DNA from: an uncultured Erysipelotrichaceae bacterium
GTDB lineage: Bacteria > Bacillota_I > Bacilli_A > Erysipelotrichales > Erysipelotrichaceae
NCBI GenBank assembly: GCA_947649125.1
Contig: CANSQL010000004.1
Location: 1 to 64,000 of the forward strand
DNA: 64,000 nt
Reading direction: 5' to 3'
Position 1 is the stretch's first letter; every line of letters starts with the position of its first letter. A program made the translations under genes and the position numbers. The notes under the pieces are model-generated. The model was not told where the DNA came from. It did no database searches and was given only the letters and a program-made list of their open reading frames with translations. Shown piece by piece: positions 1 through 64,000 of this stretch.

Positions 1-72
1 AAGCCTGTAGTGGACTTTCACCACCTAGCTACTGCCCATGCTGGGCGCACCAAAAAAACGAACATCGCATGA
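1..72 (+). other. possible 3' end of a reading frame cut by the window edge
   Basis: From base 1 an open frame runs 23 codons to a TGA at 70-72 and contains the residues VVDFHHLATAHAGR. A similar string seems familiar to me from C-termini of small Firmicutes hypothetical proteins, but I cannot verify that. The DNA also forms a small hairpin (gcccatgctgggc, about 34-46), so it could equally be a non-coding repeat read by chance. No start codon is in the window. Confidence 0.2.
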
Positions 73-83
73 CGTCCGTTTTT
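52..83. terminator. bidirectional rho-independent terminator
   Basis: A 9-bp stem with a 4-base loop (58-79, GU pairs on the minus strand) has an A tract on its left (52-58) and a T tract on its right (79-83), so it can stop transcription from both sides. It lies 46 bp past the stop of the DUF885 lipoprotein gene and would end that minus-strand transcript. Confidence 0.75.
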
Positions 84-128
84 AAGTATGCTTTTGTGTA
101 TTGTTGAAATGATCGATTGAATAAGCAA

Positions 129-1904
129 TTATTTATTTGCCTCGATATAGGCATCAATATGGCGTTCAACCACTGAGAAAGGTGCTGAGCCGCTTTCAAG
201 CAATGCGGTGTGGAAGCCTAAATCAGTGAATTTATCGCCCAGTTCCTTTTGTGCTTCTTTCTTTAAATCAGCGATTTCCATATAACCGACATAATAGGAT
301 AAGAAAGAGGTTGGGTTATAACAGATTTGATCATAAATCCCCTGTGCCTGTGAGCTGTCCAGTCCCTTTTCATTACAGAATTGCTTCAGCTGATCAATGC
401 TCCATCCTTCATAGTGAATTCCGATATCGATCAAGGCGATGATCGCATGCTCATAAACAGTCATTGCTTCGGTCAGCTGTTTGATTGCATCATCGGTATC
501 GATATAGTTTACGGAATACAGTTCTACATAGGTTGCATATCCTTCCGTATAACCGGAGAAGTTCGTACATGCCAAATGCCAAGGATTTTTTAAATTATTA
601 TAAGCGTATTGAATTTGATACATATGTCCCGGAATGCCCTCATGAGCCACTGTCGTAAAGGTGCTTATCGTATCAATCGCCGCTTTGTCAGTATTATTTA
701 CACGAATTTCTTTCGGAGTCGTACCGTCAATCGCAGGAATATTGAAATATGCCGCAATGCCGCTTGTTGCTAAATCAGACGCTAACGGCTCTATATTATA
801 ATTGAATTTACCGACATCGGGGAAATCCTTTTTATATGCGGTTTCTAAATAGGTCAAGATTCCCTTGTAATCCTTATAGCCGGTACTAGTCGTATTGCTC
901 ATATAAGCTTCCAGTGCTTCCGGATTACTTGTGACCGCATTTTGAGCAGAAAGCATTGCATTTTGTGCTTCCTCTTCTAAGCGTTTTTTGATATTCTTTA
1001 CAGAATCATCGCTGCCGGTTGCCTTTCGGAATAAGATTTCATAGAATTCCTTACCGTTATCTAAAGTAGCTAAGCCTCCGGTATGATTTCCGCCTTTATC
1101 CAATTTTTTCATATAATTGATGACTTTCTTATATGCAGGCAAGAATGAGGTGCGATATGCCTCTTCAAGCTCTTTTTTATATTTTGCTTTAGCGGATGCA
1201 CTCAAATCCATTTCATCGACATGCTTCTTCATAGAGGTTAGAGTGCTTCCTTCCATTCCCGCATCAACGACCTCTTGACAGCGACTGATTACCTCGTCGG
1301 CATTGATCGTCATTGTATTTTCAAGCAGCTGCTTATCTGTATAAGCGATATTGCTTTCCATATAAGGCAGTACATCCTTCAGCAGGGTAATGACATTTTT
1401 CACATCTTCTTCATTTCGCATCACGATATCCGCAAAGAGTGACGGAAGCTGTGCATGATCTCCTGTCATCGTATTAAAGGTAGATCCTAAATAATCGAAT
1501 TTCTCATCGCTTGCATCCTCACTGATATCCAGCATATAACGATAGCAATCATAGGTATCCTTTTGCTGATCACTCAGCTGATCACGATCGAATGCTTCAA
1601 ATTCTTTAATCGTTTCCGCAAGTTCCTTACGATCCTCATCAAAGGCTTCCTCACTGTATTTGGAACCGATCTGTATTTTCATATCTTTCGGATTGACCCC
1701 GAAATCCTCGGGATGTTCTAAAAGGATGTGCATACTGAGATAGTCGTTTTCCATTTCAGTGATAAATTCATTCTTGATGAATTCATCAAATTGCTTTTGC
1801 ATCTCTTTATTTTCGGGTTTATTTTCCTGCTTACCTCCGCAACCGCTTAACGGCAGTGCAAGTAATAATGAGAGAAGCAATATTTTAATGCTCTTTTTTT
1901 TCAT
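129..1904 (-). CDS. DUF885 family lipoprotein, putative metallopeptidase-like
   Basis: This 591-residue protein begins with a lysine-rich n-region, a leucine-rich core and a lipobox (LSGC, about residue 22), so it is exported and lipid-anchored on the outer face of the membrane. The body carries the HEGIPGH motif about residue 420, a HExxxH-like signature typical of the DUF885 family, whose members resemble zinc peptidases. The substrate is unknown. The length fits the family. A Shine-Dalgarno AGAGGTAA precedes the ATG. The gene stands alone and is followed by a terminator at 52-83. Zinc peptidase activity is inferred from the motif only. Confidence 0.88.
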   Translation of the reverse strand: MKKKSIKILLLSLLLALPLSGCGGKQENKPENKEMQKQFDEFIKNEFITEMENDYLSMHILLEHPEDFGVNPKDMKIQIGSKYSEEAFDEDRKELAETIKEFEAFDRDQLSDQQKDTYDCYRYMLDISEDASDEKFDYLGSTFNTMTGDHAQLPSLFADIVMRNEEDVKNVITLLKDVLPYMESNIAYTDKQLLENTMTINADEVISRCQEVVDAGMEGSTLTSMKKHVDEMDLSASAKAKYKKELEEAYRTSFLPAYKKVINYMKKLDKGGNHTGGLATLDNGKEFYEILFRKATGSDDSVKNIKKRLEEEAQNAMLSAQNAVTSNPEALEAYMSNTTSTGYKDYKGILTYLETAYKKDFPDVGKFNYNIEPLASDLATSGIAAYFNIPAIDGTTPKEIRVNNTDKAAIDTISTFTTVAHEGIPGHMYQIQYAYNNLKNPWHLACTNFSGYTEGYATYVELYSVNYIDTDDAIKQLTEAMTVYEHAIIALIDIGIHYEGWSIDQLKQFCNEKGLDSSQAQGIYDQICYNPTSFLSYYVGYMEIADLKKEAQKELGDKFTDLGFHTALLESGSAPFSVVERHIDAYIEANK

Positions 1905-2094
1905 AGCGTTACCTCTTTTCTAGCTTTCTATCATTATATGCCATTTCCGTTATTTAAGCAATGAAAAGAGCGATTGAAGACGGTGAATCTTAGGATGAAT
2001 GTAAGACAGGAAGTGAAATCTGATTCAGACAGTCCAAGGTAAGAAGAAAGGTCAAACATTTTTTAACTTTTTCAAAAAAAAGTTAAAAAAAGGG

Positions 2095-2123
2095 TTGTCA
2101 ATCATGTACAGATATGTTATTAT
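2095..2123 (+). promoter_or_regulatory. promoter of the Ser-Asp-Gly tRNA cluster
   Basis: TTGTCA (2095-2100) and TATTAT (2118-2123) are separated by exactly 17 bases and lie 30 bp upstream of tRNA-Ser. This near-consensus sigma-A promoter would drive all three tRNAs. An AT-rich palindrome sits just upstream (about 2060-2092). Confidence 0.75.
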
Positions 2124-2153
2124 ATACAGGCGTTAAAGTTAATGATCAGCTAT

Positions 2154-2244
2154 GGAGTAGTACTCAAGAGGCTGAAGAGGTGCCCCTGCTAAGGGCATAG
2201 GTCGGGAAACCGGCGCGAGAGTTCAAATCTCTCCTACTCCGCCA
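2154..2244 (+). tRNA. tRNA-Ser(GCU)
   Basis: Acceptor GGAGTAG pairs with CTACTCC, the anticodon loop carries GCT, and there is a long variable arm as expected for class II tRNA-Ser. The TTCAAAT T-loop is present and CCA is encoded at 2242-2244. First of three tRNAs. Confidence 0.96.
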
Positions 2245-2267
2245 TTACTTTAACCGTAGAAAAATAA

Positions 2268-2343
2268 GGTCCAGTGGTGTAGTGGTTAACATGCCTCCCT
2301 GTCACGGAGGAGATCGAGGGTTCGAGTCCCTTCTGGACCGCCA
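2268..2343 (+). tRNA. tRNA-Asp(GUC)
   Basis: A 76-base cloverleaf with acceptor GGTCCAG/CTGGACC, anticodon GTC in loop CTGTCAC, a TTCGAGT T-loop and an encoded CCA. It follows tRNA-Ser by 23 bases in the same transcript. Confidence 0.97.
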
Positions 2344-2346
2344 TTT

Positions 2347-2420
2347 GCAGATGTAGTTCAACGGTAGAACACAGCCTTGCCAAGGCTGATACGGGGGTTC
2401 GATTCCCCTCATCTGCTCCA
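2347..2420 (+). tRNA. tRNA-Gly(GCC), prophage integration site
   Basis: A 74-base cloverleaf with acceptor GCAGATG/CATCTGC, anticodon GCC and encoded TCCA end. Its last 17 bases belong to the 19-bp attachment core, so the prophage rebuilt the 3' end of the gene on insertion and the tRNA remains intact. The host's original 3' fragment is now at 41012-41030. Confidence 0.97.
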
Positions 2421-2422
2421 TA
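2404..2422. repeat. attL core
   Basis: The 19-bp sequence tcccctcatctgctccata recurs exactly at 41012-41030. It covers the tRNA-Gly T-stem end, acceptor, CCA and two further bases. Past the exact core the two ends stay alike for about 33 bp with five transitions, through a terminator hairpin. Confidence 0.93.
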
Positions 2423-2432
2423 CATTAATTAG

Positions 2433-2455
2433 AGCCTTTAGATAAAGGCTTTTTT
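2433..2455 (+). terminator. tRNA-cluster terminator supplied by the prophage
   Basis: Stem AGCCTTT/AAAGGCT with loop AGAT, followed by six T. It lies on the phage side of attL, so after integration it replaces the host terminator now left at 41041-41064. Confidence 0.85.
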
Positions 2456-2549
2456 GTTATTCAGATTCTTTTATACCACCGTATATACCATATTTTTCAC
2501 TTCCCTTTGATACAAAGTTATGTTATATTTTTTATAGGATGGTGAAACT

Positions 2550-3797
2550 ATGGCAGTGTTTAAGAAAAATAATAAATGGTATATCAAAGGAAAGATAAAA
2601 AAAGATGACGGTTCATACTATCAATACACAAAGCTAGCGCAAGGTTGTCAACTTCAAAAAGAAGCGAAAGAGTATGAGCGTTTATTTAGGATACAATATC
2701 AAGATATACAAGTATCAATAAGAAATAAAACATTTGAAGAAATCGCCATTGAAATGAATAACGACGATATCAATGTAAAAGAAGCTACGAGGCATACTAA
2801 TTTGGAGGTGCTTCGCAGGATATTTCCTAAAATCGGTAATAAGAAAATAAATCTTATCACTAAAGATTATTTACAGAGATTTATACGTGAGCTTGAGTCT
2901 AAATACTCAGAAGCTTATGTCTCCGCTATTTACTACGCCATTAATAAAGTGTTTAAATTCGCTGTAACAAAAGATTATATACAGATCAATCCCCTATCCA
3001 AAGTAAGATTGCGTGTAGATCGTGATACGGTAAAGGCAGAGAAGCGCTTTTGGGAGCCGGCTGATTTTGAAAGGTTTATTAATGAAGCAGATGACCTTGA
3101 CATGAAGGCATTCTTTATTTTTTCCTTTTGGATGGGATCAAGAAAAGGGGAAACATTGGCACTCCAGTGGAAGGATATTGACTTTGATAATAACACTGTT
3201 CATATCCGTAAGACGATGACGAGACGAGTGGAAGGAAAGACGTGGGCTCTTACCAACCCAAAAACAAAGAACAGCATTCGTAATATAACGATGCCGGATG
3301 TGGTAGTAAAGGAATTACAGGCCTTATATGAAAGGCAAAAGGTTATGTATGGATTCAATGACGAGGTTTTCCTATTTGGATATTATCGACCTATGCCTGA
3401 TGATTATCCGCGCAGATACATGGTTAAGCTGTTAGATCATATCAATAAGAATGCTGAGCATCCGTTGACAAGAATCACAATTCATGAATTCCGTCACAGT
3501 CATGCTTCCTATCTGATTAATAATATGAGTGATCAGTTCACCGTTTATGATATTGCGAAACGATTAGGTGATACAGTTGAGACGGTGCTAAGCACCTATG
3601 CGCATCAATTTAAGAACGCTGATAAGAAGTTAAGTGATTTTATTAATAAAGATGTGAATAAAGAACAAACCGTACAACAGGCTGAAACGAAGCCTAATAA
3701 GTATGATGAATTAATCGAATTAAAGAAGCTGCTTGATATGGAAGTCATTACACAAGATGAATTTGAGGCTAAAAAGAAGTTAGTGCTTGGAATATAA
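2550..3797 (+). CDS. int: phage tyrosine recombinase (integrase) with SHOCT-like tail
   Basis: This 415-residue integrase catalyses site-specific insertion and excision at the tRNA-Gly attachment site 130 bp away. Residues 1-30 resemble an arm-type DNA-binding domain, about 55-155 the core-binding helical domain, and about 165-365 the catalytic domain. Visible catalytic residues are Arg198 (GSRKGE), Lys238 (NPKTKN), His312-x-x-Arg315 (HEFRH) and the nucleophile Tyr350 (STYAH). After the catalytic domain a linker leads to residues about 385-415, which match the short SHOCT pattern (helix, loop ITQDEFEAKK), an oligomerisation motif also seen at other phage integrase ends. AGGATGGTG precedes the ATG. 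Confidence 0.95.
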   Translation: MAVFKKNNKWYIKGKIKKDDGSYYQYTKLAQGCQLQKEAKEYERLFRIQYQDIQVSIRNKTFEEIAIEMNNDDINVKEATRHTNLEVLRRIFPKIGNKKINLITKDYLQRFIRELESKYSEAYVSAIYYAINKVFKFAVTKDYIQINPLSKVRLRVDRDTVKAEKRFWEPADFERFINEADDLDMKAFFIFSFWMGSRKGETLALQWKDIDFDNNTVHIRKTMTRRVEGKTWALTNPKTKNSIRNITMPDVVVKELQALYERQKVMYGFNDEVFLFGYYRPMPDDYPRRYMVKLLDHINKNAEHPLTRITIHEFRHSHASYLINNMSDQFTVYDIAKRLGDTVETVLSTYAHQFKNADKKLSDFINKDVNKEQTVQQAETKPNKYDELIELKKLLDMEVITQDEFEAKKKLVLGI

Positions 3798-3920
3798 ATT
3801 AGCAAGTAACATTGATAAGAAACTACAAATATCTTAATTCTTTAACTCTCACACTTTTTACGTGATAATTAGTATATTATGAGCAGAATATAACAACTAT
3901 AACCTAGCCTCGCATAATAG

Positions 3921-3955
3921 AAAAACACCCATTTTTATATATGAGTGTTCTTTTA
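3921..3955. terminator. bidirectional terminator between int and the accessory module
   Basis: Arms AACACCCAT and ATGAGTGTT form a hairpin with an A run on the left and T run on the right. It would end the minus-strand accessory transcript and any plus-strand read-through from int. Confidence 0.7.
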
Positions 3956-3970
3956 TGTAGGATTAAAACC

Positions 3971-4036
3971 CTACCAAACATCTGGTGGTTTACGGCTTCC
4001 ACCGTGCCCGCCTGGACCAAATGGTTGCATAATCAT
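3971..4036 (-). CDS. 21-residue glycine/proline/histidine-rich microprotein
   Basis: An ORF of 21 codons is preceded by an exceptionally strong ribosome-binding site (GGGGGGAGG, 8 bases before the ATG). The peptide contains QPFGPGGHGGSRKPPDVW, so it is hydrophilic, basic and has no membrane segment. It begins 21 bases after the stop of the membrane-protein gene upstream, and a terminator follows it, so the two form one transcript. I do not recognise it. Roles such as toxin, signal peptide or partner of the membrane protein are only possible. The ribosome-binding site and operon position are the evidence for expression. Confidence 0.55.
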   Translation of the reverse strand: MIMQPFGPGGHGGSRKPPDVW

Positions 4037-4057
4037 ATTATCTTCCTCCCCCCTTTC

Positions 4058-4585
4058 TTATAAATTCATTATTGTAATCACAACATATATTATAAACAAA
4101 CATATAGAAATTCCTAGAAAGAAATCACATATCTTCAAAAATTTAAGTTTGGTTTCATTAGCTTTTTTTAAACAAATAAACCTCTTTTGAAAATAGTCAA
4201 TTTTATCTATAATAAACAACCTAGTATCATACTCATCAATATTATCATTTACATAATCCAAAAATCTTTGAGGGCTAGCCATCAAATAGACGGTAGAAGT
4301 TTTTCGGGATAATATTGCCATAAAAATAGATACTGATATACAAGCGATAATGATATAAGATAAGGTATCCATGCCATTTACGCTAGATTTCAAGTAGCAT
4401 AAAAAAGTTGCAATAACGGACAGTAGAATTGAAGCCGCTAATAACAAGTGCCCTGAAGCTGAATCACTGTACTGTTTTCTCAAAACTTCATCTTCATAAA
4501 CCTCTTTAGAATGTTGACACACCAGGTTTAGTTGAATGTAACTCAAGGCCTCATAATTTTTAATTTCTAGTTCTTGATCTTTCAT
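4058..4585 (-). CDS. three-TM membrane protein, prophage accessory gene
   Basis: This 175-residue protein has a soluble N-terminal region of about 45 residues, a hydrophobic hairpin (about 48-66 and 74-92), a charged helical stretch (about 95-150) and a C-terminal membrane segment (about 152-174). No catalytic motif is visible. The arrangement resembles small membrane effectors of phage-defence systems (SLATT or Pycsar-type), but only in topology. It has its own sigma-A promoter and lies between the late-operon terminator and int, a place where temperate phages carry lysogenic-conversion genes. It is therefore probably expressed in the lysogen. A job in superinfection exclusion or abortive defence is a guess from context. 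Confidence 0.75.
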   Translation of the reverse strand: MKDQELEIKNYEALSYIQLNLVCQHSKEVYEDEVLRKQYSDSASGHLLLAASILLSVIATFLCYLKSSVNGMDTLSYIIIACISVSIFMAILSRKTSTVYLMASPQRFLDYVNDNIDEYDTRLFIIDKIDYFQKRFICLKKANETKLKFLKICDFFLGISICLFIIYVVITIMNL

Positions 4586-4603
4586 TTTTCATTCCCCTTT
4601 TCC

Positions 4604-4632
4604 ATTATATCATGCAATATTTAATATGTAAA
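4604..4632 (-). promoter_or_regulatory. promoter of the accessory module
   Basis: On the minus strand TTTACA (4627-4632) and a perfect TATAAT (4604-4609) are separated by 17 bases, 18 bp before the ATG of the membrane-protein gene. No operator-like repeat of either phage switch overlaps it, which suggests constitutive expression in the lysogen. Confidence 0.8.
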
Positions 4633-4642
4633 TATTTTCAAC

Positions 4643-4678
4643 AAAAAAAGTGCCTACCTCCCACATCGAGAGATAGGC
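4643..4678 (-). terminator. late-operon terminator after the endolysin gene
   Basis: The minus strand forms a 9-bp stem (GCCTATCTC/GAGGTAGGC, one GU pair) followed by seven T. It lies about 90 bp past the amidase stop and separates the late operon from the accessory module. Confidence 0.8.
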
Positions 4679-4766
4679 TATTTATCATTACACTTCAAGT
4701 TCTAATACACTTTAGATATTAACATCATCAACTACTTGATTCCACATACACATACTTCCTCTTAAT

Positions 4767-5771
4767 TTATTTAATAATCGCTCCTGTGCCTTTTCCAACA
4801 TAGATATTAACCTTGCCATAATCTTGTGTTTGGATCGTCACCACGTCTTTTTGAGGTTTTGCTAAGATTTCATATGTAAGACCACCGAATTTAGAAGGCT
4901 TCAGCTTTCCGCATTCATTTCCTACTATGGGCGCTACGTTTGTCTTGTATACGCGCCATTCCTTGGCTGTCTTGGGTAATGTTACTGTCTGCTTCTTAGG
5001 TGCAGCAGGTTTAGATGTAGAAGCTGACCCAGTATTTGTACTAGGCACATGTGGATCAGTATCAATACCTGTATCATTAGTCCAACCAGTACCGTTGTTC
5101 AGCAAGTAAGGGTATTTAGCGCCAGCAATAACTTTTGTAATAGTGCCTTTCCAATCGCCTTTATAAACCTTACCACCAGTAGACGAAGTTGCCAGTGTAT
5201 TTGTGCATACAACAGTACCAACTTTATACTTAGTGCTTGTAGTAGGTTTTGGCTTCGCTGTAGGCTTACTCGCCGTTTCGCTTCCCTCATACGCCTTTTG
5301 AACCATAGTAAAGAATCGCTCCCATCCCTTGTCCATAGTTCGATGCGGACAGCGTTTTTTATCTGTCGCAAAATCATAATGGCGCTTTACCTTGGAAAGC
5401 GGGATGTTATATTCCTTCATTTTCATAGCGATCAGCTCCGCTGCGTTTTGTTCGGCCTTATCAAACTTCACACCGCCGCTTTTGCTGTAGCAGATTTCAA
5501 TCGCAATTCCTTTACGGTTTCCGTTACCGTATGCGCCGTCACCTGCATGCCAAGCATTGCGGTTATCGGAAATCCCTTGGATAACCTCTTTATCATCCAC
5601 TGCATAATGGAAGGATATTTGTTTATCGTTCCTTGTCATGTAGGAAATTTCGTTTCTTGCGCTTGCATCATTCGCTGTATTATGTACTACGATATACTCA
5701 GGCTTCATCGCATAAGGGCACTTGATGTCCCATTTCTCCTTTGGTACAAGACTTTGAAAAATAGATAACAT
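4767..5771 (-). CDS. endolysin, N-acetylmuramoyl-L-alanine amidase (Amidase_2) with wall-binding domains
   Basis: The protein cleaves the amide bond between muramic acid and the peptide stem to release progeny phage. The Amidase_2 domain spans about residues 10-150, with zinc ligands His30 (VVHNTA), His131 (KRHYDF) and Cys141 (KRCPHR). A Ser/Pro/Thr/Lys linker then leads to two repeat-like beta domains (about 185-250 and 270-334), presumably cell-wall binding. The start at 5771 is chosen because AGGAGG lies 8 bases upstream; a longer frame to 5831 overlaps the preceding gene and lacks such a site. It is the last gene of the late operon, after the holins. Confidence 0.93.
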   Translation of the reverse strand: MLSIFQSLVPKEKWDIKCPYAMKPEYIVVHNTANDASARNEISYMTRNDKQISFHYAVDDKEVIQGISDNRNAWHAGDGAYGNGNRKGIAIEICYSKSGGVKFDKAEQNAAELIAMKMKEYNIPLSKVKRHYDFATDKKRCPHRTMDKGWERFFTMVQKAYEGSETASKPTAKPKPTTSTKYKVGTVVCTNTLATSSTGGKVYKGDWKGTITKVIAGAKYPYLLNNGTGWTNDTGIDTDPHVPSTNTGSASTSKPAAPKKQTVTLPKTAKEWRVYKTNVAPIVGNECGKLKPSKFGGLTYEILAKPQKDVVTIQTQDYGKVNIYVGKGTGAIIK

Positions 5772-5787
5772 TTTTTTGTCCTCCTTC

Positions 5788-6078
5788 TTATATAATCGGT
5801 AAATCATGGATTTCTTTATCCATACCATCAATCATGCCATTGCCGCCCAATTGCTTATAAGCATTGAACATCTCTACCCAGTTCCTTAAAGCATATGACG
5901 GAATGGCTTTCTTTTCCATGTATTTATCATGATATTCGATAAGTTTAACACGCAGCAGGCACTTTGTCCCCTCACTGTTTGCACTGCGTATCAACTTGCC
6001 TTCTTTTAATAGCCACACAATATAGCCTAATACGATAGGCAAAGCTATCGTATAGGTTGTCATCAGAAATTCGTTCAT
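5788..6078 (-). CDS. single-TM lysis-cassette protein, possible second holin
   Basis: This 96-residue protein has one membrane segment near the N-terminus (about residues 8-24, ALPIVLGYIVWLL) followed by a charged cytoplasmic region. It sits between an r1t-type holin and the endolysin, the place where many Firmicutes phages keep a second holin or pinholin-like protein. The start follows directly on the stop of the holin gene and GCGGAG precedes the ATG. The family is not certain; the role is from position and topology. Confidence 0.75.
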   Translation of the reverse strand: MNEFLMTTYTIALPIVLGYIVWLLKEGKLIRSANSEGTKCLLRVKLIEYHDKYMEKKAIPSYALRNWVEMFNAYKQLGGNGMIDGMDKEIHDLPII

Positions 6079-6080
6079 GA

Positions 6081-6314
6081 TTATCGCTCCGCTTCGGGAA
6101 TACCGGCAAGCGATGTCAACAGAGATAAGCCGCCCGCAAGCACAGATGCAGATACCACTACACCGATATTGACCTCTGACAGTAATGCAGCACTGCCGAT
6201 CGTAGCTACGGCTGTCTGTGCCATAGTTTTGATAGCTCGTACCATGACCGCGTACAGCCACGGATAATCCTTTCTGAATAAATCAAGCTTACTGTTTTTC
6301 TTTTGTTTTACCAT
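6081..6314 (-). CDS. r1t-type phage holin
   Basis: This 77-residue protein has a basic N-terminus, the segment MVRAIKTMAQTAVATIGSAAL and a second hydrophobic helix ending LLTSLAG, followed by an acidic tail. This matches the phage r1t holin family, which makes membrane lesions that let the endolysin reach the wall. The start at 6314 has AGGAGG 9 bases upstream and overlaps the previous gene by 26 bp. Confidence 0.88.
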   Translation of the reverse strand: MVKQKKNSKLDLFRKDYPWLYAVMVRAIKTMAQTAVATIGSAALLSEVNIGVVVSASVLAGGLSLLTSLAGIPEAER

Positions 6315-6534
6315 TTTGCTTTTCCTCCTTAGCTTCTTGTTCCAAAGCATTTTCATATTGTTCTTTTTCCTGCAACATTTGCTCGTTCGCGACTGCAAAT
6401 AAATCTCGCACAAGCCCTTCCTGCAGCATCTGTACCACGGATGCCGGCACTCCAAGATTGAGATATTTGTTAGTCAGTTCAATCAGCTCCTGTCTCATCT
6501 CTACGATGATTGTGTTGATTCCTTTATAAGCCAT
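6289..6534 (-). CDS. small coiled-coil phage protein before the holin
   Basis: This 81-residue protein is rich in Glu, Gln and Lys, predicted mostly helical with a charged C-terminal tail. It overlaps both the baseplate gene upstream (11 bp) and the holin gene downstream. Genes at this point often encode small tail-fibre-associated proteins. I do not recognise a family. Confidence 0.75.
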   Translation of the reverse strand: MAYKGINTIIVEMRQELIELTNKYLNLGVPASVVQMLQEGLVRDLFAVANEQMLQEKEQYENALEQEAKEEKQNGKTKEKQ

Positions 6535-8527
6535 TTTTGATCATCTCCTCTAATCTTTCAACTTTTGTTTTTAACTTTTGAATCTGCATAGTGTTCAATG
6601 CGATAAATTCAGTATAAATAAGATTGTGCTGCTCGTGGATGTCCTTATCAAGTAGGTAGTTATCAGGACTATCTTCAATATCATATTTATTGCCGTTTTC
6701 ATCAGTTTCTTGTTCTCGACAATGGATCGGCATGATATTCACACCCGCGAAGTCTTTTGTAGTCAATCCTGCAGCTGTTAAGGCTTCTTCGACCTCTTGC
6801 GTGATATACCCAAAATGAGGACGTCCGCTTGAACCTAGAATGTATTTATACTCACGCGGTTTCAGGTTATCAAAAAAGATATCGTATTTCTCATCGCTAA
6901 GATCAACGATATCCTTTTTAAGGTTTCTATCAGATAATGATGTGGTGCCACTAGCGTTTTGATATTTACACGTCCGACCTCTCATCATTGTTTCAGTTGC
7001 ATATGACGATGAACCTGCCCAGCCAATCGCACATAATAAGCCGTTTGCTCCTCTTTCCAAAATATTATGTGCAGAGCCATCCTTCCAATAAGAACGAATC
7101 GCTGATGAATATGAACTATTATAACCATTCCCTAAATCAAGTAACCCTTGACTTGGAACTTCATTATTCAGCACCACCACAGATGAAGCGCTGTATATAT
7201 TCGTATGTCCAGTAGCACCATACCCAAGAGTTACGTTGTTACCTGACGACATGCTTAATAGTTCACAATTCGTGCCGGCTGAATTTGCTCCATAGTAGCC
7301 TTTTCCATTTGGTATAAAGAATCCACTGTTCGATTTAACACTTCCCGATGCGACAATACTCCCTGTAGTAATATTGCCAAATGCATTGCTTTTCAACGAT
7401 CCTATTTTCGTCCATTGAGTGGAAGTGCTCTTATGATACACATCCCATAATTCACTGCCGGTATTATAATACCAATCTCCCATACTCCCTAAAGAGGAAG
7501 CAGGGACTGTTGAGCCAAACCGCAAGACGCTTCCCGGCGCTCCTTTTGGTCCTGCAGGACCCGTCGCTCCCGTGGGACCAGTTGCTCCTCTTGATGGTTT
7601 ATTAGTATCAGTGCTGCCTAAGAACCAATTACCGTTGCTTCCGATGGTTGGAGTAAGACCATTTGCGCCTGCATCGCCTTTCGGCCCTGTTAGGCCTGTA
7701 GCACCATCATCTCCTCTATCACCCTTATCCCCTTTATCTCCTTTATCCCCTTTAGATCCGGCTGCACCCACAAACTCCCCTGCATTGAGTTTTCTTTCTA
7801 CCTCGGAGGCGATATTGCTCGCACTTTGAGCAGCGCTGTTTGCGTCGCTTGCTGCAGTATTTGCTCTATTGGCCGCGGTTGAAGCTGCTTGTGCTGCATC
7901 ATTAGCTGCAGAAGCTGCAGTATTTGCGTTTTGGGTGGATTCCGATGATTGTTCGATAGCTTCATTTACGTCTGACAGTGTTTTATTTACAACTTCTTCG
8001 GTTTTAGCGATATCACCCTGTAATTCTTCGTCCCGTTCGATTAATGTAGATACGGTATCTTTTAAAGCATCGTATTGAGGCTTTATCTGCGTATCATACC
8101 AATATCTGATTGCATTCCTTACTTCTATCTGCCAGTATTTTTCATTAGGCGATGTGTGTGTAACAATGTTATTACTTTCATCAACGCACAAATCGATAGT
8201 ATTAGAAGTAATGACGATTCGATTATCGTTTATACCACCTACAGATAATTTCACATATCCATCCGTCGATAGCGCCTCACCTGCGAGCTGTATATACTTT
8301 TTCCCGGACTCCTCAATAATTGGGCAAGATACCACATCCTTATCAGGAGTTTTAACTGTTGCTGCTAACAACAACCCATAAAAAGGAGATGCTGTACCAT
8401 CCGATAAAGATAGCTCTATTAATAAATCAGAGCTATGCTGATAAGCTACCTCATTTGTCCCTTCGAGTAAGAGCTTTCTCCCTATTAACTTCACTCTTGT
8501 TACTATTATCGCTTCTTTTATTGCCAT
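6524..8527 (-). CDS. BppU-like baseplate protein with collagen-like repeats and S74 chaperone
   Basis: About 667 residues. The N-terminal ~120 residues resemble the BppU baseplate domain. A coiled-coil Ala/Asn-rich stretch (about 165-250) leads to Gly-X-Y triplets (GSKGDKGDKGDKGDRGD and a second block about 320-340) that would form a collagen-like trimeric shaft. The C-terminus (about 555-640) has the Peptidase_S74 pattern (SDRNLKKDI, FGYITQEVEE), an intramolecular chaperone that usually cleaves itself off after trimer folding. The start at 8527 has AAGGAG 8 bases upstream. It is likely a receptor-binding component of the tail tip. Confidence 0.87.
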   Translation of the reverse strand: MAIKEAIIVTRVKLIGRKLLLEGTNEVAYQHSSDLLIELSLSDGTASPFYGLLLAATVKTPDKDVVSCPIIEESGKKYIQLAGEALSTDGYVKLSVGGINDNRIVITSNTIDLCVDESNNIVTHTSPNEKYWQIEVRNAIRYWYDTQIKPQYDALKDTVSTLIERDEELQGDIAKTEEVVNKTLSDVNEAIEQSSESTQNANTAASAANDAAQAASTAANRANTAASDANSAAQSASNIASEVERKLNAGEFVGAAGSKGDKGDKGDKGDRGDDGATGLTGPKGDAGANGLTPTIGSNGNWFLGSTDTNKPSRGATGPTGATGPAGPKGAPGSVLRFGSTVPASSLGSMGDWYYNTGSELWDVYHKSTSTQWTKIGSLKSNAFGNITTGSIVASGSVKSNSGFFIPNGKGYYGANSAGTNCELLSMSSGNNVTLGYGATGHTNIYSASSVVVLNNEVPSQGLLDLGNGYNSSYSSAIRSYWKDGSAHNILERGANGLLCAIGWAGSSSYATETMMRGRTCKYQNASGTTSLSDRNLKKDIVDLSDEKYDIFFDNLKPREYKYILGSSGRPHFGYITQEVEEALTAAGLTTKDFAGVNIMPIHCREQETDENGNKYDIEDSPDNYLLDKDIHEQHNLIYTEFIALNTMQIQKLKTKVERLEEMIKNGL

Positions 8528-10859
8528 GCCTATCACTCCTTTCTATCTTTGTGTGGCCTGTGATGTTAGGCTTTGACGGCTGCTTATATCTTTTGCCTTC
8601 GAGAATGGGCAAAATATCTTTCCGTTTTGTCGCCACTTTGTTTTTAGGATTTATTTCTTTTATTGATCCCCCTAAGCGCTGTACCTCTTTAGACAACTGC
8701 TGTACTGCACCGATTAAGTACCATATAAGATCACTGGTCTTAATAGACTTAATTCCTTCATCATCCTCAACGACCAAATCTGATTCAACAGATTCCACCT
8801 GATCGGCAATAGCCCCTATGGCCTCATGCTTTTCATCCATTATCCAATCAAACGAAACAAGATTCATGGCATTTAATATGCCTAAGCAATTTTTTTCATT
8901 AGGTTTAACATTCCGTTTCAGCCGGCTGTCTGATTGATTAAGTATTGAATTCCCATTCATATTGATATCGCAGTAAGCTGAAATCCCGCTATTTGAAATA
9001 TCTAATAACAAATCATCGCCTGAACTTGTACTATGTGTGAAACAAAAAGAATTATTACCGGTCATTGAGATCCCGGCACCACCGACATACCTAACCGCCT
9101 TAACGGAACCTTTAGCCCCCAGATATATGCCATTACTCTGCGTATCAAGCGGACACCCTAAATTTAAAGTATCTTTTAAATAAGATGCAAAAGCTTTACT
9201 TGTATAGATCAATTTCCAAATATAGGAATCATCAGTATCTTTCTCCTGTGCTGCAAAAGACATATAGCTTCCTTCCGGATTCAAGTCAAAAACAAGTCCT
9301 GCTATTTCAGGATGGCCTTTATAATAGTTCGTTCCCGTATCACCTATATCTTTGCCGTTATACAAAAAATTGCTTCTCCCTGACCTAATGATCGTTTGAT
9401 TGCTGTCGTCATAACCGCTAATCAATGTACTTCCTTCAATTCGAGAGCCTTCTATCGTAGACCCGCTAATATTACCCTCAAATTCAGCATCTACAGCTTT
9501 TAAATTACCGTCTGCATCAACTGAAAAATTATTTCCGTTCGATATTTCGTTACCAATCAATTTGATACCTCTTATCGTACCTCCGGTAATAAAATCCGCA
9601 TTAAACCGTCCGTCAATGGTCCACGCAGTGGAATACGGCCCTGCCCAACCATTTTTACTGAAGGCAATCCCGCCTAAATTCATTCTGATGCAGCACACTG
9701 CTCTTTCCTTTGGTAATTTATCCAATATGTATATCTCATTTTGAGTTTTATAAACATAGCCCTTTGTCGCCCAAGCATTGATAAGTTCTGTTGCCTTATT
9801 TTGAGCCTCTTCTAAAACACTGCTGACTACCTTTTCTCCTTCATCCCCAAGTAAGCTTGCCACTTTATCAAGATGACTTTTTATCGACTGAGGCTTGCTC
9901 GACAAGGTCAAGACCTTTTTATCGGGCTTATCCGGATAGATTCTTACTTCAATAATCTTCTCGATTACTGAGGTATCGTCATCAATCAATACATGGGCTA
10001 TATCATACATACTAAGTGTGAGAAAAGCGTACTTATCATCGCACGATGCAATGTCATTCACGGTTACTTGGAATGAAATCTCAGGATGTGATAACTCTCG
10101 CAGCTTCTTTCGTGCTGCGTCCAATAAGTTTTCTTTTAATTTATATCTTTCATCATGCCAATAAGCCCATACAACTTTATTACTGTAACTGTTGTCAGAT
10201 ACATAGTCATTACCGTTATTGATATCCCTGAAAGATAGATAACTCCCGTCCTCTTGTTTAGCACCGTAAGCGACCAATCGGGTCGCAAAGTTCGATGTCT
10301 CACCGCTGCGTATCAATTCTTTTAGATTTAATTGCGGTGTAATATATACTCCCTTATCAACCACTTGATTAGGATCGATAACACGTATGACCTTATGCAA
10401 TACATCGATGTCGTAAGTTACATCATAAGCGCTTTGACACTCCATAAGCACGTCATAATCTGTTGCTCCTTCAAGCTCAATTGTTTTTCTTGTTGCTCTG
10501 ATATGAGCGTTTTGTATGCTCCATCCTTGCGGCTTAATCTTTTCAAGAACCTCTGATAATGTTTTTGTTTGAAATGTCGAGATATCCTTTGTGCTCATAT
10601 AAGGGCGCCTGAAATGCCATTCATCCATATCAAGCTCACATATATATGTACACTGTGTTTTGCGTGCGTTGATTGCCTTCAAAAGATAGCGATTGTACTC
10701 GTTTCTTAACAAAGCTTCATTTTTCAGATAATTAGCCATTTTATCGTTTATGGCAAGGTCAAAGCTCATCATTTGGGTACCGTCATATGCAAAATCGATA
10801 AAATACTCTTTAGGTGAAGGAATCGGCATCCACCCTTCCTGTGTGTAAACATCTAACAT
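8451..10859 (-). CDS. tail spike / phage minor structural protein with S74 chaperone
   Basis: About 802 residues. Residues 1-330 match the N-terminal region of Tal-like prophage tail endopeptidase proteins, which cap the tail tube. The middle is beta-rich with repeated GNEISN/GNISGS-like segments typical of spike shafts, and about 655-745 carries a second Peptidase_S74 pattern (SDSRLKRNV, AIGAIADQVE). The last ~70 residues are basic and follow the chaperone. Its 3' end overlaps the next gene by 77 bp. The ATG at 10859 is preferred over the GTG at 10868 because GGCGGTG precedes it at normal spacing. Confidence 0.87.
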   Translation of the reverse strand: MLDVYTQEGWMPIPSPKEYFIDFAYDGTQMMSFDLAINDKMANYLKNEALLRNEYNRYLLKAINARKTQCTYICELDMDEWHFRRPYMSTKDISTFQTKTLSEVLEKIKPQGWSIQNAHIRATRKTIELEGATDYDVLMECQSAYDVTYDIDVLHKVIRVIDPNQVVDKGVYITPQLNLKELIRSGETSNFATRLVAYGAKQEDGSYLSFRDINNGNDYVSDNSYSNKVVWAYWHDERYKLKENLLDAARKKLRELSHPEISFQVTVNDIASCDDKYAFLTLSMYDIAHVLIDDDTSVIEKIIEVRIYPDKPDKKVLTLSSKPQSIKSHLDKVASLLGDEGEKVVSSVLEEAQNKATELINAWATKGYVYKTQNEIYILDKLPKERAVCCIRMNLGGIAFSKNGWAGPYSTAWTIDGRFNADFITGGTIRGIKLIGNEISNGNNFSVDADGNLKAVDAEFEGNISGSTIEGSRIEGSTLISGYDDSNQTIIRSGRSNFLYNGKDIGDTGTNYYKGHPEIAGLVFDLNPEGSYMSFAAQEKDTDDSYIWKLIYTSKAFASYLKDTLNLGCPLDTQSNGIYLGAKGSVKAVRYVGGAGISMTGNNSFCFTHSTSSGDDLLLDISNSGISAYCDINMNGNSILNQSDSRLKRNVKPNEKNCLGILNAMNLVSFDWIMDEKHEAIGAIADQVESVESDLVVEDDEGIKSIKTSDLIWYLIGAVQQLSKEVQRLGGSIKEINPKNKVATKRKDILPILEGKRYKQPSKPNITGHTKIERSDRHGNKRSDNSNKSEVNREKALTRRDK

Positions 10860-10871
10860 GATAAACACCGC

Positions 10872-11549
10872 CTAAACATAAATCGGTTGGTAATATAACC
10901 AAACGTCATGGGCCGTGCTGCTTATCTGAATACTCTGCGGTCCCGGTGACAGCACAGGAAAACGATTATTTCTCAATATCGCATCAGAGTATTTATTAAC
11001 GCTGTCTCCTGTATAGATGCGTTTTTCTGCCCCATCAATCACAAGCTTCTGATTAGCCCTTATATCCTTAACGATGATACCGTCGACTGTAAAAGAGGTT
11101 TCATTACTCTTCAGTGTGATTTCATATCGACATTCGCACTCCCAATTTCCTTGGACGATCACGTCATTTTTCAGCTTTTTTAAGGAAATGGCTCTCTCGG
11201 CAGCAGTTTGAATAACCAAAAACGGAATGGTTACGCTATACCACCCCCACGCGGGCTCCTCAACCGGATTATTCAATGTAGGCATCCAACACTTATATAT
11301 GTAGCCATCATCTAAATCTAATAAATTCATATCATTTTTCAGTATTTCTGCGATAAAATCTGACATCAATCTTTGTTGTGAAAATTCCACAACAAGCTCC
11401 ATCGGCTTAGGTTTTGGATACTTTATCCCGAGTATAGGCAATAAAGAATTATCAGGCTGAAAATTTTCGCGCGTTATCGAGAGGGGTTGGTAACCCCATT
11501 TCAATACTCTGGCACCGTATTCTTTAAAGTTATGTTTATTAAGCTTCAT
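10872..11549 (-). CDS. distal tail protein (Dit-like)
   Basis: A 225-residue protein between the tape measure gene and the spike gene, exactly where Dit is found. It has the N-terminal beta region with WGYQPLSI and a C-terminal galectin-like beta region. Dit forms the hexameric hub that joins tail tube and baseplate. The assignment rests on position, size and general pattern. Confidence 0.83.
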   Translation of the reverse strand: MKLNKHNFKEYGARVLKWGYQPLSITRENFQPDNSLLPILGIKYPKPKPMELVVEFSQQRLMSDFIAEILKNDMNLLDLDDGYIYKCWMPTLNNPVEEPAWGWYSVTIPFLVIQTAAERAISLKKLKNDVIVQGNWECECRYEITLKSNETSFTVDGIIVKDIRANQKLVIDGAEKRIYTGDSVNKYSDAILRNNRFPVLSPGPQSIQISSTAHDVWLYYQPIYV

Positions 11550-11553
11550 AAAC

Positions 11554-14500
11554 TCACCCTTTCAACATCCCGAGCTCTCTATTCATATGAGGAGCAAGCC
11601 AATGCGCCAACTCAGCGCCGTTCTCCAACACTAAGCTATAGCTGTTTTGGCTTCGGTCTACTATTTCTAGTTTTGTTCTCGTTTGCTGATTTCCTGAAGC
11701 CGCAGTCATCGGCAATAACATTCCCTCTGCATTTTGCATTCTGTTTATCGCCACATTGCGCAGTTTTTGAAAACCGGTGTTCATATTAAATGCTTCACTT
11801 AACGGTTTACTATATTCGAGCATTTTATCACTCATAGCACTTCCCATAGTTTTTACAGCATTTAAAGCAACAGGAGCGGCCTTACCAATACCTACTGCTA
11901 CGCCCTCAGGAATGAATTCTGCCAAAGCTGCAAATACTCTTGAAGGGGATTTTATTTTCAAATTATCCTTAAAGGCTTGAACGGCTGCTATAGACATTTC
12001 GCCCATTGCACCCATAACTTGTCCTATTCCTTTTTGCGACTTTAGACCTTCAGTAAACCCTAACAATCCATTTAAACCATTTTCTAACATAGCATCATAT
12101 ATGTTAGCCTTATTGACAACCTTAGATATCGCTTCACCCCACATAACTTGTGTTTTAGTTAAATGTCTTGAAGTCTGATCTCTGTCTAATTTCATTTCTT
12201 TTTCTTTTTCGGTTTTTTGTTTTTTCAAGGCCTCAAGCTCGTCTTCAAGTATTTTTTTCCTTGCGGTGTCTTTTGTGTTTTTGATTGCTTCTTCATGAGC
12301 AGCAATATCTGCTTCTATCTCGGAATGCTGTTCTTCCAAGGTTTTAGTAATTCTTTCGCCCTGTTCGGTATACTCGGCCAATTCACTATTATTGATAGCT
12401 TCTAAATCCTCTGCTCTTCCGCTTTCAAGCTTACCTAAATTATCATAATAAGTCGCACGATCATCCAAAATACCATTTTGAACCTCCTGCAGAGCCTTTT
12501 CTTGGTTTTGATAACCGTTAAGTTTTCCTCTTAACAAGCCCATTTCAGCATCTTTTGCTATTTCGCTCTCTGTTAAGCCTTTTTTTCTTAACTCAGCTTC
12601 TTTCTTTTCGCATTCTTTTTCAACGCTTGTTTTCTCTCGGCGAATCGCCGCTAATTCTTTATTGTTTTGTTCGTAAAGCTCCTCTATCTTTTTCATCTGT
12701 TCAGCTTGCGCTTCAACAATAGCAGAAGCCTTCATTTTGGCAATGTATTTATCTACTTGTTTCATTGCCTCATCGTACTTTACAATTTGACCGTCAACAA
12801 TTTCTATATTTGTACCGAGCGCCTCGTTCAAATCTCCGACAATGCTGGTCGCCAGTCCCTCATATCCTTTTTTTACCTTTCCTGTTTCATCAGTAATCGT
12901 TTCCAGCTTTTCTTTTAAGGTCTCATAATGGTTGATGCTTTCCATCGATGAAGTAATCATATCCGTCTTAGACGTTTCTAATTCCTCATAAGATTTTTTT
13001 GCCTCTTTTATTGCTTCATTGTGTTTGAAAAGCGGATCTGTGTCATCATATGCTGCTGCCAAAGCTGTGAGCGCAGCTGTTACCCCCGCAATTCCTGCTA
13101 TTAACCACACATGTGGTGACAGCGACTGAGCTGCATTAAGAGCAGATTGAGCTGCAGTAGCCAGTGTTATCTTCCCGGTCAAAACACCAACCAAGATTTC
13201 ACTTGCTTTAAAAGAACCATTTAACGTTCCTTGTGCAATCGTCAATCCATTGTTGGCAGTTTCAAATAGTTTTAATGACAACCTAGCTTCGTCAAAACCT
13301 TTCTTGAAAGGCATTATGTATTTTTGATAACCTTTCATCGCCATCATGCCACTTCCGATACCCGTCAAAATCGGTATGATTTTCTTGCCGTTATCAATCA
13401 AAAACGCAAAACCATCTACCAATAAAGGCAAGGCATCAGCTGCTAAATCCAATACTGTCTCAACAATAGCACCGAACCCATCAGCGACCTTTGACATCGA
13501 CTTACTTAACTTACCTGATGACATGGAATGCGAAAGGTCATTGACCTTATCCATAGCACCTTCTACTGCTTTTTTTAGCGGCTTTTCAAAATGTTCAAAT
13601 GCTGCTATTCCCAAACCCTCTAACGAGCTTCCTAATAAGGTTATTTTCCCTTTAAGGTTGTCATTCATGGTGTCCGCCATTTTTTGAGCAGTTCCATCAG
13701 CATTATTGATAGAATTAGAAAGCTTTTCAAAATCAGAATCGCTTGCGTTTATTATCGCTAAAAAACCTGACATCGCTTCCTGCCCCGCTAAAGAAGCAGC
13801 TCGTTGCGCCTTTTCTTCATCGGTAAGATTCGCAAAAGCTGAGCGCATCTCTCTCATAAGCTGATTAAATGGTTTGATCGTTCCGTCAGCATTGGAGATT
13901 GTGATTCCGAGCGCATCCATTGCGCCTTGTACCTCGTCAGTCGGTTTAATCAATCGTGACAGCATACCACGCATCGCAGTACCCGCTTGGCTTCCCTTGA
14001 TTCCTGCATTGGCCATTAAACCGATCGCCACAGCGGTATCCTCGACAGAATAGCCCAATGTTCCGGCTAAGGGAGCAGCATACTTGAATGTTTCGCCCAT
14101 CATCCCTACATTTGTATTACTGCTCGATGATGCTTTTGCTAAAACATCCGCAAAATGTGCACTATCCTTTGCTTGTAATCCAAAAGCTGTTAAGGCATCA
14201 GTCACGATATCTGAAACACTTCCCAATTCCTCGCCTGATGCAGCTGCAAGGTTCATGATGCCGCTGATACCGCTCACCATTTGAGAAGCATCCCATCCTG
14301 CCATAGCCATATACTTCATGGCTTCACTGGCTTCCGTCGCGCTGAATTTGGTAACAATTCCCATTTCCTTTGCTTTATCCGTTAGTTTTTGGACTTCGTC
14401 ACTTGATGCACCGGAGATAGCAGCGACCTCAGACATACCCGCCTGAAAATCAGCACCCACCTTAATAGCATAACCGCTTAAACCTACTGCAGCTGTTGAC

Positions 14501-14610
14501 ATGGCAGTCATCGCTTTTGTCGCAATACCACCGATTTTATTCATCCCTGAGCTAAAACCACTGTCATCTATTTTAGTATCAAACTTCAATGATCCATCCG
14601 TTTTTGTCAT
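11554..14610 (-). CDS. tail tape measure protein (TP901 type)
   Basis: This 1018-residue protein sets tail length. The N-terminal third carries the TP901 core (KAKEMGIVTKFSATEASEAM, GWDASQM, AGTAMRGMLSRLIKPT), followed by hydrophobic Ala/Gly-rich segments (about 395-540) and a long Glu/Lys-rich coiled coil (about 560-820). A clear AGGAGG precedes the ATG. Its length implies a tail of about 150 nm by the usual relation of residues to length, which is inference. Confidence 0.95.
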   Translation of the reverse strand: MTKTDGSLKFDTKIDDSGFSSGMNKIGGIATKAMTAMSTAAVGLSGYAIKVGADFQAGMSEVAAISGASSDEVQKLTDKAKEMGIVTKFSATEASEAMKYMAMAGWDASQMVSGISGIMNLAAASGEELGSVSDIVTDALTAFGLQAKDSAHFADVLAKASSSSNTNVGMMGETFKYAAPLAGTLGYSVEDTAVAIGLMANAGIKGSQAGTAMRGMLSRLIKPTDEVQGAMDALGITISNADGTIKPFNQLMREMRSAFANLTDEEKAQRAASLAGQEAMSGFLAIINASDSDFEKLSNSINNADGTAQKMADTMNDNLKGKITLLGSSLEGLGIAAFEHFEKPLKKAVEGAMDKVNDLSHSMSSGKLSKSMSKVADGFGAIVETVLDLAADALPLLVDGFAFLIDNGKKIIPILTGIGSGMMAMKGYQKYIMPFKKGFDEARLSLKLFETANNGLTIAQGTLNGSFKASEILVGVLTGKITLATAAQSALNAAQSLSPHVWLIAGIAGVTAALTALAAAYDDTDPLFKHNEAIKEAKKSYEELETSKTDMITSSMESINHYETLKEKLETITDETGKVKKGYEGLATSIVGDLNEALGTNIEIVDGQIVKYDEAMKQVDKYIAKMKASAIVEAQAEQMKKIEELYEQNNKELAAIRREKTSVEKECEKKEAELRKKGLTESEIAKDAEMGLLRGKLNGYQNQEKALQEVQNGILDDRATYYDNLGKLESGRAEDLEAINNSELAEYTEQGERITKTLEEQHSEIEADIAAHEEAIKNTKDTARKKILEDELEALKKQKTEKEKEMKLDRDQTSRHLTKTQVMWGEAISKVVNKANIYDAMLENGLNGLLGFTEGLKSQKGIGQVMGAMGEMSIAAVQAFKDNLKIKSPSRVFAALAEFIPEGVAVGIGKAAPVALNAVKTMGSAMSDKMLEYSKPLSEAFNMNTGFQKLRNVAINRMQNAEGMLLPMTAASGNQQTRTKLEIVDRSQNSYSLVLENGAELAHWLAPHMNRELGMLKG

Positions 14611-14628
14611 ACCCGCACCTCCTTTCGC

Positions 14629-15192
14629 TTACCACAAAACTGAACCTATATTTTCCTCTGTCATTTCAGGTGCCGGAATAGCTATAGCTCTTTGTTGCTT
14701 TCTTAATTGATTTCTTTGTTTTTTATCAGAAATATCGCTAAGCTTAGTGGATCGAATAGCTATACGTCGCATCAGCTCACAATCAGCATCCAATGAGGAA
14801 AAGAGTGCTAAAAAATGCCACCAATGCAAATAGTCTATATTGATCAAATCAATTCCATAGCATTCCTGAAAAGCACCTATTACATAATCACAATCATATG
14901 TAAAAGAAAAAACATATCTCGAGTTGGTAGATATTCCCTTACCGCTTGCTTTATCATCAAAACGATGACCTTTTAAAAAACTTGATACGCAGCTGATTGT
15001 ATCTTCATCAAACGGAGGTAATTCATCGATAAATATGTATTTCAAATACCCATACAGCATTAACGCTGTTGTTTTTTGATCAAGCAGCATCTCATTCAAC
15101 GCTATCCAACGATAGAAATTCGTATCTATTCGATACTCCTGATTGTGAATCGTTAAAGTATTAGGCAGCCGTTCAAACAAAAGATTTATCAT
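14629..15192 (-). CDS. Gp15-family tail assembly protein
   Basis: A 187-residue protein with the Gp15 pattern (YRIDTNFYRW near the N-terminus and DYLHWWHFLALFSSL about 120-135). It is the second of the two small genes before the tape measure gene, a position equal to the GT half of tail assembly chaperones. The ATG overlaps the previous stop (ATGA), so translation is coupled. No slippery heptamer for a -1 shift is seen in the overlap. Confidence 0.87.
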   Translation of the reverse strand: MINLLFERLPNTLTIHNQEYRIDTNFYRWIALNEMLLDQKTTALMLYGYLKYIFIDELPPFDEDTISCVSSFLKGHRFDDKASGKGISTNSRYVFSFTYDCDYVIGAFQECYGIDLINIDYLHWWHFLALFSSLDADCELMRRIAIRSTKLSDISDKKQRNQLRKQQRAIAIPAPEMTEENIGSVLW

Positions 15193-15551
15193 CTTGAAAT
15201 ATATTTACTCAACAGAGCTGCGGTATCACCTGAAATTTTTGCGTTGTAAGAATGCGTGGCCTCAATATACTTGATAAAATCCGCAAAAACGATATCACAT
15301 ATTCTTGCGTTCATACGGCCCTCAAAAATCTTTTGACTCGTGCCTTCTCCAAACAATGTGTCAAAGAAATCATAATACATTTTACAGTAAGCCTTGATCT
15401 GTACTTGACGAGCAGCATTTTTATCAAAGCTTTTTTCCAGCTCCGATAATACATCACATGCATTTGTGTATTTTTCAACATCGTTTAAATCTTGCAAATC
15501 AAGTGTAAATTCATTATTGTTTATATTCCATGCGGGAAATTGATTATCCAT
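15189..15551 (-). CDS. tail assembly chaperone (G-like)
   Basis: A 120-residue, mainly helical acidic protein between the major tail protein and the Gp15 protein, where the first tail assembly chaperone is encoded. It starts after a normal ribosome-binding site and ends in a 4-bp overlap with the next gene. Function is from position and size. Confidence 0.78.
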   Translation of the reverse strand: MDNQFPAWNINNNEFTLDLQDLNDVEKYTNACDVLSELEKSFDKNAARQVQIKAYCKMYYDFFDTLFGEGTSQKIFEGRMNARICDIVFADFIKYIEATHSYNAKISGDTAALLSKYISR

Positions 15552-15598
15552 GTTAAATTGCTCCTTTTCAAAAGTAAAGCCCGGAATAATATCCGAGC

Positions 15599-16153
15599 TT
15601 ATTTAGTTGTTTTCGGTTGCACTGATGCAACTGAAGCCGCCGATTCTGTTTTGATTTTGCACGTTTTCCAATGGCCGTCATCTGAAATCACTACTACCTC
15701 TTCTTTTTCAGATTTGCTGCGGAACGCACCGCTGTATGTGTATGTGTTCTCATCGTCACCATCAGAATCAGGAATTACGGCATAGCTGCGTTTAACCGCA
15801 TGATAGCCGGTTTTATCCTCAGTCGGTTTTGTGAAATCAACCACAATGATATTTCGCACTGCATCTGTACCGACAAGCTCACCGTCAGCAATCTTCACCA
15901 ATTCCTCTTGAACAGGATCATTTGTATACAAATCAAAAGCATAATCATAAGAAGGGCTGTAGCCTGTAATATCCGTTACCTCACCGGATTCATCAATATA
16001 CTTCCGACTGTATTCATTAGGATTGCTCGATTTACTCATACTGGTAAAATGGCACATACGATGATAAATCTTTTCATCACCGCTTAAACATTCTAAAAAT
16101 GCAACCTTTTTATCTCGGGTTACTAATTTTTGATTCTGAATAACATCACTCAT
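15599..16153 (-). CDS. major tail tube protein
   Basis: A 184-residue protein with features of siphophage tube proteins: compact beta-rich region with EYSRKYIDESGE and the DYAFDLYTND segment, then an acidic hinge and a Ser/Ala/Lys-rich C-terminus. It follows the tail terminator gene and precedes the chaperones, the usual order. AGGAGG precedes the ATG. Confidence 0.87.
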   Translation of the reverse strand: MSDVIQNQKLVTRDKKVAFLECLSGDEKIYHRMCHFTSMSKSSNPNEYSRKYIDESGEVTDITGYSPSYDYAFDLYTNDPVQEELVKIADGELVGTDAVRNIIVVDFTKPTEDKTGYHAVKRSYAVIPDSDGDDENTYTYSGAFRSKSEKEEVVVISDDGHWKTCKIKTESAASVASVQPKTTK

Positions 16154-16165
16154 TTTTTATACCTC

Positions 16166-16585
16166 CTAATTTTTTAAATAAGTAATACGGCACTGTATCA
16201 AGTACCGTGCTGTTTTTTCATCCGCTGCAAATAAATATGCAGATGATAACACTTCGATAGATTGGATGCCGTCTACAGTAGGTAGCACTGCATTTTTATC
16301 TTGTTGCTCTACCCAATCTGCAAACGCCTCATAAAATCCACTGTTTTCAATGTTAGCTAATACGTCGCTTGAATAATACTCCACAGACATAAAAGAAAAC
16401 TGATACTGCCTTAAGCTTCCGCCATCGGTATATTGCCGTATAATCGGTGTACAAACTTCAGGATTGATACTATATTCTGTCGCTAACGGACCTAAATAAT
16501 CTACACCGATCTTTCCCTCTTTCAATAAAGGGCACTGACAGAAATAGGCTCGCAGTGCTTCGATGATTGTGTTATTTTCCGACAA
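16166..16585 (-). CDS. tail terminator / minor capsid protein 3 family
   Basis: A 139-residue protein of the size and position of the tail completion protein, before the tube protein gene. Motifs such as YLGPLATEYSI and the C-terminal RYLIQCRITY fit the Minor_capsid_3 group. It overlaps the upstream gene by 14 bp. Confidence 0.8.
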   Translation of the reverse strand: MSENNTIIEALRAYFCQCPLLKEGKIGVDYLGPLATEYSINPEVCTPIIRQYTDGGSLRQYQFSFMSVEYYSSDVLANIENSGFYEAFADWVEQQDKNAVLPTVDGIQSIEVLSSAYLFAADEKTARYLIQCRITYLKN

Positions 16586-17000
16586 TTCGACCTACCCCTT
16601 TCAAGATATCTTTTTTATCTTTTACTTTCATTCGTTCAAACCATTTGGCACCTCGATTAGGTGCTCCAGTATATGTCAAAGGTATATTGGTTAATTTTTT
16701 AGGTGCTTTTCCTACCATCACCTTGCCATAGTATTGATAACGTGCATATGGAGAGTTATATTGAACCAATCCACTTCCGATATTGGTCGCTCTGATTCCT
16801 GATTGAATCAAATAACCGTTAAACCGAGGGGTTAACGGATCGCATCGTCTCAACACTTCACTGTCAACGTAGCGCTGTGCTTGTTGAAAGGAAAGTGTTT
16901 TATCGGCTGCGAAATCCTTTCTGAATTGCAGCACACCGCGCATCGTGCCACCGTTTATCTTGGCCTTGATTATTTGATCTTTGGGTTGTCTGATTGTCAT
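16572..17000 (-). CDS. head-tail joining protein (minor capsid protein 2 / HK97 gp10-like)
   Basis: A 142-residue basic protein with the pattern GYLIQSG...VQYNSPYARYQYYG, close to the HK97 gp10 motif, placed third in the connector row. It overlaps its neighbours by 4 and 14 bp. It should take part in sealing the filled head to the tail. Confidence 0.82.
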   Translation of the reverse strand: MTIRQPKDQIIKAKINGGTMRGVLQFRKDFAADKTLSFQQAQRYVDSEVLRRCDPLTPRFNGYLIQSGIRATNIGSGLVQYNSPYARYQYYGKVMVGKAPKKLTNIPLTYTGAPNRGAKWFERMKVKDKKDILKGVGRIVGK

Positions 17001-17359
17001 GAGCCGCTGATCCTTATATGTTTGGTGTAAGGGCTGCCCTTATCGTTCACAGAATATGATGTGATTAAGAACACACCATCCGTGTGCTTTAAAAGATCAT
17101 TAGCTGTAGCATTTTCAATAATGACCTCACCCTTCAGCACATAGTCACCTTTTGAGAATATCAATTCTTTAGATGCATTTTCTAAGGGAATCCTTATTGT
17201 ATAGCTATCTGCATAAACCATCCCTTTTTCTGTTACTTCAGAAGCAGTTTTCACAAACCACGAGCAACCATGTATTACGGTGTGTAGATAGGTTTCAATT
17301 CGCTTCTCCTTATCATAGGTCTTATGATAAAGCGTTATTGTGTCGTTGCAGTTTAGCAT
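16997..17359 (-). CDS. head-tail connector protein (minor capsid 1 / DUF6751-like)
   Basis: A 120-residue beta-rich protein beginning with the CNDTITLYHK pattern seen in head closure proteins. It is coupled to both neighbours: its ATG touches the preceding stop and its stop overlaps the next gene. The role as head closure protein is from synteny. Confidence 0.78.
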   Translation of the reverse strand: MLNCNDTITLYHKTYDKEKRIETYLHTVIHGCSWFVKTASEVTEKGMVYADSYTIRIPLENASKELIFSKGDYVLKGEVIIENATANDLLKHTDGVFLITSYSVNDKGSPYTKHIRISGS

Positions 17360-17712
17360 TATCCAATACCTCGATACAATAAACCGGTCGTAGCTAAATG
17401 CTTCACAGCGATTTGATATAGCTCCCTATTAATAGCATTGCTCGATTTTTCTTTCTGATAGGTAACGCTATAACCGTCTGTAGACTCACTGGAGATACCG
17501 CTGTGCGATTTCTGTGCTTCACAGTACAAATATTCAGCAATTTCACAAACACACTGTTTTGCTTCTGTGGGAATCTCTTGTAGTCCTTTCAAACGTCCGA
17601 ACGTAAAGCGGTCGAGTTCTAAACGAGCCTTATACTCATATTTAGAAAAGGACTCCTCAGGAATGATATCCCCAAAGAAGTCCTTCGTGTAATCTTCAAA
17701 GGTTGCGTACAT
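17359..17712 (-). CDS. head-tail connector (gp6-like)
   Basis: A 117-residue helical protein directly after the capsid gene, with the segments FGDIIPEESFSKYEYKAR and VKHLATTGLLYRGIG. Size, helical content and place match the gp6-type adaptor ring that docks on the portal. Coupled to the capsid gene by a 1-bp overlap. Confidence 0.8.
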   Translation of the reverse strand: MYATFEDYTKDFFGDIIPEESFSKYEYKARLELDRFTFGRLKGLQEIPTEAKQCVCEIAEYLYCEAQKSHSGISSESTDGYSVTYQKEKSSNAINRELYQIAVKHLATTGLLYRGIG

Positions 17713-18950
17713 TATTCTGTCTTATCGGTTTCCGCTACTGTTTTAGCAGGTTGAGGTTCGATCGAAGTTAGAACAATATCTTTTGTGACAGCAGCATTTG
17801 TTACTTGAACACTGTCGTTTACATTTCTGCACCCTTTCTTTGAAACTTTTACCGGATAGTATCCTTCGCGTAAATAGAATACCGCTTGACCGGTTGCATC
17901 AGTTACCAATTTAGAACCGTTCACATCTACACGTGCGCCTTCAATCGGTTTTGCATCATCGCCACTGCCGTCCTTTACGGTAAAGGTTACAGTTTTTGCG
18001 GTGTAAGGTGTTGCCGGTTCTAAGTATGCAAATGGGCATCCGGTGCGGTTTTCATCAATGCGTGTTGCCGGATTTGGTAATGCCCATCCCATGCGGAACA
18101 CGACACGTAACGCAATCATATCCTGCTGGGCAAGATTATACACGATTTCTTTTGTTACAGGATCTTGGATAACGCCCTGATCTAAAATCTTAACTGTGAT
18201 ATCTTGACGAATTGCATATACAGCCTGCTTAAAGTCACCGGCTACCAACTGGGCAACACTCTTATCATAGCTACCATTTGTCGGGAAGTACATCGGCGCG
18301 CCGTCTAAAGCGTATTGAGTAGTACCTTGCATATCGCTCTTGAAAATCAATGTTCCATCTGTTGAACGAATACCACGCAATTTAGCACGCATTCCTAAAG
18401 AAGCTAAGCAGCCGTTTACCATATAGCCATCTTCTTCAACCTTGTTAAAAACACCGCCTTCGCCTAATAGCTTAGTATACAAATCAGCTGAGCCGGAATC
18501 AGCGACATTGTTACCAGCTTGACGTGCTAAAGTAATAATATCATTCTGCCATTCTGTAGGACGATTCACACCAAAAACAATGGCAGAGTCAACGCACTGT
18601 CCGATTGCTTCATTTACTCGCGGAGTGATTTCTCCCATGATGTCAAATTCTGCATCATCAAGTACAGCTTCCGGAATAGGTACAATAACTGCCAATTCTC
18701 CCGCTGTCAAGTATACATTGTCCCATGCTTGACGAGTTGTTTGTTTCATACCGGTATCGCCGTTTACCCAATAAGCAGTCGGTAAGAAATCCAATACTCT
18801 AATACGTGTTTGTTTGCTTGTCATGTTCGGCAGCTTACGAGCCAAACCCATGAATACGCTCTGCTTTGGAGCGTCCTGAAAAATTGTGGATACGACCTGT
18901 TCTCTGATTAAAGCCTCCACATCCTGTCGATTTGTAATGTTTACTGTCAT
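17712..18950 (-). CDS. major capsid protein, HK97 fold, with C-terminal Ig-like domain
   Basis: 412 residues. Residues about 1-310 match HK97-fold capsid proteins that have no built-in scaffold (VFMGLARKLPNM, TAGELAVIVPIPEAVL). Residues about 317-400 form a separate beta domain of the carboxypeptidase-regulatory or Big type (VTFTVKDG...IEGARVDVNG, DATGQAVFYLREGYY) with a short charged tail. Such a fused domain would stand out on the capsid surface like a decoration protein. A scaffold gene lies just upstream. Confidence 0.9.
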   Translation of the reverse strand: MTVNITNRQDVEALIREQVVSTIFQDAPKQSVFMGLARKLPNMTSKQTRIRVLDFLPTAYWVNGDTGMKQTTRQAWDNVYLTAGELAVIVPIPEAVLDDAEFDIMGEITPRVNEAIGQCVDSAIVFGVNRPTEWQNDIITLARQAGNNVADSGSADLYTKLLGEGGVFNKVEEDGYMVNGCLASLGMRAKLRGIRSTDGTLIFKSDMQGTTQYALDGAPMYFPTNGSYDKSVAQLVAGDFKQAVYAIRQDITVKILDQGVIQDPVTKEIVYNLAQQDMIALRVVFRMGWALPNPATRIDENRTGCPFAYLEPATPYTAKTVTFTVKDGSGDDAKPIEGARVDVNGSKLVTDATGQAVFYLREGYYPVKVSKKGCRNVNDSVQVTNAAVTKDIVLTSIEPQPAKTVAETDKTE

Positions 18951-18958
18951 AACGAATT

Positions 18959-19477
18959 TTACTCCTTTCCGAACAGCGATCTAAGCGCTGTGTTAGCCTG
19001 TTCTTTTTTATTCGCTACATCTTCATTTGGTCCACTTGTTTTAGAGACCACAAAAGGCACTTTACCAAAATAATCAGGCGCGAGCTCTTTCGCTTTGTTT
19101 ATTAAGGCTTCCGTGTCCTTTAGTTCGTTTTTGCCATCGAATTCTACTGAATCAACACCACCAAGCTTATAGAGAACATAGTCCTTGTCTTTGCAATCTC
19201 CTAATGCCTCAAACAACTTTGATTTTTTGATTCCGTCATTCTTTTCTTTCAACAGACCTTCATAATCTTTTTTGTACTTATCGCGATCTGCTTCAATAGC
19301 ACTGAAATCTCTCTGCTCTAGCTGTTCCTTTTCGCCTTTCAGCTTTTTGTAACTCGTTTTCAGTGAGTTGTAATCTGAGCGCAAAACATATCCATCTCCT
19401 ACTGCCTTCATCACGGCACTTTGTTGTTCTTCGCTCAATTCGATGCCAAATCCTTTAATAACATCTAATACCTGCAT
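18959..19477 (-). CDS. phage scaffold protein (GP20-like)
   Basis: 172 residues, with a coiled coil about 35-95 (KKLKGEKEQLEQRDFSAIEA) and a charged C-terminus, typical of the GP20 minor structural / scaffolding family. The start at 19477 (AAGGAGGTAAGTGAA before ATG) is chosen; the frame runs open to 19615, but that part lies over hairpins and has no start signal. Confidence 0.87.
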   Translation of the reverse strand: MQVLDVIKGFGIELSEEQQSAVMKAVGDGYVLRSDYNSLKTSYKKLKGEKEQLEQRDFSAIEADRDKYKKDYEGLLKEKNDGIKKSKLFEALGDCKDKDYVLYKLGGVDSVEFDGKNELKDTEALINKAKELAPDYFGKVPFVVSKTSGPNEDVANKKEQANTALRSLFGKE

Positions 19478-19576
19478 TTCACTTACCTCCTTATTGTCGG
19501 GGCGGTTCCCGTATGATAGTGGGCAATATATCTCTTGCCATCGAGTGGTGGACAGTTTTATGCCATATCTAGGGCA

Positions 19577-19633
19577 AAAGAAAAGCCACGCTATGGTGGC
19601 TAAATAAAAAAACACGCTATGGGCGGTAACGTG
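19577..19633 (-). terminator. two hairpins between the 77-residue ORF and the scaffold gene
   Basis: On the minus strand a 4-6 bp stem (CACG...CGTG, 19611-19635) is followed by seven T, and 10 bases on a perfect stem AGCCAC/GTGGCT (19584-19601) by TTTTCTTTT. They may dampen read-through and balance minor head proteins against scaffold and capsid. The first stem is weak. Confidence 0.45.
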
Positions 19634-19867
19634 CTAATTATTTTCAAAGTAATCAAAATATTCTTGGGTTATTATACCTTGCTCAAGGTTTTTTAACATC
19701 CTTTTATGTATCCTCTCATATTCATCAGGACTGCAATCACTTTTTGTTACTAAATGGGGCACTAGTGGCTCACTAATACGTGCCAAATACTTATCGTGGT
19801 CACTCAACTCTTTGTATGCCTCTGCTTGCTCATTTAGCGGAAGCTTCTTAAATTCTTCAAATGTCAT
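19634..19867 (-). CDS. small protein encoded after the ADP-ribosyltransferase-bearing head protein
   Basis: A 77-residue acidic helical protein, with no family I recognise. GAGGAGG lies in the end of the preceding gene and the ATG follows its stop by 2 bases, so the two are tightly coupled. A transcription hairpin pair follows. It could be a minor head protein or a protein that holds the transferase domain in check in the producing cell; both are guesses from position. Confidence 0.7.
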   Translation of the reverse strand: MTFEEFKKLPLNEQAEAYKELSDHDKYLARISEPLVPHLVTKSDCSPDEYERIHKRMLKNLEQGIITQEYFDYFENN

Positions 19868-19869
19868 TA

Positions 19870-21498
19870 TTATTCCTCCTCAAGCCAAATACTCCATACA
19901 TTATCGTTTTTCTGCATGTTTTTTACATAAAATTTTGCTTCTCTCTTGAATAAAACTTCATTCTCTCGTTGATTATATTTTCTAATGTCCTTCCCACGCT
20001 TAGAAAGTATATGTACTTGTACTTGTGCATCTTCATTATACACTAAATCTGTAGTTGATGAAAGATATTGATTGTAACAAATCTCGTGTCCGACCTTATG
20101 CTTGGCTACAAACTCTTTAATATCATTGTCATACATGAAGCATATCGACCTGTTCACAATGCCTTTATAGTTCTTTGTTTTGCTAAGAACTGAATCTAAG
20201 TTTTGAACAAATTGTCTTTCCTGATCTGATAGTTTTGCGCCTATACGCAATTTTTCATTGATTTTATATGATCCACTGCTGATATAACTCATTAAAGCAC
20301 CGTATTCCTCTTTACTGTAAACACCTTTCTTTTTTATAGCACCAACTACACCTTTACCATCAATGTATATTCGATCACGTTGTTCACGCAATCCCATAGC
20401 CTTTGAGAACTTCACATATTCATCCATGCTCGCCCTGTATTTTCCTTGCATGAACATGATATCTAACGGATCGCCATCACCTTCCTTTAATGCCTGTATT
20501 GCTTCTCTTTGCGCTCTCATACGTGTTTCTATGACACGTTGCCTTTGCGTCGCTTCGTATCCGGTATATTCCTTGCCGTTGAATGTCTTTGGCGTATCTT
20601 CTTTCTCATTCTGTTCTCTCAGCCATTCATCGCTCCAATTTCGCTTACTTAATCCTTTAATGAACGGATAATACACATGATAACAATTAGCACCGCATAA
20701 GCCTTCCACTGTACCTAATCCGCACACTGTTACAAGCTGTGCTTTCGTCCATACCTGTCCATGCCATTCCCGATGAGTCGGCCTCGCATTGGCGTGCCAC
20801 GCAACTTCAAAGGTATCACAGCCAAGCTGTTCGGCGTGATAATCGGACATTTCTTTTGTGAGTTGTGTTAATGCAGTCGATACGCTTCGTCTTGCAGCTA
20901 CAGTAACACGGTTATGATGTCCGCTTTCGTAGTCAATCCATCGCAAGCCGCTGTTTGTCATTTGACTGACTGCTTTTTTCAAACTTGTTTTGGAATCGAA
21001 TCCGCCGCTTGCCACTTGAAGAATCGCATCATCAAGCACCGCTTTGTAATATTCACTTAATGCCAAAGCTTTCTTGCCTGTTGCTCCATTCACAACAAAC
21101 CCGAGTGTTTTTGAAATGTTGTTTATACCTCCTTTGCATTGCGCTTTTAGATTATATACAAGCGATTGGATTACCGCATTCTTACTATACGGTACAGCTG
21201 ATTTTCCTACAGCTGCATATAGATCCTTGTTGTCGATATAATCTATCTGTACTGCTTGTTCCAATACTTTATCCACATAAGCATCTGACTGAGCTATCGT
21301 CTGTTTCAATAAATCAGTCATTTGCTTATCACTGTATCCGAATATCCGCTGTAATTGGTTCAGCTGATAATCCGCCGTACGTGTTACAACACCGGTCTGC
21401 TTAATTCGTCTTGCCATATCGTTGATGATCTCTTGCTCAAGGTCCAGCCATATAATTTCATTGCCGTATCCAAGCGCTTCGATTTCTTCCGGTGTCAT
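19870..21498 (-). CDS. phage minor capsid protein 2 fused to an ADP-ribosyltransferase domain
   Basis: 542 residues. Residues 1-300 match Phage_min_cap2, a minor head protein next to the portal, with a His/Cys-rich core (WHANARPTHREWHG, CGLGTVEGLCGANCYHVYYP). The C-terminal part (about 365-542) has the arginine-serine-glutamate signature of the clostridial exoenzyme class of ADP-ribosyltransferases: Arg450 (VNRSICF), Ser-Ser-Thr 480-482 (YLSSTTD) and Glu512-x-Glu514 (RENEVLF). The domain would be packaged in the head and could enter the cell with the DNA and modify host proteins from NAD, as T4 Alt does. Its target is unknown. Overlaps the portal gene by 4 bp. Confidence 0.87.
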   Translation of the reverse strand: MTPEEIEALGYGNEIIWLDLEQEIINDMARRIKQTGVVTRTADYQLNQLQRIFGYSDKQMTDLLKQTIAQSDAYVDKVLEQAVQIDYIDNKDLYAAVGKSAVPYSKNAVIQSLVYNLKAQCKGGINNISKTLGFVVNGATGKKALALSEYYKAVLDDAILQVASGGFDSKTSLKKAVSQMTNSGLRWIDYESGHHNRVTVAARRSVSTALTQLTKEMSDYHAEQLGCDTFEVAWHANARPTHREWHGQVWTKAQLVTVCGLGTVEGLCGANCYHVYYPFIKGLSKRNWSDEWLREQNEKEDTPKTFNGKEYTGYEATQRQRVIETRMRAQREAIQALKEGDGDPLDIMFMQGKYRASMDEYVKFSKAMGLREQRDRIYIDGKGVVGAIKKKGVYSKEEYGALMSYISSGSYKINEKLRIGAKLSDQERQFVQNLDSVLSKTKNYKGIVNRSICFMYDNDIKEFVAKHKVGHEICYNQYLSSTTDLVYNEDAQVQVHILSKRGKDIRKYNQRENEVLFKREAKFYVKNMQKNDNVWSIWLEEE

Positions 21499-22868
21499 GC
21501 CATAGGCTCACTTTGCGACGGGAGTTTTTCTCTTGCTTCTTCAATCGTTTCACCATACCACTTTGCCCGATATTCTTCAAGGCTCATGGCGCCCAGTGCA
21601 ACATCTTCTCTATCGGTGTTTCGTTCCTTTTCTGCATCCACAACTATGCTGTCATCCCATTTAAACGAAATATTATATGCACCTTGAGGACATAAACCGT
21701 ATACGCTACAATAGAAATCCATTGCGTCCACCAAATCAATTAACGCATCTTGAAGAGCCATTTGCGTATCAGAAACCATTGTATAAGAACGTTGCTTGCT
21801 TGACTTAATTTCCTCGGCTGTCTTATCCACGTTTTGTGGGTCGCTGAGCGTACCATATGCCAAGCTGCAATTAAATTCGATCATCCTTAACAGTTCATTG
21901 AAACCTTTAAACAGTGCGTCCGCTCTGATATCAGGACTAAACACATCTAACAACGGCTTATCGACTGCTCCACCACCATACTCTACAGGGCGGTATAGCC
22001 GTTCTTTGTGAGATGGCGCAATTTTCTTTGCCTTATCATTAGGATCGTCTCTCAACATACTTTCAGAAATATGTATTGCAGCTTCCTTGGCTTCATACTC
22101 CCAACTAATCTGACTGTATCTGTTATCCGCTTCCTTGATGAGATCTACTGCTCTTGCATAAACAGAACAACCAAGCGGATTATCACTGTCTCCCGAATTC
22201 GCTAACGGGACCCTGAAATATCCAAAAGGCACTTTTTTCACATTGGAAAATACTACTTCATATTCCAGCTTATTCCATTCAGCTACAGATTGCACCGGTA
22301 TTTCAGAGCCAAGCACCGCATCGGTCGTGCTTTGATACGCACGATTCCTTATTCTTAATGTTCCATTAATTAGCTCGTGATCTTCTAGCCTAGTATATAT
22401 TGATTGTCCTTTGCGCAACTGTTCAGCAAACACACATCGTGTAATATTGCCTGAACCATCAAACGCAACCGGAAAAAAGGCATTTGCCTGTATGTACTGC
22501 ACGCTTAATCCTTGTTCTGTTACATACGGCTTGAATACCACACCGCCTTTAGCACATCCATATTCAACATATCGCCGCAACCCTTTTAATGTTTCTCCAT
22601 AGAATGTTTGCAAATACTCGGCTCTTGGACTTCCTGATATTTCTGATTTCATTTCCAAGGTAACAAGTCTCGCGATTTCAGAAGCAATAGCCGATGCCAA
22701 ATTGCAGCTTTTTATGTTCTTGTTCAGCCACGGAGCCTTATTTTCGAACATCCTAGACCAAAGATTGATATCAAGGGCCATTTTACCTGTTAGAGCCATA
22801 TCTATCTGCGTATCGGAATGTTTATTCAGTTCCTTTGCAATAAAACTCATCATTCTGTTAAAATCCAT
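21495..22868 (-). CDS. portal protein (SPP1 gp6-like)
   Basis: 457 residues with the Phage_prot_Gp6 pattern (ASAIASEIARLVTLEM, VPFGYFRVPLANSGD, TAEEIKSSKQRSYTMVSDTQ). It forms the dodecameric DNA gate of the head. It lies after the large terminase gene, with AAGAGGTGA before the ATG, and overlaps the next gene through ATGA. Confidence 0.93.
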   Translation of the reverse strand: MDFNRMMSFIAKELNKHSDTQIDMALTGKMALDINLWSRMFENKAPWLNKNIKSCNLASAIASEIARLVTLEMKSEISGSPRAEYLQTFYGETLKGLRRYVEYGCAKGGVVFKPYVTEQGLSVQYIQANAFFPVAFDGSGNITRCVFAEQLRKGQSIYTRLEDHELINGTLRIRNRAYQSTTDAVLGSEIPVQSVAEWNKLEYEVVFSNVKKVPFGYFRVPLANSGDSDNPLGCSVYARAVDLIKEADNRYSQISWEYEAKEAAIHISESMLRDDPNDKAKKIAPSHKERLYRPVEYGGGAVDKPLLDVFSPDIRADALFKGFNELLRMIEFNCSLAYGTLSDPQNVDKTAEEIKSSKQRSYTMVSDTQMALQDALIDLVDAMDFYCSVYGLCPQGAYNISFKWDDSIVVDAEKERNTDREDVALGAMSLEEYRAKWYGETIEEAREKLPSQSEPMA

Positions 22869-22879
22869 ATCATCACCTC

Positions 22880-24247
22880 TTATTCATATCGGATAAACTT
22901 CGTTATATAACGCTCAATCGTATATTCAAAGGCATCCAATGTATCGATATCACTTGTTCCGTTATCCAGTCTTTCATCCTCAACCAACTTATCCGGATTC
23001 CATATAGCACTGCACAGCGCTGTTACCAAAGAATCACACATTTCTGCCATATAATAAAAACGCATCTGCGCCATCATTCTATTAGTGAGACGAATGCGTT
23101 CTGTTATTACTTCTTTCAATGCGTTGTCTATCCTAAGCCAGCCTAAGCCTTGCTTTTTGGCCGTGCTGCGTAATCCGTTGATTAATGTTTGTTCTGCACT
23201 ATCACAATACACATGTGTGATATTTCCGTACATGTTTAAAACTCTATAACAGAAATCTATGAAATACTGCCCCAGTTTATCAGGATCTATATCTCCGTTG
23301 CTGCAATCGTACCACTGGGAAGCTAAAACAATAATTTCTTGATAGTTTCTTGTAATTCCGGTTGCCACAAAAGCATGTCCGGAACCGTTACCGCCAAAAT
23401 CCACACCGATGATAATCTCTGATAAATTAGGCGGCTTTTCTTTTTTCTTAAATCTATTTTCTCTTGTTTCGGTTTCTGAATTTACGGCATCCGCAAAAGC
23501 TCTGTATATCAGACCTTCGGCAATTACCCGCTTGCCTAGGATATCACGCTGATACCATATACTCTTTTTATCGTATTGACTTTCGATTTCAAGTTTGCGT
23601 TCATCAGAGATGTTGACGTTATCTTTTAGTGTGAAATGTTCATAATTGTATCCACCCAGTAAATTCCCTTCAGCATACTGCTTAGCGTATTTATCAATAT
23701 ATTCTGTGTATATCTTAGCTTTTGGGTTGTCGGGGTTTAGATCCCAAAAAATTTTACGCTTATGCGCTGCAAGCTGTCTGTTGAAAGCCTCTCTGATCGT
23801 GTTTTCGTGATGCAGGTTGATTTCTGTTGCTATCCACATACCGTATGAATTACCACGTATCTTTTTGAAAGAATCAGCTTTCGCAGCACCCGCAAATATT
23901 ACAATGCGTTGTTTATTACAAGTAGATGGTCCTTTGATATATAAGCAGTCATTGCCTTTGTATTTGCCCCAATGTGATTGCCCTCTGAATATGTACTCTA
24001 ATCCAAAGCCATTGGCGTCACCGATATTCAGCTTTGCGTTGGCTACGGTAGAGCCTGTCGCGAGATGAATGCGATCTCTTGTTGATTTTAAATCATGTGC
24101 AAAAGCATAAATGTTGTCCACTGTCTTACCTGCACGCACAGCACCTTCCGCAACATTATAGATACAATCGTTGCATTTACGGATATATGATATATGCTTA
24201 GAACCAAAATTAAACGGTATCGTCTTTTTCTTTGTTATTTTCGCCAT
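22880..24247 (-). CDS. terminase large subunit (PBSX type)
   Basis: 455 residues. The N-terminal ATPase has a variant Walker A (GAVRAGKT, residues 35-42) and the DLNPDNP segment. The C-terminal RNase H-like nuclease shows the acidic residues of IIGVDFGG, CDSAEQT and DTLDAFEYT. It powers DNA packaging and cuts the concatemer. The start overlaps the small-subunit gene by 38 bp and has only a weak ribosome-binding site, so coupling is likely. Confidence 0.95.
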   Translation of the reverse strand: MAKITKKKTIPFNFGSKHISYIRKCNDCIYNVAEGAVRAGKTVDNIYAFAHDLKSTRDRIHLATGSTVANAKLNIGDANGFGLEYIFRGQSHWGKYKGNDCLYIKGPSTCNKQRIVIFAGAAKADSFKKIRGNSYGMWIATEINLHHENTIREAFNRQLAAHKRKIFWDLNPDNPKAKIYTEYIDKYAKQYAEGNLLGGYNYEHFTLKDNVNISDERKLEIESQYDKKSIWYQRDILGKRVIAEGLIYRAFADAVNSETETRENRFKKKEKPPNLSEIIIGVDFGGNGSGHAFVATGITRNYQEIIVLASQWYDCSNGDIDPDKLGQYFIDFCYRVLNMYGNITHVYCDSAEQTLINGLRSTAKKQGLGWLRIDNALKEVITERIRLTNRMMAQMRFYYMAEMCDSLVTALCSAIWNPDKLVEDERLDNGTSDIDTLDAFEYTIERYITKFIRYE

Positions 24248-24938
24248 ATATCATTTCATCCGTTTCTGCAGTATCCTCTATCTCTGTATTGTTTCCGGTT
24301 AACTTATCTGTCTGCGCTTGTATTTGCGCTAATCTTGCCTTTTGTATCTCACTGGCTGTCTCCCAGTTTCGATGCAGCAGGGCATCATAATCCTTGATCA
24401 TTGACATCAGTGTACCCATAGCACGACTTTGTGCTTTCATGTTACTTGCCTCTTTATCCCAAGCTTGTTGGACCTCATACCCTAAAGAATCACCCTTGAA
24501 AGTCAATTCCGTTGTTTTGTCATCTTTATTTAAAACGTGCATGATATTCTGAGAATGGATCACTCTTGCATATTGCAGCTCAATCCCTTGCCATACAACA
24601 TCCAAAGGGTCTTGCGGCATCTCTTTTATGATTTCTATAAGCTCTGGCGGAACGTACTTGGAATATAGCCCGTGCTTCATCGCATTTTGGTTTCCGAGGT
24701 TCTTTCCTTTAGCATTTTGATTGCCCGGTTGTCCACCTCGTTTTTTCGGAGTACTCCAATCACTTTTTTTCGGAGTACTCCGATTATTTCCCAACCATTT
24801 ATCTTTGCATTTCCAACCGGATACCGTCTTTTCGGAGCACCCTAGAATGCCTGCAATCTCTCTGTTGCTAATCTGTCCGTCATGCTCATCGAATATCTCT
24901 TTAGCTTTTTTTCGATTTTCTGATTGCGCCTTCGGCAT
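24210..24938 (-). CDS. terminase small subunit
   Basis: 242 residues. An N-terminal helix-turn-helix (ISNREIAGILGCSEKTVSGWKCKDKW, about 23-48, quoted in parts as ISNREIAGILG and TVSGWK) is followed by a GNQNAKG...GNQNAMKHGLYS segment typical of this family. A unit STPKK(S/R) is doubled at 8-residue spacing. The protein recognises the packaging site and recruits the large subunit. AAAGGAGTG precedes the ATG. The DNA of the doubled unit carries two GGAGTACTCC palindromes. Confidence 0.9.
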   Translation of the reverse strand: MPKAQSENRKKAKEIFDEHDGQISNREIAGILGCSEKTVSGWKCKDKWLGNNRSTPKKSDWSTPKKRGGQPGNQNAKGKNLGNQNAMKHGLYSKYVPPELIEIIKEMPQDPLDVVWQGIELQYARVIHSQNIMHVLNKDDKTTELTFKGDSLGYEVQQAWDKEASNMKAQSRAMGTLMSMIKDYDALLHRNWETASEIQKARLAQIQAQTDKLTGNNTEIEDTAETDEMIYGENNKEKDDTV

Positions 24939-24997
24939 TCTATCACACTCCTTTCTGGATAAAAGATTTTTTCATTACTTTTTATTGCATATTCTGA

Positions 24998-25003
24998 TAT
25001 AAT
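24998..25003 (+). promoter_or_regulatory. extended -10 promoter on the plus strand
   Basis: TGATATAAT is a perfect extended -10 element; the -35 region at 17-base spacing (TTACTT) is weak. It points against the late operon and is followed by a structured RNA that ends in a clear terminator at 25324-25359. Confidence 0.5.
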
Positions 25004-25009
25004 GATTAT

Positions 25010-25359
25010 AAGAACAAGCACGTTATTGTTCTAGGAGCACATTAGCGGAGGTAACTATGTTAACAAAACTTTTGTTCTCCCCCGGACTCATGATCTAGCT
25101 GTATAAGTCAATACCGCGGGATTAGTGCTGAGCGCGGTACTCATTTGCACTGATTCATTGGCGATTACCTGCAAGGATTCGCTACCCTAGTACGTGTTAA
25201 TCGCGATATCAAAGCTTATGAAAATGATACAGTGGGGGTTATGCAAAGCGGGGCATGATGGGTGTGCTCATCAAACTTTGCAGTCAGAGTAATAGGGTTT
25301 ACTTTGAAGAGTCCTAGCACACAACAGTTGGCGGACCCTAACGTCAACTGTTTTTTTTT
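25010..25359 (+). ncRNA. structured non-coding RNA candidate, plus strand
   Basis: A 350-base stretch with no credible long gene but dense base pairing: AGAACAA/TTGTTCT (25011-25032, with a second TTGTTCT at 25072), AACAA/TTGTT (25062-25076), TACCGCG/CGCGGTA (25112-25139), GCGATTA/TAATCGC (25161-25204), TGCAAAG/CTTTGCA (25242-25282) enclosing TGATG/CATCA, and a 10-bp terminator stem (25324-25351) with nine T. The loop of the third helix can pair over 7 positions with 25147-25153, a pseudoknot. A 13-codon ORF with GGAGG before it starts at 25058. It runs opposite to the late operon. The class is unknown. Confidence 0.6.
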
Positions 25360-25364
25360 ATGCA

Positions 25365-25620
25365 ATTTAAAAAGCACGTTTTCTCCTGTATCCCTTATCG
25401 TGGGCAGTTCTGCGTGCTTATCTCATAGGCGTATAGCCTCTATATATCTTTCAAGCTCTCGCTTGTCAGATACTTCTTTAAGTCGGCTAGCGGAGTTGCA
25501 CCGCTATAGAGGGGAGATGTACTACTGCCGACATGTATTGCCGGATTGCTCCGGCTATGATAGAAAAGAAGAAATAAAGATTGGATTTCGTAGGGATTAG
25601 CTCTTTCCCTCGATATCCAC
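25365..25620 (-). ncRNA. structured leader or small RNA upstream of terS, minus strand
   Basis: On the minus strand this stretch folds into GCCGGA-GCAA-TCCGGC (25540-25555) and CAAGC-GAGA-GCTTG (within 25445-25475), both closed by GNRA tetraloops, a nested pair GTCGGC/GCCGAC enclosing TAGCGG/CCGCTA (25482-25532), and a final AAGCACG/CGTGCTT stem (25372-25419) followed by five T. GNRA loops exist only on this strand, which supports its direction. It begins just after the ArpU-like gene, so it may be the terminated leader of the late operon, like the lambda pR' leader, or a free RNA. The promoter would be near 25620-25645 (TAATATGAT). Confidence 0.5.
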
Positions 25621-25661
25621 ACTATCATATTACCACGTTTTTTAAGGAAAAATGTTTCCAC

Positions 25662-26081
25662 TTAAAATAAACCCTTCAAAATCTTTTGCGACCGTTTAAA
25701 TATTGCCGAACGTGAATAGTTATATTTCTTCTCAATATCAGCATATCTCATTTTAACCACATACAGATCAATAACAAGGTTTTTGTCCTCTAAGCTATTT
25801 ATCGCTTCGATTTTTTCACAATACCTAATTCGGTCTATGTAGATTTGCCTTTCTCTTGTCAGCTTTGTTTCAATCTCCATCAATTCTAGTTTTGCGACAT
25901 CACTGTAAGGATCGTTTGCGTTCTCACAAATTGTGGCCTTTACGTTTGGACTACTTACCCCCTGCAAACGATAGGCAGCTTCTTCAAGCTTTAAATTATA
26001 TTCCATGATTACGCGGCAATAATAATCGCATGATCTTAGATCTCTGATAAACTGATTAACCATTTCTGATGTATCTAACAT
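25662..26081 (-). CDS. ArpU/RinA-like late transcription regulator
   Basis: 139 residues, helical, with a sigma-70 region 4-type helix-turn-helix at the C-terminus (MRYADIEKKYNYSRSAIFKR). Proteins of this group activate the late operon of Firmicutes phages. It is the last gene before the structured region and the terminase genes, the usual place. AGGAGG precedes the ATG. Confidence 0.85.
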   Translation of the reverse strand: MLDTSEMVNQFIRDLRSCDYYCRVIMEYNLKLEEAAYRLQGVSSPNVKATICENANDPYSDVAKLELMEIETKLTRERQIYIDRIRYCEKIEAINSLEDKNLVIDLYVVKMRYADIEKKYNYSRSAIFKRSQKILKGLF

Positions 26082-26092
26082 GCTGCCGCCTC

Positions 26093-26353
26093 CTATCCTT
26101 TTAACACTTTCTTTATACGTTTGATTTCTGATAATATTTCTAATGGTTTACCACGCCAATTAACCTCGTCAAAGCTGTGCGGATCTATTGGGTGAGGCCT
26201 CTCACTTGGTGCATACCAAAAATTTATCTGCCTTATAGGCATTTGTCTATACGCTCGCAATTCTCCGTGTTCCGCCCTTGCTAGGTATCTAAAACCTTGC
26301 TTCTTTAATGTTTTTAACTGTTCTAAACGATATTCCAATTCGCTTTTTCCCAT
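26093..26353 (-). CDS. hypothetical phage protein
   Basis: An 86-residue basic protein with a helical N-terminus (ELEYRLEQLKTLKKQG), a YAPSERPHPIDPHSF segment and a C-terminal charged helix. No family recognised. It lies 11 bp before the ArpU-like gene in the same direction and is probably cotranscribed with it. Confidence 0.7.
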   Translation of the reverse strand: MGKSELEYRLEQLKTLKKQGFRYLARAEHGELRAYRQMPIRQINFWYAPSERPHPIDPHSFDEVNWRGKPLEILSEIKRIKKVLKG

Positions 26354-26387
26354 TCGTATTTCCTCCTATTCGTCGTTTTGCATTCCC

Positions 26388-27748
26388 TTAGTTTATTTTC
26401 GCTTTTAAGGCATTCATTAATGCTTGCTGTGAGACATCCTTTTGTTCCAATGAACGCATCACATCCTCATCGACTGTTCCGTTAGATAACAAGTGGTACA
26501 CGAATACCGGTTTCTTTTGTCCTTGCCTATGTAATCTCGCATTTGCTTGTTGGTAAAGTTCAAGATTCCAATTAGGCAACGTGTACCAAACAATCGTGTT
26601 CCCTCCCTCTTGCAGGTTCAGCCCATGTCCTACCGATGCCGGATGTACAAGCAAAATATCAATATCGCCCTTATTCCAATCTTCTACATCCTTTTGCCTT
26701 TCAATCTGTCTAACATCTAAATCCTTAAAAGTATTCTTTATACGTTCAAAATCAAATTTGAAGTAATAAAATACTAATAAAGGCTTTCCGTTAGCCGCAA
26801 TCACTAAATCAGACAGCGCTTCTAATTTATAATCATGAACAGCTATTGGCTCATGATTATCATCATAAACCATTCCTGAAGCAAACTGTAACAGTTTCCC
26901 CATAACAACTCCTGCATTTGACCCTACCAACATATGATGATCTTCAAGCTCAAGAATTTTCTCACGTTCAAACTGTTTATATTCTCTAAAAAGACCATTT
27001 GGCAATTCGATATCTACCGTAATATTTGTGCGTTTCGGTAATGATAACCAGTCCTTAGCTTTCAAACTCATGCAAATATCCCCTATGGCATCATATATTT
27101 TTCTTTCCGAGCCGGGTACCAAGTTCCATTCATATACAACATGTCCATTACTTTTTCCCGGCTTAAAATATCTGTTATGAAATTCTGTTAATGTTCTCCC
27201 CAATCTTTCCCCACGATCCATAAGATATATTTCCGGCCATAAATCTGTATAGTTACGCGGCGCTGGCGTTCCGGTCAAACCGACAAACCTAGAAACCTTT
27301 GGCATGATTTGTTTCAATGCTTTAAACCTCTTTGCCTTTGTATTTTTAAAACTTGATAGTTCATCCACAACAACCATATCAAAATTCCAATGATTCCCTA
27401 AATAACTTACCAGCCACTGCACGTTCTCGCGATTGATCGTGTATATATCAGCATTTGTATTAATCGCCAGTTTCCGCTGTTTGACGTTACCTAATATTTT
27501 TGATACAGACAAATGTCGCAAATGATCCCATTTTTGGATCTCTGCATCCCACGTGTAATCAGCAACTCGGATCGGTGCAATTACCAATACTTTGTTTACG
27601 GTAAAATAATCATACATCAGCTTATCAATTGCGCTTAAAGTTATACTGGTCTTTCCTAAAGTCCCATATCAAGAAACAACCCGCATTTAGGGTGTTCGAT
27701 GATATGGTTCTCGGCAAATAATTGATACCCATGTGGTACATACTTCAT
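26388..27748 (-). pseudogene. SNF2-like helicase gene split by a frameshift in Walker A
   Basis: Phage SNF2-type helicases sit here with VRR-NUC and polymerase genes. From the ATG at 27748 (TGATG overlap with VRR-NUC) 30 codons read to CGLFLDMGL and then TAG (27658-27656). In the other frame the sequence goes on GKTSITLSAIDKL and joins the long open frame to 26388. One motif, DMGLGKT, is thus split by what looks like two extra T. The rest is well kept: DELSSFK (motif II), LTGTPAPRN, a C-terminal domain with VGHGLNLQ and QANARLHRQGQ. A lone downstream product would lack the Walker A lysine. No slippery heptamer for a -1 shift is seen. A sequencing error is possible. Confidence 0.75.
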
Positions 27749-28032
27749 CAGCCATCACCTCTTTTCATGTACTCTATGAATTGATCTACCTTGTTTTTCG
27801 TATCGAGGCAAATCACATCAAATCCTTGTTTCTGTAATTCTGACCTTCTGTATTGTTGTAACTTCCGCAAATTACCATTTGGTCTTTTCATCTCAACGAA
27901 CCAAATACTTCCCTGTCTGATAATCAGTCGATCAGGTACACCTGATGTGCTTGGGCTTGTCATCTTCCACGCTAAACCGCCAATCTTTTTTATTTGGCTT
28001 ATTAGATATTTTTCAACGTCTTTTTCAATCAT
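27748..28032 (-). CDS. VRR-NUC domain nuclease
   Basis: 94 residues, a minimal stand-alone VRR-NUC with the PD-(D/E)xK pattern GVPDRLI...FVEMKRPNGN and the KLQQYRRSEL helix. Such phage nucleases probably act on branched DNA during replication or packaging together with the adjoining helicase. The gene overlaps the helicase start by 1 bp. Confidence 0.9.
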   Translation of the reverse strand: MIEKDVEKYLISQIKKIGGLAWKMTSPSTSGVPDRLIIRQGSIWFVEMKRPNGNLRKLQQYRRSELQKQGFDVICLDTKNKVDQFIEYMKRGDG

Positions 28033-28055
28033 TTTGAGGCTCCTTATTTTTAAAG

Positions 28056-28294
28056 GTTACAAAATTACCAAGTTACTTCTCTTTGAAACTCTATTATATA
28101 TATGCGTATTAGGGCGTATAGGCGTTATATATTACGTCCTAATTGATATATTTTATATTTAATAGAACTTTTAGTAACTTTGGTAACCATTGCAATCTTA
28201 CCCTTTATTTATCGATTATAATTTGGTTACTGAATTAGTAACCGTTTGTAACTTGGTAACTTTTTATGGTAACCAATTCTTTAGTTTCAGTAAC
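28056..28294. repeat. iterated GTAAC/GTTAC motifs, candidate replication origin or operator
   Basis: This AT-rich 265-bp gap between the VRR-NUC and primase-helicase genes holds ten copies of GTAAC or its complement GTTAC (starting 28056, 28072, 28174, 28183, 28226, 28238, 28248, 28256, 28269, 28290). Most are in the larger form TTGGTAAC(C/T), and several lie 8-13 bp apart. Iterons next to replication genes are typical of origins. It is the only sizable gene-free stretch inside the replication block. Confidence 0.55.
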
Positions 28295-28297
28295 CAC

Positions 28298-30703
28298 TTA
28301 AAATGGTAAAGAGTCATCGTCAATTATAGTTCTGAGAAATCCCTTTTGTGCGTTATAAGGTGGAGGGAATTTCAAATTTTTGTTTGCGTCTTCCCAGCCT
28401 TCAATAGTTCTCAACATCGCCCTGATTTCTTTAGATTTGAATTTTTCCAAATCAGCCTTATTCCTACCAAACAGTTCACACCATACCTCCATTACGCACA
28501 CTCTATTACGCTTATGATAACCCGGATGTGCTTCATCATCGTTATAACTATCTACATATTGCTGACGCTCATAAAGACTCATCTTATTCCAGTCAGGCGG
28601 TAAATACATATCAAGATATCTTTTAATCAGTCCTAGCCTCGAATCTTCTTCAGCATGTTGTTCTTGTGCTTCGCGTGCTAACATTTCTTCTTCCTTACTT
28701 AAATAAAGCTTTTCACCTTCGTTATACAGTACTTTTGCCTCTGCCCATATCTGCTTAACTATTATCGGATTAAGTTCTTTAAACAAATCCCTTGTACACT
28801 CACCGCTCACATCAACGACCCAAAATCTACGATTTCCTGTTTCGTCTTTAAGGAACTGCTTCTGATTTGTTGTTCCGATAAATATCGTTTGTCTTGGAAA
28901 TGCTTCCGATCTACTCGCATAAGCCTGTCGATAACGATCCTCACACTTAGAAAGATAATTCTTAATGGCTTCGGTTTCAGCTTTCTTCATTGCTGATAAT
29001 TCTCCGATTTCCATGATCCAACATCCTTGCAGCTGTTCATAGCTTTCCTTACCTGATACTGCCGTCAAGGAGTCGCTATACCATTGACCTCCTAACTTAT
29101 TAAATATTGTGCTTTTACCAATACCTTGAGGCCCACATAATGTCAACATGGTATCAAACTTAACTCCCGGCCGATAAATACGTGCCACTGCACCGCATAA
29201 TGTCTTTCTTGTTACGGCTCTTGTATATGGCGTATCGGCAGCACCTAAATAGTCAATTAATATAGAATCTACTCTAGCTATTCCGTCCCAAACACACCTG
29301 TCAAGATAATCCCTAACCGGATGTATTCTGTTTTTCTCAATTACGGTACCTAAACCATCTTTAATTTTTTTCTCTCCGGTAAGTCCATATATTTTTTCCA
29401 TATACAATCTTAAGTTGGCATCATCACGATCTCGTAAAGCCTCATCAGATCTTGCGATTCCAATTTTGCGCCATGGTAAATCACTTAAAACAATGTCACG
29501 ATACTCAAATTCATTATAAGCGAATATACCCTTTAAATTTGGGTCATTCTCAAGTATAGTTACTACATTTCCAATAGAGGAAATGACACCGTTTTTATTC
29601 TTTTCCAACATAGCATAAACTTTGTCAGTAGACTGCAGATCGATTTCAGAGAAGTCATCTTGCGCTTCTTGAAAACGCTCTTTACCTATCAGCTGTGATG
29701 TTTTTTCATCCTTACGTGCAAAATCAACCATTGCCAAATAAGAAGGTAACTTATTGATCGGAGTATCTGCTTTTGCGCTATCATCCAAATCCCTAAACTT
29801 ATGTATCCTTACTAAATCAAAAGCGTTATGACTACTACCGTCATTAGCAGGATCGGTCGAATGATTAGAATACGCTAATAAATCATCATATAGAACGAGC
29901 CCTGAAGCTGTTGTACCGTTTATATATGTATAACGATCTTCTTTATGCGTAGACTCATATACATTAGCTAAGAATGTATCAATAACTTCACTGACAGAAT
30001 AAGCACGACAGAAGGCTCCTATAATGCCCGGCTTTTCTTGAGGATCACCTAAACGCTTATTGTTCTTATGAATATGCTCTGTTTCTTTGCTTGATTGCGG
30101 CCAGTAGCTTGTGTCTGTCCAATCGGGATAACTGTTGAGCACTTCATCAGGATTTAAAACTTCTCCGTCTTGTACCTCATAAATATATCTTCCGTCAGAC
30201 GGCGTGCTCGGCCAATACATTAGTCTTGATGCTTGGTACGTTGTAATATCAAATAATTCAATATTTAACATATCTGCTACTTTGCGCGAAACTGCCTCGT
30301 ATTCATCGGGCGATACCTCTCTCGATAGGGGCACGATAAGACGTAGTCTTGGCTTATTTTCAGTACTGCTATGCGTTGAATAAATCAAACAGGTAAAATC
30401 ATACAGCTCAATCAAATCATCCCAAAATGTTGTTGTAGCATAATCTATATCTAAGGTCAACATACTGCGCGTTAACACGTTTTCCGCTTTTCTGCTTCCG
30501 TTTTTCAAATGCCCGCCGACAAAACCACCGACGTCCTTTACTCTGTCTTTATCCTGTTTAGAAAAATGGCTGTATTCCGCAACGGTCTCATTTGTTTTAT
30601 AGGGCTCCTTCAACTTCTTTTTTAACTCCACCCATGAGATCTCGGTATTTTTCCAATGTTTATCAAAGCGAGATTTACCGATGCTTATTTTTAGATTATT
30701 CAT
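28298..30703 (-). CDS. primase-helicase, virulence-associated E (VirE) family
   Basis: 801 residues. The N-terminal part (about 75-200) resembles an archaeo-eukaryotic-type primase module (LTLDIDYA, STENKPRLRLIVPLSR, QASRLMYWPST). The C-terminal VirE superfamily 3-like ATPase has Walker A GPQGIGKST (about 525) and the FIGTTNQ and NRRFWVVDV motifs. It should open and prime the phage replication fork. It precedes the iteron region in transcription and follows the polymerase. Confidence 0.92.
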   Translation of the reverse strand: MNNLKISIGKSRFDKHWKNTEISWVELKKKLKEPYKTNETVAEYSHFSKQDKDRVKDVGGFVGGHLKNGSRKAENVLTRSMLTLDIDYATTTFWDDLIELYDFTCLIYSTHSSTENKPRLRLIVPLSREVSPDEYEAVSRKVADMLNIELFDITTYQASRLMYWPSTPSDGRYIYEVQDGEVLNPDEVLNSYPDWTDTSYWPQSSKETEHIHKNNKRLGDPQEKPGIIGAFCRAYSVSEVIDTFLANVYESTHKEDRYTYINGTTASGLVLYDDLLAYSNHSTDPANDGSSHNAFDLVRIHKFRDLDDSAKADTPINKLPSYLAMVDFARKDEKTSQLIGKERFQEAQDDFSEIDLQSTDKVYAMLEKNKNGVISSIGNVVTILENDPNLKGIFAYNEFEYRDIVLSDLPWRKIGIARSDEALRDRDDANLRLYMEKIYGLTGEKKIKDGLGTVIEKNRIHPVRDYLDRCVWDGIARVDSILIDYLGAADTPYTRAVTRKTLCGAVARIYRPGVKFDTMLTLCGPQGIGKSTIFNKLGGQWYSDSLTAVSGKESYEQLQGCWIMEIGELSAMKKAETEAIKNYLSKCEDRYRQAYASRSEAFPRQTIFIGTTNQKQFLKDETGNRRFWVVDVSGECTRDLFKELNPIIVKQIWAEAKVLYNEGEKLYLSKEEEMLAREAQEQHAEEDSRLGLIKRYLDMYLPPDWNKMSLYERQQYVDSYNDDEAHPGYHKRNRVCVMEVWCELFGRNKADLEKFKSKEIRAMLRTIEGWEDANKNLKFPPPYNAQKGFLRTIIDDDSLPF

Positions 30704-30714
30704 GCCGCATCCTC

Positions 30715-32658
30715 CTAATCTTTCTTATAATAATCAGATATAAATGCTTCAGCATTCAATTTTAAATTAGGTGCCCAAGATATCGGAGAATCCATAATAG
30801 TTTTGATTTTGGCTAAATGCTGCTCTGCTTCTGCTTCAGGAACCTCTACCACTACTTCATCATGAATATGCATAACAATATGGTAATTAGCTCCCTGTAG
30901 TCGTAACATAGTTAATGCTAAGCAATCTCGCGCAATCGCCTGTACGATGTTTTCTACAAGCTTTCCACCATAAGTATCTACGGCTTCCCATTTCCTGCTT
31001 ACCTGATTCATACCCATAAAGGATATTTTTCCATCTTTTAATCGTGCTTGCTGATAAATCAAAACACGACTTGAAGGCAGCTGTATCAATAAGTTGCCCT
31101 TATGCCCGTTAAAGCTAAGACCATAACGACCTAAATTGACATGGCATTGGTACTCAATCGCTTCCTTACAACAATTTTCAATATCTTTCCACAGCTTAAC
31201 GATATTGCTGTTTGCTTTCCGCCAAGCATAAACAATTTCATCCATGTCTTTATTGGACAGCCCCATTTTCTCGCCACCCATTTTCGATAAAGCGCCTTTA
31301 GCACCTTGGTAGCCGAGTGCGAGCTCTGCAATCTTACCCTTTTTCCTTAACTCTGATCCCTTAGTTACCTGCTCTATCGGAACATGGAACATTTGAGCAG
31401 CCGAAGCTTCGTATATTTTGCCATGCGTTTTAAATACTTCTTCTCGCCAAGTCTCTTTGGCAAGCCATGCAATGACCCTTGCCTCAATCGCAGAATAATC
31501 ACTTATTATAAAACTGCTGTTTTCCTTAGGCACAAAAGCAGTTCTTATTAATTGTGAGAACACATCTGACACACTGTCATATAGGCATTCAAGTGTGTCA
31601 AAATCATTCTCTTTCACTATTTGCCGGACTTCATCCAATTCTCTTAGATCATTCCTTCTTAGGTTTTGGACCTGTATTAGACGTCCTGCCCATCTTCCGG
31701 TACGATTCGCCCCATAATATTGTAAAACGCCTCTAACTCTTTCATCATCGCAGACTGCCCTGTCCATAGCTTCATACTTTGAAACAGATGTTTTTCCCAT
31801 TTCCTGTCTTATCTGTAGTACCTCTATAACGTCACGATCTTTCGCATTTAGTAAAAGCTCTTTAACATCATCTTTTGTCAGTGAAGAAATCGAATAGCCT
31901 TTTTCTTTTATCCATTGTTTTAATTGCGTTAGGCTATTAGGATTATCTAATCCTGTAAGTGCTATCGCTCGATTTATCAGTCTCTCGATATATGCGCTAT
32001 TAAACAATAAAATATTTTTTACCATTGACATATCTAATTTGATGCCATAATCATTTATCACTTGATCTACAGCATATATTTGCTTTTCAAAATCACAAAT
32101 AGGGTACTGTTCACAATAATTTGCAATTTCCATTTCCGTTACTACATCTTGGCGATTGTATTCTACAAATAATCGCCATCTATCCATATCATGGTATGGA
32201 TAATTCCTTGTTCTGCCGCCATTACTTTTAGTAGGTTTACATGGACACGAAAAGAATTTTATTAATTCCTTTCCTGCTTTCATTTTCTGTTCCTTCAGCT
32301 TCAACACTTCAGCAACTTTGCTTAATGATCCGGGTAATCCGCACATCGCAGCATGCGCCATAGTACAATGCCATTGTGCGGGATCTAACTTTTCATTTAG
32401 ATATTTAGATAGACAGATTCGTTCAAATTGCGCATTATAGGCCTTTTTAATAATGTTTTTATTTACTAAATCGTTTATCACTTGCCTTGGCAATTCATCT
32501 CCACATGCCAGTTCAATAACTTCTACAGGCATATCATCATACGCATATGCAAAGAGGAGGATATCGAAATCCTCACTCTCTACATACTTATAAACACCGC
32601 AGCTATTAAGATCTACTGAACTGTATGTTTCAATATCAATGCTCATTATTTTGGGCAT
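30715..32658 (-). CDS. phage DNA polymerase, family A
   Basis: About 647 residues. An N-terminal DEDD 3'-5' exonuclease part (SIDIETYS, YNAQFERICL) is followed by polymerase motifs A (DYSAIEARV, about 390), B (KIAELALGYQGAKGAL) and C (MHIHDEVVVEVP, about 598). It copies the phage genome. The ATG at 32658 is chosen over a GTG at 32667 because AGGGTGA precedes it at normal spacing. Confidence 0.95.
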   Translation of the reverse strand: MPKIMSIDIETYSSVDLNSCGVYKYVESEDFDILLFAYAYDDMPVEVIELACGDELPRQVINDLVNKNIIKKAYNAQFERICLSKYLNEKLDPAQWHCTMAHAAMCGLPGSLSKVAEVLKLKEQKMKAGKELIKFFSCPCKPTKSNGGRTRNYPYHDMDRWRLFVEYNRQDVVTEMEIANYCEQYPICDFEKQIYAVDQVINDYGIKLDMSMVKNILLFNSAYIERLINRAIALTGLDNPNSLTQLKQWIKEKGYSISSLTKDDVKELLLNAKDRDVIEVLQIRQEMGKTSVSKYEAMDRAVCDDERVRGVLQYYGANRTGRWAGRLIQVQNLRRNDLRELDEVRQIVKENDFDTLECLYDSVSDVFSQLIRTAFVPKENSSFIISDYSAIEARVIAWLAKETWREEVFKTHGKIYEASAAQMFHVPIEQVTKGSELRKKGKIAELALGYQGAKGALSKMGGEKMGLSNKDMDEIVYAWRKANSNIVKLWKDIENCCKEAIEYQCHVNLGRYGLSFNGHKGNLLIQLPSSRVLIYQQARLKDGKISFMGMNQVSRKWEAVDTYGGKLVENIVQAIARDCLALTMLRLQGANYHIVMHIHDEVVVEVPEAEAEQHLAKIKTIMDSPISWAPNLKLNAEAFISDYYKKD

Positions 32659-32668
32659 TGCGATCACC

Positions 32669-33217
32669 CTAATCTAATCCGTCATCCGAATCAACATCAG
32701 CAAAATCTGATTCAGCTGTATGTACGTTACCCAAAGGTTCACCGTCCTCAACCTTCATGATATTATCAATGCTGCATCCGATACCAACATTTCCGTTAGC
32801 GTTATAAGGATATAGTGTAATACTTGCCAGTGCATAACAGCCGCTGTATACTTCATCAGGATCAACGATTTTATTTTTATATTTATCGATAATCCCCGGC
32901 TGGCGTCTGTTATTCGCATTGATGAAGTAATGGTTTTGATAGATATCATCATCTCTTTCCGTATCACCGTCTCTCAACGGAAGCTTCAAGTTTTTAGGTC
33001 GCTTACCGCCCCATTTACTCGAAATACCGTTTTGAATCGCTTTTTCGACTGCTTCATTTATAAGTTTCACTGTCATCTTATCTGATTTAGGAATCAGTAA
33101 AGAAACAGAATACTTTTTTTCCTGCCCTTCATGTGCTGAATATGCCTCAAATAGATGCGCATAACTCAGTCTTACGTTACCTGTAACTACTCTTGTATCT
33201 GATAATTTTCTTGCCAT
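32669..33217 (-). CDS. DUF2815 single-stranded DNA-binding-like protein
   Basis: 182 residues of the DUF2815 family, related to T7 gp2.5-type binding proteins: VRLSYAHLFEAY near the start and an acidic C-terminal tail (DFADVDSDDGLD) as used for partner binding. It sits between polymerase and DUF2800, a common phage replication set. AAGGAGG precedes the ATG. Confidence 0.9.
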   Translation of the reverse strand: MARKLSDTRVVTGNVRLSYAHLFEAYSAHEGQEKKYSVSLLIPKSDKMTVKLINEAVEKAIQNGISSKWGGKRPKNLKLPLRDGDTERDDDIYQNHYFINANNRRQPGIIDKYKNKIVDPDEVYSGCYALASITLYPYNANGNVGIGCSIDNIMKVEDGEPLGNVHTAESDFADVDSDDGLD

Positions 33218-33281
33218 TTTTTAATTCCTCCTTAGCGGTTCTTCCGCTCTCTGATATTGGCTTTTTACTAAAGGCGGTTTA

Positions 33282-34454
33282 TTAATCTACTGCCCTAATA
33301 GTTTCAAAATCTTTTAATGCATCCGGCGTAATTTCAGACCTCTTATCTGATACCGGAACTAATGTCGGCTTACCTCTTGGCTTGATAACTAATCCTTTAT
33401 CTTCAAGGTAAGCTTTAAAACAACTCTTACTCATCATTTTTTCCATTTTACTGATACCTAAGAGTTTTCTTGGCTCAAACAAAACAGCCTCGACGTATCC
33501 CTGCTCTTTTAAAACTTGAATTACTTTATCTTGATCGGTATAAACGCGTACAGATCGCCCTTCAACAAGCTTATATCCGGGTATCTGATTTCCAAGCTTT
33601 GCCTGCTGTAAAGCGTATTCCTTAACACTATCTACCCAATTTGATATTTGATCTACAACGGGTAGAATTTCAGCTACTTCACTTTCACTCAAAAGATCCG
33701 GAGATATAAAATCCGATTTTGCCATTTCAAGGTTTTTTTCTGCTCTTGCTCTGCAGGCACCTCCTGCTTTACAGAATCGGCAATGGTCGCCGGCAACATA
33801 TTCACCACGTCCATCATATGCTAGTTTAGCCTTGGGAGAAAGCTTCTCGCTTACCCACTCTGTAATTTCTTGCAGAGGGCACTCATCGATACTGATATGA
33901 TCTAAGCGAGGCTGAACAATTGCCATTACAACGCAATCAATATTTTCATATAACTCATTGAACAGATTGTATGCACCCATTGCATAGCAGCGAAGCTGCT
34001 CGTTATCTTTCGCGGAAACCTTAACACCTTTCCCATATTTCAAATCAATCACATGAAGCCTGTTTTTGCATATGATAATCGCATCTCCGGTACCGAATCC
34101 TTCCGGTATTGTTGGGCGCATGTCAAGTTTCTGTTCTAGGAACAATACAGCATCTGATGATTGTGCTTTCTCACTCATATATGTTTCAGTAACATATTCA
34201 ACATAAGGAAATACAGAAGCATACATTTCTTTATCATCAACGCATTCATCTGAAGGAATTACTGAATAATCACTGTCAATCCATTTTCTCAAAAGCATTT
34301 CAGCCATTTCATGTGCCTTTGTTCCCTCAAGAGAATAAACAGTATCATGATTAGGAAATTCTTCTTCTAGCCTTGCGGACGGTGTGCATTTCATCCAACG
34401 ATGCGCGGCGGAGGCACTTAATACTGCATGTGCCCTTTCACCGTGATTAGCCAT
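33282..34454 (-). CDS. DUF2800 family, RecB/Cas4-like nuclease
   Basis: 390 residues of DUF2800, a PD-(D/E)xK family: GTKAHEMAE helix, GTGDAIIICKNRLHVIDLKYG (acidic and lysine residues of the active site; quoted parts GTGDAI and VIDLKYGKG) and a cysteine-bearing stretch near 235-250 (CRFCKAGGACRA) recalling the iron-sulfur cluster of Cas4/AddB nucleases. The probable role is DNA-end processing with DUF2815. The start at 34454 has GGAG before it; the open frame extends farther upstream over another gene. Confidence 0.87.
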   Translation of the reverse strand: MANHGERAHAVLSASAAHRWMKCTPSARLEEEFPNHDTVYSLEGTKAHEMAEMLLRKWIDSDYSVIPSDECVDDKEMYASVFPYVEYVTETYMSEKAQSSDAVLFLEQKLDMRPTIPEGFGTGDAIIICKNRLHVIDLKYGKGVKVSAKDNEQLRCYAMGAYNLFNELYENIDCVVMAIVQPRLDHISIDECPLQEITEWVSEKLSPKAKLAYDGRGEYVAGDHCRFCKAGGACRARAEKNLEMAKSDFISPDLLSESEVAEILPVVDQISNWVDSVKEYALQQAKLGNQIPGYKLVEGRSVRVYTDQDKVIQVLKEQGYVEAVLFEPRKLLGISKMEKMMSKSCFKAYLEDKGLVIKPRGKPTLVPVSDKRSEITPDALKDFETIRAVD

Positions 34455-34872
34455 TTGCGTTCTCCAATAAAGCTGTAAACTGTTTGTACAATTCCGCAAA
34501 TTGTTCTTTAGGTACAGAGGATAATTTTTCATACCCCATATCATTAATGATTTGCTTTGTAGCTATCCCTTTCGCCTTCAGTTTAGCGCCCATCGTACGA
34601 AGCAATTCGAGTGTTATTTCTTCCATGCTATTTACTAAGTTTAAAGTCGGTTGATCGACCGTTGCCGCTGAATGCGTTGCCATATCAACTTGAGACATCT
34701 CCTCAGCTTTCTTTCCTTCCACAGCTTCTTTTGTAGCGGATTTTATTGCGTTTTCTAAAGCCTTCCCTGATACAGTAGCGGGCATTTGAATACCTGTAAT
34801 CGCCTTTGCAAGCGCATTGATTGCTTCAGACAATTCAGGTGATGATACAATTATTTTGATTTCTGTTGACAT
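34447..34872 (-). CDS. phage protein of the DUF2800/DUF2815 cluster (rrp5-like C-terminus)
   Basis: 141 residues. The C-terminal half (ELLRTMGAKLKAKG...MGYEKLSSVPKEQFAELYKQ) follows a pattern seen in small Firmicutes phage proteins often labelled rrp5-like and found just before DUF2800. The function is unknown. AAGGAG precedes the ATG at 34872. It overlaps DUF2800 by 8 bp. Confidence 0.75.
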   Translation of the reverse strand: MSTEIKIIVSSPELSEAINALAKAITGIQMPATVSGKALENAIKSATKEAVEGKKAEEMSQVDMATHSAATVDQPTLNLVNSMEEITLELLRTMGAKLKAKGIATKQIINDMGYEKLSSVPKEQFAELYKQFTALLENANG

Positions 34873-34969
34873 TTTTGTTTTCTCCTTCCTGTAACTGTTG
34901 TAACTGATAAAAATACTCATGATCTGAATAGTAGTTCAGAAAATCATTACCAATAAGTAACCATCGCAT
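34835..34969 (-). CDS. possible 44-residue ORF in the gap before the rrp5-like gene
   Basis: A small frame (begins MRWLLIGNDFLNYY, Gln/Asn-rich end) fills most of the 160-bp gap upstream of 34872 and overlaps the next gene by 38 bp. It has no clear ribosome-binding site. A 23-codon frame at about 35020 has AGGTG before it but is very short. I see no other signal here. Confidence 0.25.
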   Translation of the reverse strand: MRWLLIGNDFLNYYSDHEYFYQLQQLQEGENKNVNRNQNNCIIT

Positions 34970-35032
34970 AATAGCGTGTGCACTTTATCAATAACCAAAC
35001 TTGAAACTCGAACGGCATATGTTACACCTGCC

Positions 35033-35647
35033 TTATAGAACATCATAGATATAGGTTAAATTGCATTTTATCGGTGCGCCTATATTCGATGGTTCTTTCT
35101 CGATCGTTTTCTCTAAGCTGAATTTCTTAGGATAATTACTTACTGCATTGCAATATTTTAAATCTCCTGTTGGGCTAAAAACATGTGATATGACACCAAC
35201 GCAAGTATCACCAATAAATTCGGTATGGCTTCTTCTCTTACCTGGATGAAGCGCCCATTGCGACTTTGCATAACAACCGTAATACAGTGCCATCCTAAGA
35301 CCATTATTTCTTTCATAAATTACGAAATCGCGTTTCGCAACGAAAGGAACTTTACCATAATGGCAAATAACATAATCGCCCATTTTTATTCCGAACGGTT
35401 CAAATTCATCGTTAGCAACCCTAAAAATTTCTCCTTTTTTCGGACATAAAGACTCTATTTTATCGATGATATGACTTTTACGCATACGCTCTTTTCGCGT
35501 ACCGAGCATTAATCCGAGATTGAATATATCAATAACCGCAAACTCTACAGTATCGTTATCTATTCCTCGTTGTAACATAGAACCTATTGCCCTAGCAACC
35601 AATCTATTGGGTAAGTGTTGTACATCGAAATACTTTTCTGCATTCAT
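35033..35647 (-). CDS. hypothetical phage early protein, LexA-like beta segment
   Basis: 204 residues. The middle (GEIFRVANDEFEPFGIKMGDYVICHYG, quoted parts FEPFGIKMGDYV) resembles the beta fold of S24/LexA-type proteins, with the phrase MGDYV, but no Ser-Lys dyad can be assigned. The start at 35647 has AAGGAGG upstream; the longer frame to 35698 lacks one. Family uncertain. Confidence 0.65.
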   Translation of the reverse strand: MNAEKYFDVQHLPNRLVARAIGSMLQRGIDNDTVEFAVIDIFNLGLMLGTRKERMRKSHIIDKIESLCPKKGEIFRVANDEFEPFGIKMGDYVICHYGKVPFVAKRDFVIYERNNGLRMALYYGCYAKSQWALHPGKRRSHTEFIGDTCVGVISHVFSPTGDLKYCNAVSNYPKKFSLEKTIEKEPSNIGAPIKCNLTYIYDVL

Positions 35648-35754
35648 TACTTGTTTTCCTCCTTGATTTAAGCGAAGGAAATCTGATATACTATACATGT
35701 GGTAAAGTTATTCAGACTCCTTCTGAATGCTTGATGTTTAATGCGTGCGAGGCA

Positions 35755-35994
35755 TTAGACATCTTTTTCTTTGTTTGCGTTTTTACGCTTCGCCCATTCT
35801 GAGGGTGACTTCTTACGAAAGTGATATTCATAAACGCTTAACGGAATTTTTGTTCTGTCCGGTAATTCGTGATCCTGAATGCTATACATTTCTTTCAGCA
35901 TTTTAATAATCTTGCTTGCAGTTGCCGGACAACACCCTTGCATGTCACATATATCTTTGTTTTGGATAAACTTTTCAATTTCATAATTGGGCAT
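35755..35994 (-). CDS. small HTH phage protein
   Basis: 79 residues with a likely helix-turn-helix (NKDICDMQGCCPATASKIIKML) in the N-terminal half and a basic tail. Probably a DNA-binding early regulator or an excisionase-like protein. AGAGGTGA precedes the ATG. A perfect 6-bp hairpin (TAATGC/GCATTA) follows the stop. Confidence 0.7.
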   Translation of the reverse strand: MPNYEIEKFIQNKDICDMQGCCPATASKIIKMLKEMYSIQDHELPDRTKIPLSVYEYHFRKKSPSEWAKRKNANKEKDV

Positions 35995-35998
35995 TTGT

Positions 35999-36136
35999 TC
36001 ACCTCTTTTCGTCGTTGAAATGCCTTAAAAAAGTTAATACTATAAATAAACGTCTTGCACTTTGTATCTTTCTTAATTCGTTTTTTATCAAACGACGATA
36101 GCACTCACAAGCTTTTATTTCTCGCGAATCTTTCAT
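35999..36136 (-). CDS. 45-residue basic phage protein
   Basis: A short frame (begins MKDSREIKACECYRRLIK) with GAAGGATAGGT before the ATG, lying 4 bp upstream of the HTH gene and 2 bp downstream of the next small ORF. The tight row of small frames with ribosome-binding sites supports translation. No family recognised. Confidence 0.55.
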   Translation of the reverse strand: MKDSREIKACECYRRLIKNELRKIQSARRLFIVLTFLRHFNDEKR

Positions 36137-36138
36137 AC

Positions 36139-36279
36139 CTATCCTTCTTTCAACCAGTAGTGCTGCGCTATGTAATATAACCTTTTCAACAATGTTATAT
36201 CGGTAATTTCATCGCAAAACATATGGATGCACTTGCGATATCCTTCTGTTAATGGCTCAACATTCTTTTCTTTTTCCAT
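36139..36279 (-). CDS. 46-residue phage protein
   Basis: A short frame (begins MEKEKNVEPLTEGYRKC, ends AQHYWLKEG) with AAAGGA 8 bases before the ATG, placed between the 90-residue gene and the 45-residue ORF with almost no gaps. Amino-acid make-up is ordinary. Function unknown. Confidence 0.6.
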   Translation of the reverse strand: MEKEKNVEPLTEGYRKCIHMFCDEITDITLLKRLYYIAQHYWLKEG

Positions 36280-36293
36280 TGTGATCGTCCTTT

Positions 36294-36566
36294 CTAGGCT
36301 TGTATGTCCTTTTCGTTAGTAAGCATTTCGTCATCCTTACAGAGGCAAAAATTCTTTTTCATGTCTAGGTATTGATCTGCTAAACGTATTGCGCAGGAAC
36401 AACTGAAATCAGCTATTTTTCTTTCGGATTCCGGTACCCGTGCTTCCACTTGGTTTACCTCTTGTATCATTTCAACAAAGGCTTTAAAATCTCTTATAAT
36501 ACTTGTGATATCATCATAAGAGTGCTCAAGGTCAACCATAACACCATCATCAGCTAATTGAACCAT
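36294..36566 (-). CDS. hypothetical acidic phage protein
   Basis: 90 residues, helical, with Cys-rich segments (FSCSCAIRL, KNFCLCKDD). The start at 36566 has AAGGAGGTGATTGCTT before ATG. It follows the antirepressor gene by 14 bp in the early operon. No family recognised. Confidence 0.7.
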   Translation of the reverse strand: MVQLADDGVMVDLEHSYDDITSIIRDFKAFVEMIQEVNQVEARVPESERKIADFSCSCAIRLADQYLDMKKNFCLCKDDEMLTNEKDIQA

Positions 36567-36580
36567 AAGCAATCACCTCC

Positions 36581-37180
36581 TTACTTATGCGTAATGGAAA
36601 GGACTGCTTCCCATGAAAGTTGTTCGCTCGGTTGGTTTTGTGGTTCTTCTACAAAATCAGGGATTGTTTCAATACCAAACTGGTTAAGTGTCTTTTCCGT
36701 CTGCTTTGCGACCTTGAAAGGCCTAGAGCCTTGTCTTTCCATTACCCTAATTACCGGTTTTAATAAGCTGGCAACTTCACCCGCTGATGTTGCTTTCGGC
36801 TGATAAGCTTTTTCATTACCTGGCAATGAATAGTAACCATCTTTTCTGATTGCAGGCATAATCTCATCAAATATCCAATTAGCATACTTCTTAGCTCTTT
36901 CTTGAATATCTTTGTTTCGGCTTTGCCTTGAAGCCGCTACTATTAGGCGATGAACATTACCTTCCGAAATAAACTTCGCCTCTTGCTTTCTACCTAAAGC
37001 GTCTATGATACTGCAAGTTACGGTATCATCCATATTGCAATTTTGTCTTATTGCTTCATATGGTTTTACATACCCTAAGGCTTTCGCCACATCACTGCCG
37101 CAAAAATATGGTTTGTTGTCAATTGTTGTTGTCCGGACTTCGCCGAACTCGTCGTTTTTAAAAATCTGCAATTCTGCCAT
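36581..37180 (-). CDS. phage antirepressor, BRO-N family
   Basis: 199 residues. Residues about 1-105 form a BRO-N domain (FGEVRTTTID, PYFCGSDVAKALGYVKPYEA, FISEGNVHRLI, ANWIFDEIMPAIRKDGYY), a DNA-binding module in antirepressors. The C-terminal part is distinct. It would counter the repressor on induction. The start at 37180 has AAAGGAGG upstream. Confidence 0.9.
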   Translation of the reverse strand: MAELQIFKNDEFGEVRTTTIDNKPYFCGSDVAKALGYVKPYEAIRQNCNMDDTVTCSIIDALGRKQEAKFISEGNVHRLIVAASRQSRNKDIQERAKKYANWIFDEIMPAIRKDGYYSLPGNEKAYQPKATSAGEVASLLKPVIRVMERQGSRPFKVAKQTEKTLNQFGIETIPDFVEEPQNQPSEQLSWEAVLSITHK

Positions 37181-37217
37181 AATAGGCCTCCTTTCTTGGT
37201 AGTCCTCATGATCATTC

Positions 37218-37246
37218 TTGCTTTGCCCCAATCCTTACTGTAAAAT
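37218..37246 (+). promoter_or_regulatory. plus-strand promoter before the 89-residue ORF
   Basis: TTGCTT (37218-37223) and TAAAAT (37241-37246) are 17 bases apart, 26 bp before the ATG at 37272. It points away from the early operon. Confidence 0.6.
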
Positions 37247-37271
37247 AATATTAGGAAAGGAGGTACTAAAA

Positions 37272-37541
37272 ATGCTATCCAATATGGAAAGCCTGCACTT
37301 ACAGGATTTACCAGAAGAATTACAAGAGGAACTTTTAGACTGGATCCAAGCCCATTTATCCAAGGCTTCAAGTTACTTACCCTTAGGCACAAACTATAAT
37401 TTGAAGCAACCTTTTAAATTCTCAAACCCTATTGATTACCATATTACTGACACCATTTTTCACGAAGCTATGGTTAAACTAGGATTTGAATTTAGGCGGA
37501 TAAACGGGAACCGATTCCAATACAAAGCTAAGAGAATCTAG
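37272..37541 (+). CDS. plus-strand hypothetical phage protein within the early operon
   Basis: 89 residues (MLSNMESLHLQDLPEELQEE at the start, basic end NRFQYKAKRI) with GGAAAGGAGG before the ATG and its own promoter. It runs against its neighbours and overlaps the end of the next gene by 14 bp. Its opposite direction suggests expression in the lysogen. No family recognised; it could be an accessory or regulatory gene. Confidence 0.7.
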   Translation: MLSNMESLHLQDLPEELQEELLDWIQAHLSKASSYLPLGTNYNLKQPFKFSNPIDYHITDTIFHEAMVKLGFEFRRINGNRFQYKAKRI

Positions 37542-37740
37542 TAAGATCTAGGTTCTTTTTTAATAAACCAAGGGCAAAATCTAAAGCGCGAATATCTTCT
37601 TCTAAAAAGTTAGATAGCGGAAGATTTTTAGGGATAGTTCCCTTAGCAAGATAGCCTTGTTTTGTTCTAAGTCCTTGTTGAAGCCCATCTAATTCAGCAA
37701 GAGCTAATTCAAGAGATTGCTTTTCACCTATTTTACTCAA
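37528..37740 (-). CDS. hypothetical early phage protein
   Basis: About 70 residues, helical (LELALAELDGLQQGLRTKQG). The start is uncertain: TTG at 37740 has GAGGTG six bases before it, while GTG at 37749 lies within that site. The gene is convergent with the plus-strand ORF. A copy of the repressor operator (TGATTTTAAATCA, 37774-37786) lies just upstream. Confidence 0.65.
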   Translation of the reverse strand: MSKIGEKQSLELALAELDGLQQGLRTKQGYLAKGTIPKNLPLSNFLEEDIRALDFALGLLKKNLDLTRFS

Positions 37741-37791
37741 TTTTTTCACCTCACTTTTTTCTTGATTTTGCGATGATTTTAAATCAACATT

Positions 37792-37986
37792 TTAATTAAA
37801 AAAAATTGATTTATCCCTAAGACCTAAGAGTTTTGTTAAAAAATCAATTTCACTAGCCTTAAATTCAGTAATATTATTGATCTTTTTATACAAACCCATT
37901 TCTGAGAGCCCCATTTTATTAGCAACCTCTCGTTTAGTTAAGCCCGCCCTTTTTATGGCGATCTCTAATTCAAGTGTATTAGTCAT
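37792..37986 (-). CDS. Cro-like HTH regulator, switch 1
   Basis: 64 residues, a single helix-turn-helix (KREVANKMGLSEMGLYKKIN). It is divergent from the repressor gene at 38140, the usual cro position, with AAAGGAGG before the ATG at 37986. It would start the lytic programme and repress the repressor promoter. Confidence 0.87.
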   Translation of the reverse strand: MTNTLELEIAIKRAGLTKREVANKMGLSEMGLYKKINNITEFKASEIDFLTKLLGLRDKSIFFN

Positions 37987-38003
37987 ATACGCACCTCCTT
38001 TTC

Positions 38004-38113
38004 GTGATTTTAAATCACCACGGACATATAATAGCACCTTAGTGATTTTTAGTCAACACAAATATTTAAAAAAATAAATTTTTGTTGATTTTAAATAACT
38101 AAGGTGGTATTAT
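38004..38113. promoter_or_regulatory. switch 1: divergent promoters with three operator-like repeats
   Basis: Minus-strand promoter TTGACT (38051-38056) to TATTAT (38028-38033) and plus-strand promoter TTGATT (38085-38090) to TATTAT (38108-38113) both have 17-base spacers. Operator-like sites are the palindrome GTGATTTTAAATCAC (38004-38018) and relatives TGATTTTTAGTCA (38043-38055) and TGATTTTAAATAA (38086-38098). The last two cover the -35 elements of the two promoters. A fourth site lies at 37774-37786, past the cro gene. Confidence 0.75.
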
Positions 38114-38139
38114 TATGACATAAGAAGGAGGTTGCCTTT

Positions 38140-38727
38140 ATGCTCGCTTTATATGAAAACATTAGGAAACGACGAGAGGAATTGGGTTTATCTCAGCAAG
38201 AACTTGCTAATCTATTAGGATATAAATCTCGTTCCACAATAGCTAAAATAGAATCAGGAGAAAACGATATACCTCAATCCAAGATCATTTCTTTTGCAAA
38301 GGCTTTAAAAACTACACCAGAGGTTTTAATGGGATGGAATAATAATTACTTTTCTAGCAATATCACTTACTTTATGCAATTAAATAGGTTGAGCTTCGCA
38401 GAAATGTCTGATAAGTTAAAAAGTATTGATACCAAACGATTAATTGCTTTAATCAAACAAGAAGATAGGCCAACACAGGATGAACTCGCTGAAATATCAA
38501 ATGTTATAAATATCTCGTCTGACAAGTTGGTAAAAGAAAAAATGACCTCTTTTAAATACCATAATGATGAGATGGGAAATGATGCAATAAGCGATTTAGA
38601 TGTAATAGAGATTAATTTCGGTTATGGCATACGAAGTATCGTAGAGCGTTGCAATGATTTAAACTTAAATGGGATAAATAAAGTGCTAAACTATATTGAT
38701 GACTTAAATGATATGTACTTTAAGTGA
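38140..38727 (+). CDS. phage repressor (CI-like), two HTH-like segments, switch 1
   Basis: 195 residues. Residues about 5-65 form a clear Xre-type helix-turn-helix (LGLSQQELANLLGYKSRSTIAKIESGE, quoted parts LSQQELANLLG and STIAKIESGE). Residues about 75-130 repeat the same pattern in weaker form (RLSFAEMSDKL...IALIKQED...DELAEISNVINISSDKL). There is no S24 peptidase domain, so removal may depend on an antirepressor rather than RecA. AAGGAGG precedes the ATG. Confidence 0.87.
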   Translation: MLALYENIRKRREELGLSQQELANLLGYKSRSTIAKIESGENDIPQSKIISFAKALKTTPEVLMGWNNNYFSSNITYFMQLNRLSFAEMSDKLKSIDTKRLIALIKQEDRPTQDELAEISNVINISSDKLVKEKMTSFKYHNDEMGNDAISDLDVIEINFGYGIRSIVERCNDLNLNGINKVLNYIDDLNDMYFK

Positions 38728-38749
38728 ATTAAAAAGGGCGGATAAAGCC

Positions 38750-38956
38750 CTAATAGAAATAAAATCGATTTGCTTGATTGGCGGGAATAGAAAGAATCTC
38801 TATTCCCTTTTTTATTTCACTTGCAGAAAATCCTTCCGTGCTAGACATTCTCTCTTGTAATTCCTCAAAGCTGATTCCCAATCGCCTTGCAAACTCTTGT
38901 TGTGATCCGCATACCTGCGCGATGCGATTATTCAGCAGATTATAATTGAATCTCAT
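38750..38956 (-). CDS. small Cro-like protein (DUF739-like)
   Basis: 68 residues with an HTH of the DUF739/Cro type (SQQEFARRLGISFEELQERM) and a C-terminal IPANQANRFYFY segment. It follows the Rha gene and converges on the repressor gene. GGGGGATAAG precedes the ATG. Confidence 0.8.
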   Translation of the reverse strand: MRFNYNLLNNRIAQVCGSQQEFARRLGISFEELQERMSSTEGFSASEIKKGIEILSIPANQANRFYFY

Positions 38957-38973
38957 CTTCTCTTATCCCCCTA

Positions 38974-39732
38974 TTATGCCATACAAGCGTTAAACAATGC
39001 CTTGATTGCATTTACGCCTTTTTCGTTATACTTAAAAGTCGTAACCTGCTTATTAGAATTAGGGGCTTTATCGAAAAACCATTTACCGTAAGCAGATTGC
39101 TTATTTTCATTACTAGGACGTATTCCTGCTTCCTTTGCCTTCTTGCCTACTGTAATATGGTTGCTGCCGACCATTTTAGCCACCTCTGTAGCCGAATAAT
39201 ACTTTTCATGGCATTTAGGTAGGGGCAGAACCTTTTCGCCTGTCAGTGCCTCTGATGCGTAGCTATTACATATCTGCTGATACGTTTTATTCTCTGACAT
39301 ACGATCTCCGAGTTTCAACCAAATAGCTGCAGCTCGAGATTTAGCATTCAAGATTTTTGCTTGTGCTAGCAGCGCTTTATCTGATCTGCCGTTTGGAAGT
39401 TTTGTCTGTCCTAATCTCAATTGGCTTTCCATTTTATTGAAAGCCTCGATGTACTTGATTTTCCAGTTAAGTGCTTCTTTGCCGGTAAACCCCATAATCA
39501 GTAATGAAAAGCCATCACGGTTCATGAGGTACATAGGTAATGCCTTATTTTGTTTAGATCTGTATGTCGTTTCATAAAACATATTAAGGAGAGCGGAATT
39601 TTCCGCTGTCATCTTTCGGACTATTTCCAACACATCTTTATGTAACTTATTGAAGTCCTTAGCAACCTGTAAACTGCTTACCACTAATTGATTGTTTTTC
39701 TCATCTAAGACGATCTTAACTTCTTTTTTCAT
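38974..39732 (-). CDS. Rha family regulator with KilAC-like C-terminus
   Basis: 252 residues. The N-terminal Rha domain (VVSSLQVAKDFNKLHKDVLE, YLMNRDGFSLLIMGFTG, WKIKYIEAFNKME) is joined to a C-terminal antirepressor KilAC-like part (SATEVAKMVGSNHITVGKKA). Such proteins act as antirepressors or interfere with growth in lysogens. AGGAGG precedes the ATG. Confidence 0.92.
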   Translation of the reverse strand: MKKEVKIVLDEKNNQLVVSSLQVAKDFNKLHKDVLEIVRKMTAENSALLNMFYETTYRSKQNKALPMYLMNRDGFSLLIMGFTGKEALNWKIKYIEAFNKMESQLRLGQTKLPNGRSDKALLAQAKILNAKSRAAAIWLKLGDRMSENKTYQQICNSYASEALTGEKVLPLPKCHEKYYSATEVAKMVGSNHITVGKKAKEAGIRPSNENKQSAYGKWFFDKAPNSNKQVTTFKYNEKGVNAIKALFNACMA

Positions 39733-39819
39733 ATAAAAATCCTCCTGTTTTAGATATTTTTGTATACGTATCCTTGCAAGAGGTTGAATATATCCACGCT
39801 TTTGTGGTACAATATGTAT

Positions 39820-39884
39820 GACCTCTTGTAGGTTGTGGTGTTTGCACTCATGGGTAATCTTGCTGGATTAGTGAGTGCTTTTTT
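39820..39884 (+). ncRNA. short plus-strand RNA candidate overlapping the end of an HTH gene
   Basis: TTGAAT (39784-39789) and TACAAT (39808-39813) with an 18-base spacer give a good promoter. About 25 bases after the predicted start a terminator hairpin forms, GCACTCA/TGAGTGC (39844-39878) with an inner TAATC/GATTA stem, then six T. The RNA would be about 65 bases and its 3' end is complementary to the last 17 bases of the HTH gene at 39868-40083. A 17-codon frame inside has no ribosome-binding site. Confidence 0.5.
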
Positions 39885-40083
39885 CTTTTCTAATTTCAAT
39901 AAGGTCACCAATATCACACTCAAAATATTCACAAAGCTTTTCAAGAGTATCATTCGCTATGCTTTTACATCGCTTAAAGTAGATGCTGGTAAGCGTAGTC
40001 CTTGATATACCAGTATTCTTTGAAACCGTCGTGATCTTCTCTAATCTCTTCGCCATCAATATGGCTAAGTTGTTATCTACCAC
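39868..40083 (-). CDS. HTH regulator (Cro/C1 type), switch 2
   Basis: 71 residues with an Xre-type HTH (KNTGISRTTLTSIYFKRC...IANDTLEKLCEYFECDIGDL). It starts with GTG, 8 bases after GGAGG. It is divergent from the repressor gene at 40264, so it takes the Cro place in a second switch, and leads into the Rha gene. Confidence 0.82.
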   Translation of the reverse strand: MVDNNLAILMAKRLEKITTVSKNTGISRTTLTSIYFKRCKSIANDTLEKLCEYFECDIGDLIEIRKEKSTH

Positions 40084-40173
40084 ATTTAATCCTCCTTTCT
40101 TTCAGCATAAAGAGTAGAAATCTTTTCCATTTCCCAAAAACGGGACAAATCGCTCTTTATATGGAACACAGGA

Positions 40174-40238
40174 ATTTTATCATCCTTTTCTAGCAAAGTC
40201 AACCGAAAATTGAATTTTCGTTCAATATATGGTACAAT
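40174..40238. promoter_or_regulatory. switch 2: divergent promoters and operator palindrome
   Basis: Minus strand: TTGACT (40197-40202) and TAAAAT (40174-40179), spacer 17. Plus strand: TTGAAT (40210-40215) and TACAAT (40233-40238), spacer 17. A perfect 17-base palindrome CGAAAATTGAATTTTCG (40204-40220) covers the plus -35 and abuts the minus -35, so one bound repressor could control both. It is unlike the switch 1 operators. Confidence 0.78.
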
Positions 40239-40263
40239 CTAATTACCCAAGGAGGAATTGTTT

Positions 40264-40818
40264 ATGAAAATGACAGAGCCTAACGCCTCTCTATCAGCAA
40301 AAAGATTAAAGGAAATGAGAGATTTAAGAAGATATAGTCTAGCAGAACTATCGAACAAAACCAATATTTCCAAGACTGCTTTGCATAGGTACGAAAAAGA
40401 AGGACTACTTAGTGCTAATGTTGAAAAAGTTAAAATATTGTGTGATGTGTTAGGCGGAAGCGTTGAATGGCTACTAGGAATGGACGTCGACCTATCATCT
40501 TATCCTGTAAGCGAAGATGGTCGGCCTATCGATGAGTCAGGAAATGAAATAGGTGGCGTAGTTTCGTTCCCGCCTTCTCTATCTGAAGAATTTTATAATA
40601 GGCAAGAGTTAATAAAAAAAATATGTGTTACAATAAGTGCTCTTAACTCTAAAGCATTAGAAATGATAGATAATTATGCCAATTATCTTAGCTCGCAAAA
40701 AGAATTTTATACTAACTTCTTTATTACTGAAAGTTCCCTAATGGCAGAGGCCACAAAAAAATATTGCAGTGACATGGAATTTAAAGATCTTGAAGATGCT
40801 CCTAAAAAACAACCCTAA
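40264..40818 (+). CDS. phage repressor-like HTH protein, switch 2
   Basis: 184 residues with an N-terminal Xre HTH (SLAELSNKTNISKTALHRYEKEGLL, quoted parts SLAELSNKTNIS and ALHRYE) and a C-terminal helical part without a visible S24 peptidase signature. AAGGAGG lies 8 bases before the ATG at 40264. It is the last prophage gene before attR. Either this or the protein at 38140 may be the main lysogeny repressor. Confidence 0.83.
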   Translation: MKMTEPNASLSAKRLKEMRDLRRYSLAELSNKTNISKTALHRYEKEGLLSANVEKVKILCDVLGGSVEWLLGMDVDLSSYPVSEDGRPIDESGNEIGGVVSFPPSLSEEFYNRQELIKKICVTISALNSKALEMIDNYANYLSSQKEFYTNFFITESSLMAEATKKYCSDMEFKDLEDAPKKQP

Positions 40819-41011
40819 CTAGGAATGTCATTAAGTTAAGGTAAAATGACACTGCCCGTTGAGGATTCTTTTTTTCGTACCGAAAATATACCGAAAAGTT
40901 TTTAAAAATCAATAAAAGGATATAAAATGCATTAAAATCTCATTACCCATAAGTCCTTTATTTAAGGCGAATTTATGAATTCATTTAGCATAACTTAACG
41001 TTTTTTTATAA

Positions 41012-41030
41012 TCCCCTCATCTGCTCCATA
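41012..41030. repeat. attR core
   Basis: Exact copy of the 19-bp attL core; it is the orphaned 3' end of the host tRNA-Gly. The 190 bp between the last phage gene and this point hold only a 7-bp inverted repeat (TGTCATT/AATGACA, about 40828-40853) and no gene. Confidence 0.93.
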
Positions 41031-41040
41031 TGTTAATTAA

Positions 41041-41064
41041 AGCCTTTAAATAAAGGTTTTTTTT
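41041..41064 (+). terminator. original host tRNA-Gly terminator
   Basis: Stem AGCCTTT/AAAGGTT (one GU pair), loop AAAT, then eight T. It matches the terminator at 2433-2455 apart from transitions and now follows only the tRNA fragment. Confidence 0.8.
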
Positions 41065-41159
41065 ATTGCGTGAGAAGATTTTGAGAAGAATTTATTGAAA
41101 GAAACAAGAGTTTGATAAAATCCTTGGCAAAGCAATACTTGGATAAAAACTATTAATAT

Positions 41160-41290
41160 ACAACATAGTTCCTTAGAGGTAAGCAAATCTTGACTGAACG
41201 TATAAGGAACTTTTTATAACTTTTTTAAATCATCTCCAAATCATATGCTTTGGCTGACATTTAAATCAAGGCATAAAGCATATGGTCTAA
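41160..41290 (+). other. structured intergenic element with two perfect inverted repeats
   Basis: Within the 358-bp gap before the next host gene, AGTTCCTT/AAGGAACT (41167-41211, loop 29, followed by five T) and CATATGCTTT/AAAGCATATG (41242-41284, loop 23) are exact. The first may be a terminator of a small plus-strand RNA starting near 41120, or part of a leader. No ORF of note is here, and the promoter of the next gene lies beyond it. Confidence 0.4.
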
Positions 41291-41329
41291 CAGTTCATAT
41301 TGTAGTCTTTAAACAAAAAGCATTAATTA

Positions 41330-41358
41330 TTGAAATATTTTACAATATATGATAAACT
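41330..41358 (+). promoter_or_regulatory. promoter of the small membrane protein gene
   Basis: TTGAAA (41330-41335) and TAAACT (41353-41358) with a 17-base spacer, 30 bp before the ATG at 41389. Confidence 0.55.
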
Positions 41359-41388
41359 ATAAGAGCTTATGAAAAGGAGAGAAAGAGA

Positions 41389-41727
41389 ATGAAAAAGAAT
41401 ATTTGTTTATTGATTGCGTTTATTTTGGGATTGCTATATTCCGTATACGTAATCGCATATTTCACAGGAGCAGTGGGAGGATCAAGCGGAGCAGAGCAAG
41501 CAGGTGCAGCTATTGCGACAGCACTAGTTATGCCGCACATGATTTGCACCGTACTTGCAACAATTTTTAACGGATTAGGATGCTTCCTTAATAAATCCGG
41601 ATTTGCTTTAACAGGAGCAATCTTATATGCAGTAGCAATGGTATTATTCCCATTATACTTCTTCTTTGTAATCTTACAGATGATCTTATCATTTGTAGGA
41701 TTCTCACAGCTAAAAAAAGCAAAATAA
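41389..41727 (+). CDS. small polytopic membrane protein
   Basis: 112 residues with three or four hydrophobic segments (about 5-24, 40-60, 70-98) and a glycine-rich loop (GAVGGSSGAEQAG). AAGGAGAG precedes the ATG. It stands alone between terminators. No family or function can be assigned from the sequence. Confidence 0.8.
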   Translation: MKKNICLLIAFILGLLYSVYVIAYFTGAVGGSSGAEQAGAAIATALVMPHMICTVLATIFNGLGCFLNKSGFALTGAILYAVAMVLFPLYFFFVILQMILSFVGFSQLKKAK

Positions 41728-41748
41728 AAAAGAAACTGTAATACACAT

Positions 41749-41787
41749 AAAACGTACTTATTCATAAGCTAGGTACGTTTTTCTTTT
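41749..41787. terminator. terminator of the membrane protein gene
   Basis: AAAACGTAC/GTACGTTTT stem with a 15-base loop, ending in a T-rich tract; A-rich on the other side, so it may work both ways. Confidence 0.8.
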
Positions 41788-41810
41788 TCTTAATAACCAT
41801 ATACACATAG

Positions 41811-41843
41811 AAAAAGCATCCTTATACAAACGTAAGGATGCTT
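41811..41843 (-). terminator. terminator of the protease-cohesin operon
   Basis: On the minus strand the 11-bp stem AAGCATCCTTA/TAAGGATGCTT is followed by a T tract, 24 bp past the cohesin-protein stop. Confidence 0.85.
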
Positions 41844-41866
41844 CATTTTATTTTAACTCTGAATTC

Positions 41867-42757
41867 TTATGCCTTTTGATTCTGACGATAAACAACATAA
41901 CCGCCTGCACCGACTAATATAACGATCAAGATACCGAAGCCGATATACCAAATCATATGATTATCGCTTGTATCAGTGCTGTCATAGGATCCGTTAGCAC
42001 CGTTAGACTTGATCGGATCGCTGTTGCCGAAATTATCCTTAACAGCTTCATCCTTGTCCTTTTCCTTATCGGTCTTTGCTACTTCATCCTTATTCTCTTC
42101 AGCACTGTTACCTGAATTATAGCTGCCGTTCGCTCCTGAGGATTGATTATTACCGCTTCCTACGTTAGAACTGCCGCCATTATCCTTATTTCCGCTGTTG
42201 CTATTGCTGTTACCGCCATTGCTGTTTCCGTTGCTATTACTGTTACCGCCGGAATTGTTATTACCATTGTTCACATCTTCCAACCTGAAGGTAAAATCAC
42301 CTGTTTTATCATTTTCAAGCTTAGTGATATTTCTTACCTCATAATCCATATTTGTAACAGATAAACGCTTGATGCCTACATTGAATTTTTCTTTATCGGT
42401 CGCTGCCTTTACCTTAACGACACCGATAACGACATCACCGTTTTTATCAGCTAAATTCTTTGCCGCATCACCGCTCGCTACATACAATCTTACCGTGTTA
42501 CTCTTTTTATCATACGTATGCTTTTTTACATAGTCATTTGATAAAGAAGAATCCCACTCAATCGTATCCAGCATGACCTTACCGCTCAATTCAAGCGTAG
42601 CATCCAATGCACCGACAAATCCATCATTTAAATTAATTGTCAGTTTTACTGCACCGTTTCCTCCGCTGGTACGGCGGAGGGTAGCTGCCGAAACACTCAC
42701 TACGGTTGTAAGCAGTAAGCCTACGGCAGCTAATACCGTCATTATTTTTTTCATCAT
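41867..42757 (-). CDS. membrane-anchored cohesin-like protein
   Basis: 296 residues: signal peptide (about 1-24), a beta domain with cohesin features (about 30-160: GFVGALDATLELSG, GVVKVKA), an Asn/Gly/Ser-rich linker (about 165-215), a Lys/Glu/Asp-rich stretch and a C-terminal membrane helix (about 267-288) with a basic end. It overlaps the stop of the dockerin-bearing M60 protease gene by 1 bp (TAATG). A cohesin on the membrane next to a dockerin enzyme suggests that it holds the enzyme at the cell surface. The cohesin call rests on pattern and context, not on a search. Confidence 0.78.
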   Translation of the reverse strand: MMKKIMTVLAAVGLLLTTVVSVSAATLRRTSGGNGAVKLTINLNDGFVGALDATLELSGKVMLDTIEWDSSLSNDYVKKHTYDKKSNTVRLYVASGDAAKNLADKNGDVVIGVVKVKAATDKEKFNVGIKRLSVTNMDYEVRNITKLENDKTGDFTFRLEDVNNGNNNSGGNSNSNGNSNGGNSNSNSGNKDNGGSSNVGSGNNQSSGANGSYNSGNSAEENKDEVAKTDKEKDKDEAVKDNFGNSDPIKSNGANGSYDSTDTSDNHMIWYIGFGILIVILVGAGGYVVYRQNQKA

Positions 42758-45700
42758 TAGTTATCCTTTGTCGTATCCACGATTTCCATAAACGGTAAAG
42801 CATCGTAAGCAGGTAAATCCGTAACAGCTCTTGACGTACTTGTTAAACGCTGTCCTTCATTTGTTTCTGCATCATTTACACGATACAACTCTGCTCTGAT
42901 ACTCTTACCTGTCATTGATTCATACTGCTCAGGAGTAACCACAAAGAACCAATAGCCCTGTGCAATCTCTGCCACCTCTGCGTTGCTGTTCAGCTTCGCA
43001 AACAGGAAGTTATCACCCTCATAGAACTTCTGATCGTCCTCTGCGTCTACCAGCAGCATTGCGTTAAAGGCCGGATTACCGCGATAATCACCCTTAAATA
43101 CAACTGAACCGGCTGCGATTTCAACTTCCTCACCTTTGGAATTCAGATATTTATACGGATCCTTTAAAATACCGATCGTATCATTTGACATTTCCACATT
43201 GTCACCCGGAGGCGCAATGACATCGATTTCAGCACCGCTGATACCCTGATTGCCTACTGCCTCAATCTTCACATAAGAGATATCGGTATAAGTCCACAGC
43301 TGATCTCCGCCTGTAGTACCCTCTTTATCAAAGTATACGATTTGCGAGTAGTCGTTGGCGCTGTTCAAGTCAAAGGTTCCGCTCTTAGCCAATGTCCAGT
43401 TTACTCTGTCCTGACTGACATACACATTGAATTTTGAAATCGTATTAGGCAACATCTGTCCGTCTGTCGCAATTGTACGATACTTAATACCTGCGATATC
43501 AATCTTAGTATTCATATCGATAATGAGATACGGAGTTGTCTTATCCTTTTCCTCGATTCTAAGGCTTCCGTTAAAGAATGTCGCATTATCACCGTCAATT
43601 AAATTATTAACGCTTAATGTACTGTAATCCATATCAGGATTCTCATGATCGATGCTTTCATCCTTTGCCATAAAGTTAGATGAAATCTCAAAATTTTCTT
43701 TATTGATGCTTCCGTCATGAGCTACCTTCACTTCATCAAGCTTCAGTGTTGCGGTTGCATTCAGATACTTGTCATAAGCTGTAACCTCATATACAAGCGC
43801 ACGATTGTTCATAGAACCGATGATATCAACGAACTCATTTTCCATCGTAAAGCCGATGACCTCACCGTTACGCTTAATTTCATAGCCCAGAATTGCTTCG
43901 GCATTTGCGTTGCCCTCTACCGCAAGACTGATTTTAAAGCGTTTCGTTTGGCTGTCTGCCTCTGTAAGCTCAGCCTTCACTGTTGTGCCCTCAGACATTG
44001 CGGCACCGTTTTTCAAACGATAACGTCTTGCATCATCGTTCAAATACCAGATTTTGCGTTCTTCCTTAGGAAGCTCTTTCTCATCTAAATACTCTCTTAC
44101 CTTATCGCTTACAACTAAGCCCCATTTTTCAAAATGCTCGCTTAGATCCTTGCCTGCAGCTAAGGAAGCATAAACGATCAGTGATTCATCCGTGCTGAAG
44201 CCGCTTAAGCTTACTCTGCGCATTTCCTTATTCATTTTAGCGTAAATAGAATTTGTATCTGTATAAGTTGCAGCATCATCATACGCTAAGTGAAGCTGCC
44301 AGTACATCGCCAATGTCGTGAATACATCTGAGCTCTTACCGATCGTATTTGATGTTACCTTTTGATAGATTTTTTCATACCTCGGCTCAATGCGAGCTGC
44401 AGCCTTATCATCACTTGTCTGTGCCAGCAATGCGAATATATTGTTTGTTACCTCTGCATAAGCAATCTTGCCTTGATTGATCTGATGTCCGATTTCATGG
44501 CTGATGCCCCAACCGAAGAAGCCGGTCGTTGTTACTTCGCCGTTAGTAACGGTATTCGGTCTGCCCTGTACCATTCCCGGTGCACTGCCATGACCGATTC
44601 CGATATGATCGCCGCCCGCATACATGAACGCGCCGTCGAACATTCTCATTGCACGGATATTGATATAGCTGGAAGGCGTTTTATCAATCGCTTCCGCAGG
44701 ATTATCCGATAAGCCTTTATGGTTATAGAACAAGGTAGCCATTTGATCGAATGCCACCAAAGAATTATACAAACGAGTTACTTGATCATCAATCGAACTT
44801 AAATTAGTTGAAATACCGTTATATGCAGACGTTGCCGCAATCGAGAATAATCCGCGCTTACATGCTATTTCGGTCGTATTCAATACACTTGTGCTCGCAT
44901 CAAAGTCTTCACCGTTATCTGAATACATGCCTTCAAGCTTTTCTGTATAAGCCTTCAATTCAGTAATATATGTCTTGATTGCCGCCTTTGCCTCTGCTTC
45001 ATCCTCAACATTGTGTACATCTAAATACGGAATCTTAGTACCGCCGCTTACACGAACCTTTAAAATACCGCTTTCTTTAGAGCTCGGATAACGAATATAT
45101 ACGGATCCTCCGCGCTCAGTAGCCATTGTACCGATTTTAGGAACAGTGATAATATTCGCACCCTTTTTCAAATTCGTAACACTTTGTTTCCAAACGGAAG
45201 CCTCTGCATAGTACTGTGTAAATACAACTTGCGGCATAACTCCGCCTGTCGTTCCGACATAGACAGTGATCTGCTCACCTTCTCTTGCCGAAATTCCCAA
45301 CGGCTGTAAATCACTTAAGCTGGAGAAGCCTAAATGACCGTTTCTTGTAGTTGAGATTTTTTGATCTACAGTTATCACATCTTGAATTTTCTTATCATTC
45401 AAAATCTGTCTTGCATAATCCAGTTCATTTAATAATGCTGTACGATTCGGATGATATTCACCGCTGATTTCATCCTTCGTGTTGACACGTGCTTCCAAAG
45501 CAGCGATTTTCGCTTCATCTGCACCGTCAATCAACTCTAAATGCAGATCATCTTTAAATAATGCATTGATATCATCCTCTAACGGATTGTATTCATAGTA
45601 TTTAAGCTCACGCAATGCAATATTACCGTTAGCGGTATAGTTTGCCAAGCAAATCTGCATCTTATTTGTATGCACGGCATTATTCAGCTTCACCTGATAA

Positions 45701-47922
45701 TAAATCTGACCGTTTTTGCTTGTAAGCTTCGTCATTGACGCTTTTACACTCTGCATCGCACCGCTTTCATCCCAATAATAAACTCTTACATAAGTGAATG
45801 CAGCATTTTCTTCTTTAGGCACCATGAATATTTTATCGATATCGAAGAAATCATCAAACTCTACGATAGGTGCCGATCTGCCTGTATTGTAGCCGCCGGT
45901 ATCCCATGTATTTGCCAACCAATATGTCTCATAGTCATTATCCACAAGCGCATATTCGCCGGAGCTTGTATGACCAGGATTCGTTGTTACACTCTTGATA
46001 TGGTCTGTTTTCTCCGTCTTATTCGGGCGATTGATCAAGCCGTACGTATAAACATCAGGCATAATTGCATCTTTCGTAGTACCCTTCGCCAAGTTTGACG
46101 GTTTACCCTCACCTAAATCATTATTACCTGTAACATATGCTTCATATTCCGTCAGTTTTTCCAAATCGCGAAGCTGATAGCTGGTACCGTCAATATTGGC
46201 GATTTTCGTATAAGAGGATGCACCGACCTTGCGATAATAAATATTATACGTTCTAGTATCATCCATCTTTTTCCAACTGAAGTTAAAGCCTGCATATACC
46301 GGACTCATTACCACCATATCAACTGCCGGCGGCAAGCGATTCGGCTGCGGCTCAAAGCTTACCTCATCGGAATAAGGACTGCGCCATTCACCGTTGACAG
46401 CTCTTACCTGCAACAGGTATGTCGTATAATTTTCAAGATCGGCCAATTCAAATTTCGGATAATTCGTCTGGTAGACTTCGCTTTCAATCACCTGTCCGTC
46501 CGGTGATAATGTCTTGACCAATAACTCATAGCCTGTTACATTAGCCATTTCATTATAGGTAACACTGGCGGACTCGCTTCCTACCTTTACCTTGATGTTT
46601 TTCGGCACCTCGATTACCGGAACAGGTACTTCCTCATATACATTGTTAAGGAATTCTACCTCAGAGATTTCCGCTAAATTCTTAGTAGCGGTTTTAGTAA
46701 TCTTGATTGTCACCTTTTTAACGGCGATCTGTCCGCCTAAATCAATCACAATCGTATTCGCATTTGCCTTATCGGTAAAATAATGGATATTTTCAAGCTG
46801 ATTCAAGCTACCTTCGAAAGTAGTGACCTTACCGTTTTCATCTGTGACCTCAACAAGCATTTCCTCAGGCTGATTCGTCAAGCCTGCATCCACACGAATC
46901 TGATTCATCGTGAATGCCTTTTCCATGCTCATTGTCAGCACTGCCGGATTATCAACGGAAATTTCCTCGTTTTCCTTTGCCGGTTTTACGACAACCTGCC
47001 CTTCCTCTTGGAACAGATTTTTCGCATCACCGTCAATGATTGCTTCCACCTTCATATTGGAGCTGTCAATCATTGAGCTTGTATCCTCAACCTTAGCGCT
47101 TTGCTTCTTGCCGTTTAATACGGTCGCAACGATTGCGATATCGGCAATATTTATCTTACCGTCGCGATTCAAATCATTAGCCGCAATATCACTCTTATTT
47201 TTACTGTCGATATGTGAAATAATCTGATTTAAATCCTTCTTATCTACGACACCGTCCTGATTCACATCACCGACTTCAAATAAGCCTTTTTCATTGGAAA
47301 TAGAAATACGCTTTGCGTAGTCATCCAATTCGATGTTTTTTAAAGTATATGCCTTATAAGCATCACCGCTCAGCTCGACACTGTAATTACCTTTTTTCAG
47401 ATTATATACAGTGACTGCATAATATTTAACAGCTTCACCGTCAACACCGTTAAGCACTCCGCCCTCTTTATCCATTTTGCGGATACTCATTTCTCCAGTT
47501 TGATCACCCAGCGTATATTCGCTGCGCTTCATCTCGGTTATACCGTTAAAATCAATTTTTTCACTGTTCCCCTTATCGTCCTTAAGAGTCAGTGCGATGT
47601 TAGGATTTGTAATATTGCTGATCGGCAATACAAACTTAACATCGATTTCTAAATTTCCGGTTGCCTCCAATCCATCCAGATGATAGACCTCCGGTGACAA
47701 CACAGTACCTGCAGAATCGCTTGAGCCTGTGCCGTCATTACTGTTTGCACTATCAGAAGCTCCCTCTGCCGCTGTTTTGTCAGAAGTTCCTTCATTGCTT
47801 ACTGTTTCGTCCTCAGTATTCGCTGAAATCACGCCGCTCATCGAATCCATCACAAACAGTGAGGATGATGCAAGACCTGCAATCAGCACCGAAACGAATA
47901 GCAATTTTAAACAACGCTTCAT
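42757..47922 (-). CDS. secreted M60-type (enhancin-like) metalloprotease with dockerin, FN3 and F5/8C modules
   Basis: 1721 residues. After a signal peptide (about 1-35) and a Ser/Asp/Thr-rich stretch come a beta module, a dockerin pair of calcium loops (about 217-268: GDVNQDGVVDKKDL, NDLNRDGKINIADI), an F5/8 type C-like module (about 290-430), two FN3 modules (about 440-630), a second F5/8 C module (about 650-780), the M60 peptidase region with HEIGH (His1142, Glu1143, His1146) and a third ligand Glu1157, and a last F5/8 C module (about 1430-1600). M60 enzymes cut mucin-type O-glycoproteins. Translation is coupled to the cohesin gene. Confidence 0.92.
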   Translation of the reverse strand: MKRCLKLLFVSVLIAGLASSSLFVMDSMSGVISANTEDETVSNEGTSDKTAAEGASDSANSNDGTGSSDSAGTVLSPEVYHLDGLEATGNLEIDVKFVLPISNITNPNIALTLKDDKGNSEKIDFNGITEMKRSEYTLGDQTGEMSIRKMDKEGGVLNGVDGEAVKYYAVTVYNLKKGNYSVELSGDAYKAYTLKNIELDDYAKRISISNEKGLFEVGDVNQDGVVDKKDLNQIISHIDSKNKSDIAANDLNRDGKINIADIAIVATVLNGKKQSAKVEDTSSMIDSSNMKVEAIIDGDAKNLFQEEGQVVVKPAKENEEISVDNPAVLTMSMEKAFTMNQIRVDAGLTNQPEEMLVEVTDENGKVTTFEGSLNQLENIHYFTDKANANTIVIDLGGQIAVKKVTIKITKTATKNLAEISEVEFLNNVYEEVPVPVIEVPKNIKVKVGSESASVTYNEMANVTGYELLVKTLSPDGQVIESEVYQTNYPKFELADLENYTTYLLQVRAVNGEWRSPYSDEVSFEPQPNRLPPAVDMVVMSPVYAGFNFSWKKMDDTRTYNIYYRKVGASSYTKIANIDGTSYQLRDLEKLTEYEAYVTGNNDLGEGKPSNLAKGTTKDAIMPDVYTYGLINRPNKTEKTDHIKSVTTNPGHTSSGEYALVDNDYETYWLANTWDTGGYNTGRSAPIVEFDDFFDIDKIFMVPKEENAAFTYVRVYYWDESGAMQSVKASMTKLTSKNGQIYYQVKLNNAVHTNKMQICLANYTANGNIALRELKYYEYNPLEDDINALFKDDLHLELIDGADEAKIAALEARVNTKDEISGEYHPNRTALLNELDYARQILNDKKIQDVITVDQKISTTRNGHLGFSSLSDLQPLGISAREGEQITVYVGTTGGVMPQVVFTQYYAEASVWKQSVTNLKKGANIITVPKIGTMATERGGSVYIRYPSSKESGILKVRVSGGTKIPYLDVHNVEDEAEAKAAIKTYITELKAYTEKLEGMYSDNGEDFDASTSVLNTTEIACKRGLFSIAATSAYNGISTNLSSIDDQVTRLYNSLVAFDQMATLFYNHKGLSDNPAEAIDKTPSSYINIRAMRMFDGAFMYAGGDHIGIGHGSAPGMVQGRPNTVTNGEVTTTGFFGWGISHEIGHQINQGKIAYAEVTNNIFALLAQTSDDKAAARIEPRYEKIYQKVTSNTIGKSSDVFTTLAMYWQLHLAYDDAATYTDTNSIYAKMNKEMRRVSLSGFSTDESLIVYASLAAGKDLSEHFEKWGLVVSDKVREYLDEKELPKEERKIWYLNDDARRYRLKNGAAMSEGTTVKAELTEADSQTKRFKISLAVEGNANAEAILGYEIKRNGEVIGFTMENEFVDIIGSMNNRALVYEVTAYDKYLNATATLKLDEVKVAHDGSINKENFEISSNFMAKDESIDHENPDMDYSTLSVNNLIDGDNATFFNGSLRIEEKDKTTPYLIIDMNTKIDIAGIKYRTIATDGQMLPNTISKFNVYVSQDRVNWTLAKSGTFDLNSANDYSQIVYFDKEGTTGGDQLWTYTDISYVKIEAVGNQGISGAEIDVIAPPGDNVEMSNDTIGILKDPYKYLNSKGEEVEIAAGSVVFKGDYRGNPAFNAMLLVDAEDDQKFYEGDNFLFAKLNSNAEVAEIAQGYWFFVVTPEQYESMTGKSIRAELYRVNDAETNEGQRLTSTSRAVTDLPAYDALPFMEIVDTTKDN

Positions 47923-47951
47923 AATATTCTCCTTTCATGCTCTCATTATTT

Positions 47952-47980
47952 ATGATATCACAACAGCGCCCTTTGTTCAA
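47952..47980 (-). promoter_or_regulatory. promoter of the protease-cohesin operon
   Basis: On the minus strand TTGAAC (47975-47980) and TATCAT (47952-47957) have a 17-base spacer, 30 bp before the protease ATG. The remaining gap up to 48276 is AT-rich with no gene or clear repeat that I can support. Confidence 0.6.
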
Positions 47981-48276
47981 TGCTTTTATCCATAAATTGT
48001 AAAAAAGATACAGACAAAAATGTGATAAACGAAACTGTAGGATTAAGCCTTGATTCCCTGTATTTGTATGTAAAAAAATAACAATAAACTTATTTAATAA
48101 CTTTCCATTATCAAGTGCTTTACTTATCAAATTTATTTTAATCATAAAGACAAGTGAGTCAATCGTTATTTCATCATACATTTGTAATTCAAATCACTTT
48201 TTCAAGCAAATAATCGCTTTTTACCTCGTCTTGATAAATAAATTTCAAAACATCAATCACATCGAAACAGATAGAT

Positions 48277-48309
48277 AAAAAAAGATTCAGCATATATAAC
48301 CACTGAATC
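48277..48309 (-). terminator. terminator of the TfoX-N gene
   Basis: Stem GATTCAG/CTGAATC followed by seven T on the minus strand, 18 bp past the stop. Confidence 0.85.
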
Positions 48310-48327
48310 AAATTCGTTGTAATTACT

Positions 48328-48648
48328 TTATCCTGCCTTGCGTTTAGATTTGGGAAGCGGTGTTACCTCGACAAGCTTTTCGATGATTTGTTTGCTGAAG
48401 GAAGCATTATCAATATCCAATACATAATGCTCCTTGGCAGAATCATAAGGCTTCCCTATTTCTGCCTCATTCATTAAATCCGCAATACACGGCAGCATTT
48501 TCACAAACGCCGTATTATCACATACAGTAACTACCGGCTTATCATCTACATAAACCGTATATTCACCGAACATCTTCCGATAACGGATTGCTCCGACACC
48601 GTTCAGCTGCTCACATACATATTCTATAAAATCAGTTGTAGTTGCCAT
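48328..48648 (-). CDS. TfoX N-terminal domain protein
   Basis: 106 residues matching the TfoX-N domain (MFGEYTVYVDDKPVVTVCDN, SFSKQIIEKLVEVTPLPKSK). In Firmicutes such stand-alone proteins are of unknown role; full TfoX regulates competence in other bacteria. The start at 48648 with AAGGAGATC is chosen over the longer frame to 48705. Confidence 0.87.
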   Translation of the reverse strand: MATTTDFIEYVCEQLNGVGAIRYRKMFGEYTVYVDDKPVVTVCDNTAFVKMLPCIADLMNEAEIGKPYDSAKEHYVLDIDNASFSKQIIEKLVEVTPLPKSKRKAG

Positions 48649-48883
48649 AATCGATCTCCTTGCCCTGTTTATTTTATACTTCTCATAATTCATGCTTATC
48701 TGCATTTCTTAAGTCTGAATCTTTCAATCACTCTATATTCCGCTTCCTATGCGCTCTTATTCAAGCGCTTTTTAGGTACTCCCCTATTCTACCACAATCC
48801 TCATAAAATGTCATTTTTTCATTTCGAATTCTGATCCTGCATATTGATTGATCAAACGTTATAAAAAAACATCGCCGTCGATA

Positions 48884-48920
48884 AGAAAAAGACCGTCGCC
48901 GTAATTCAGCAACAGTCTTT
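48884..48920 (-). terminator. terminator after mazF
   Basis: A 12-bp minus-strand stem (AAAGACTGTTGC with GCGACGGTCTTT, two GU pairs) followed by T residues, just past the mazF stop. Confidence 0.85.
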
Positions 48921-48926
48921 CCTGTA

Positions 48927-49259
48927 TTATAAATTCAAGCTTACGCGAATTGCCTGATCGACCTTACCCATTGTATCATCGCCTAAGGCACAGATCCATT
49001 GTCCCAATCGTTTCTTATCGATCGTTCTGAGCTGTTCACATAAAATCATCGATACATAATTCAAGGCCGCATCGGTAAATATCACATGCGTAGGAATCGG
49101 CGGCTTACTCATTTTTTTAGAAATCGGAGCGACAATGATCGTATTGGAATATTTATTGCCCTTATCATTTTGAATAACCAATACCGGTCTCATACCGCCC
49201 TGTTCACTGCCGATTACCGGTGATAAATTCGCATAAAATACATCCCCGCGTCTAACCAT
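48927..49259 (-). CDS. mazF: MazF/PemK family endoribonuclease toxin
   Basis: 110 residues with the full PemK/MazF pattern (RRGDVFYANLSPVIGSEQGG, RPVLVIQND, NTIIVAPIS, EQLRTIDKKRLG). The enzyme cuts single-stranded mRNA at short motifs. In B. subtilis the homologue ndoA follows ydcC, alr and the antitoxin gene ndoAI. Here it follows a YdcC-like gene directly (TAATG overlap), and no MazE-like frame is near. The antitoxin must lie elsewhere or be lost. Confidence 0.92.
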   Translation of the reverse strand: MVRRGDVFYANLSPVIGSEQGGMRPVLVIQNDKGNKYSNTIIVAPISKKMSKPPIPTHVIFTDAALNYVSMILCEQLRTIDKKRLGQWICALGDDTMGKVDQAIRVSLNL

Positions 49260-50248
49260 TATTTCATCACTGCCACCTGCATACTGTTGATTACATTCAT
49301 CATTTCCTCAGGAGCCAGATCATCACTGAAAACGGTAAATTCAATTCCGTTATAAACAGCCGATAAGCGATTTCCGTCATAGAAGCCGAATACATCCAAC
49401 GCATCAACGATCTTACCCGGCATGATTACTGTCTGTGTGGAGTCTGCACTGCTTCGTATGCTTTCCACTACCGTAAAATTCTTACTTCCGGTAAACTCTA
49501 AAATATGCTTTTGTACCCCGTTTGAATTCATTTCACTTTTTCCCGTGAGCTGTGCATCATAGACTGCAGACGGATATAACGGTAAATCTGCTTCATTGAT
49601 TTGATTTGTGCCGGTCGGCTTTTCTAAGCTTGTCGGCGCTGTGAAATAATCGGCTGCCGGCTCTTTATGATATTCCACGGAATCGAATACGATTTTAAGC
49701 TCAACAGTATCATCCTTGTTAAAAATCTGCAGCCACTGAATATTGGCATCCTTATCAAACTGCATTTCCTGCTTGATATAATTCTTGTTGTTAGGATAAA
49801 TTACCGGTGTTGTGATTAAATAACCTTCATCATTTTTCACTGCTTCACATTCCTCATTATTCACAAAATCCACCATCGATTGTAATAAATACGGCTTAGG
49901 TGAATTCAAAGGCCATTCACCTTCAAATTTAAACACTTGATTCAAAGCCGGTGTGATGACAAATACCCCTTCATCATTGCGTAAAATGATCTGTTCCTGA
50001 TTCAGTTCCTTGTCTAATAAACTGACCTTAAAATAATCATTGGCGTCGTTTTTTTGATATCCTACCTCAAGTGCATATGTTTTGATATCCTCACCCTTGG
50101 TGATTTCCATATCGCCTTTTAAGATGTATGAATCCATATTCTCCATTACTTTTGTGAACTGCTTTTCAAACGATTTCGGCTTTAACGCAAAGCATAATGC
50201 GACTGCCAAAACAATAATGCCTAATCCGGCAATGACTTTCTTTTTCAT
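49259..50248 (-). CDS. YdcC/LolA-like membrane-anchored protein
   Basis: About 329 residues with an N-terminal membrane anchor (about 5-20, no lipobox cysteine in the normal place; a Cys lies inside the segment ALCFAL) and an outer beta domain (LNQVFKFEGEWPLNS, MQFDKDANIQWLQIF) of the LolA-like fold found in B. subtilis YdcC. The start at 50248 has GAGGAG upstream. It is first in an operon with mazF, and the synteny supports the YdcC call. Confidence 0.8.
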   Translation of the reverse strand: MKKKVIAGLGIIVLAVALCFALKPKSFEKQFTKVMENMDSYILKGDMEITKGEDIKTYALEVGYQKNDANDYFKVSLLDKELNQEQIILRNDEGVFVITPALNQVFKFEGEWPLNSPKPYLLQSMVDFVNNEECEAVKNDEGYLITTPVIYPNNKNYIKQEMQFDKDANIQWLQIFNKDDTVELKIVFDSVEYHKEPAADYFTAPTSLEKPTGTNQINEADLPLYPSAVYDAQLTGKSEMNSNGVQKHILEFTGSKNFTVVESIRSSADSTQTVIMPGKIVDALDVFGFYDGNRLSAVYNGIEFTVFSDDLAPEEMMNVINSMQVAVMK

Positions 50249-50375
50249 ATGCTGCTCCTCCCTTACAGAACCATTCATAATTTATGCTTCAACAAGTGAA
50301 ATCATTCATAAACAGCATGAATTTTCATAGATTATAATAGCTGTAATACCAAAATACGGCAGATCGGAGGCCAAT

Positions 50376-50570
50376 ATGAAAAAAACACAGATGATTGCCC
50401 TGTGTATTATTATTCTTTTTGCGATTGATTTCAGCATCAGTCAGCTGCTTCATATATCACTGTTATATGAGCGAATGCTTGATTGGAATTTACTCGGTAA
50501 GCTGATTGCCTTTATGATCGGAATCAGCGGTTTTTACAGTATTTTAATGCTTGGGAAGCAGGATGATTGA
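50376..50570 (+). CDS. small two-TM membrane protein
   Basis: 64 residues, two hydrophobic helices (about 6-24 and 41-59) joined by a short loop; ends KQDD. CGGAGG precedes the ATG and a TATAAT lies at 50333. It is divergent from the YdcC-like gene. No family recognised. Confidence 0.7.
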   Translation: MKKTQMIALCIIILFAIDFSISQLLHISLLYERMLDWNLLGKLIAFMIGISGFYSILMLGKQDD

Positions 50571-50612
50571 AACAGTTTTGGAAGCATGATGCTTCATAGC
50601 GATTATCAATGC

Positions 50613-51140
50613 CTAGGAATGCAGGATATCGTTATGTGAGGGAGTGATCGTAAAGGGTGTGCTCATATGCAGAAAATAAAGATAGATCGGAACTGTCTCG
50701 TTGTTTTCGATAAAACCAAGCTGTAAGAGTGCGCTTCGTAAGGCTGTTTCCTCTTTCACTGTTTTCATATACAGTGTTAATATATCCAAATGGGTAAAGG
50801 ACAAAAAAATCATTTGATTTAAAATGTTCATTAATACTGCTTCCTTAGGATTTTCCTCTTTTAACCAATAGGTAAGCTCGGCGCATTGATGGGCAACACA
50901 TTTTGCCTGAATCCAACCGTAAAGCTGATTGTCAAACAGGATTGCATAGCTGGCATAGCGAAGCGGATTCGCATGAAGCAGGAATTGAATGCAGTCATGT
51001 GCCTTGCGCTGAGTATAGGGGTAGCTATGTTTCCAATAGGGCTTCATTTTACGGTCTCGGCCAAGCTCCAACAAAGCTCCTGCATCCTCATTCTGCCATT
51101 TTCGTACATAGACTTGTTTCTCATCGTAATTTGTTTTCAT
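50613..51140 (-). CDS. GNAT-like acetyltransferase
   Basis: About 175 residues with the GNAT layout: VRKWQNEDAGALLELG at the N-terminus, YGWIQAKCV...AELTYWLKEENP and LYMKTVKEETALRSALLQLGFIE at the C-terminus. It would move an acetyl group from acetyl-CoA to an unknown acceptor. The ribosome-binding site is weak, and the open frame extends to 51236, so the start is uncertain. Confidence 0.75.
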   Translation of the reverse strand: MKTNYDEKQVYVRKWQNEDAGALLELGRDRKMKPYWKHSYPYTQRKAHDCIQFLLHANPLRYASYAILFDNQLYGWIQAKCVAHQCAELTYWLKEENPKEAVLMNILNQMIFLSFTHLDILTLYMKTVKEETALRSALLQLGFIENNETVPIYLYFLHMSTPFTITPSHNDILHS

Positions 51141-51244
51141 AGTATTAGCTTGTACACAAATATGTAATTCAGCATGGGATGAGACAAGTTTTTTACAGGA
51201 TAAAATCAGTGAATCAATCGACACAGCCGTTATCAAACGGCATG

Positions 51245-51272
51245 AAAAAAGCAGCCTTTGGTTTAAGGCTGC
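51245..51272 (-). terminator. terminator of the cysK-cysE operon
   Basis: Stem GCAGCCTT/AAGGCTGC with a 6-base loop, followed by six T on the minus strand; it overlaps the end of cysE. Confidence 0.88.
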
Positions 51273-51814
51273 GCTTTGTATTCATTCTGATGATTTTCCT
51301 TCGCTTTATTGACTGCCGGAATACCGACAAGCGTACTGTGCGGCGGGCAATCCTCCAGCACGACTGCATTAGCTCCGATTTTGGTGTAGTCGCCGATCGT
51401 GATATTGCCTAACAGCTTTGCCCCGGCCCCGATAAATATATGATTGCCGATCGTCGGATGGCGCTTCGCATGCTGCTTACCTGTACCGCCCAACGTAACA
51501 CCGTGATAAATCACACAGTCATCTCCGATAACGGCAGTCTCTCCGATGACCACTCCCATGCCGTGATCGATTACCAAGCCTTTGCCGATCGTTGCGCCGG
51601 GATGTATTTCAATTCCAGTCCATTTTCTTGCCAGATTGGAGTTGCATCTTGCTAAAAAATACAGATGATGCTTCCAATACCAATGAGAAAGATGGTGCAT
51701 GATCAGCGCCTTGATATGCGGATACAACAACAGCACCTCTAAGCGAGAATGCACTGCCGGATCATATTCACAGGTACGGGAAATATTATAGCGAATGTCC
51801 TTAATCAAGCTCAT
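51263..51814 (-). CDS. cysE: serine O-acetyltransferase
   Basis: 183 residues. It makes O-acetylserine from serine and acetyl-CoA, the first step of cysteine synthesis. An N-terminal helical part is followed by left-handed beta-helix hexapeptide repeats with [29 protein letters not shown] and VTLGGTGKQ, the active-site loops of CysE. The length is that of the short form of Firmicutes. The start overlaps the cysK stop by 4 bp. Confidence 0.95.
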
Positions 51815-52695
51815 ATTTGATTCAACACCGAAAGATATTTTTCGCCGCCGTCCGGAGCTACGGTAACGATATTCTTTTGAGGGTAATACTTCGCTAAGCG
51901 CTTTGCCAAAGCGATATTGGCACCGCTTGAGATACCGACGGAAATACCCGTTTCACGCACAAAATTCCTTGTTTCTGAGATTGCTTCTTCATCCTCAATC
52001 AATAAAATATCATCAATCAAAGAGGTATCCAAGATCGCGGGAATAAAGTTTGCGCCGATGCCCTGTATTTTATGTGCACCGGCCTCATGTCCGGATAATA
52101 TCGCACTGCCGGCCGGCTCTCCTACTATACAGCGAATATTCGGATTCGCTTTTTTCAAGGCCCGCGATACACCGCTGAAGGTTCCTCCCGTTCCCACACA
52201 GGCCACAAAGATATCAATATCACTTACCTGTTTCAATATTTCAACACCGGTCGTTTGTTCATGAATCGCTGCATTTGCATGATTATCAAACTGCTTCAAG
52301 GACAGATAATCAGAATCCTCATTCATCAACTCATTCATTTGATCGACTGCCCCCTGCATTCCCTTTTTCCCATCGCTCAATATCAGCTCAGCACCGTAGG
52401 CCTGCATCAGCAGTCGTCTTTCAATACTCATAGAATCCGGCATAATGATCGTTACCGGAATATGATAAACAGCACCAAGCATCGATAAGGCAATTCCTGT
52501 ATTACCGCTTGTCGCTTCTATCAATTTAGTATTTTCCTTTATCATCCCTTTTTCAAAGGCATCCGTCAACATTCCGTATACGGCTCGATCCTTAATGCTT
52601 CCGCCCGGATTCATTTTTTCCAGTTTTACATATATATTGGAATTCTCTAGTTGTATCATCGGTGTATGACCGATCAATCTGCATGCTTCCTTCAT
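51811..52695 (-). CDS. cysK: cysteine synthase (O-acetylserine sulfhydrylase)
   Basis: 294 residues, PLP enzyme that makes cysteine from O-acetylserine and sulfide. Seen are the PLP lysine (PGGSIKDRA, about residue 35), the substrate loop [12 protein letters not shown] and the phosphate-binding [16 protein letters not shown] precedes the ATG. A 26-codon cysteine-rich leader lies 33 bp upstream on the same strand. Confidence 0.95.
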
Positions 52696-52728
52696 AAAAT
52701 CCTCCTTTTTATTTTCATTTTATTTTAA

Positions 52729-52809
52729 TCAGAAGCCGCAACATCGTTTTGTTAATAAAGCGTTGTGTGAATAAAGCGGTGCACACGCTTTTCTCTCTTT
52801 GATTTTCAT
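52729..52809 (-). CDS. cysteine-rich leader peptide of cysK-cysE
   Basis: A 26-codon ORF with a strong AAAGGAGG site. The peptide starts MKIKERKACAPLYS and ends LLTKRCCGF, with Cys at 9, 23 and 24, the adjacent pair three codons before the stop. Cysteine is a rare residue, so a pair at the end of a leader before cysteine-synthesis genes points to ribosome-mediated sensing of Cys-tRNA. I see no terminator hairpin between it and cysK, so control would be by coupling, Rho or mRNA decay. No T-box motif is present. Confidence 0.7.
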   Translation of the reverse strand: MKIKERKACAPLYSHNALLTKRCCGF

Positions 52810-53007
52810 GTGCGATCCTCCTTTTTCGCTCTATCATAGCTTATGCTTATCTAATTCTTATCATACATTATGCCATAATCAAGTAAAAAGTTCCAGTATT
52901 ATGCAAAAACTTTCTGAAATAAAATGAAAATCTATCTTTGAATGACTGGACATTTGACTATTCGTTTCATCTGCCTACGCATAGTGTATAGAGAAAGAAG
53001 GATAGAT

Positions 53008-53460
53008 ATGCAAAACATGATAAAAAATGCGCAATGGTTTTCACAGGAAAACGGCAAAATACTTTACTTTACCAATGAAGGAAGTATCACGTATGATCGA
53101 TTCTGTATGGACAATCATCGCTTTTGTTCCTTAACGATGAAAAACGGTAAGGCCGCAAATCGCTATGAATGTGAGATTGAACTGGATAATGTATCTATGA
53201 TTCGCTTTGGCTATCATATGCGGGCAATCACAGCGGAAAGCGTTGTGTTAGAGGCAACTTTCCTTGATAAAAGAATGAAAGTTATAAAGACATTCAGCAA
53301 GGAAATCAGTGAGGATATCGGATCGGAATTTCATGATGTGTGTGCTGAATTTCCGGTGCTGAGGAATGCCGCTTATGCGAAAATCGCGGTTTGCTTCAGC
53401 GGTGATATTACCGCATTGACCTTCGGCATGCCGTTTTTGGAGCTATACGAAAAAGCGTAA
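53008..53460 (+). CDS. hypothetical protein
   Basis: 150 residues, no signal peptide or membrane segment, beta-rich pattern in the middle (RYECEIELDNVSMIRFGYHMRA, quoted part IELDNVSMIRFGYH) and AKIAVCFSGDITALTFG near the end, which recalls carbohydrate-binding-like sandwiches. AGAAGGATAGAT precedes the ATG at 53008. A terminator overlaps its stop. No family recognised. Confidence 0.7.
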   Translation: MQNMIKNAQWFSQENGKILYFTNEGSITYDRFCMDNHRFCSLTMKNGKAANRYECEIELDNVSMIRFGYHMRAITAESVVLEATFLDKRMKVIKTFSKEISEDIGSEFHDVCAEFPVLRNAAYAKIAVCFSGDITALTFGMPFLELYEKA

Positions 53461-53488
53461 AACGATTACTGCGTTTTGCGCTTTTTTT
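53453..53488 (+). terminator. terminator overlapping the stop of the 150-residue ORF
   Basis: An 11-12 bp stem (AAGCGTAAAACG with CGTTTTGCGCTT, one GT pair) and seven T. Confidence 0.88.
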
Positions 53489-53516
53489 ATTGGATTATTT
53501 CGTTTTTAAGCTGACA

Positions 53517-54155
53517 TCAATAGCCTAAGTCCTGTTTCACAATAATTACCGTAATACGATTTTCATTATCATAGGCAAGCTTTACATAGCTCGAACAAAT
53601 ACGGTCCTTGCTATGACAATCTCGGCATGTGCCAAGCTTGGCGCACGGAGTTTCTCTGTGCAGTCGGATACAGTTTGCCGGTGCCGCAATACGACGGATT
53701 CGCTCAAAGGCACTTGCTTCATCAGCGGTAATTTTTTGATAGCCGACGACCAGTATTACTTTTTTAGGACCGAAGATCATCGCACTGACGCGATTTCCGT
53801 GTCCGTCCACATTGATAATTTCACCATTCAGCGTTATCGCATTCGCACTCGCTAAAAATACATCGGCACTGAACGCTTTGCGTGCCTCGGCATCGCTTTC
53901 CGCTCTTGACGGAAACGGGTGATTATGTGAGTGAAAGTGAATATTTCTTTGTTCCAACATAGCGATGATTCCGCTTTCCAATAAGGTTTGGCTGCCGCCG
54001 TCACAGACGACATCTCCGTCCTTTATAGTGTCATTTACGATGCGACATGCCGCTTCAACGTCTTCGGCAATCTCCGCATGAAAACCGTTTGCCGTTAAAG
54101 CATTCTTGCATTGTTCACACTGTATATCAATTAATCTCTGCTTGTTTTCATCCAT
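53517..54155 (-). CDS. LUD domain protein (LutC/YkgG-like)
   Basis: 212 residues of the LUD family (DGDVVCDGGSQTLLESGI, ADVFLASANAITLNGEIIN, GNRVSAMIFGPKKVILVVG). A Cys-rich segment (PCAKLGTCRDCHSKDRIC) near the C-terminus could bind a metal or cluster. Relatives take part in lactate use, but single LUD proteins of this size have no proven role. It overlaps the gamma-carbonic-anhydrase-like gene by 8 bp. Confidence 0.9.
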   Translation of the reverse strand: MDENKQRLIDIQCEQCKNALTANGFHAEIAEDVEAACRIVNDTIKDGDVVCDGGSQTLLESGIIAMLEQRNIHFHSHNHPFPSRAESDAEARKAFSADVFLASANAITLNGEIINVDGHGNRVSAMIFGPKKVILVVGYQKITADEASAFERIRRIAAPANCIRLHRETPCAKLGTCRDCHSKDRICSSYVKLAYDNENRITVIIVKQDLGY

Positions 54156-54669
54156 TCGATTCCCTGCTTTCTCGATGTTCTTCCTTTAATTCCAAGTAAT
54201 GCTGCGCATTTTTAATTATTTGTTCACGCTGTGCTTCACTGAGTGATTTAACGACCTTTGCCGGACAGCCCACTGCCAAGCTTCCCGAGGGTATCACAGT
54301 GTTTTCCAACACGACTGCTCCCGCCGCAATCATTGAATACGGTTCAATTTCGGCACCGTTCATGATAACTGCCCCCATACCGATTAAGCAATGATCGTGA
54401 ATTCTACAACCATGAATGATTGCGCCATGTCCGACACTGACTCCTTCACCGATCGTCAGCTTATGTCCGGGATCACTGTGAAGTACACATTGATCTTGGA
54501 TATTCGTATCCTTGCCGATACTGATCTTACCTGCATCACCGCGGATCACACTTTGATACCAAACGCTCACATTTCTTGCCAAATGAACATTTCCGATCAC
54601 ATCGGCTGAATCCGCAATCCATGTCCCTGCTTCTGTTATCGGCTTCATCGCTTTATATGAATATACCAT
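54148..54669 (-). CDS. gamma carbonic anhydrase family hexapeptide protein
   Basis: 173 residues with left-handed beta-helix repeats and the family signature (SVWYQSVIRGDAGKISIG, NIQDQCVLHSD, VGHGAIIHGCRI). The histidines that bind zinc in gamma-class enzymes are at HSD, GHGA and IHG. YrdA-like relatives often lack proven activity. Cotranscribed with the LUD gene. Confidence 0.9.
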   Translation of the reverse strand: MVYSYKAMKPITEAGTWIADSADVIGNVHLARNVSVWYQSVIRGDAGKISIGKDTNIQDQCVLHSDPGHKLTIGEGVSVGHGAIIHGCRIHDHCLIGMGAVIMNGAEIEPYSMIAAGAVVLENTVIPSGSLAVGCPAKVVKSLSEAQREQIIKNAQHYLELKEEHRESRESNG

Positions 54670-54687
54670 TTTTATTTCCTTTCATTT

Positions 54688-54715
54688 AAAAAGCAGAGGG
54701 CATCGATACCCTCTG
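54688..54715 (-). terminator. terminator after nagB
   Basis: Stem CAGAGGG/CCCTCTG followed by CTTTTT on the minus strand, between nagB and the next gene. Confidence 0.82.
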
Positions 54716-54730
54716 ACTTCATATAATTGA

Positions 54731-55450
54731 TTATTTCAGCTTAGCTGCGGCTGCTTCATCTAAAATCACAACAACATCTTTGTGATTCTGTAAAACAGAA
54801 GCCGGACAATCTGTGCTTGGGGCTTGATTAATCATAGCGGCTACGGCATCTGCTTTATTGGCACCTGTCGCAATTAACAGAATTTTACCTGCCTTCATAA
54901 TTGTCGCAATACCCATTGTAATTGCATGTGTAGGAACTTGATTAATATCATCATCAAAGAAACGCGCATTGTCTTGACGAGTTTTTTCAGTCAATGTTAC
55001 GATATGTGTTTCCTCATCAAAGGAAGTTCCCGGCTCATTAAAACCGATATGACCGTTAGCACCGATACCGAGTACCTGTACATCTACATGTACGTTTTCC
55101 ATTGCTTTTTCGTATGCTTCACAATCAGCCTGTGTATCACCGTACGGAAGATGAACATTTTCTTCTTTGATATCAATGCCTGAAAATAAATTCGTGTGCA
55201 TAAATGTATAGTAGCTTTCTTTATGATCTCTCGGTAAACCTACATATTCATCTAAGTTGAATGACTGACATTTTGCATAGCTTGTACCGTTTTCCTTGTG
55301 GTCTGCAATCATATTCTCATATAATCCGATCGGTGTTGATCCGGTTGCCAATCCTAATACGGCATCCGCTTTATTTGCGACAACTTCTTTCATGACTTCA
55401 AATGCTTTTTTGCTTACTGCTTCATAATCTTTTAGTACGATAACTTCCAT
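54731..55450 (-). CDS. nagB: glucosamine-6-phosphate deaminase
   Basis: 239 residues. It turns glucosamine-6-phosphate to fructose-6-phosphate and ammonia, feeding amino sugars to glycolysis. Visible signatures are GLATGSTPIGLY, NLDEYVGL and GIGANGHIGFNEPG. The short form without a regulatory tail is usual in Firmicutes. GGAGG precedes the ATG and a sigma-A promoter lies 30 bp upstream. It fits a host that breaks down mucin or chitin-like sugars. Confidence 0.96.
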   Translation of the reverse strand: MEVIVLKDYEAVSKKAFEVMKEVVANKADAVLGLATGSTPIGLYENMIADHKENGTSYAKCQSFNLDEYVGLPRDHKESYYTFMHTNLFSGIDIKEENVHLPYGDTQADCEAYEKAMENVHVDVQVLGIGANGHIGFNEPGTSFDEETHIVTLTEKTRQDNARFFDDDINQVPTHAITMGIATIMKAGKILLIATGANKADAVAAMINQAPSTDCPASVLQNHKDVVVILDEAAAAKLK

Positions 55451-55479
55451 TCGTTTATACCTCCTGATAGATAACTATA

Positions 55480-55508
55480 TAATAGCACTTTTTCCCCTTT
55501 GTTTCAAT
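55480..55508 (-). promoter_or_regulatory. nagB promoter
   Basis: On the minus strand TTGAAA (55503-55508) and TATTAT (55480-55485), spacer 17, 30 bp before the ATG. Confidence 0.8.
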
Positions 55509-55731
55509 AAAAGGATTTTGCTTTCTCTTGCTCTTTTAAGCAATTATTTGATAATGTTTCTGATGATTGGGAAATGGTGTCGTATCTGTTTTGAAAATAC
55601 ATAATTTCTTTACGTAGTTTTAAAGTTTAATTTAAGTTTTCTTTATTCATTATCTATTTATGAAATTTTTATTCTTGTTATAAGTTATCAATGTATACTT
55701 ATCTTTAAGATTTACCATGAACTATCATATT

Positions 55732-55771
55732 CTATTGACCAAAATCAAAAAAATTCATTTTTGGTCAATAG
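55732..55771. repeat. 13-bp perfect inverted repeat in the nagB upstream gap
   Basis: CTATTGACCAAAA and TTTTGGTCAATAG face each other over a 14-base AT-rich spacer, in a 420-bp gap (55451-55870) that otherwise holds only the nagB promoter and AT-rich sequence. No T tract follows on either strand, so it is not a normal terminator. It could be an operator or a remnant of a mobile element. Confidence 0.5.
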
Positions 55772-55870
55772 TGCGTATTAATCTTTTTTATTAATAATTT
55801 TAATAATAACATTTTTTATCATATGCTTCACCTATACAATTACAGTCCTGCATATGAATTGTGCTGTCAA

Positions 55871-56731
55871 CTAGAATACTTCGATTGTATAAGATGTGGT
55901 AAAGGTTTTGCCGGCAGAAAGCATCATCATGCCTTCACGTCGGGCAAAATCGATCGGTTCACAAGTAAAATCGGTATGACCGTACCATGGTTCAATACAG
56001 ATAAACGGAGCATTTTCCTGCGGCGTCCAAAATGCCAAATAAGGATACCCCCCGATGGATACCTTTACGCCGTGTTCCTTCCCCTGCAGTGTGACATGAG
56101 TGCTTTTACAGCCTTCATAAATAACGGTGGCAGGTTCAATCAGCCATGGATAACTGAGTTGGATATCCTTTACTTCCACTGCTTTTTTAATTACCGGCTG
56201 CTTACGCTCAGGATCAAACAATAACTGTGTGATATTCTCTTGGTTGTTGAAGATTAAATGATAATCCTCAAATTTCTCATCCGATGTCAGCGGACAGCGA
56301 AATCCGGGATGTAAACCAAAGGTAAAAGGCATGTCTCGATCATCAGTATTAGTAATATGATAAGTGATTGTACAGCGATTTCCTTCTAAATGATATGTGA
56401 TGTGATAACAGAAGGAGAACGGATATTGTTTTCTTGTTTCCACGCTGTCGGCACATTCAAAGGTAATTGAATCCTCGGTTTGTTCAATACATGTCAGTGT
56501 CGCATAGCGAATCAAGCCATGATTTTTCATCGCATATTGCTTGCCGTCAATTTCATAAGTACCGCTGTGGGTATTTCCTACGATCGGAAACAGCGTTGGA
56601 TTTTTGCCGCTCCAATATTCACTGTCTCCCTGATACAAATATTGTATATCGGTTTGTTTATCAAGAAATGATGTCATTTCTCCGCCTTTTTCACAAAAAG
56701 TCATTTCATAGCGCTCATTAGCGATTTTCAT
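55871..56731 (-). CDS. aldose 1-epimerase family protein
   Basis: 286 residues of the galactose mutarotase-like fold: NPTLFPIVGNTHSGTY, AMKNHGLIR (catalytic-type His), TFGLHPGFRCPL (second His) and FICIEPWYGHTDF (catalytic-type Glu/His). It is the YeaD/LacX-type subgroup, which acts on aldohexoses or their phosphates. The start at 56731 has GCAGGTG before it; the frame extends to 56788 without a better site. Confidence 0.9.
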   Translation of the reverse strand: MKIANERYEMTFCEKGGEMTSFLDKQTDIQYLYQGDSEYWSGKNPTLFPIVGNTHSGTYEIDGKQYAMKNHGLIRYATLTCIEQTEDSITFECADSVETRKQYPFSFCYHITYHLEGNRCTITYHITNTDDRDMPFTFGLHPGFRCPLTSDEKFEDYHLIFNNQENITQLLFDPERKQPVIKKAVEVKDIQLSYPWLIEPATVIYEGCKSTHVTLQGKEHGVKVSIGGYPYLAFWTPQENAPFICIEPWYGHTDFTCEPIDFARREGMMMLSAGKTFTTSYTIEVF

Positions 56732-56859
56732 ATTAGCACCTGCTTTCTTTATTTCCTTTATTATAACGTATAATCGCATATTTACCAATTCTTTTCAATC
56801 AGTATTTTATTTTTATAGATCATTCTTGTGAATTCGTAATAAAACAATAAGAAAAATAA

Positions 56860-56888
56860 TTGAATTTCACTGAAATAAATGATAGAAT
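56860..56888 (+). promoter_or_regulatory. tRNA-Thr promoter
   Basis: TTGAAT (56860-56865) and TAGAAT (56883-56888), spacer 17, 15 bp before the tRNA. Confidence 0.75.
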
Positions 56889-56903
56889 AATGACGTTATA
56901 AAA

Positions 56904-56979
56904 GCCGGCTTAGCTCAGTTGGTAGAGCAACGCACTCGTAACGCGTAGGTCGTAGGTTCAAGTCCTATAGCCGGCACCA
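56904..56979 (+). tRNA. tRNA-Thr(CGU)
   Basis: A 76-base cloverleaf with acceptor GCCGGCT/AGCCGGC, anticodon CGT in loop CTCGTAA, TTCAAGT T-loop and encoded CCA. Confidence 0.95.
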
Positions 56980-56990
56980 TTAGTTAATTA

Positions 56991-57015
56991 CTCCCGTAAT
57001 CATGGGAGTTTTTTT
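56991..57015 (+). terminator. tRNA-Thr terminator
   Basis: Stem CTCCC/GGGAG with an 8-base loop and seven T, 12 bases after the tRNA. Confidence 0.85.
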
Positions 57016-57024
57016 ATTTTGTAA

Positions 57025-57068
57025 ATAAAAAACATCTCATCCTAAAATGAAATGAAATGAGATGTTTT
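57025..57068 (-). terminator. terminator of the giant surface protein gene
   Basis: A 12-bp stem AAAACATCTCAT/ATGAGATGTTTT followed by a T-rich tract on the minus strand. Confidence 0.82.
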
Positions 57069-57076
57069 ACTTCATA

Positions 57077-60000
57077 TTATAGGTCTTTTAGGTTTCGTTT
57101 ATTTTTTATGCGAAAAATCATGTATAACATACCGGCAAGGGATATAAACATCGTTGAAATAATGAAAAATATATTAGTATTATCACCTGTATTAGCACCG
57201 CCCATGCTTGTCACAGGATTGTATACACCTTTGACGGATGTATCAGGTCCATCATCAGGCTCGTCTTTCGGTGTATTGGGATCATCGGGATTTCCGAAGT
57301 CTTCCATTGTGTCATACGGTATATCTCCGTCTACATCTCTGCCCGGCTTCCATTCCTTGATTTCGATAATGTTCTCATCCGGTTTTCCATCTCCGTCATT
57401 GTCTACATTCACATCGGGAATGCCATCGCCGTCACTGTCGATGTCAATATCGGGAATACCGTCCCCTTCGATATCAATGTTGATGTCCGCTTCTCCGTCA
57501 CCGTCCAAGTCGAGATTGACATCCGGTCGTCCGTCTCCGTCTGTATCGATATTCAATTCAGGCTTAATGTCCTTGCCGATACTGTCATAAGTAAACTTCC
57601 CTGTCTTATAATCCTTCTTCGGTTTCCATTCATGAATCTCTACCAAATTGATTGTCGGTGTTTCCCCATCCTTTGCGATATTCAAGTGCGGCTTGAAATC
57701 TCCCTTATTATCGATATTGATATTAGGAATTCCGTCACCGTCCGTATCGACATTGATGATCGGTTCTACGGTTGTGCCTGTACAGTATTCCTCGAGGATT
57801 CCGTTATCGATATCTGCCTTTACGCATTTTGTTGGCTTCCAATCGCTTTTCTTTAGAATCACTAGGTTAAGATCAGGCTTGCCGTCGCCGTCTGTATCTA
57901 CATTCAAGTCAGGTTTGCCGTCTCCGTCACTGTCGATATTGATGTCAGGAATACCATCATAATCTCTGTCTCCGTTGATGACGATCCATTTATCAGGGTT
58001 ATTCGGGTCCTTCCACTTAATGTTCAAATCAGGACATCCATCTCCGTCAGGATCGTTGAAATCCGGTTTACCGTCACCATCTACATCCACATCAATCTTT
58101 TTGATGTTTAAATCGGAACACTTTTCGATTGATTCATTTGTCGCATTGTCTACCGTCGTTGCGCATACTCGATAGTTTCCGATATTGTTGATCTTGAAGC
58201 TCGATATCTTATTGGTGCCCGGTACTGCCGTATCCTCTTGGATCGGTGTCGTGCTTGTCATCAAGCCTTCACCGTCTAATTCGTATACTTGATAGCTTAC
58301 CTCTTTGATGCCGCTGACCTTCACTGTCTTTCCGCTTTGCGGCTGTGGATCATCGGTTTTGATCTCTACCTTTACTCCCGGCTTGAAGTAATGTCCTAAC
58401 GTAATCTCATTCAATAAGTTTGATAATCCGTCATCATTTACAGGGTAACCTGTGATACTTACTACCTTTGGGTTCGTCATATCAATCTTGACATGATCCT
58501 CGATCTTTTCACTGATCGCTCCCTTATGCGGACTGGTACCGTTTGGATCAATTCTGAAGTAGATATCGGTCTTATTGTCATCCTCTTTCGTTACGGTAAA
58601 GCGTTGTTTATCCACATTCGTGAATGTATTCGTATTTGAGATTTGATCGTAGGTTCCCGCATCAGCACTAGCGTTCACTTCATCGATCACTACATCTACG
58701 ATATAGTTATGCCAAATCTCTGAGGATACGATATCTCCGTTTGGATCCTCTAAGTGATACCAGTTGTTACTTGGTTCATCTTGTTTGATTGTCAAGGTTC
58801 CTGATTCTATCTTGATATCATAGTGCTCTGTATTTCCGCTTAATTCCTTTTCTGCATACTTCCCTGTGATATCATAGCTTCCTTTTGTTTTCGTATCCTT
58901 GATCGATATTCCGTTTTTCTTTGCGCTCGTATTCTTCGGAATCGGGAAATCTGCGATACTGTCATTGAACGCAAACGCTGTGGCACTTAGCTCTTTGAAT
59001 TTGTATTGCGGGAATGGTTCTCCGACATAGATCTCCTCATCCTCATAGGTCAAGGTGATCGGCTTTTTCTTGACTGTGATCGTTACTTCTCCATAGTCTC
59101 CCCCGATCGCATTACAGTCATCGGTTTTCGGATCGAACGGTTCATTTGTCTGACATACCTTGATCGTTACCTGTCCGCTTCCTACTGCCTTGATCTTATC
59201 TCTTTCCTTATCGTTGATTGCGGTACTGTCTATCTCCAGGATATCCGTATCATCGACATAGAAATAGGCAGGGATTCCTTTTTTATAGCCACTGATGATC
59301 TTCGCTGTCTTGTCCTCATCCCCATACATCATCGGTTCCGCATAGAGCTGTAGGGTCGTAGGCGGTTTCTCCGTGACCTCTAATATCGTCGTTACCTCTT
59401 TTTCCTTATAGTTTCGATCCTCAGGCGCTGTCGCTGTCAAGGTGAGCGTTCCTGCCTTGCCCGTTGTCTTGAAGCTTTGGTCCTCTCCTTCTTTGGGCGG
59501 CTGTACCTCTGCGATCGTATCATCACTGCTTTTCAATAATACATCTCCGCTCGTCTTCTTGCCGTTATATGTCGGCTGTATCGTTGCGACTGTTTTTCCG
59601 ATCGTCCATTTCGGTTTGTTCACAAAGGCAAAGTCTGACTGGTCTGCCTTTTCGATCACTGCCTTCGCATAGATACATTGCGCCGCATAGCCGTCATGTG
59701 CTGCCATACATGCCTTCACATACGCATCTCCGCCGTCACTGTAATCTCCGTCGGGATCGCTTGCGTTGATGATATCAAAATGATTCAGATTGTTGTGCTC
59801 GATTACATCCTCAGCTACATCAATTCCCGGTGATTCTGCGATCGTTACCTCACTGTAGGTTGAATCGATATTCGCCTTCACATCGATCGTTCCGTTTGGC
59901 TCGTATGTCTTTTTATATACAGGTACATTCTTTGTCCCATACGTATCTGTAAGTGACAGCTTCGCTCCCGTGATTGGATCAATAAAGTAGAAATCCGCAT

Positions 60001-63000
60001 CCGCATTCTCAATGACGATGATGATATCGACCGTTCTTGTGTTCTTATTATTGTCTGTCACATCTACTTGGATATAATACTTGTTTCCCGTTCCGTGATT
60101 GTTCAGATCCTCTGCGGTGATGTTTTGATTCAACAGGATATATCCCGTCGATGATACCGTAAAGTATTTCGCATCTGCGTTCTTATTTCCTGTTTCCTTA
60201 CTTTTGGCAAATGTACTGCTGGAAACACTGACCTGTGCCACAGCCGTATCCTTTTTCGCGGTTCCCCCGTTTGGATTCGCACTTGTATATAATGCCTTCT
60301 TTAAGATCGTATCCGGTGTATACGTTACTCCTTCCGCACCCCCATCCTCGATACTTCCTGTAACTTCAATATTACCCGGCACATAGATTTGAATTACTCT
60401 GCCTGTTTGTGTTATCGCTGTCTCATAATTATCATCGCCGTTTAATGTTCCTGTCAATGTCGCACTTCCTGCATCATCCTTATTGCCTGTAGGACATACC
60501 TTGCCTTCCGTGTTGATCGTAAACGGAGGATTCGTTGAAGTACTGCTTGAGGTGTATTGTATTTCTTCATCCTTTTTATGATGATCCGAGGTGATCTCCG
60601 CCGGTACGCTAACACATTCTCCGCCTACAGGGAGCTTTAAAAGGCCTGTATCCTTAAACTCAATCGTTTGCGGATATTTTTTCACATTCACAATCAACTC
60701 CGTATCTACTCCTGTGGAACCATAAATACCGCCTGTGATATGCGCTTTTATTTTCACCTTGTTTTTCGTCGTATCATCACTTGCCTTTTTCACCGTTGCC
60801 TGAATCGTATTTGAACCTGAAATACTCAATACATCATTAGGCTCAGGCTCCAATGTATACTTGATTACAGTATTATTCAAAGCTCCTGTCTTTGTCTCAA
60901 TCAGTTTAGTATGAAACATACCCCCGTTACTCGGCTCACCGCTTGGATCATACGTTATTTCATATACATTAGAGGAAAGTGTTTTTCCGATATTCTTAGG
61001 GTCTTCCCACCCTACACCGTTCAATTCAGCAGCACTGATCACTATTTTCTTTTTGACTGTAGTAGACATCTTGGTAGGTGATGTACTGTCCTTTACCTCA
61101 ATTTCTATTTCATACTCACCCGGCGTAAGGCCGTTCGTCCCTACTCCTTGATTTACATACACATTGCCGCTTGAATCAATATAAAAGGAGCCGTTATGGC
61201 CCTTACCGCTCGGCAAGGAATAGGAATACGGCATAACTCCGCCACTTGTATCAACATAGCCGATTCGATAGCTTTGAGAATAACTTAAGGGTGGTTTTGC
61301 TTCTGCAGAGCCTGCCTTGATATTCGTTTTAGTCTCCACATAATTCGCTGTTAATCCTAATTGTAAAGTGATTGTTTTGGTCGTTGTCACTGCTTCATAA
61401 TTATCCGTTGCAGGTACCTTTGCCTGAATCACAATACTTCCTGTCGCATTTGCCGCAAATATAATATCCGCATTATCACCCGCATTTGATGATGTAAACG
61501 GTAATCCGCTTGATATGATATTACTGCTTCCTGATACAAAAGAGTATTCAATCTCTACATCCTCTGCATCTTTATCCTTATTGGTATGCTTCGCATGTTC
61601 ACTATGTGTTGTCGTACTATCTGCGCTTCCCGATACATAGGTCGTGCCTTGATCATCATTGTCAAAACTGATTGTCGGATTTGTTTTCTTCACCTCAAAT
61701 GAGGTACAAACCTTTTCGGTCGGATTCCCTGCATTATCTACCGGATATCCGTTATCGTCCACTGCGGTAATACAGAACTTGTACGTTCCTGCCTTTAATC
61801 CGCCATTTACCAAATCAGGCGCATCACTTTTGATTTTTACATTCAGCGGCGTATTACTTGAAGCATTATTAGAATCCAAGCCATCGATTTCAAAGTTTTG
61901 ATACGAATTATCACCGTCACCGATCAAATCATAGACCAACGGAGTCACACCTAGCGGATTCACGCTTACCTTTCCGACTGCCTGTCCTGCATTCACATTC
62001 TTACTGAACTCATAATCTCCCGCCGTAGCTCCGCTCTGCGGTGTTTTGGTGTAAGTGATGTTATGCGGATTCACAATTTTAACATTATAGGCACTGCTGA
62101 ATTGCGATACTGCGCTTGGTTGATTATCTCCGGTAAATTCCTCGTTCACCAACTTGATTCCGTAGTTACCTAACGGTAAGTTCGTTGTTTCAATTTCCAA
62201 TGTTCCCGCAGCCGGCTTCCCACTGAAATTCTGATAATAAATGATTTGATTACTTGCGTTATAGAATAAAGCTGAAATATGCTTGCTTGGATCGGCATTC
62301 GAATAAGGAATCTTTATCTTATCTCCCTTCGCAACAGATTTATTCTCATCTGTCACAGAAATCGTACCGATTGCGCTGTCATATATTCTCAACTTCAATA
62401 AGTCAGAGCTGCTTGCAGGATCAATGGCGGTCAGTGTATTTCCGTTTGTATTTACATCTAATGCAAAGGCTACCTTATCTTCATTCAATTTAACTGCTGG
62501 GCGAATCACATAGGCTCTTTGAATGGCTCCATTTACATTACATGCACATAATGTACTGGGCTCTTGGTATCCATTTGTCGTAGTCCCTGTGTTCATTAGA
62601 CAAATACCGCCCCTTTCTGTATGAGGAACTACAAGCCACCCATCTCCTGCACCATATACCGGAACTTCCAAAAATCCATCATATGTCAGGTCATAATTAT
62701 CTTTCTTTAACAAAACAGCCCTATTTGAAATAGTATATGTCATCGGAATACCACGCCAATAAAAAGTAGGCTGTATACCTGCTGTAGGCCCGTAAAAAGG
62801 AATAGATAAATCCTTTCTCAAATCTCTGTTCAGTCCCAGTGTTCCTCCGTCTTGTATATCACTTTCCGTCGGTATAAATACATTACCGTTTAACGCCTTA
62901 CGCACACTGGCACTTAAATTCATATTAATTTCATTTTCAACTACATACAATGTCGTATTATTGTAAGATAATGTTTTAGCATCACATACAGCCATGTTAC

Positions 63001-63250
63001 ATAGGCCAAGTCGTATATCTCCTCCTTGCCCCATCAATAAGATATCACTATTTATCGTCTTTATTGCCTCCATAACCACATCCTTGTTCTCGAAGGAGCC
63101 AAAAACAACTTTACTGCCTGAAGCAGCCGTATTTCTTGTTACAAGCGCCGTAGTTCCCTTGCCGTTTGCGCTCAAATGCTCAGAAATGAAAGCATTTCCT
63201 GTCGCTAATATTATCATCGCAAACATCATAATCGCAATTTTTTTCCACAT
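57077..63250 (-). CDS. giant repeat-rich surface protein with TSP3-like calcium repeats and C-terminal anchor
   Basis: 2057 residues: signal peptide (about 1-30), an N-terminal domain, a long array of cadherin- and Ig-like beta modules (recurring TVKKxI/ITVKKK strands, an MBG-like module near 1420-1520), then calcium-binding repeats of the thrombospondin type 3 kind (DxDGDGxPDxN, about 1720-1960). The end has GANTGDNTN, a loose LPxTG-like motif, a membrane helix (about 2026-2046) and a basic tail, so it is wall- or membrane-bound. It is likely an adhesin or spacer protein. A terminator follows. Confidence 0.87.
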   Translation of the reverse strand: MWKKIAIMMFAMIILATGNAFISEHLSANGKGTTALVTRNTAASGSKVVFGSFENKDVVMEAIKTINSDILLMGQGGDIRLGLCNMAVCDAKTLSYNNTTLYVVENEINMNLSASVRKALNGNVFIPTESDIQDGGTLGLNRDLRKDLSIPFYGPTAGIQPTFYWRGIPMTYTISNRAVLLKKDNYDLTYDGFLEVPVYGAGDGWLVVPHTERGGICLMNTGTTTNGYQEPSTLCACNVNGAIQRAYVIRPAVKLNEDKVAFALDVNTNGNTLTAIDPASSSDLLKLRIYDSAIGTISVTDENKSVAKGDKIKIPYSNADPSKHISALFYNASNQIIYYQNFSGKPAAGTLEIETTNLPLGNYGIKLVNEEFTGDNQPSAVSQFSSAYNVKIVNPHNITYTKTPQSGATAGDYEFSKNVNAGQAVGKVSVNPLGVTPLVYDLIGDGDNSYQNFEIDGLDSNNASSNTPLNVKIKSDAPDLVNGGLKAGTYKFCITAVDDNGYPVDNAGNPTEKVCTSFEVKKTNPTISFDNDDQGTTYVSGSADSTTTHSEHAKHTNKDKDAEDVEIEYSFVSGSSNIISSGLPFTSSNAGDNADIIFAANATGSIVIQAKVPATDNYEAVTTTKTITLQLGLTANYVETKTNIKAGSAEAKPPLSYSQSYRIGYVDTSGGVMPYSYSLPSGKGHNGSFYIDSSGNVYVNQGVGTNGLTPGEYEIEIEVKDSTSPTKMSTTVKKKIVISAAELNGVGWEDPKNIGKTLSSNVYEITYDPSGEPSNGGMFHTKLIETKTGALNNTVIKYTLEPEPNDVLSISGSNTIQATVKKASDDTTKNKVKIKAHITGGIYGSTGVDTELIVNVKKYPQTIEFKDTGLLKLPVGGECVSVPAEITSDHHKKDEEIQYTSSSTSTNPPFTINTEGKVCPTGNKDDAGSATLTGTLNGDDNYETAITQTGRVIQIYVPGNIEVTGSIEDGGAEGVTYTPDTILKKALYTSANPNGGTAKKDTAVAQVSVSSSTFAKSKETGNKNADAKYFTVSSTGYILLNQNITAEDLNNHGTGNKYYIQVDVTDNNKNTRTVDIIIVIENADADFYFIDPITGAKLSLTDTYGTKNVPVYKKTYEPNGTIDVKANIDSTYSEVTIAESPGIDVAEDVIEHNNLNHFDIINASDPDGDYSDGGDAYVKACMAAHDGYAAQCIYAKAVIEKADQSDFAFVNKPKWTIGKTVATIQPTYNGKKTSGDVLLKSSDDTIAEVQPPKEGEDQSFKTTGKAGTLTLTATAPEDRNYKEKEVTTILEVTEKPPTTLQLYAEPMMYGDEDKTAKIISGYKKGIPAYFYVDDTDILEIDSTAINDKERDKIKAVGSGQVTIKVCQTNEPFDPKTDDCNAIGGDYGEVTITVKKKPITLTYEDEEIYVGEPFPQYKFKELSATAFAFNDSIADFPIPKNTSAKKNGISIKDTKTKGSYDITGKYAEKELSGNTEHYDIKIESGTLTIKQDEPSNNWYHLEDPNGDIVSSEIWHNYIVDVVIDEVNASADAGTYDQISNTNTFTNVDKQRFTVTKEDDNKTDIYFRIDPNGTSPHKGAISEKIEDHVKIDMTNPKVVSITGYPVNDDGLSNLLNEITLGHYFKPGVKVEIKTDDPQPQSGKTVKVSGIKEVSYQVYELDGEGLMTSTTPIQEDTAVPGTNKISSFKINNIGNYRVCATTVDNATNESIEKCSDLNIKKIDVDVDGDGKPDFNDPDGDGCPDLNIKWKDPNNPDKWIVINGDRDYDGIPDINIDSDGDGKPDLNVDTDGDGKPDLNLVILKKSDWKPTKCVKADIDNGILEEYCTGTTVEPIINVDTDGDGIPNINIDNKGDFKPHLNIAKDGETPTINLVEIHEWKPKKDYKTGKFTYDSIGKDIKPELNIDTDGDGRPDVNLDLDGDGEADINIDIEGDGIPDIDIDSDGDGIPDVNVDNDGDGKPDENIIEIKEWKPGRDVDGDIPYDTMEDFGNPDDPNTPKDEPDDGPDTSVKGVYNPVTSMGGANTGDNTNIFFIISTMFISLAGMLYMIFRIKNKRNLKDL
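57370..58100 (-). repeat. coding tandem repeats of the DxDGDGxPD type
   Basis: About a dozen 24-39 base units encoding (N/D)xDxDGDGxPDxN recur in two blocks (57370-57550 and 57730-58100) separated by less regular units with EWKP segments. Units differ in third positions, so they are old rather than newly duplicated. Such repeats bind calcium and stiffen the stalk. Confidence 0.8.
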
Positions 63251-63277
63251 AAACTTTTCCCTTCCTTCTTACCGTCT

Positions 63278-63397
63278 GTCTACAAAGGTAGACTTTAAGA
63301 AATAGGGAAAAAAAGGACAAAAATGTATGCTTTATAAAGAAAAAACATACGTTTCGCTATCAGAAACATATGTCTATAATTGTCTGCTTTAAGAAAT
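63278..63397 (-). promoter_or_regulatory. leader of the giant surface protein gene with hairpin and repeats
   Basis: The 319-bp gap (63251-63569) holds a palindrome GTCTAC-AAAG-GTAGAC (63278-63293), an 11-bp direct repeat CTTTAAGAAAT (63293-63303 and 63387-63397) and, between them, a minus-strand terminator-like hairpin (63345-63373, 11-bp stem with six T). A TATAAT-like box lies near 63405. Together they look like a regulated leader with a possible early stop. No gene is seen here. Confidence 0.45.
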
Positions 63398-63546
63398 AAA
63401 AACATTATATTTTGTATGTTTTTATCATTTTTATACAAAACTGCAAAGCTCATATTATAGAGTGTACTTGATCTGCATTTGTTCGCAGTGATTATATTTT
63501 TTTCACATATCATCTAAATACAAGCATATCATAACACCGACAGCCA

Positions 63547-63571
63547 CAAAAAAGGATGTGCATGACATCCT
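63547..63571 (-). terminator. terminator of the membrane protein gene at the right edge
   Basis: Stem AGGATGT/ACATCCT followed by six T on the minus strand, overlapping the stop codon region. Confidence 0.8.
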
Positions 63572-64000
63572 ACTTATAAGCTACACGGTTAAATTCCCTT
63601 TTCATCAACAAACTGCTTGAAATAAAGCCGCCCAATAATAAAACTGCTGAAATATCATAGCTTTGATTACGCATCATGTAAACAATCAAAACACTGATCA
63701 CAAGCATAAAGGAATCGATGATAAACGTATTGGTTGTAAAATTCCAACGCTTAATGATTTTTCTGCGCTGATAAATACCTACAGCCACAAAGAATGCAGA
63801 AAACAAGGCGATGGATAAATCTACAAGAAAACCCAGTAAATAGCTTTCCGTAAATACCTCACGCAAGAAATAACAAACCACGGCGGCAAAAAGATACATG
63901 ATGAAACCGCTGAATTGAAATCCTTCACTTTCCTTCATCTTACGAAGTTCCAGCTGACCTGCATAATCAACCTTTTGCTTAAGACTATTCAGATAAGCCT
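63570..64000 (-). CDS. membrane protein, 5' end outside the window
   Basis: The frame has four hydrophobic segments (about FIMYLFAAVVCYFL, FLVDLSIALFSAFFVAVG, FIIDSFMLVISVLIVYM and AVLLLGGFISSSLLM). It remains open to the window edge with AYLNSLKQKVDYAGQLELRK before the first ATG at 63938, which lacks a ribosome-binding site, so the true start is most likely upstream. The preceding part is charged and soluble. Family unknown. Confidence 0.7.
   Translation of the reverse strand, partial: AYLNSLKQKVDYAGQLELRKMKESEGFQFSGFIMYLFAAVVCYFLREVFTESYLLGFLVDLSIALFSAFFVAVGIYQRRKIIKRWNFTTNTFIIDSFMLVISVLIVYMMRNQSYDISAVLLLGGFISSSLLMKREFNRVAYK

Follow-up and report, generated by a model that had tools for sequence, protein, structure and literature searches.

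The Prophage and Its Late Region

The window, by which we mean the whole stretch of 64,000 nucleotides analysed here, belongs to a contig of an Erysipelotrichaceae-type genome, and the titles of the related loci name Erysipelotrichales or Erysipelotrichaceae. A prophage spans about positions 2404-41030; a preliminary description of the locus had placed it in a phage, and this origin is borne out by an att repeat, an integrase and a tRNA-Gly integration site. The features that frame the late region are as follows.

2347-2420: tRNA-Gly gene, the integration site
2404 and 41012: att direct repeat of 19 bp, TCCCCTCATCTGCTCCATA, marking the prophage ends at the tRNA-Gly gene
2550-3797: integrase
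22880-24247, minus strand: terL, late genes
24210-24938, minus strand: terS, terminase small subunit
25662-26081, minus strand: putative ArpU/RinA-type late activator gene (PHROG 36, transcriptional regulator)

The match of the regulator gene to PHROG 36 is weak (E 2e-4), and its assignment to the ArpU/RinA type is putative. No convincing protein gene was found between terS and this regulator gene. The interval holds the predicted transcript from which the analysis started, here called RNA-A, on the plus strand. The strand opposite is not empty: a second RNA, structured and conserved and here called RNA-B, adjoins RNA-A and is arguably the more interesting of the two.

A Conserved RNA and Probable Late Leader on the Minus Strand

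RNA-B comprises the following elements.

about 25620-25367 (ends approximate), minus strand: RNA-B, a conserved RNA and apparent late-operon leader
25627-25632, minus strand: late promoter of RNA-B, -10 element, preceded by an inverted repeat
25481-25556, minus strand: core of three helices, covarying pairs occurring in two
25372-25419, minus strand: terminator of RNA-B, AAGCACG...CGTGCTTTTT

We found RNA-B to be conserved in seven prophages or contigs, the window being compared with L002 and with the genome loci G001, G002 (twice), G003 and G005. Most copies begin at a TGNTATAAT-like promoter, in which an inverted repeat (e.g. ATCCAGTCGCTGGAT) stands in place of the -35, and a clear terminator, commonly AAGCACG...CGTGCTTTTT, closes every copy except one. 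Within the 76-nt core, 99% of cells are paired and 5 of 17 pairs have changed on both sides, with slid controls all at 0, in a small sample of seven sequences, six of them distinct and all from closely related phages. RNA-B is absent from Rfam. A 17-mer from its hairpin was also traced in viral contigs, where it was found in L002 and the remaining matches were at chance level.

A covarying structure between a late promoter and a terminator, upstream of terS, is the mark of a late-operon leader, and RNA-B has this arrangement. In phage lambda, the unit pR'-6S RNA-tR' consists of the late promoter, a short structured leader and a terminator, followed by the late genes, and it lies beside the late activator gene. 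By analogy, and judging from its location between the regulator gene, which it directly follows, and terS, RNA-B looks like the counterpart of this unit, and it shares with it the order of late promoter, short structured leader, terminator and late genes. It differs from the lambda unit in having a putative ArpU-type activator instead of Q, in its unrelated sequence, and in the cargo genes that can lie between its terminator and terS. Control of late transcription, earlier proposed for RNA-A, is much better assigned to RNA-B.

Gaps without a frame of at least 60 aa also occur upstream of terS/terL in other phages (L006 3962-4656, L007 3659-4678, L009 3653-4375 and L015 4151-4953). Rfam gave no matches in these large gaps, which possibly represent further leader RNAs.

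An Accessory Slot between RNA-B and terS

The stretch from the RNA-B terminator to the terS ribosome-binding site forms a slot that, in sister phages, carries unrelated genes in late orientation.

G002:C7: N6 methyltransferase
G003 and G001: ParE-type toxin and partner
G002:C28: TPR protein
L002: DUF2806
Slot coordinates: L080 3800-5700, L081 8340-9700, L082 7150-8230, L084 930-1600, L002 2130-3580

The TerS proteins of the slot-bearing relatives are 48-95% identical. In the window, the slot holds RNA-A alone, in reverse orientation, with about 8 nt separating its 3' end from the 3' end of RNA-B. Since the slot carries unrelated cargo in sister phages, RNA-A is not a conserved part of a late switch or of packaging. 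The most fitting view is that RNA-A is exchangeable cargo, outside the core of late control and packaging.

Transcription Signals, Fold and Coding Content of RNA-A

The elements of RNA-A are listed below.

25010-25359, plus strand: RNA-A, a putative standalone structured RNA (fold, shuffles, promoter-terminator unit)
24995-25003, plus strand: extended -10, TGATATAAT, exact
25011-25032, plus strand: 5' hairpin AGAACAA/UUGUUCU; the alternative partner of AGAACAA is 25072-25078
25057-25098, plus strand: 13-codon ORF MLTKLLFSPGLMI with a GGAGG ribosome-binding site, overlapping the 5' strand of the central helices
25084-25314, plus strand: closed multibranch domain; closing helix 25084-25089/25309-25314, pair probability 0.87
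25284-25307, plus strand: 9-bp hairpin; its loop (25293-25298) can form a kissing contact with the terminator loop or with the ACCCTA copy at 25184-25189
25323-25359, plus strand: intrinsic terminator, stem 25323-25333/25342-25352, then T9

The extended -10 described at the start of RNA-A is present as an exact copy. A good -35 was not found for this promoter, nor an upstream inverted repeat like that of the late promoter, and a sigma-70 scan missed the promoter because it has no -35. The terminator with nine T is also present at the other end; its stem, given earlier as 10 bp, is counted here as 11 pairs, one of them G-U. Between TGATATAAT and the terminator hairpin, about 350 nt of the plus strand are without a convincing gene. 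This terminator is unmatched in the window: no other hairpin there combines 8 or more T with a folding energy at or below -10 kcal/mol. An exact TGNTATAAT within 500 nt of such a terminator occurs once in the window and in none of 100 dinucleotide-shuffled windows. RNA-A thus has the layout of a standalone bacterial or phage sRNA gene, namely its own promoter and an intrinsic terminator flanking a non-coding stretch.

The fold of RNA-A is non-random. Of 800 shuffles, 2 reached its minimum free energy of -107.6 kcal/mol (z about -3); the complementary strand folds less well (z -1.65). Its excess stability ranks 18th among 362 segments of the same sequence (top 5%), so that folding energy by itself would not pick it out. 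The helices described earlier recur in the minimum-free-energy structure, which contains the long-range closing helix together with helices at 25011, 25112, 25161, 25256 and 25284, and both copies of the duplicated TTGTTCT were located (25026 and 25072). The supposed pseudoknot of seven pairs holds as complementarity but takes another form, namely a contact between the hairpin loop at 25293-25298 (UAGGGU) and the terminator loop at 25335-25340 (ACCCUA) by 6 Watson-Crick pairs and one G-U; 6 pairs were reached by 8 of 800 shuffles (1%). A second ACCCUA copy lies at 25184-25189.

The 13-codon ORF with a good ribosome-binding site was found as described. A further stretch of 34 codons, FIGDYLQGFATLVRVNRDIKAYENDTVGVMQSGA (25154-25255, plus strand), has phage-like codon use, with a score matched by 21 of 500 shuffles, and lacks a start codon. 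A coding reading of this stretch was rejected for want of a convincing protein relative. A reading of RNA-A as tmRNA was likewise rejected: there is no acceptor or T arm, and ARAGORN was negative.

The Search for Relatives

In Rfam 15, with 4227 families including GOLLD, ROOL, tmRNA and 6S, no match was obtained for 24940-25660 at E values up to 5, and the proposed comparison of RNA-A with Rfam and its large phage RNAs accordingly gave nothing. No homologue of RNA-A was found in 50,697 phages, 72,556 plasmids, more than 1,000 genomes or the viral-contig loci, the genome searches covering 98 relatives, the order, and samples of the phylum and class. Searches of the fetched loci by nhmmer returned the window itself only, and a covariance model built from the 3' domain of the single sequence recovered only itself.

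Several short matches were set aside. Among those found by BLAST at 25189-25241, that in L062 lies inside a biotin-carboxylase gene, and those in L066, L079 and L095 share an A-rich stretch; all were taken as chance. Exact 16-17-mers of RNA-A in IMG/VR viral contigs (39 stretches) did not extend in any case and were regarded as chance words. Rfam searches of the related loci revealed nothing matching RNA-A; an unrelated skipping-rope RNA (RF02924) was recorded, together with a tRNA, immediately ahead of terL in the related viral contig L020 (4369-4437).

The lack of homologues, the codon-like stretch and the modest rank of fold stability would all be consistent with RNA-A not being an RNA gene at all, the slot holding a decayed fragment of a protein gene or random sequence flanked by a chance promoter and terminator. 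We consider this explanation rather doubtful, since the codon-like stretch has no convincing protein relatives and the promoter-terminator unit is absent from shuffles. RNA-A is best described as an orphan, probably an RNA gene but one for which these searches gave no relative.

Comparison with Known RNAs

RNA-A resembles the large ornate RNAs GOLLD and ROOL (PMC12286853) in being phage-borne and in having a multibranch core, a long-range closing helix and a predicted loop-loop contact, and it may be asked whether it is a small RNA of that kind, working through its own three-dimensional shape. This is improbable: RNA-A, at about 350 nt as against 659 or more than 800, is half the size, is not at a tRNA island and has no tRNA neighbour; none of the Rfam models matches it at E up to 5, and it is without relatives, whereas the GOLLD and ROOL classes are widespread.

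The cabRNA of staphylococcal phages, a structured RNA of about 400 nt made at terS/terL (PMC10686824), is similar to RNA-A in size and terminase neighbourhood. A structured RNA of about 350-400 nt that adjoins terS, where the phage also has a putative activator of the RinA/ArpU type, might likewise be sensed by, or oppose, host defence. However, cabRNA comes from inside terS-terL (PMC10686824), whereas RNA-A lies upstream of terS, antisense and under its own promoter, and such a role is highly improbable.

Possible Action of RNA-A on the Late Transcript

RNA-A fits no known family, and its nearest kind is the standalone antisense or regulatory RNAs of phages. The earlier view of a phage-borne regulatory or structural RNA is partly supported: the anatomy is best read as an independently transcribed structured RNA borne by the phage, while late control is more convincingly placed with RNA-B. 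With a probability of roughly 0.5, we regard RNA-A as an "RNA moron", a standalone gene for a structured RNA that occupies the slot of an Erysipelotrichaceae prophage as cargo and whose orientation makes it antisense to the late leader.

The lambda RNAs OOP and aQ are phage antisense RNAs, each a short unit with its own promoter and terminator directed against a lytic-cycle transcript. RNA-A is similar in being a short unit with its own promoter and terminator that would oppose a lytic-cycle transcript, but it is complementary only to an untranslated late leader and not to a regulator gene, and it is far more structured.

As judged from the predicted transcripts, RNA-A lies in cis-antisense position, on the plus strand inside the minus-strand late region from RNA-B to terS. 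By geometry, its one certain partner is the late transcript: the leader segment of that transcript from RNA-B to terS would be fully complementary to it. From the extended -10 promoter, transcription of RNA-A would face the late operon instead of running along with it, and would stop at its own terminator about 8 nt before the convergent RNA-B end. Its expression would most plausibly be constitutive in the lysogen, as no activator site was seen. The 5' end may switch between two hairpins by means of the two TTGTTCT partners, and translation of the 13-codon ORF may open the central helices. RNA-A would then act by base pairing: leaky late transcripts in the lysogen could meet a perfect antisense RNA, leading to RNase III cleavage or polymerase collision. 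The combined reading, in which the prophage carries a structured RNA as cargo in place of a protein gene and this RNA tunes the neighbouring late leader or terminator by base pairing, through antisense action or mimicry of a terminator arm, is unlikely.

In a related proposal, RNA-A competes with RNA-B or acts on it in trans as an antiterminator: the 5' hairpin loop of RNA-A, a mimic of the terminator's 5' arm in RNA-B, would hold the 3' arm and allow late read-through. Over 9 nt, AAGCACGTT (25016-25024) is perfectly complementary to the 3' arm of that terminator, and two more 8-nt complements to the RNA-B hairpin arms are colinear. However, at least one 9-mer match to RNA-B occurred in 82 of 400 shuffles, so that the 9-nt match is suggestive but not significant, and three 8-mer loci matching RNA-B were found in 9.4% of shuffles. 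With RNA-B present in sister phages that have no RNA-A, we hold this mechanism to be quite unlikely.

Implications

If RNA-A is expressed as standalone cargo, it would be an RNA-only cargo gene at a site where toxin, methyltransferase and similar genes otherwise sit, and accessory slots of phages can then carry RNA genes missed by annotation. RNA-B, for its part, is a conserved, unannotated RNA of Erysipelotrichaceae prophages with the appearance of a late leader, and it opens late-gene control in these gut phages to testing.
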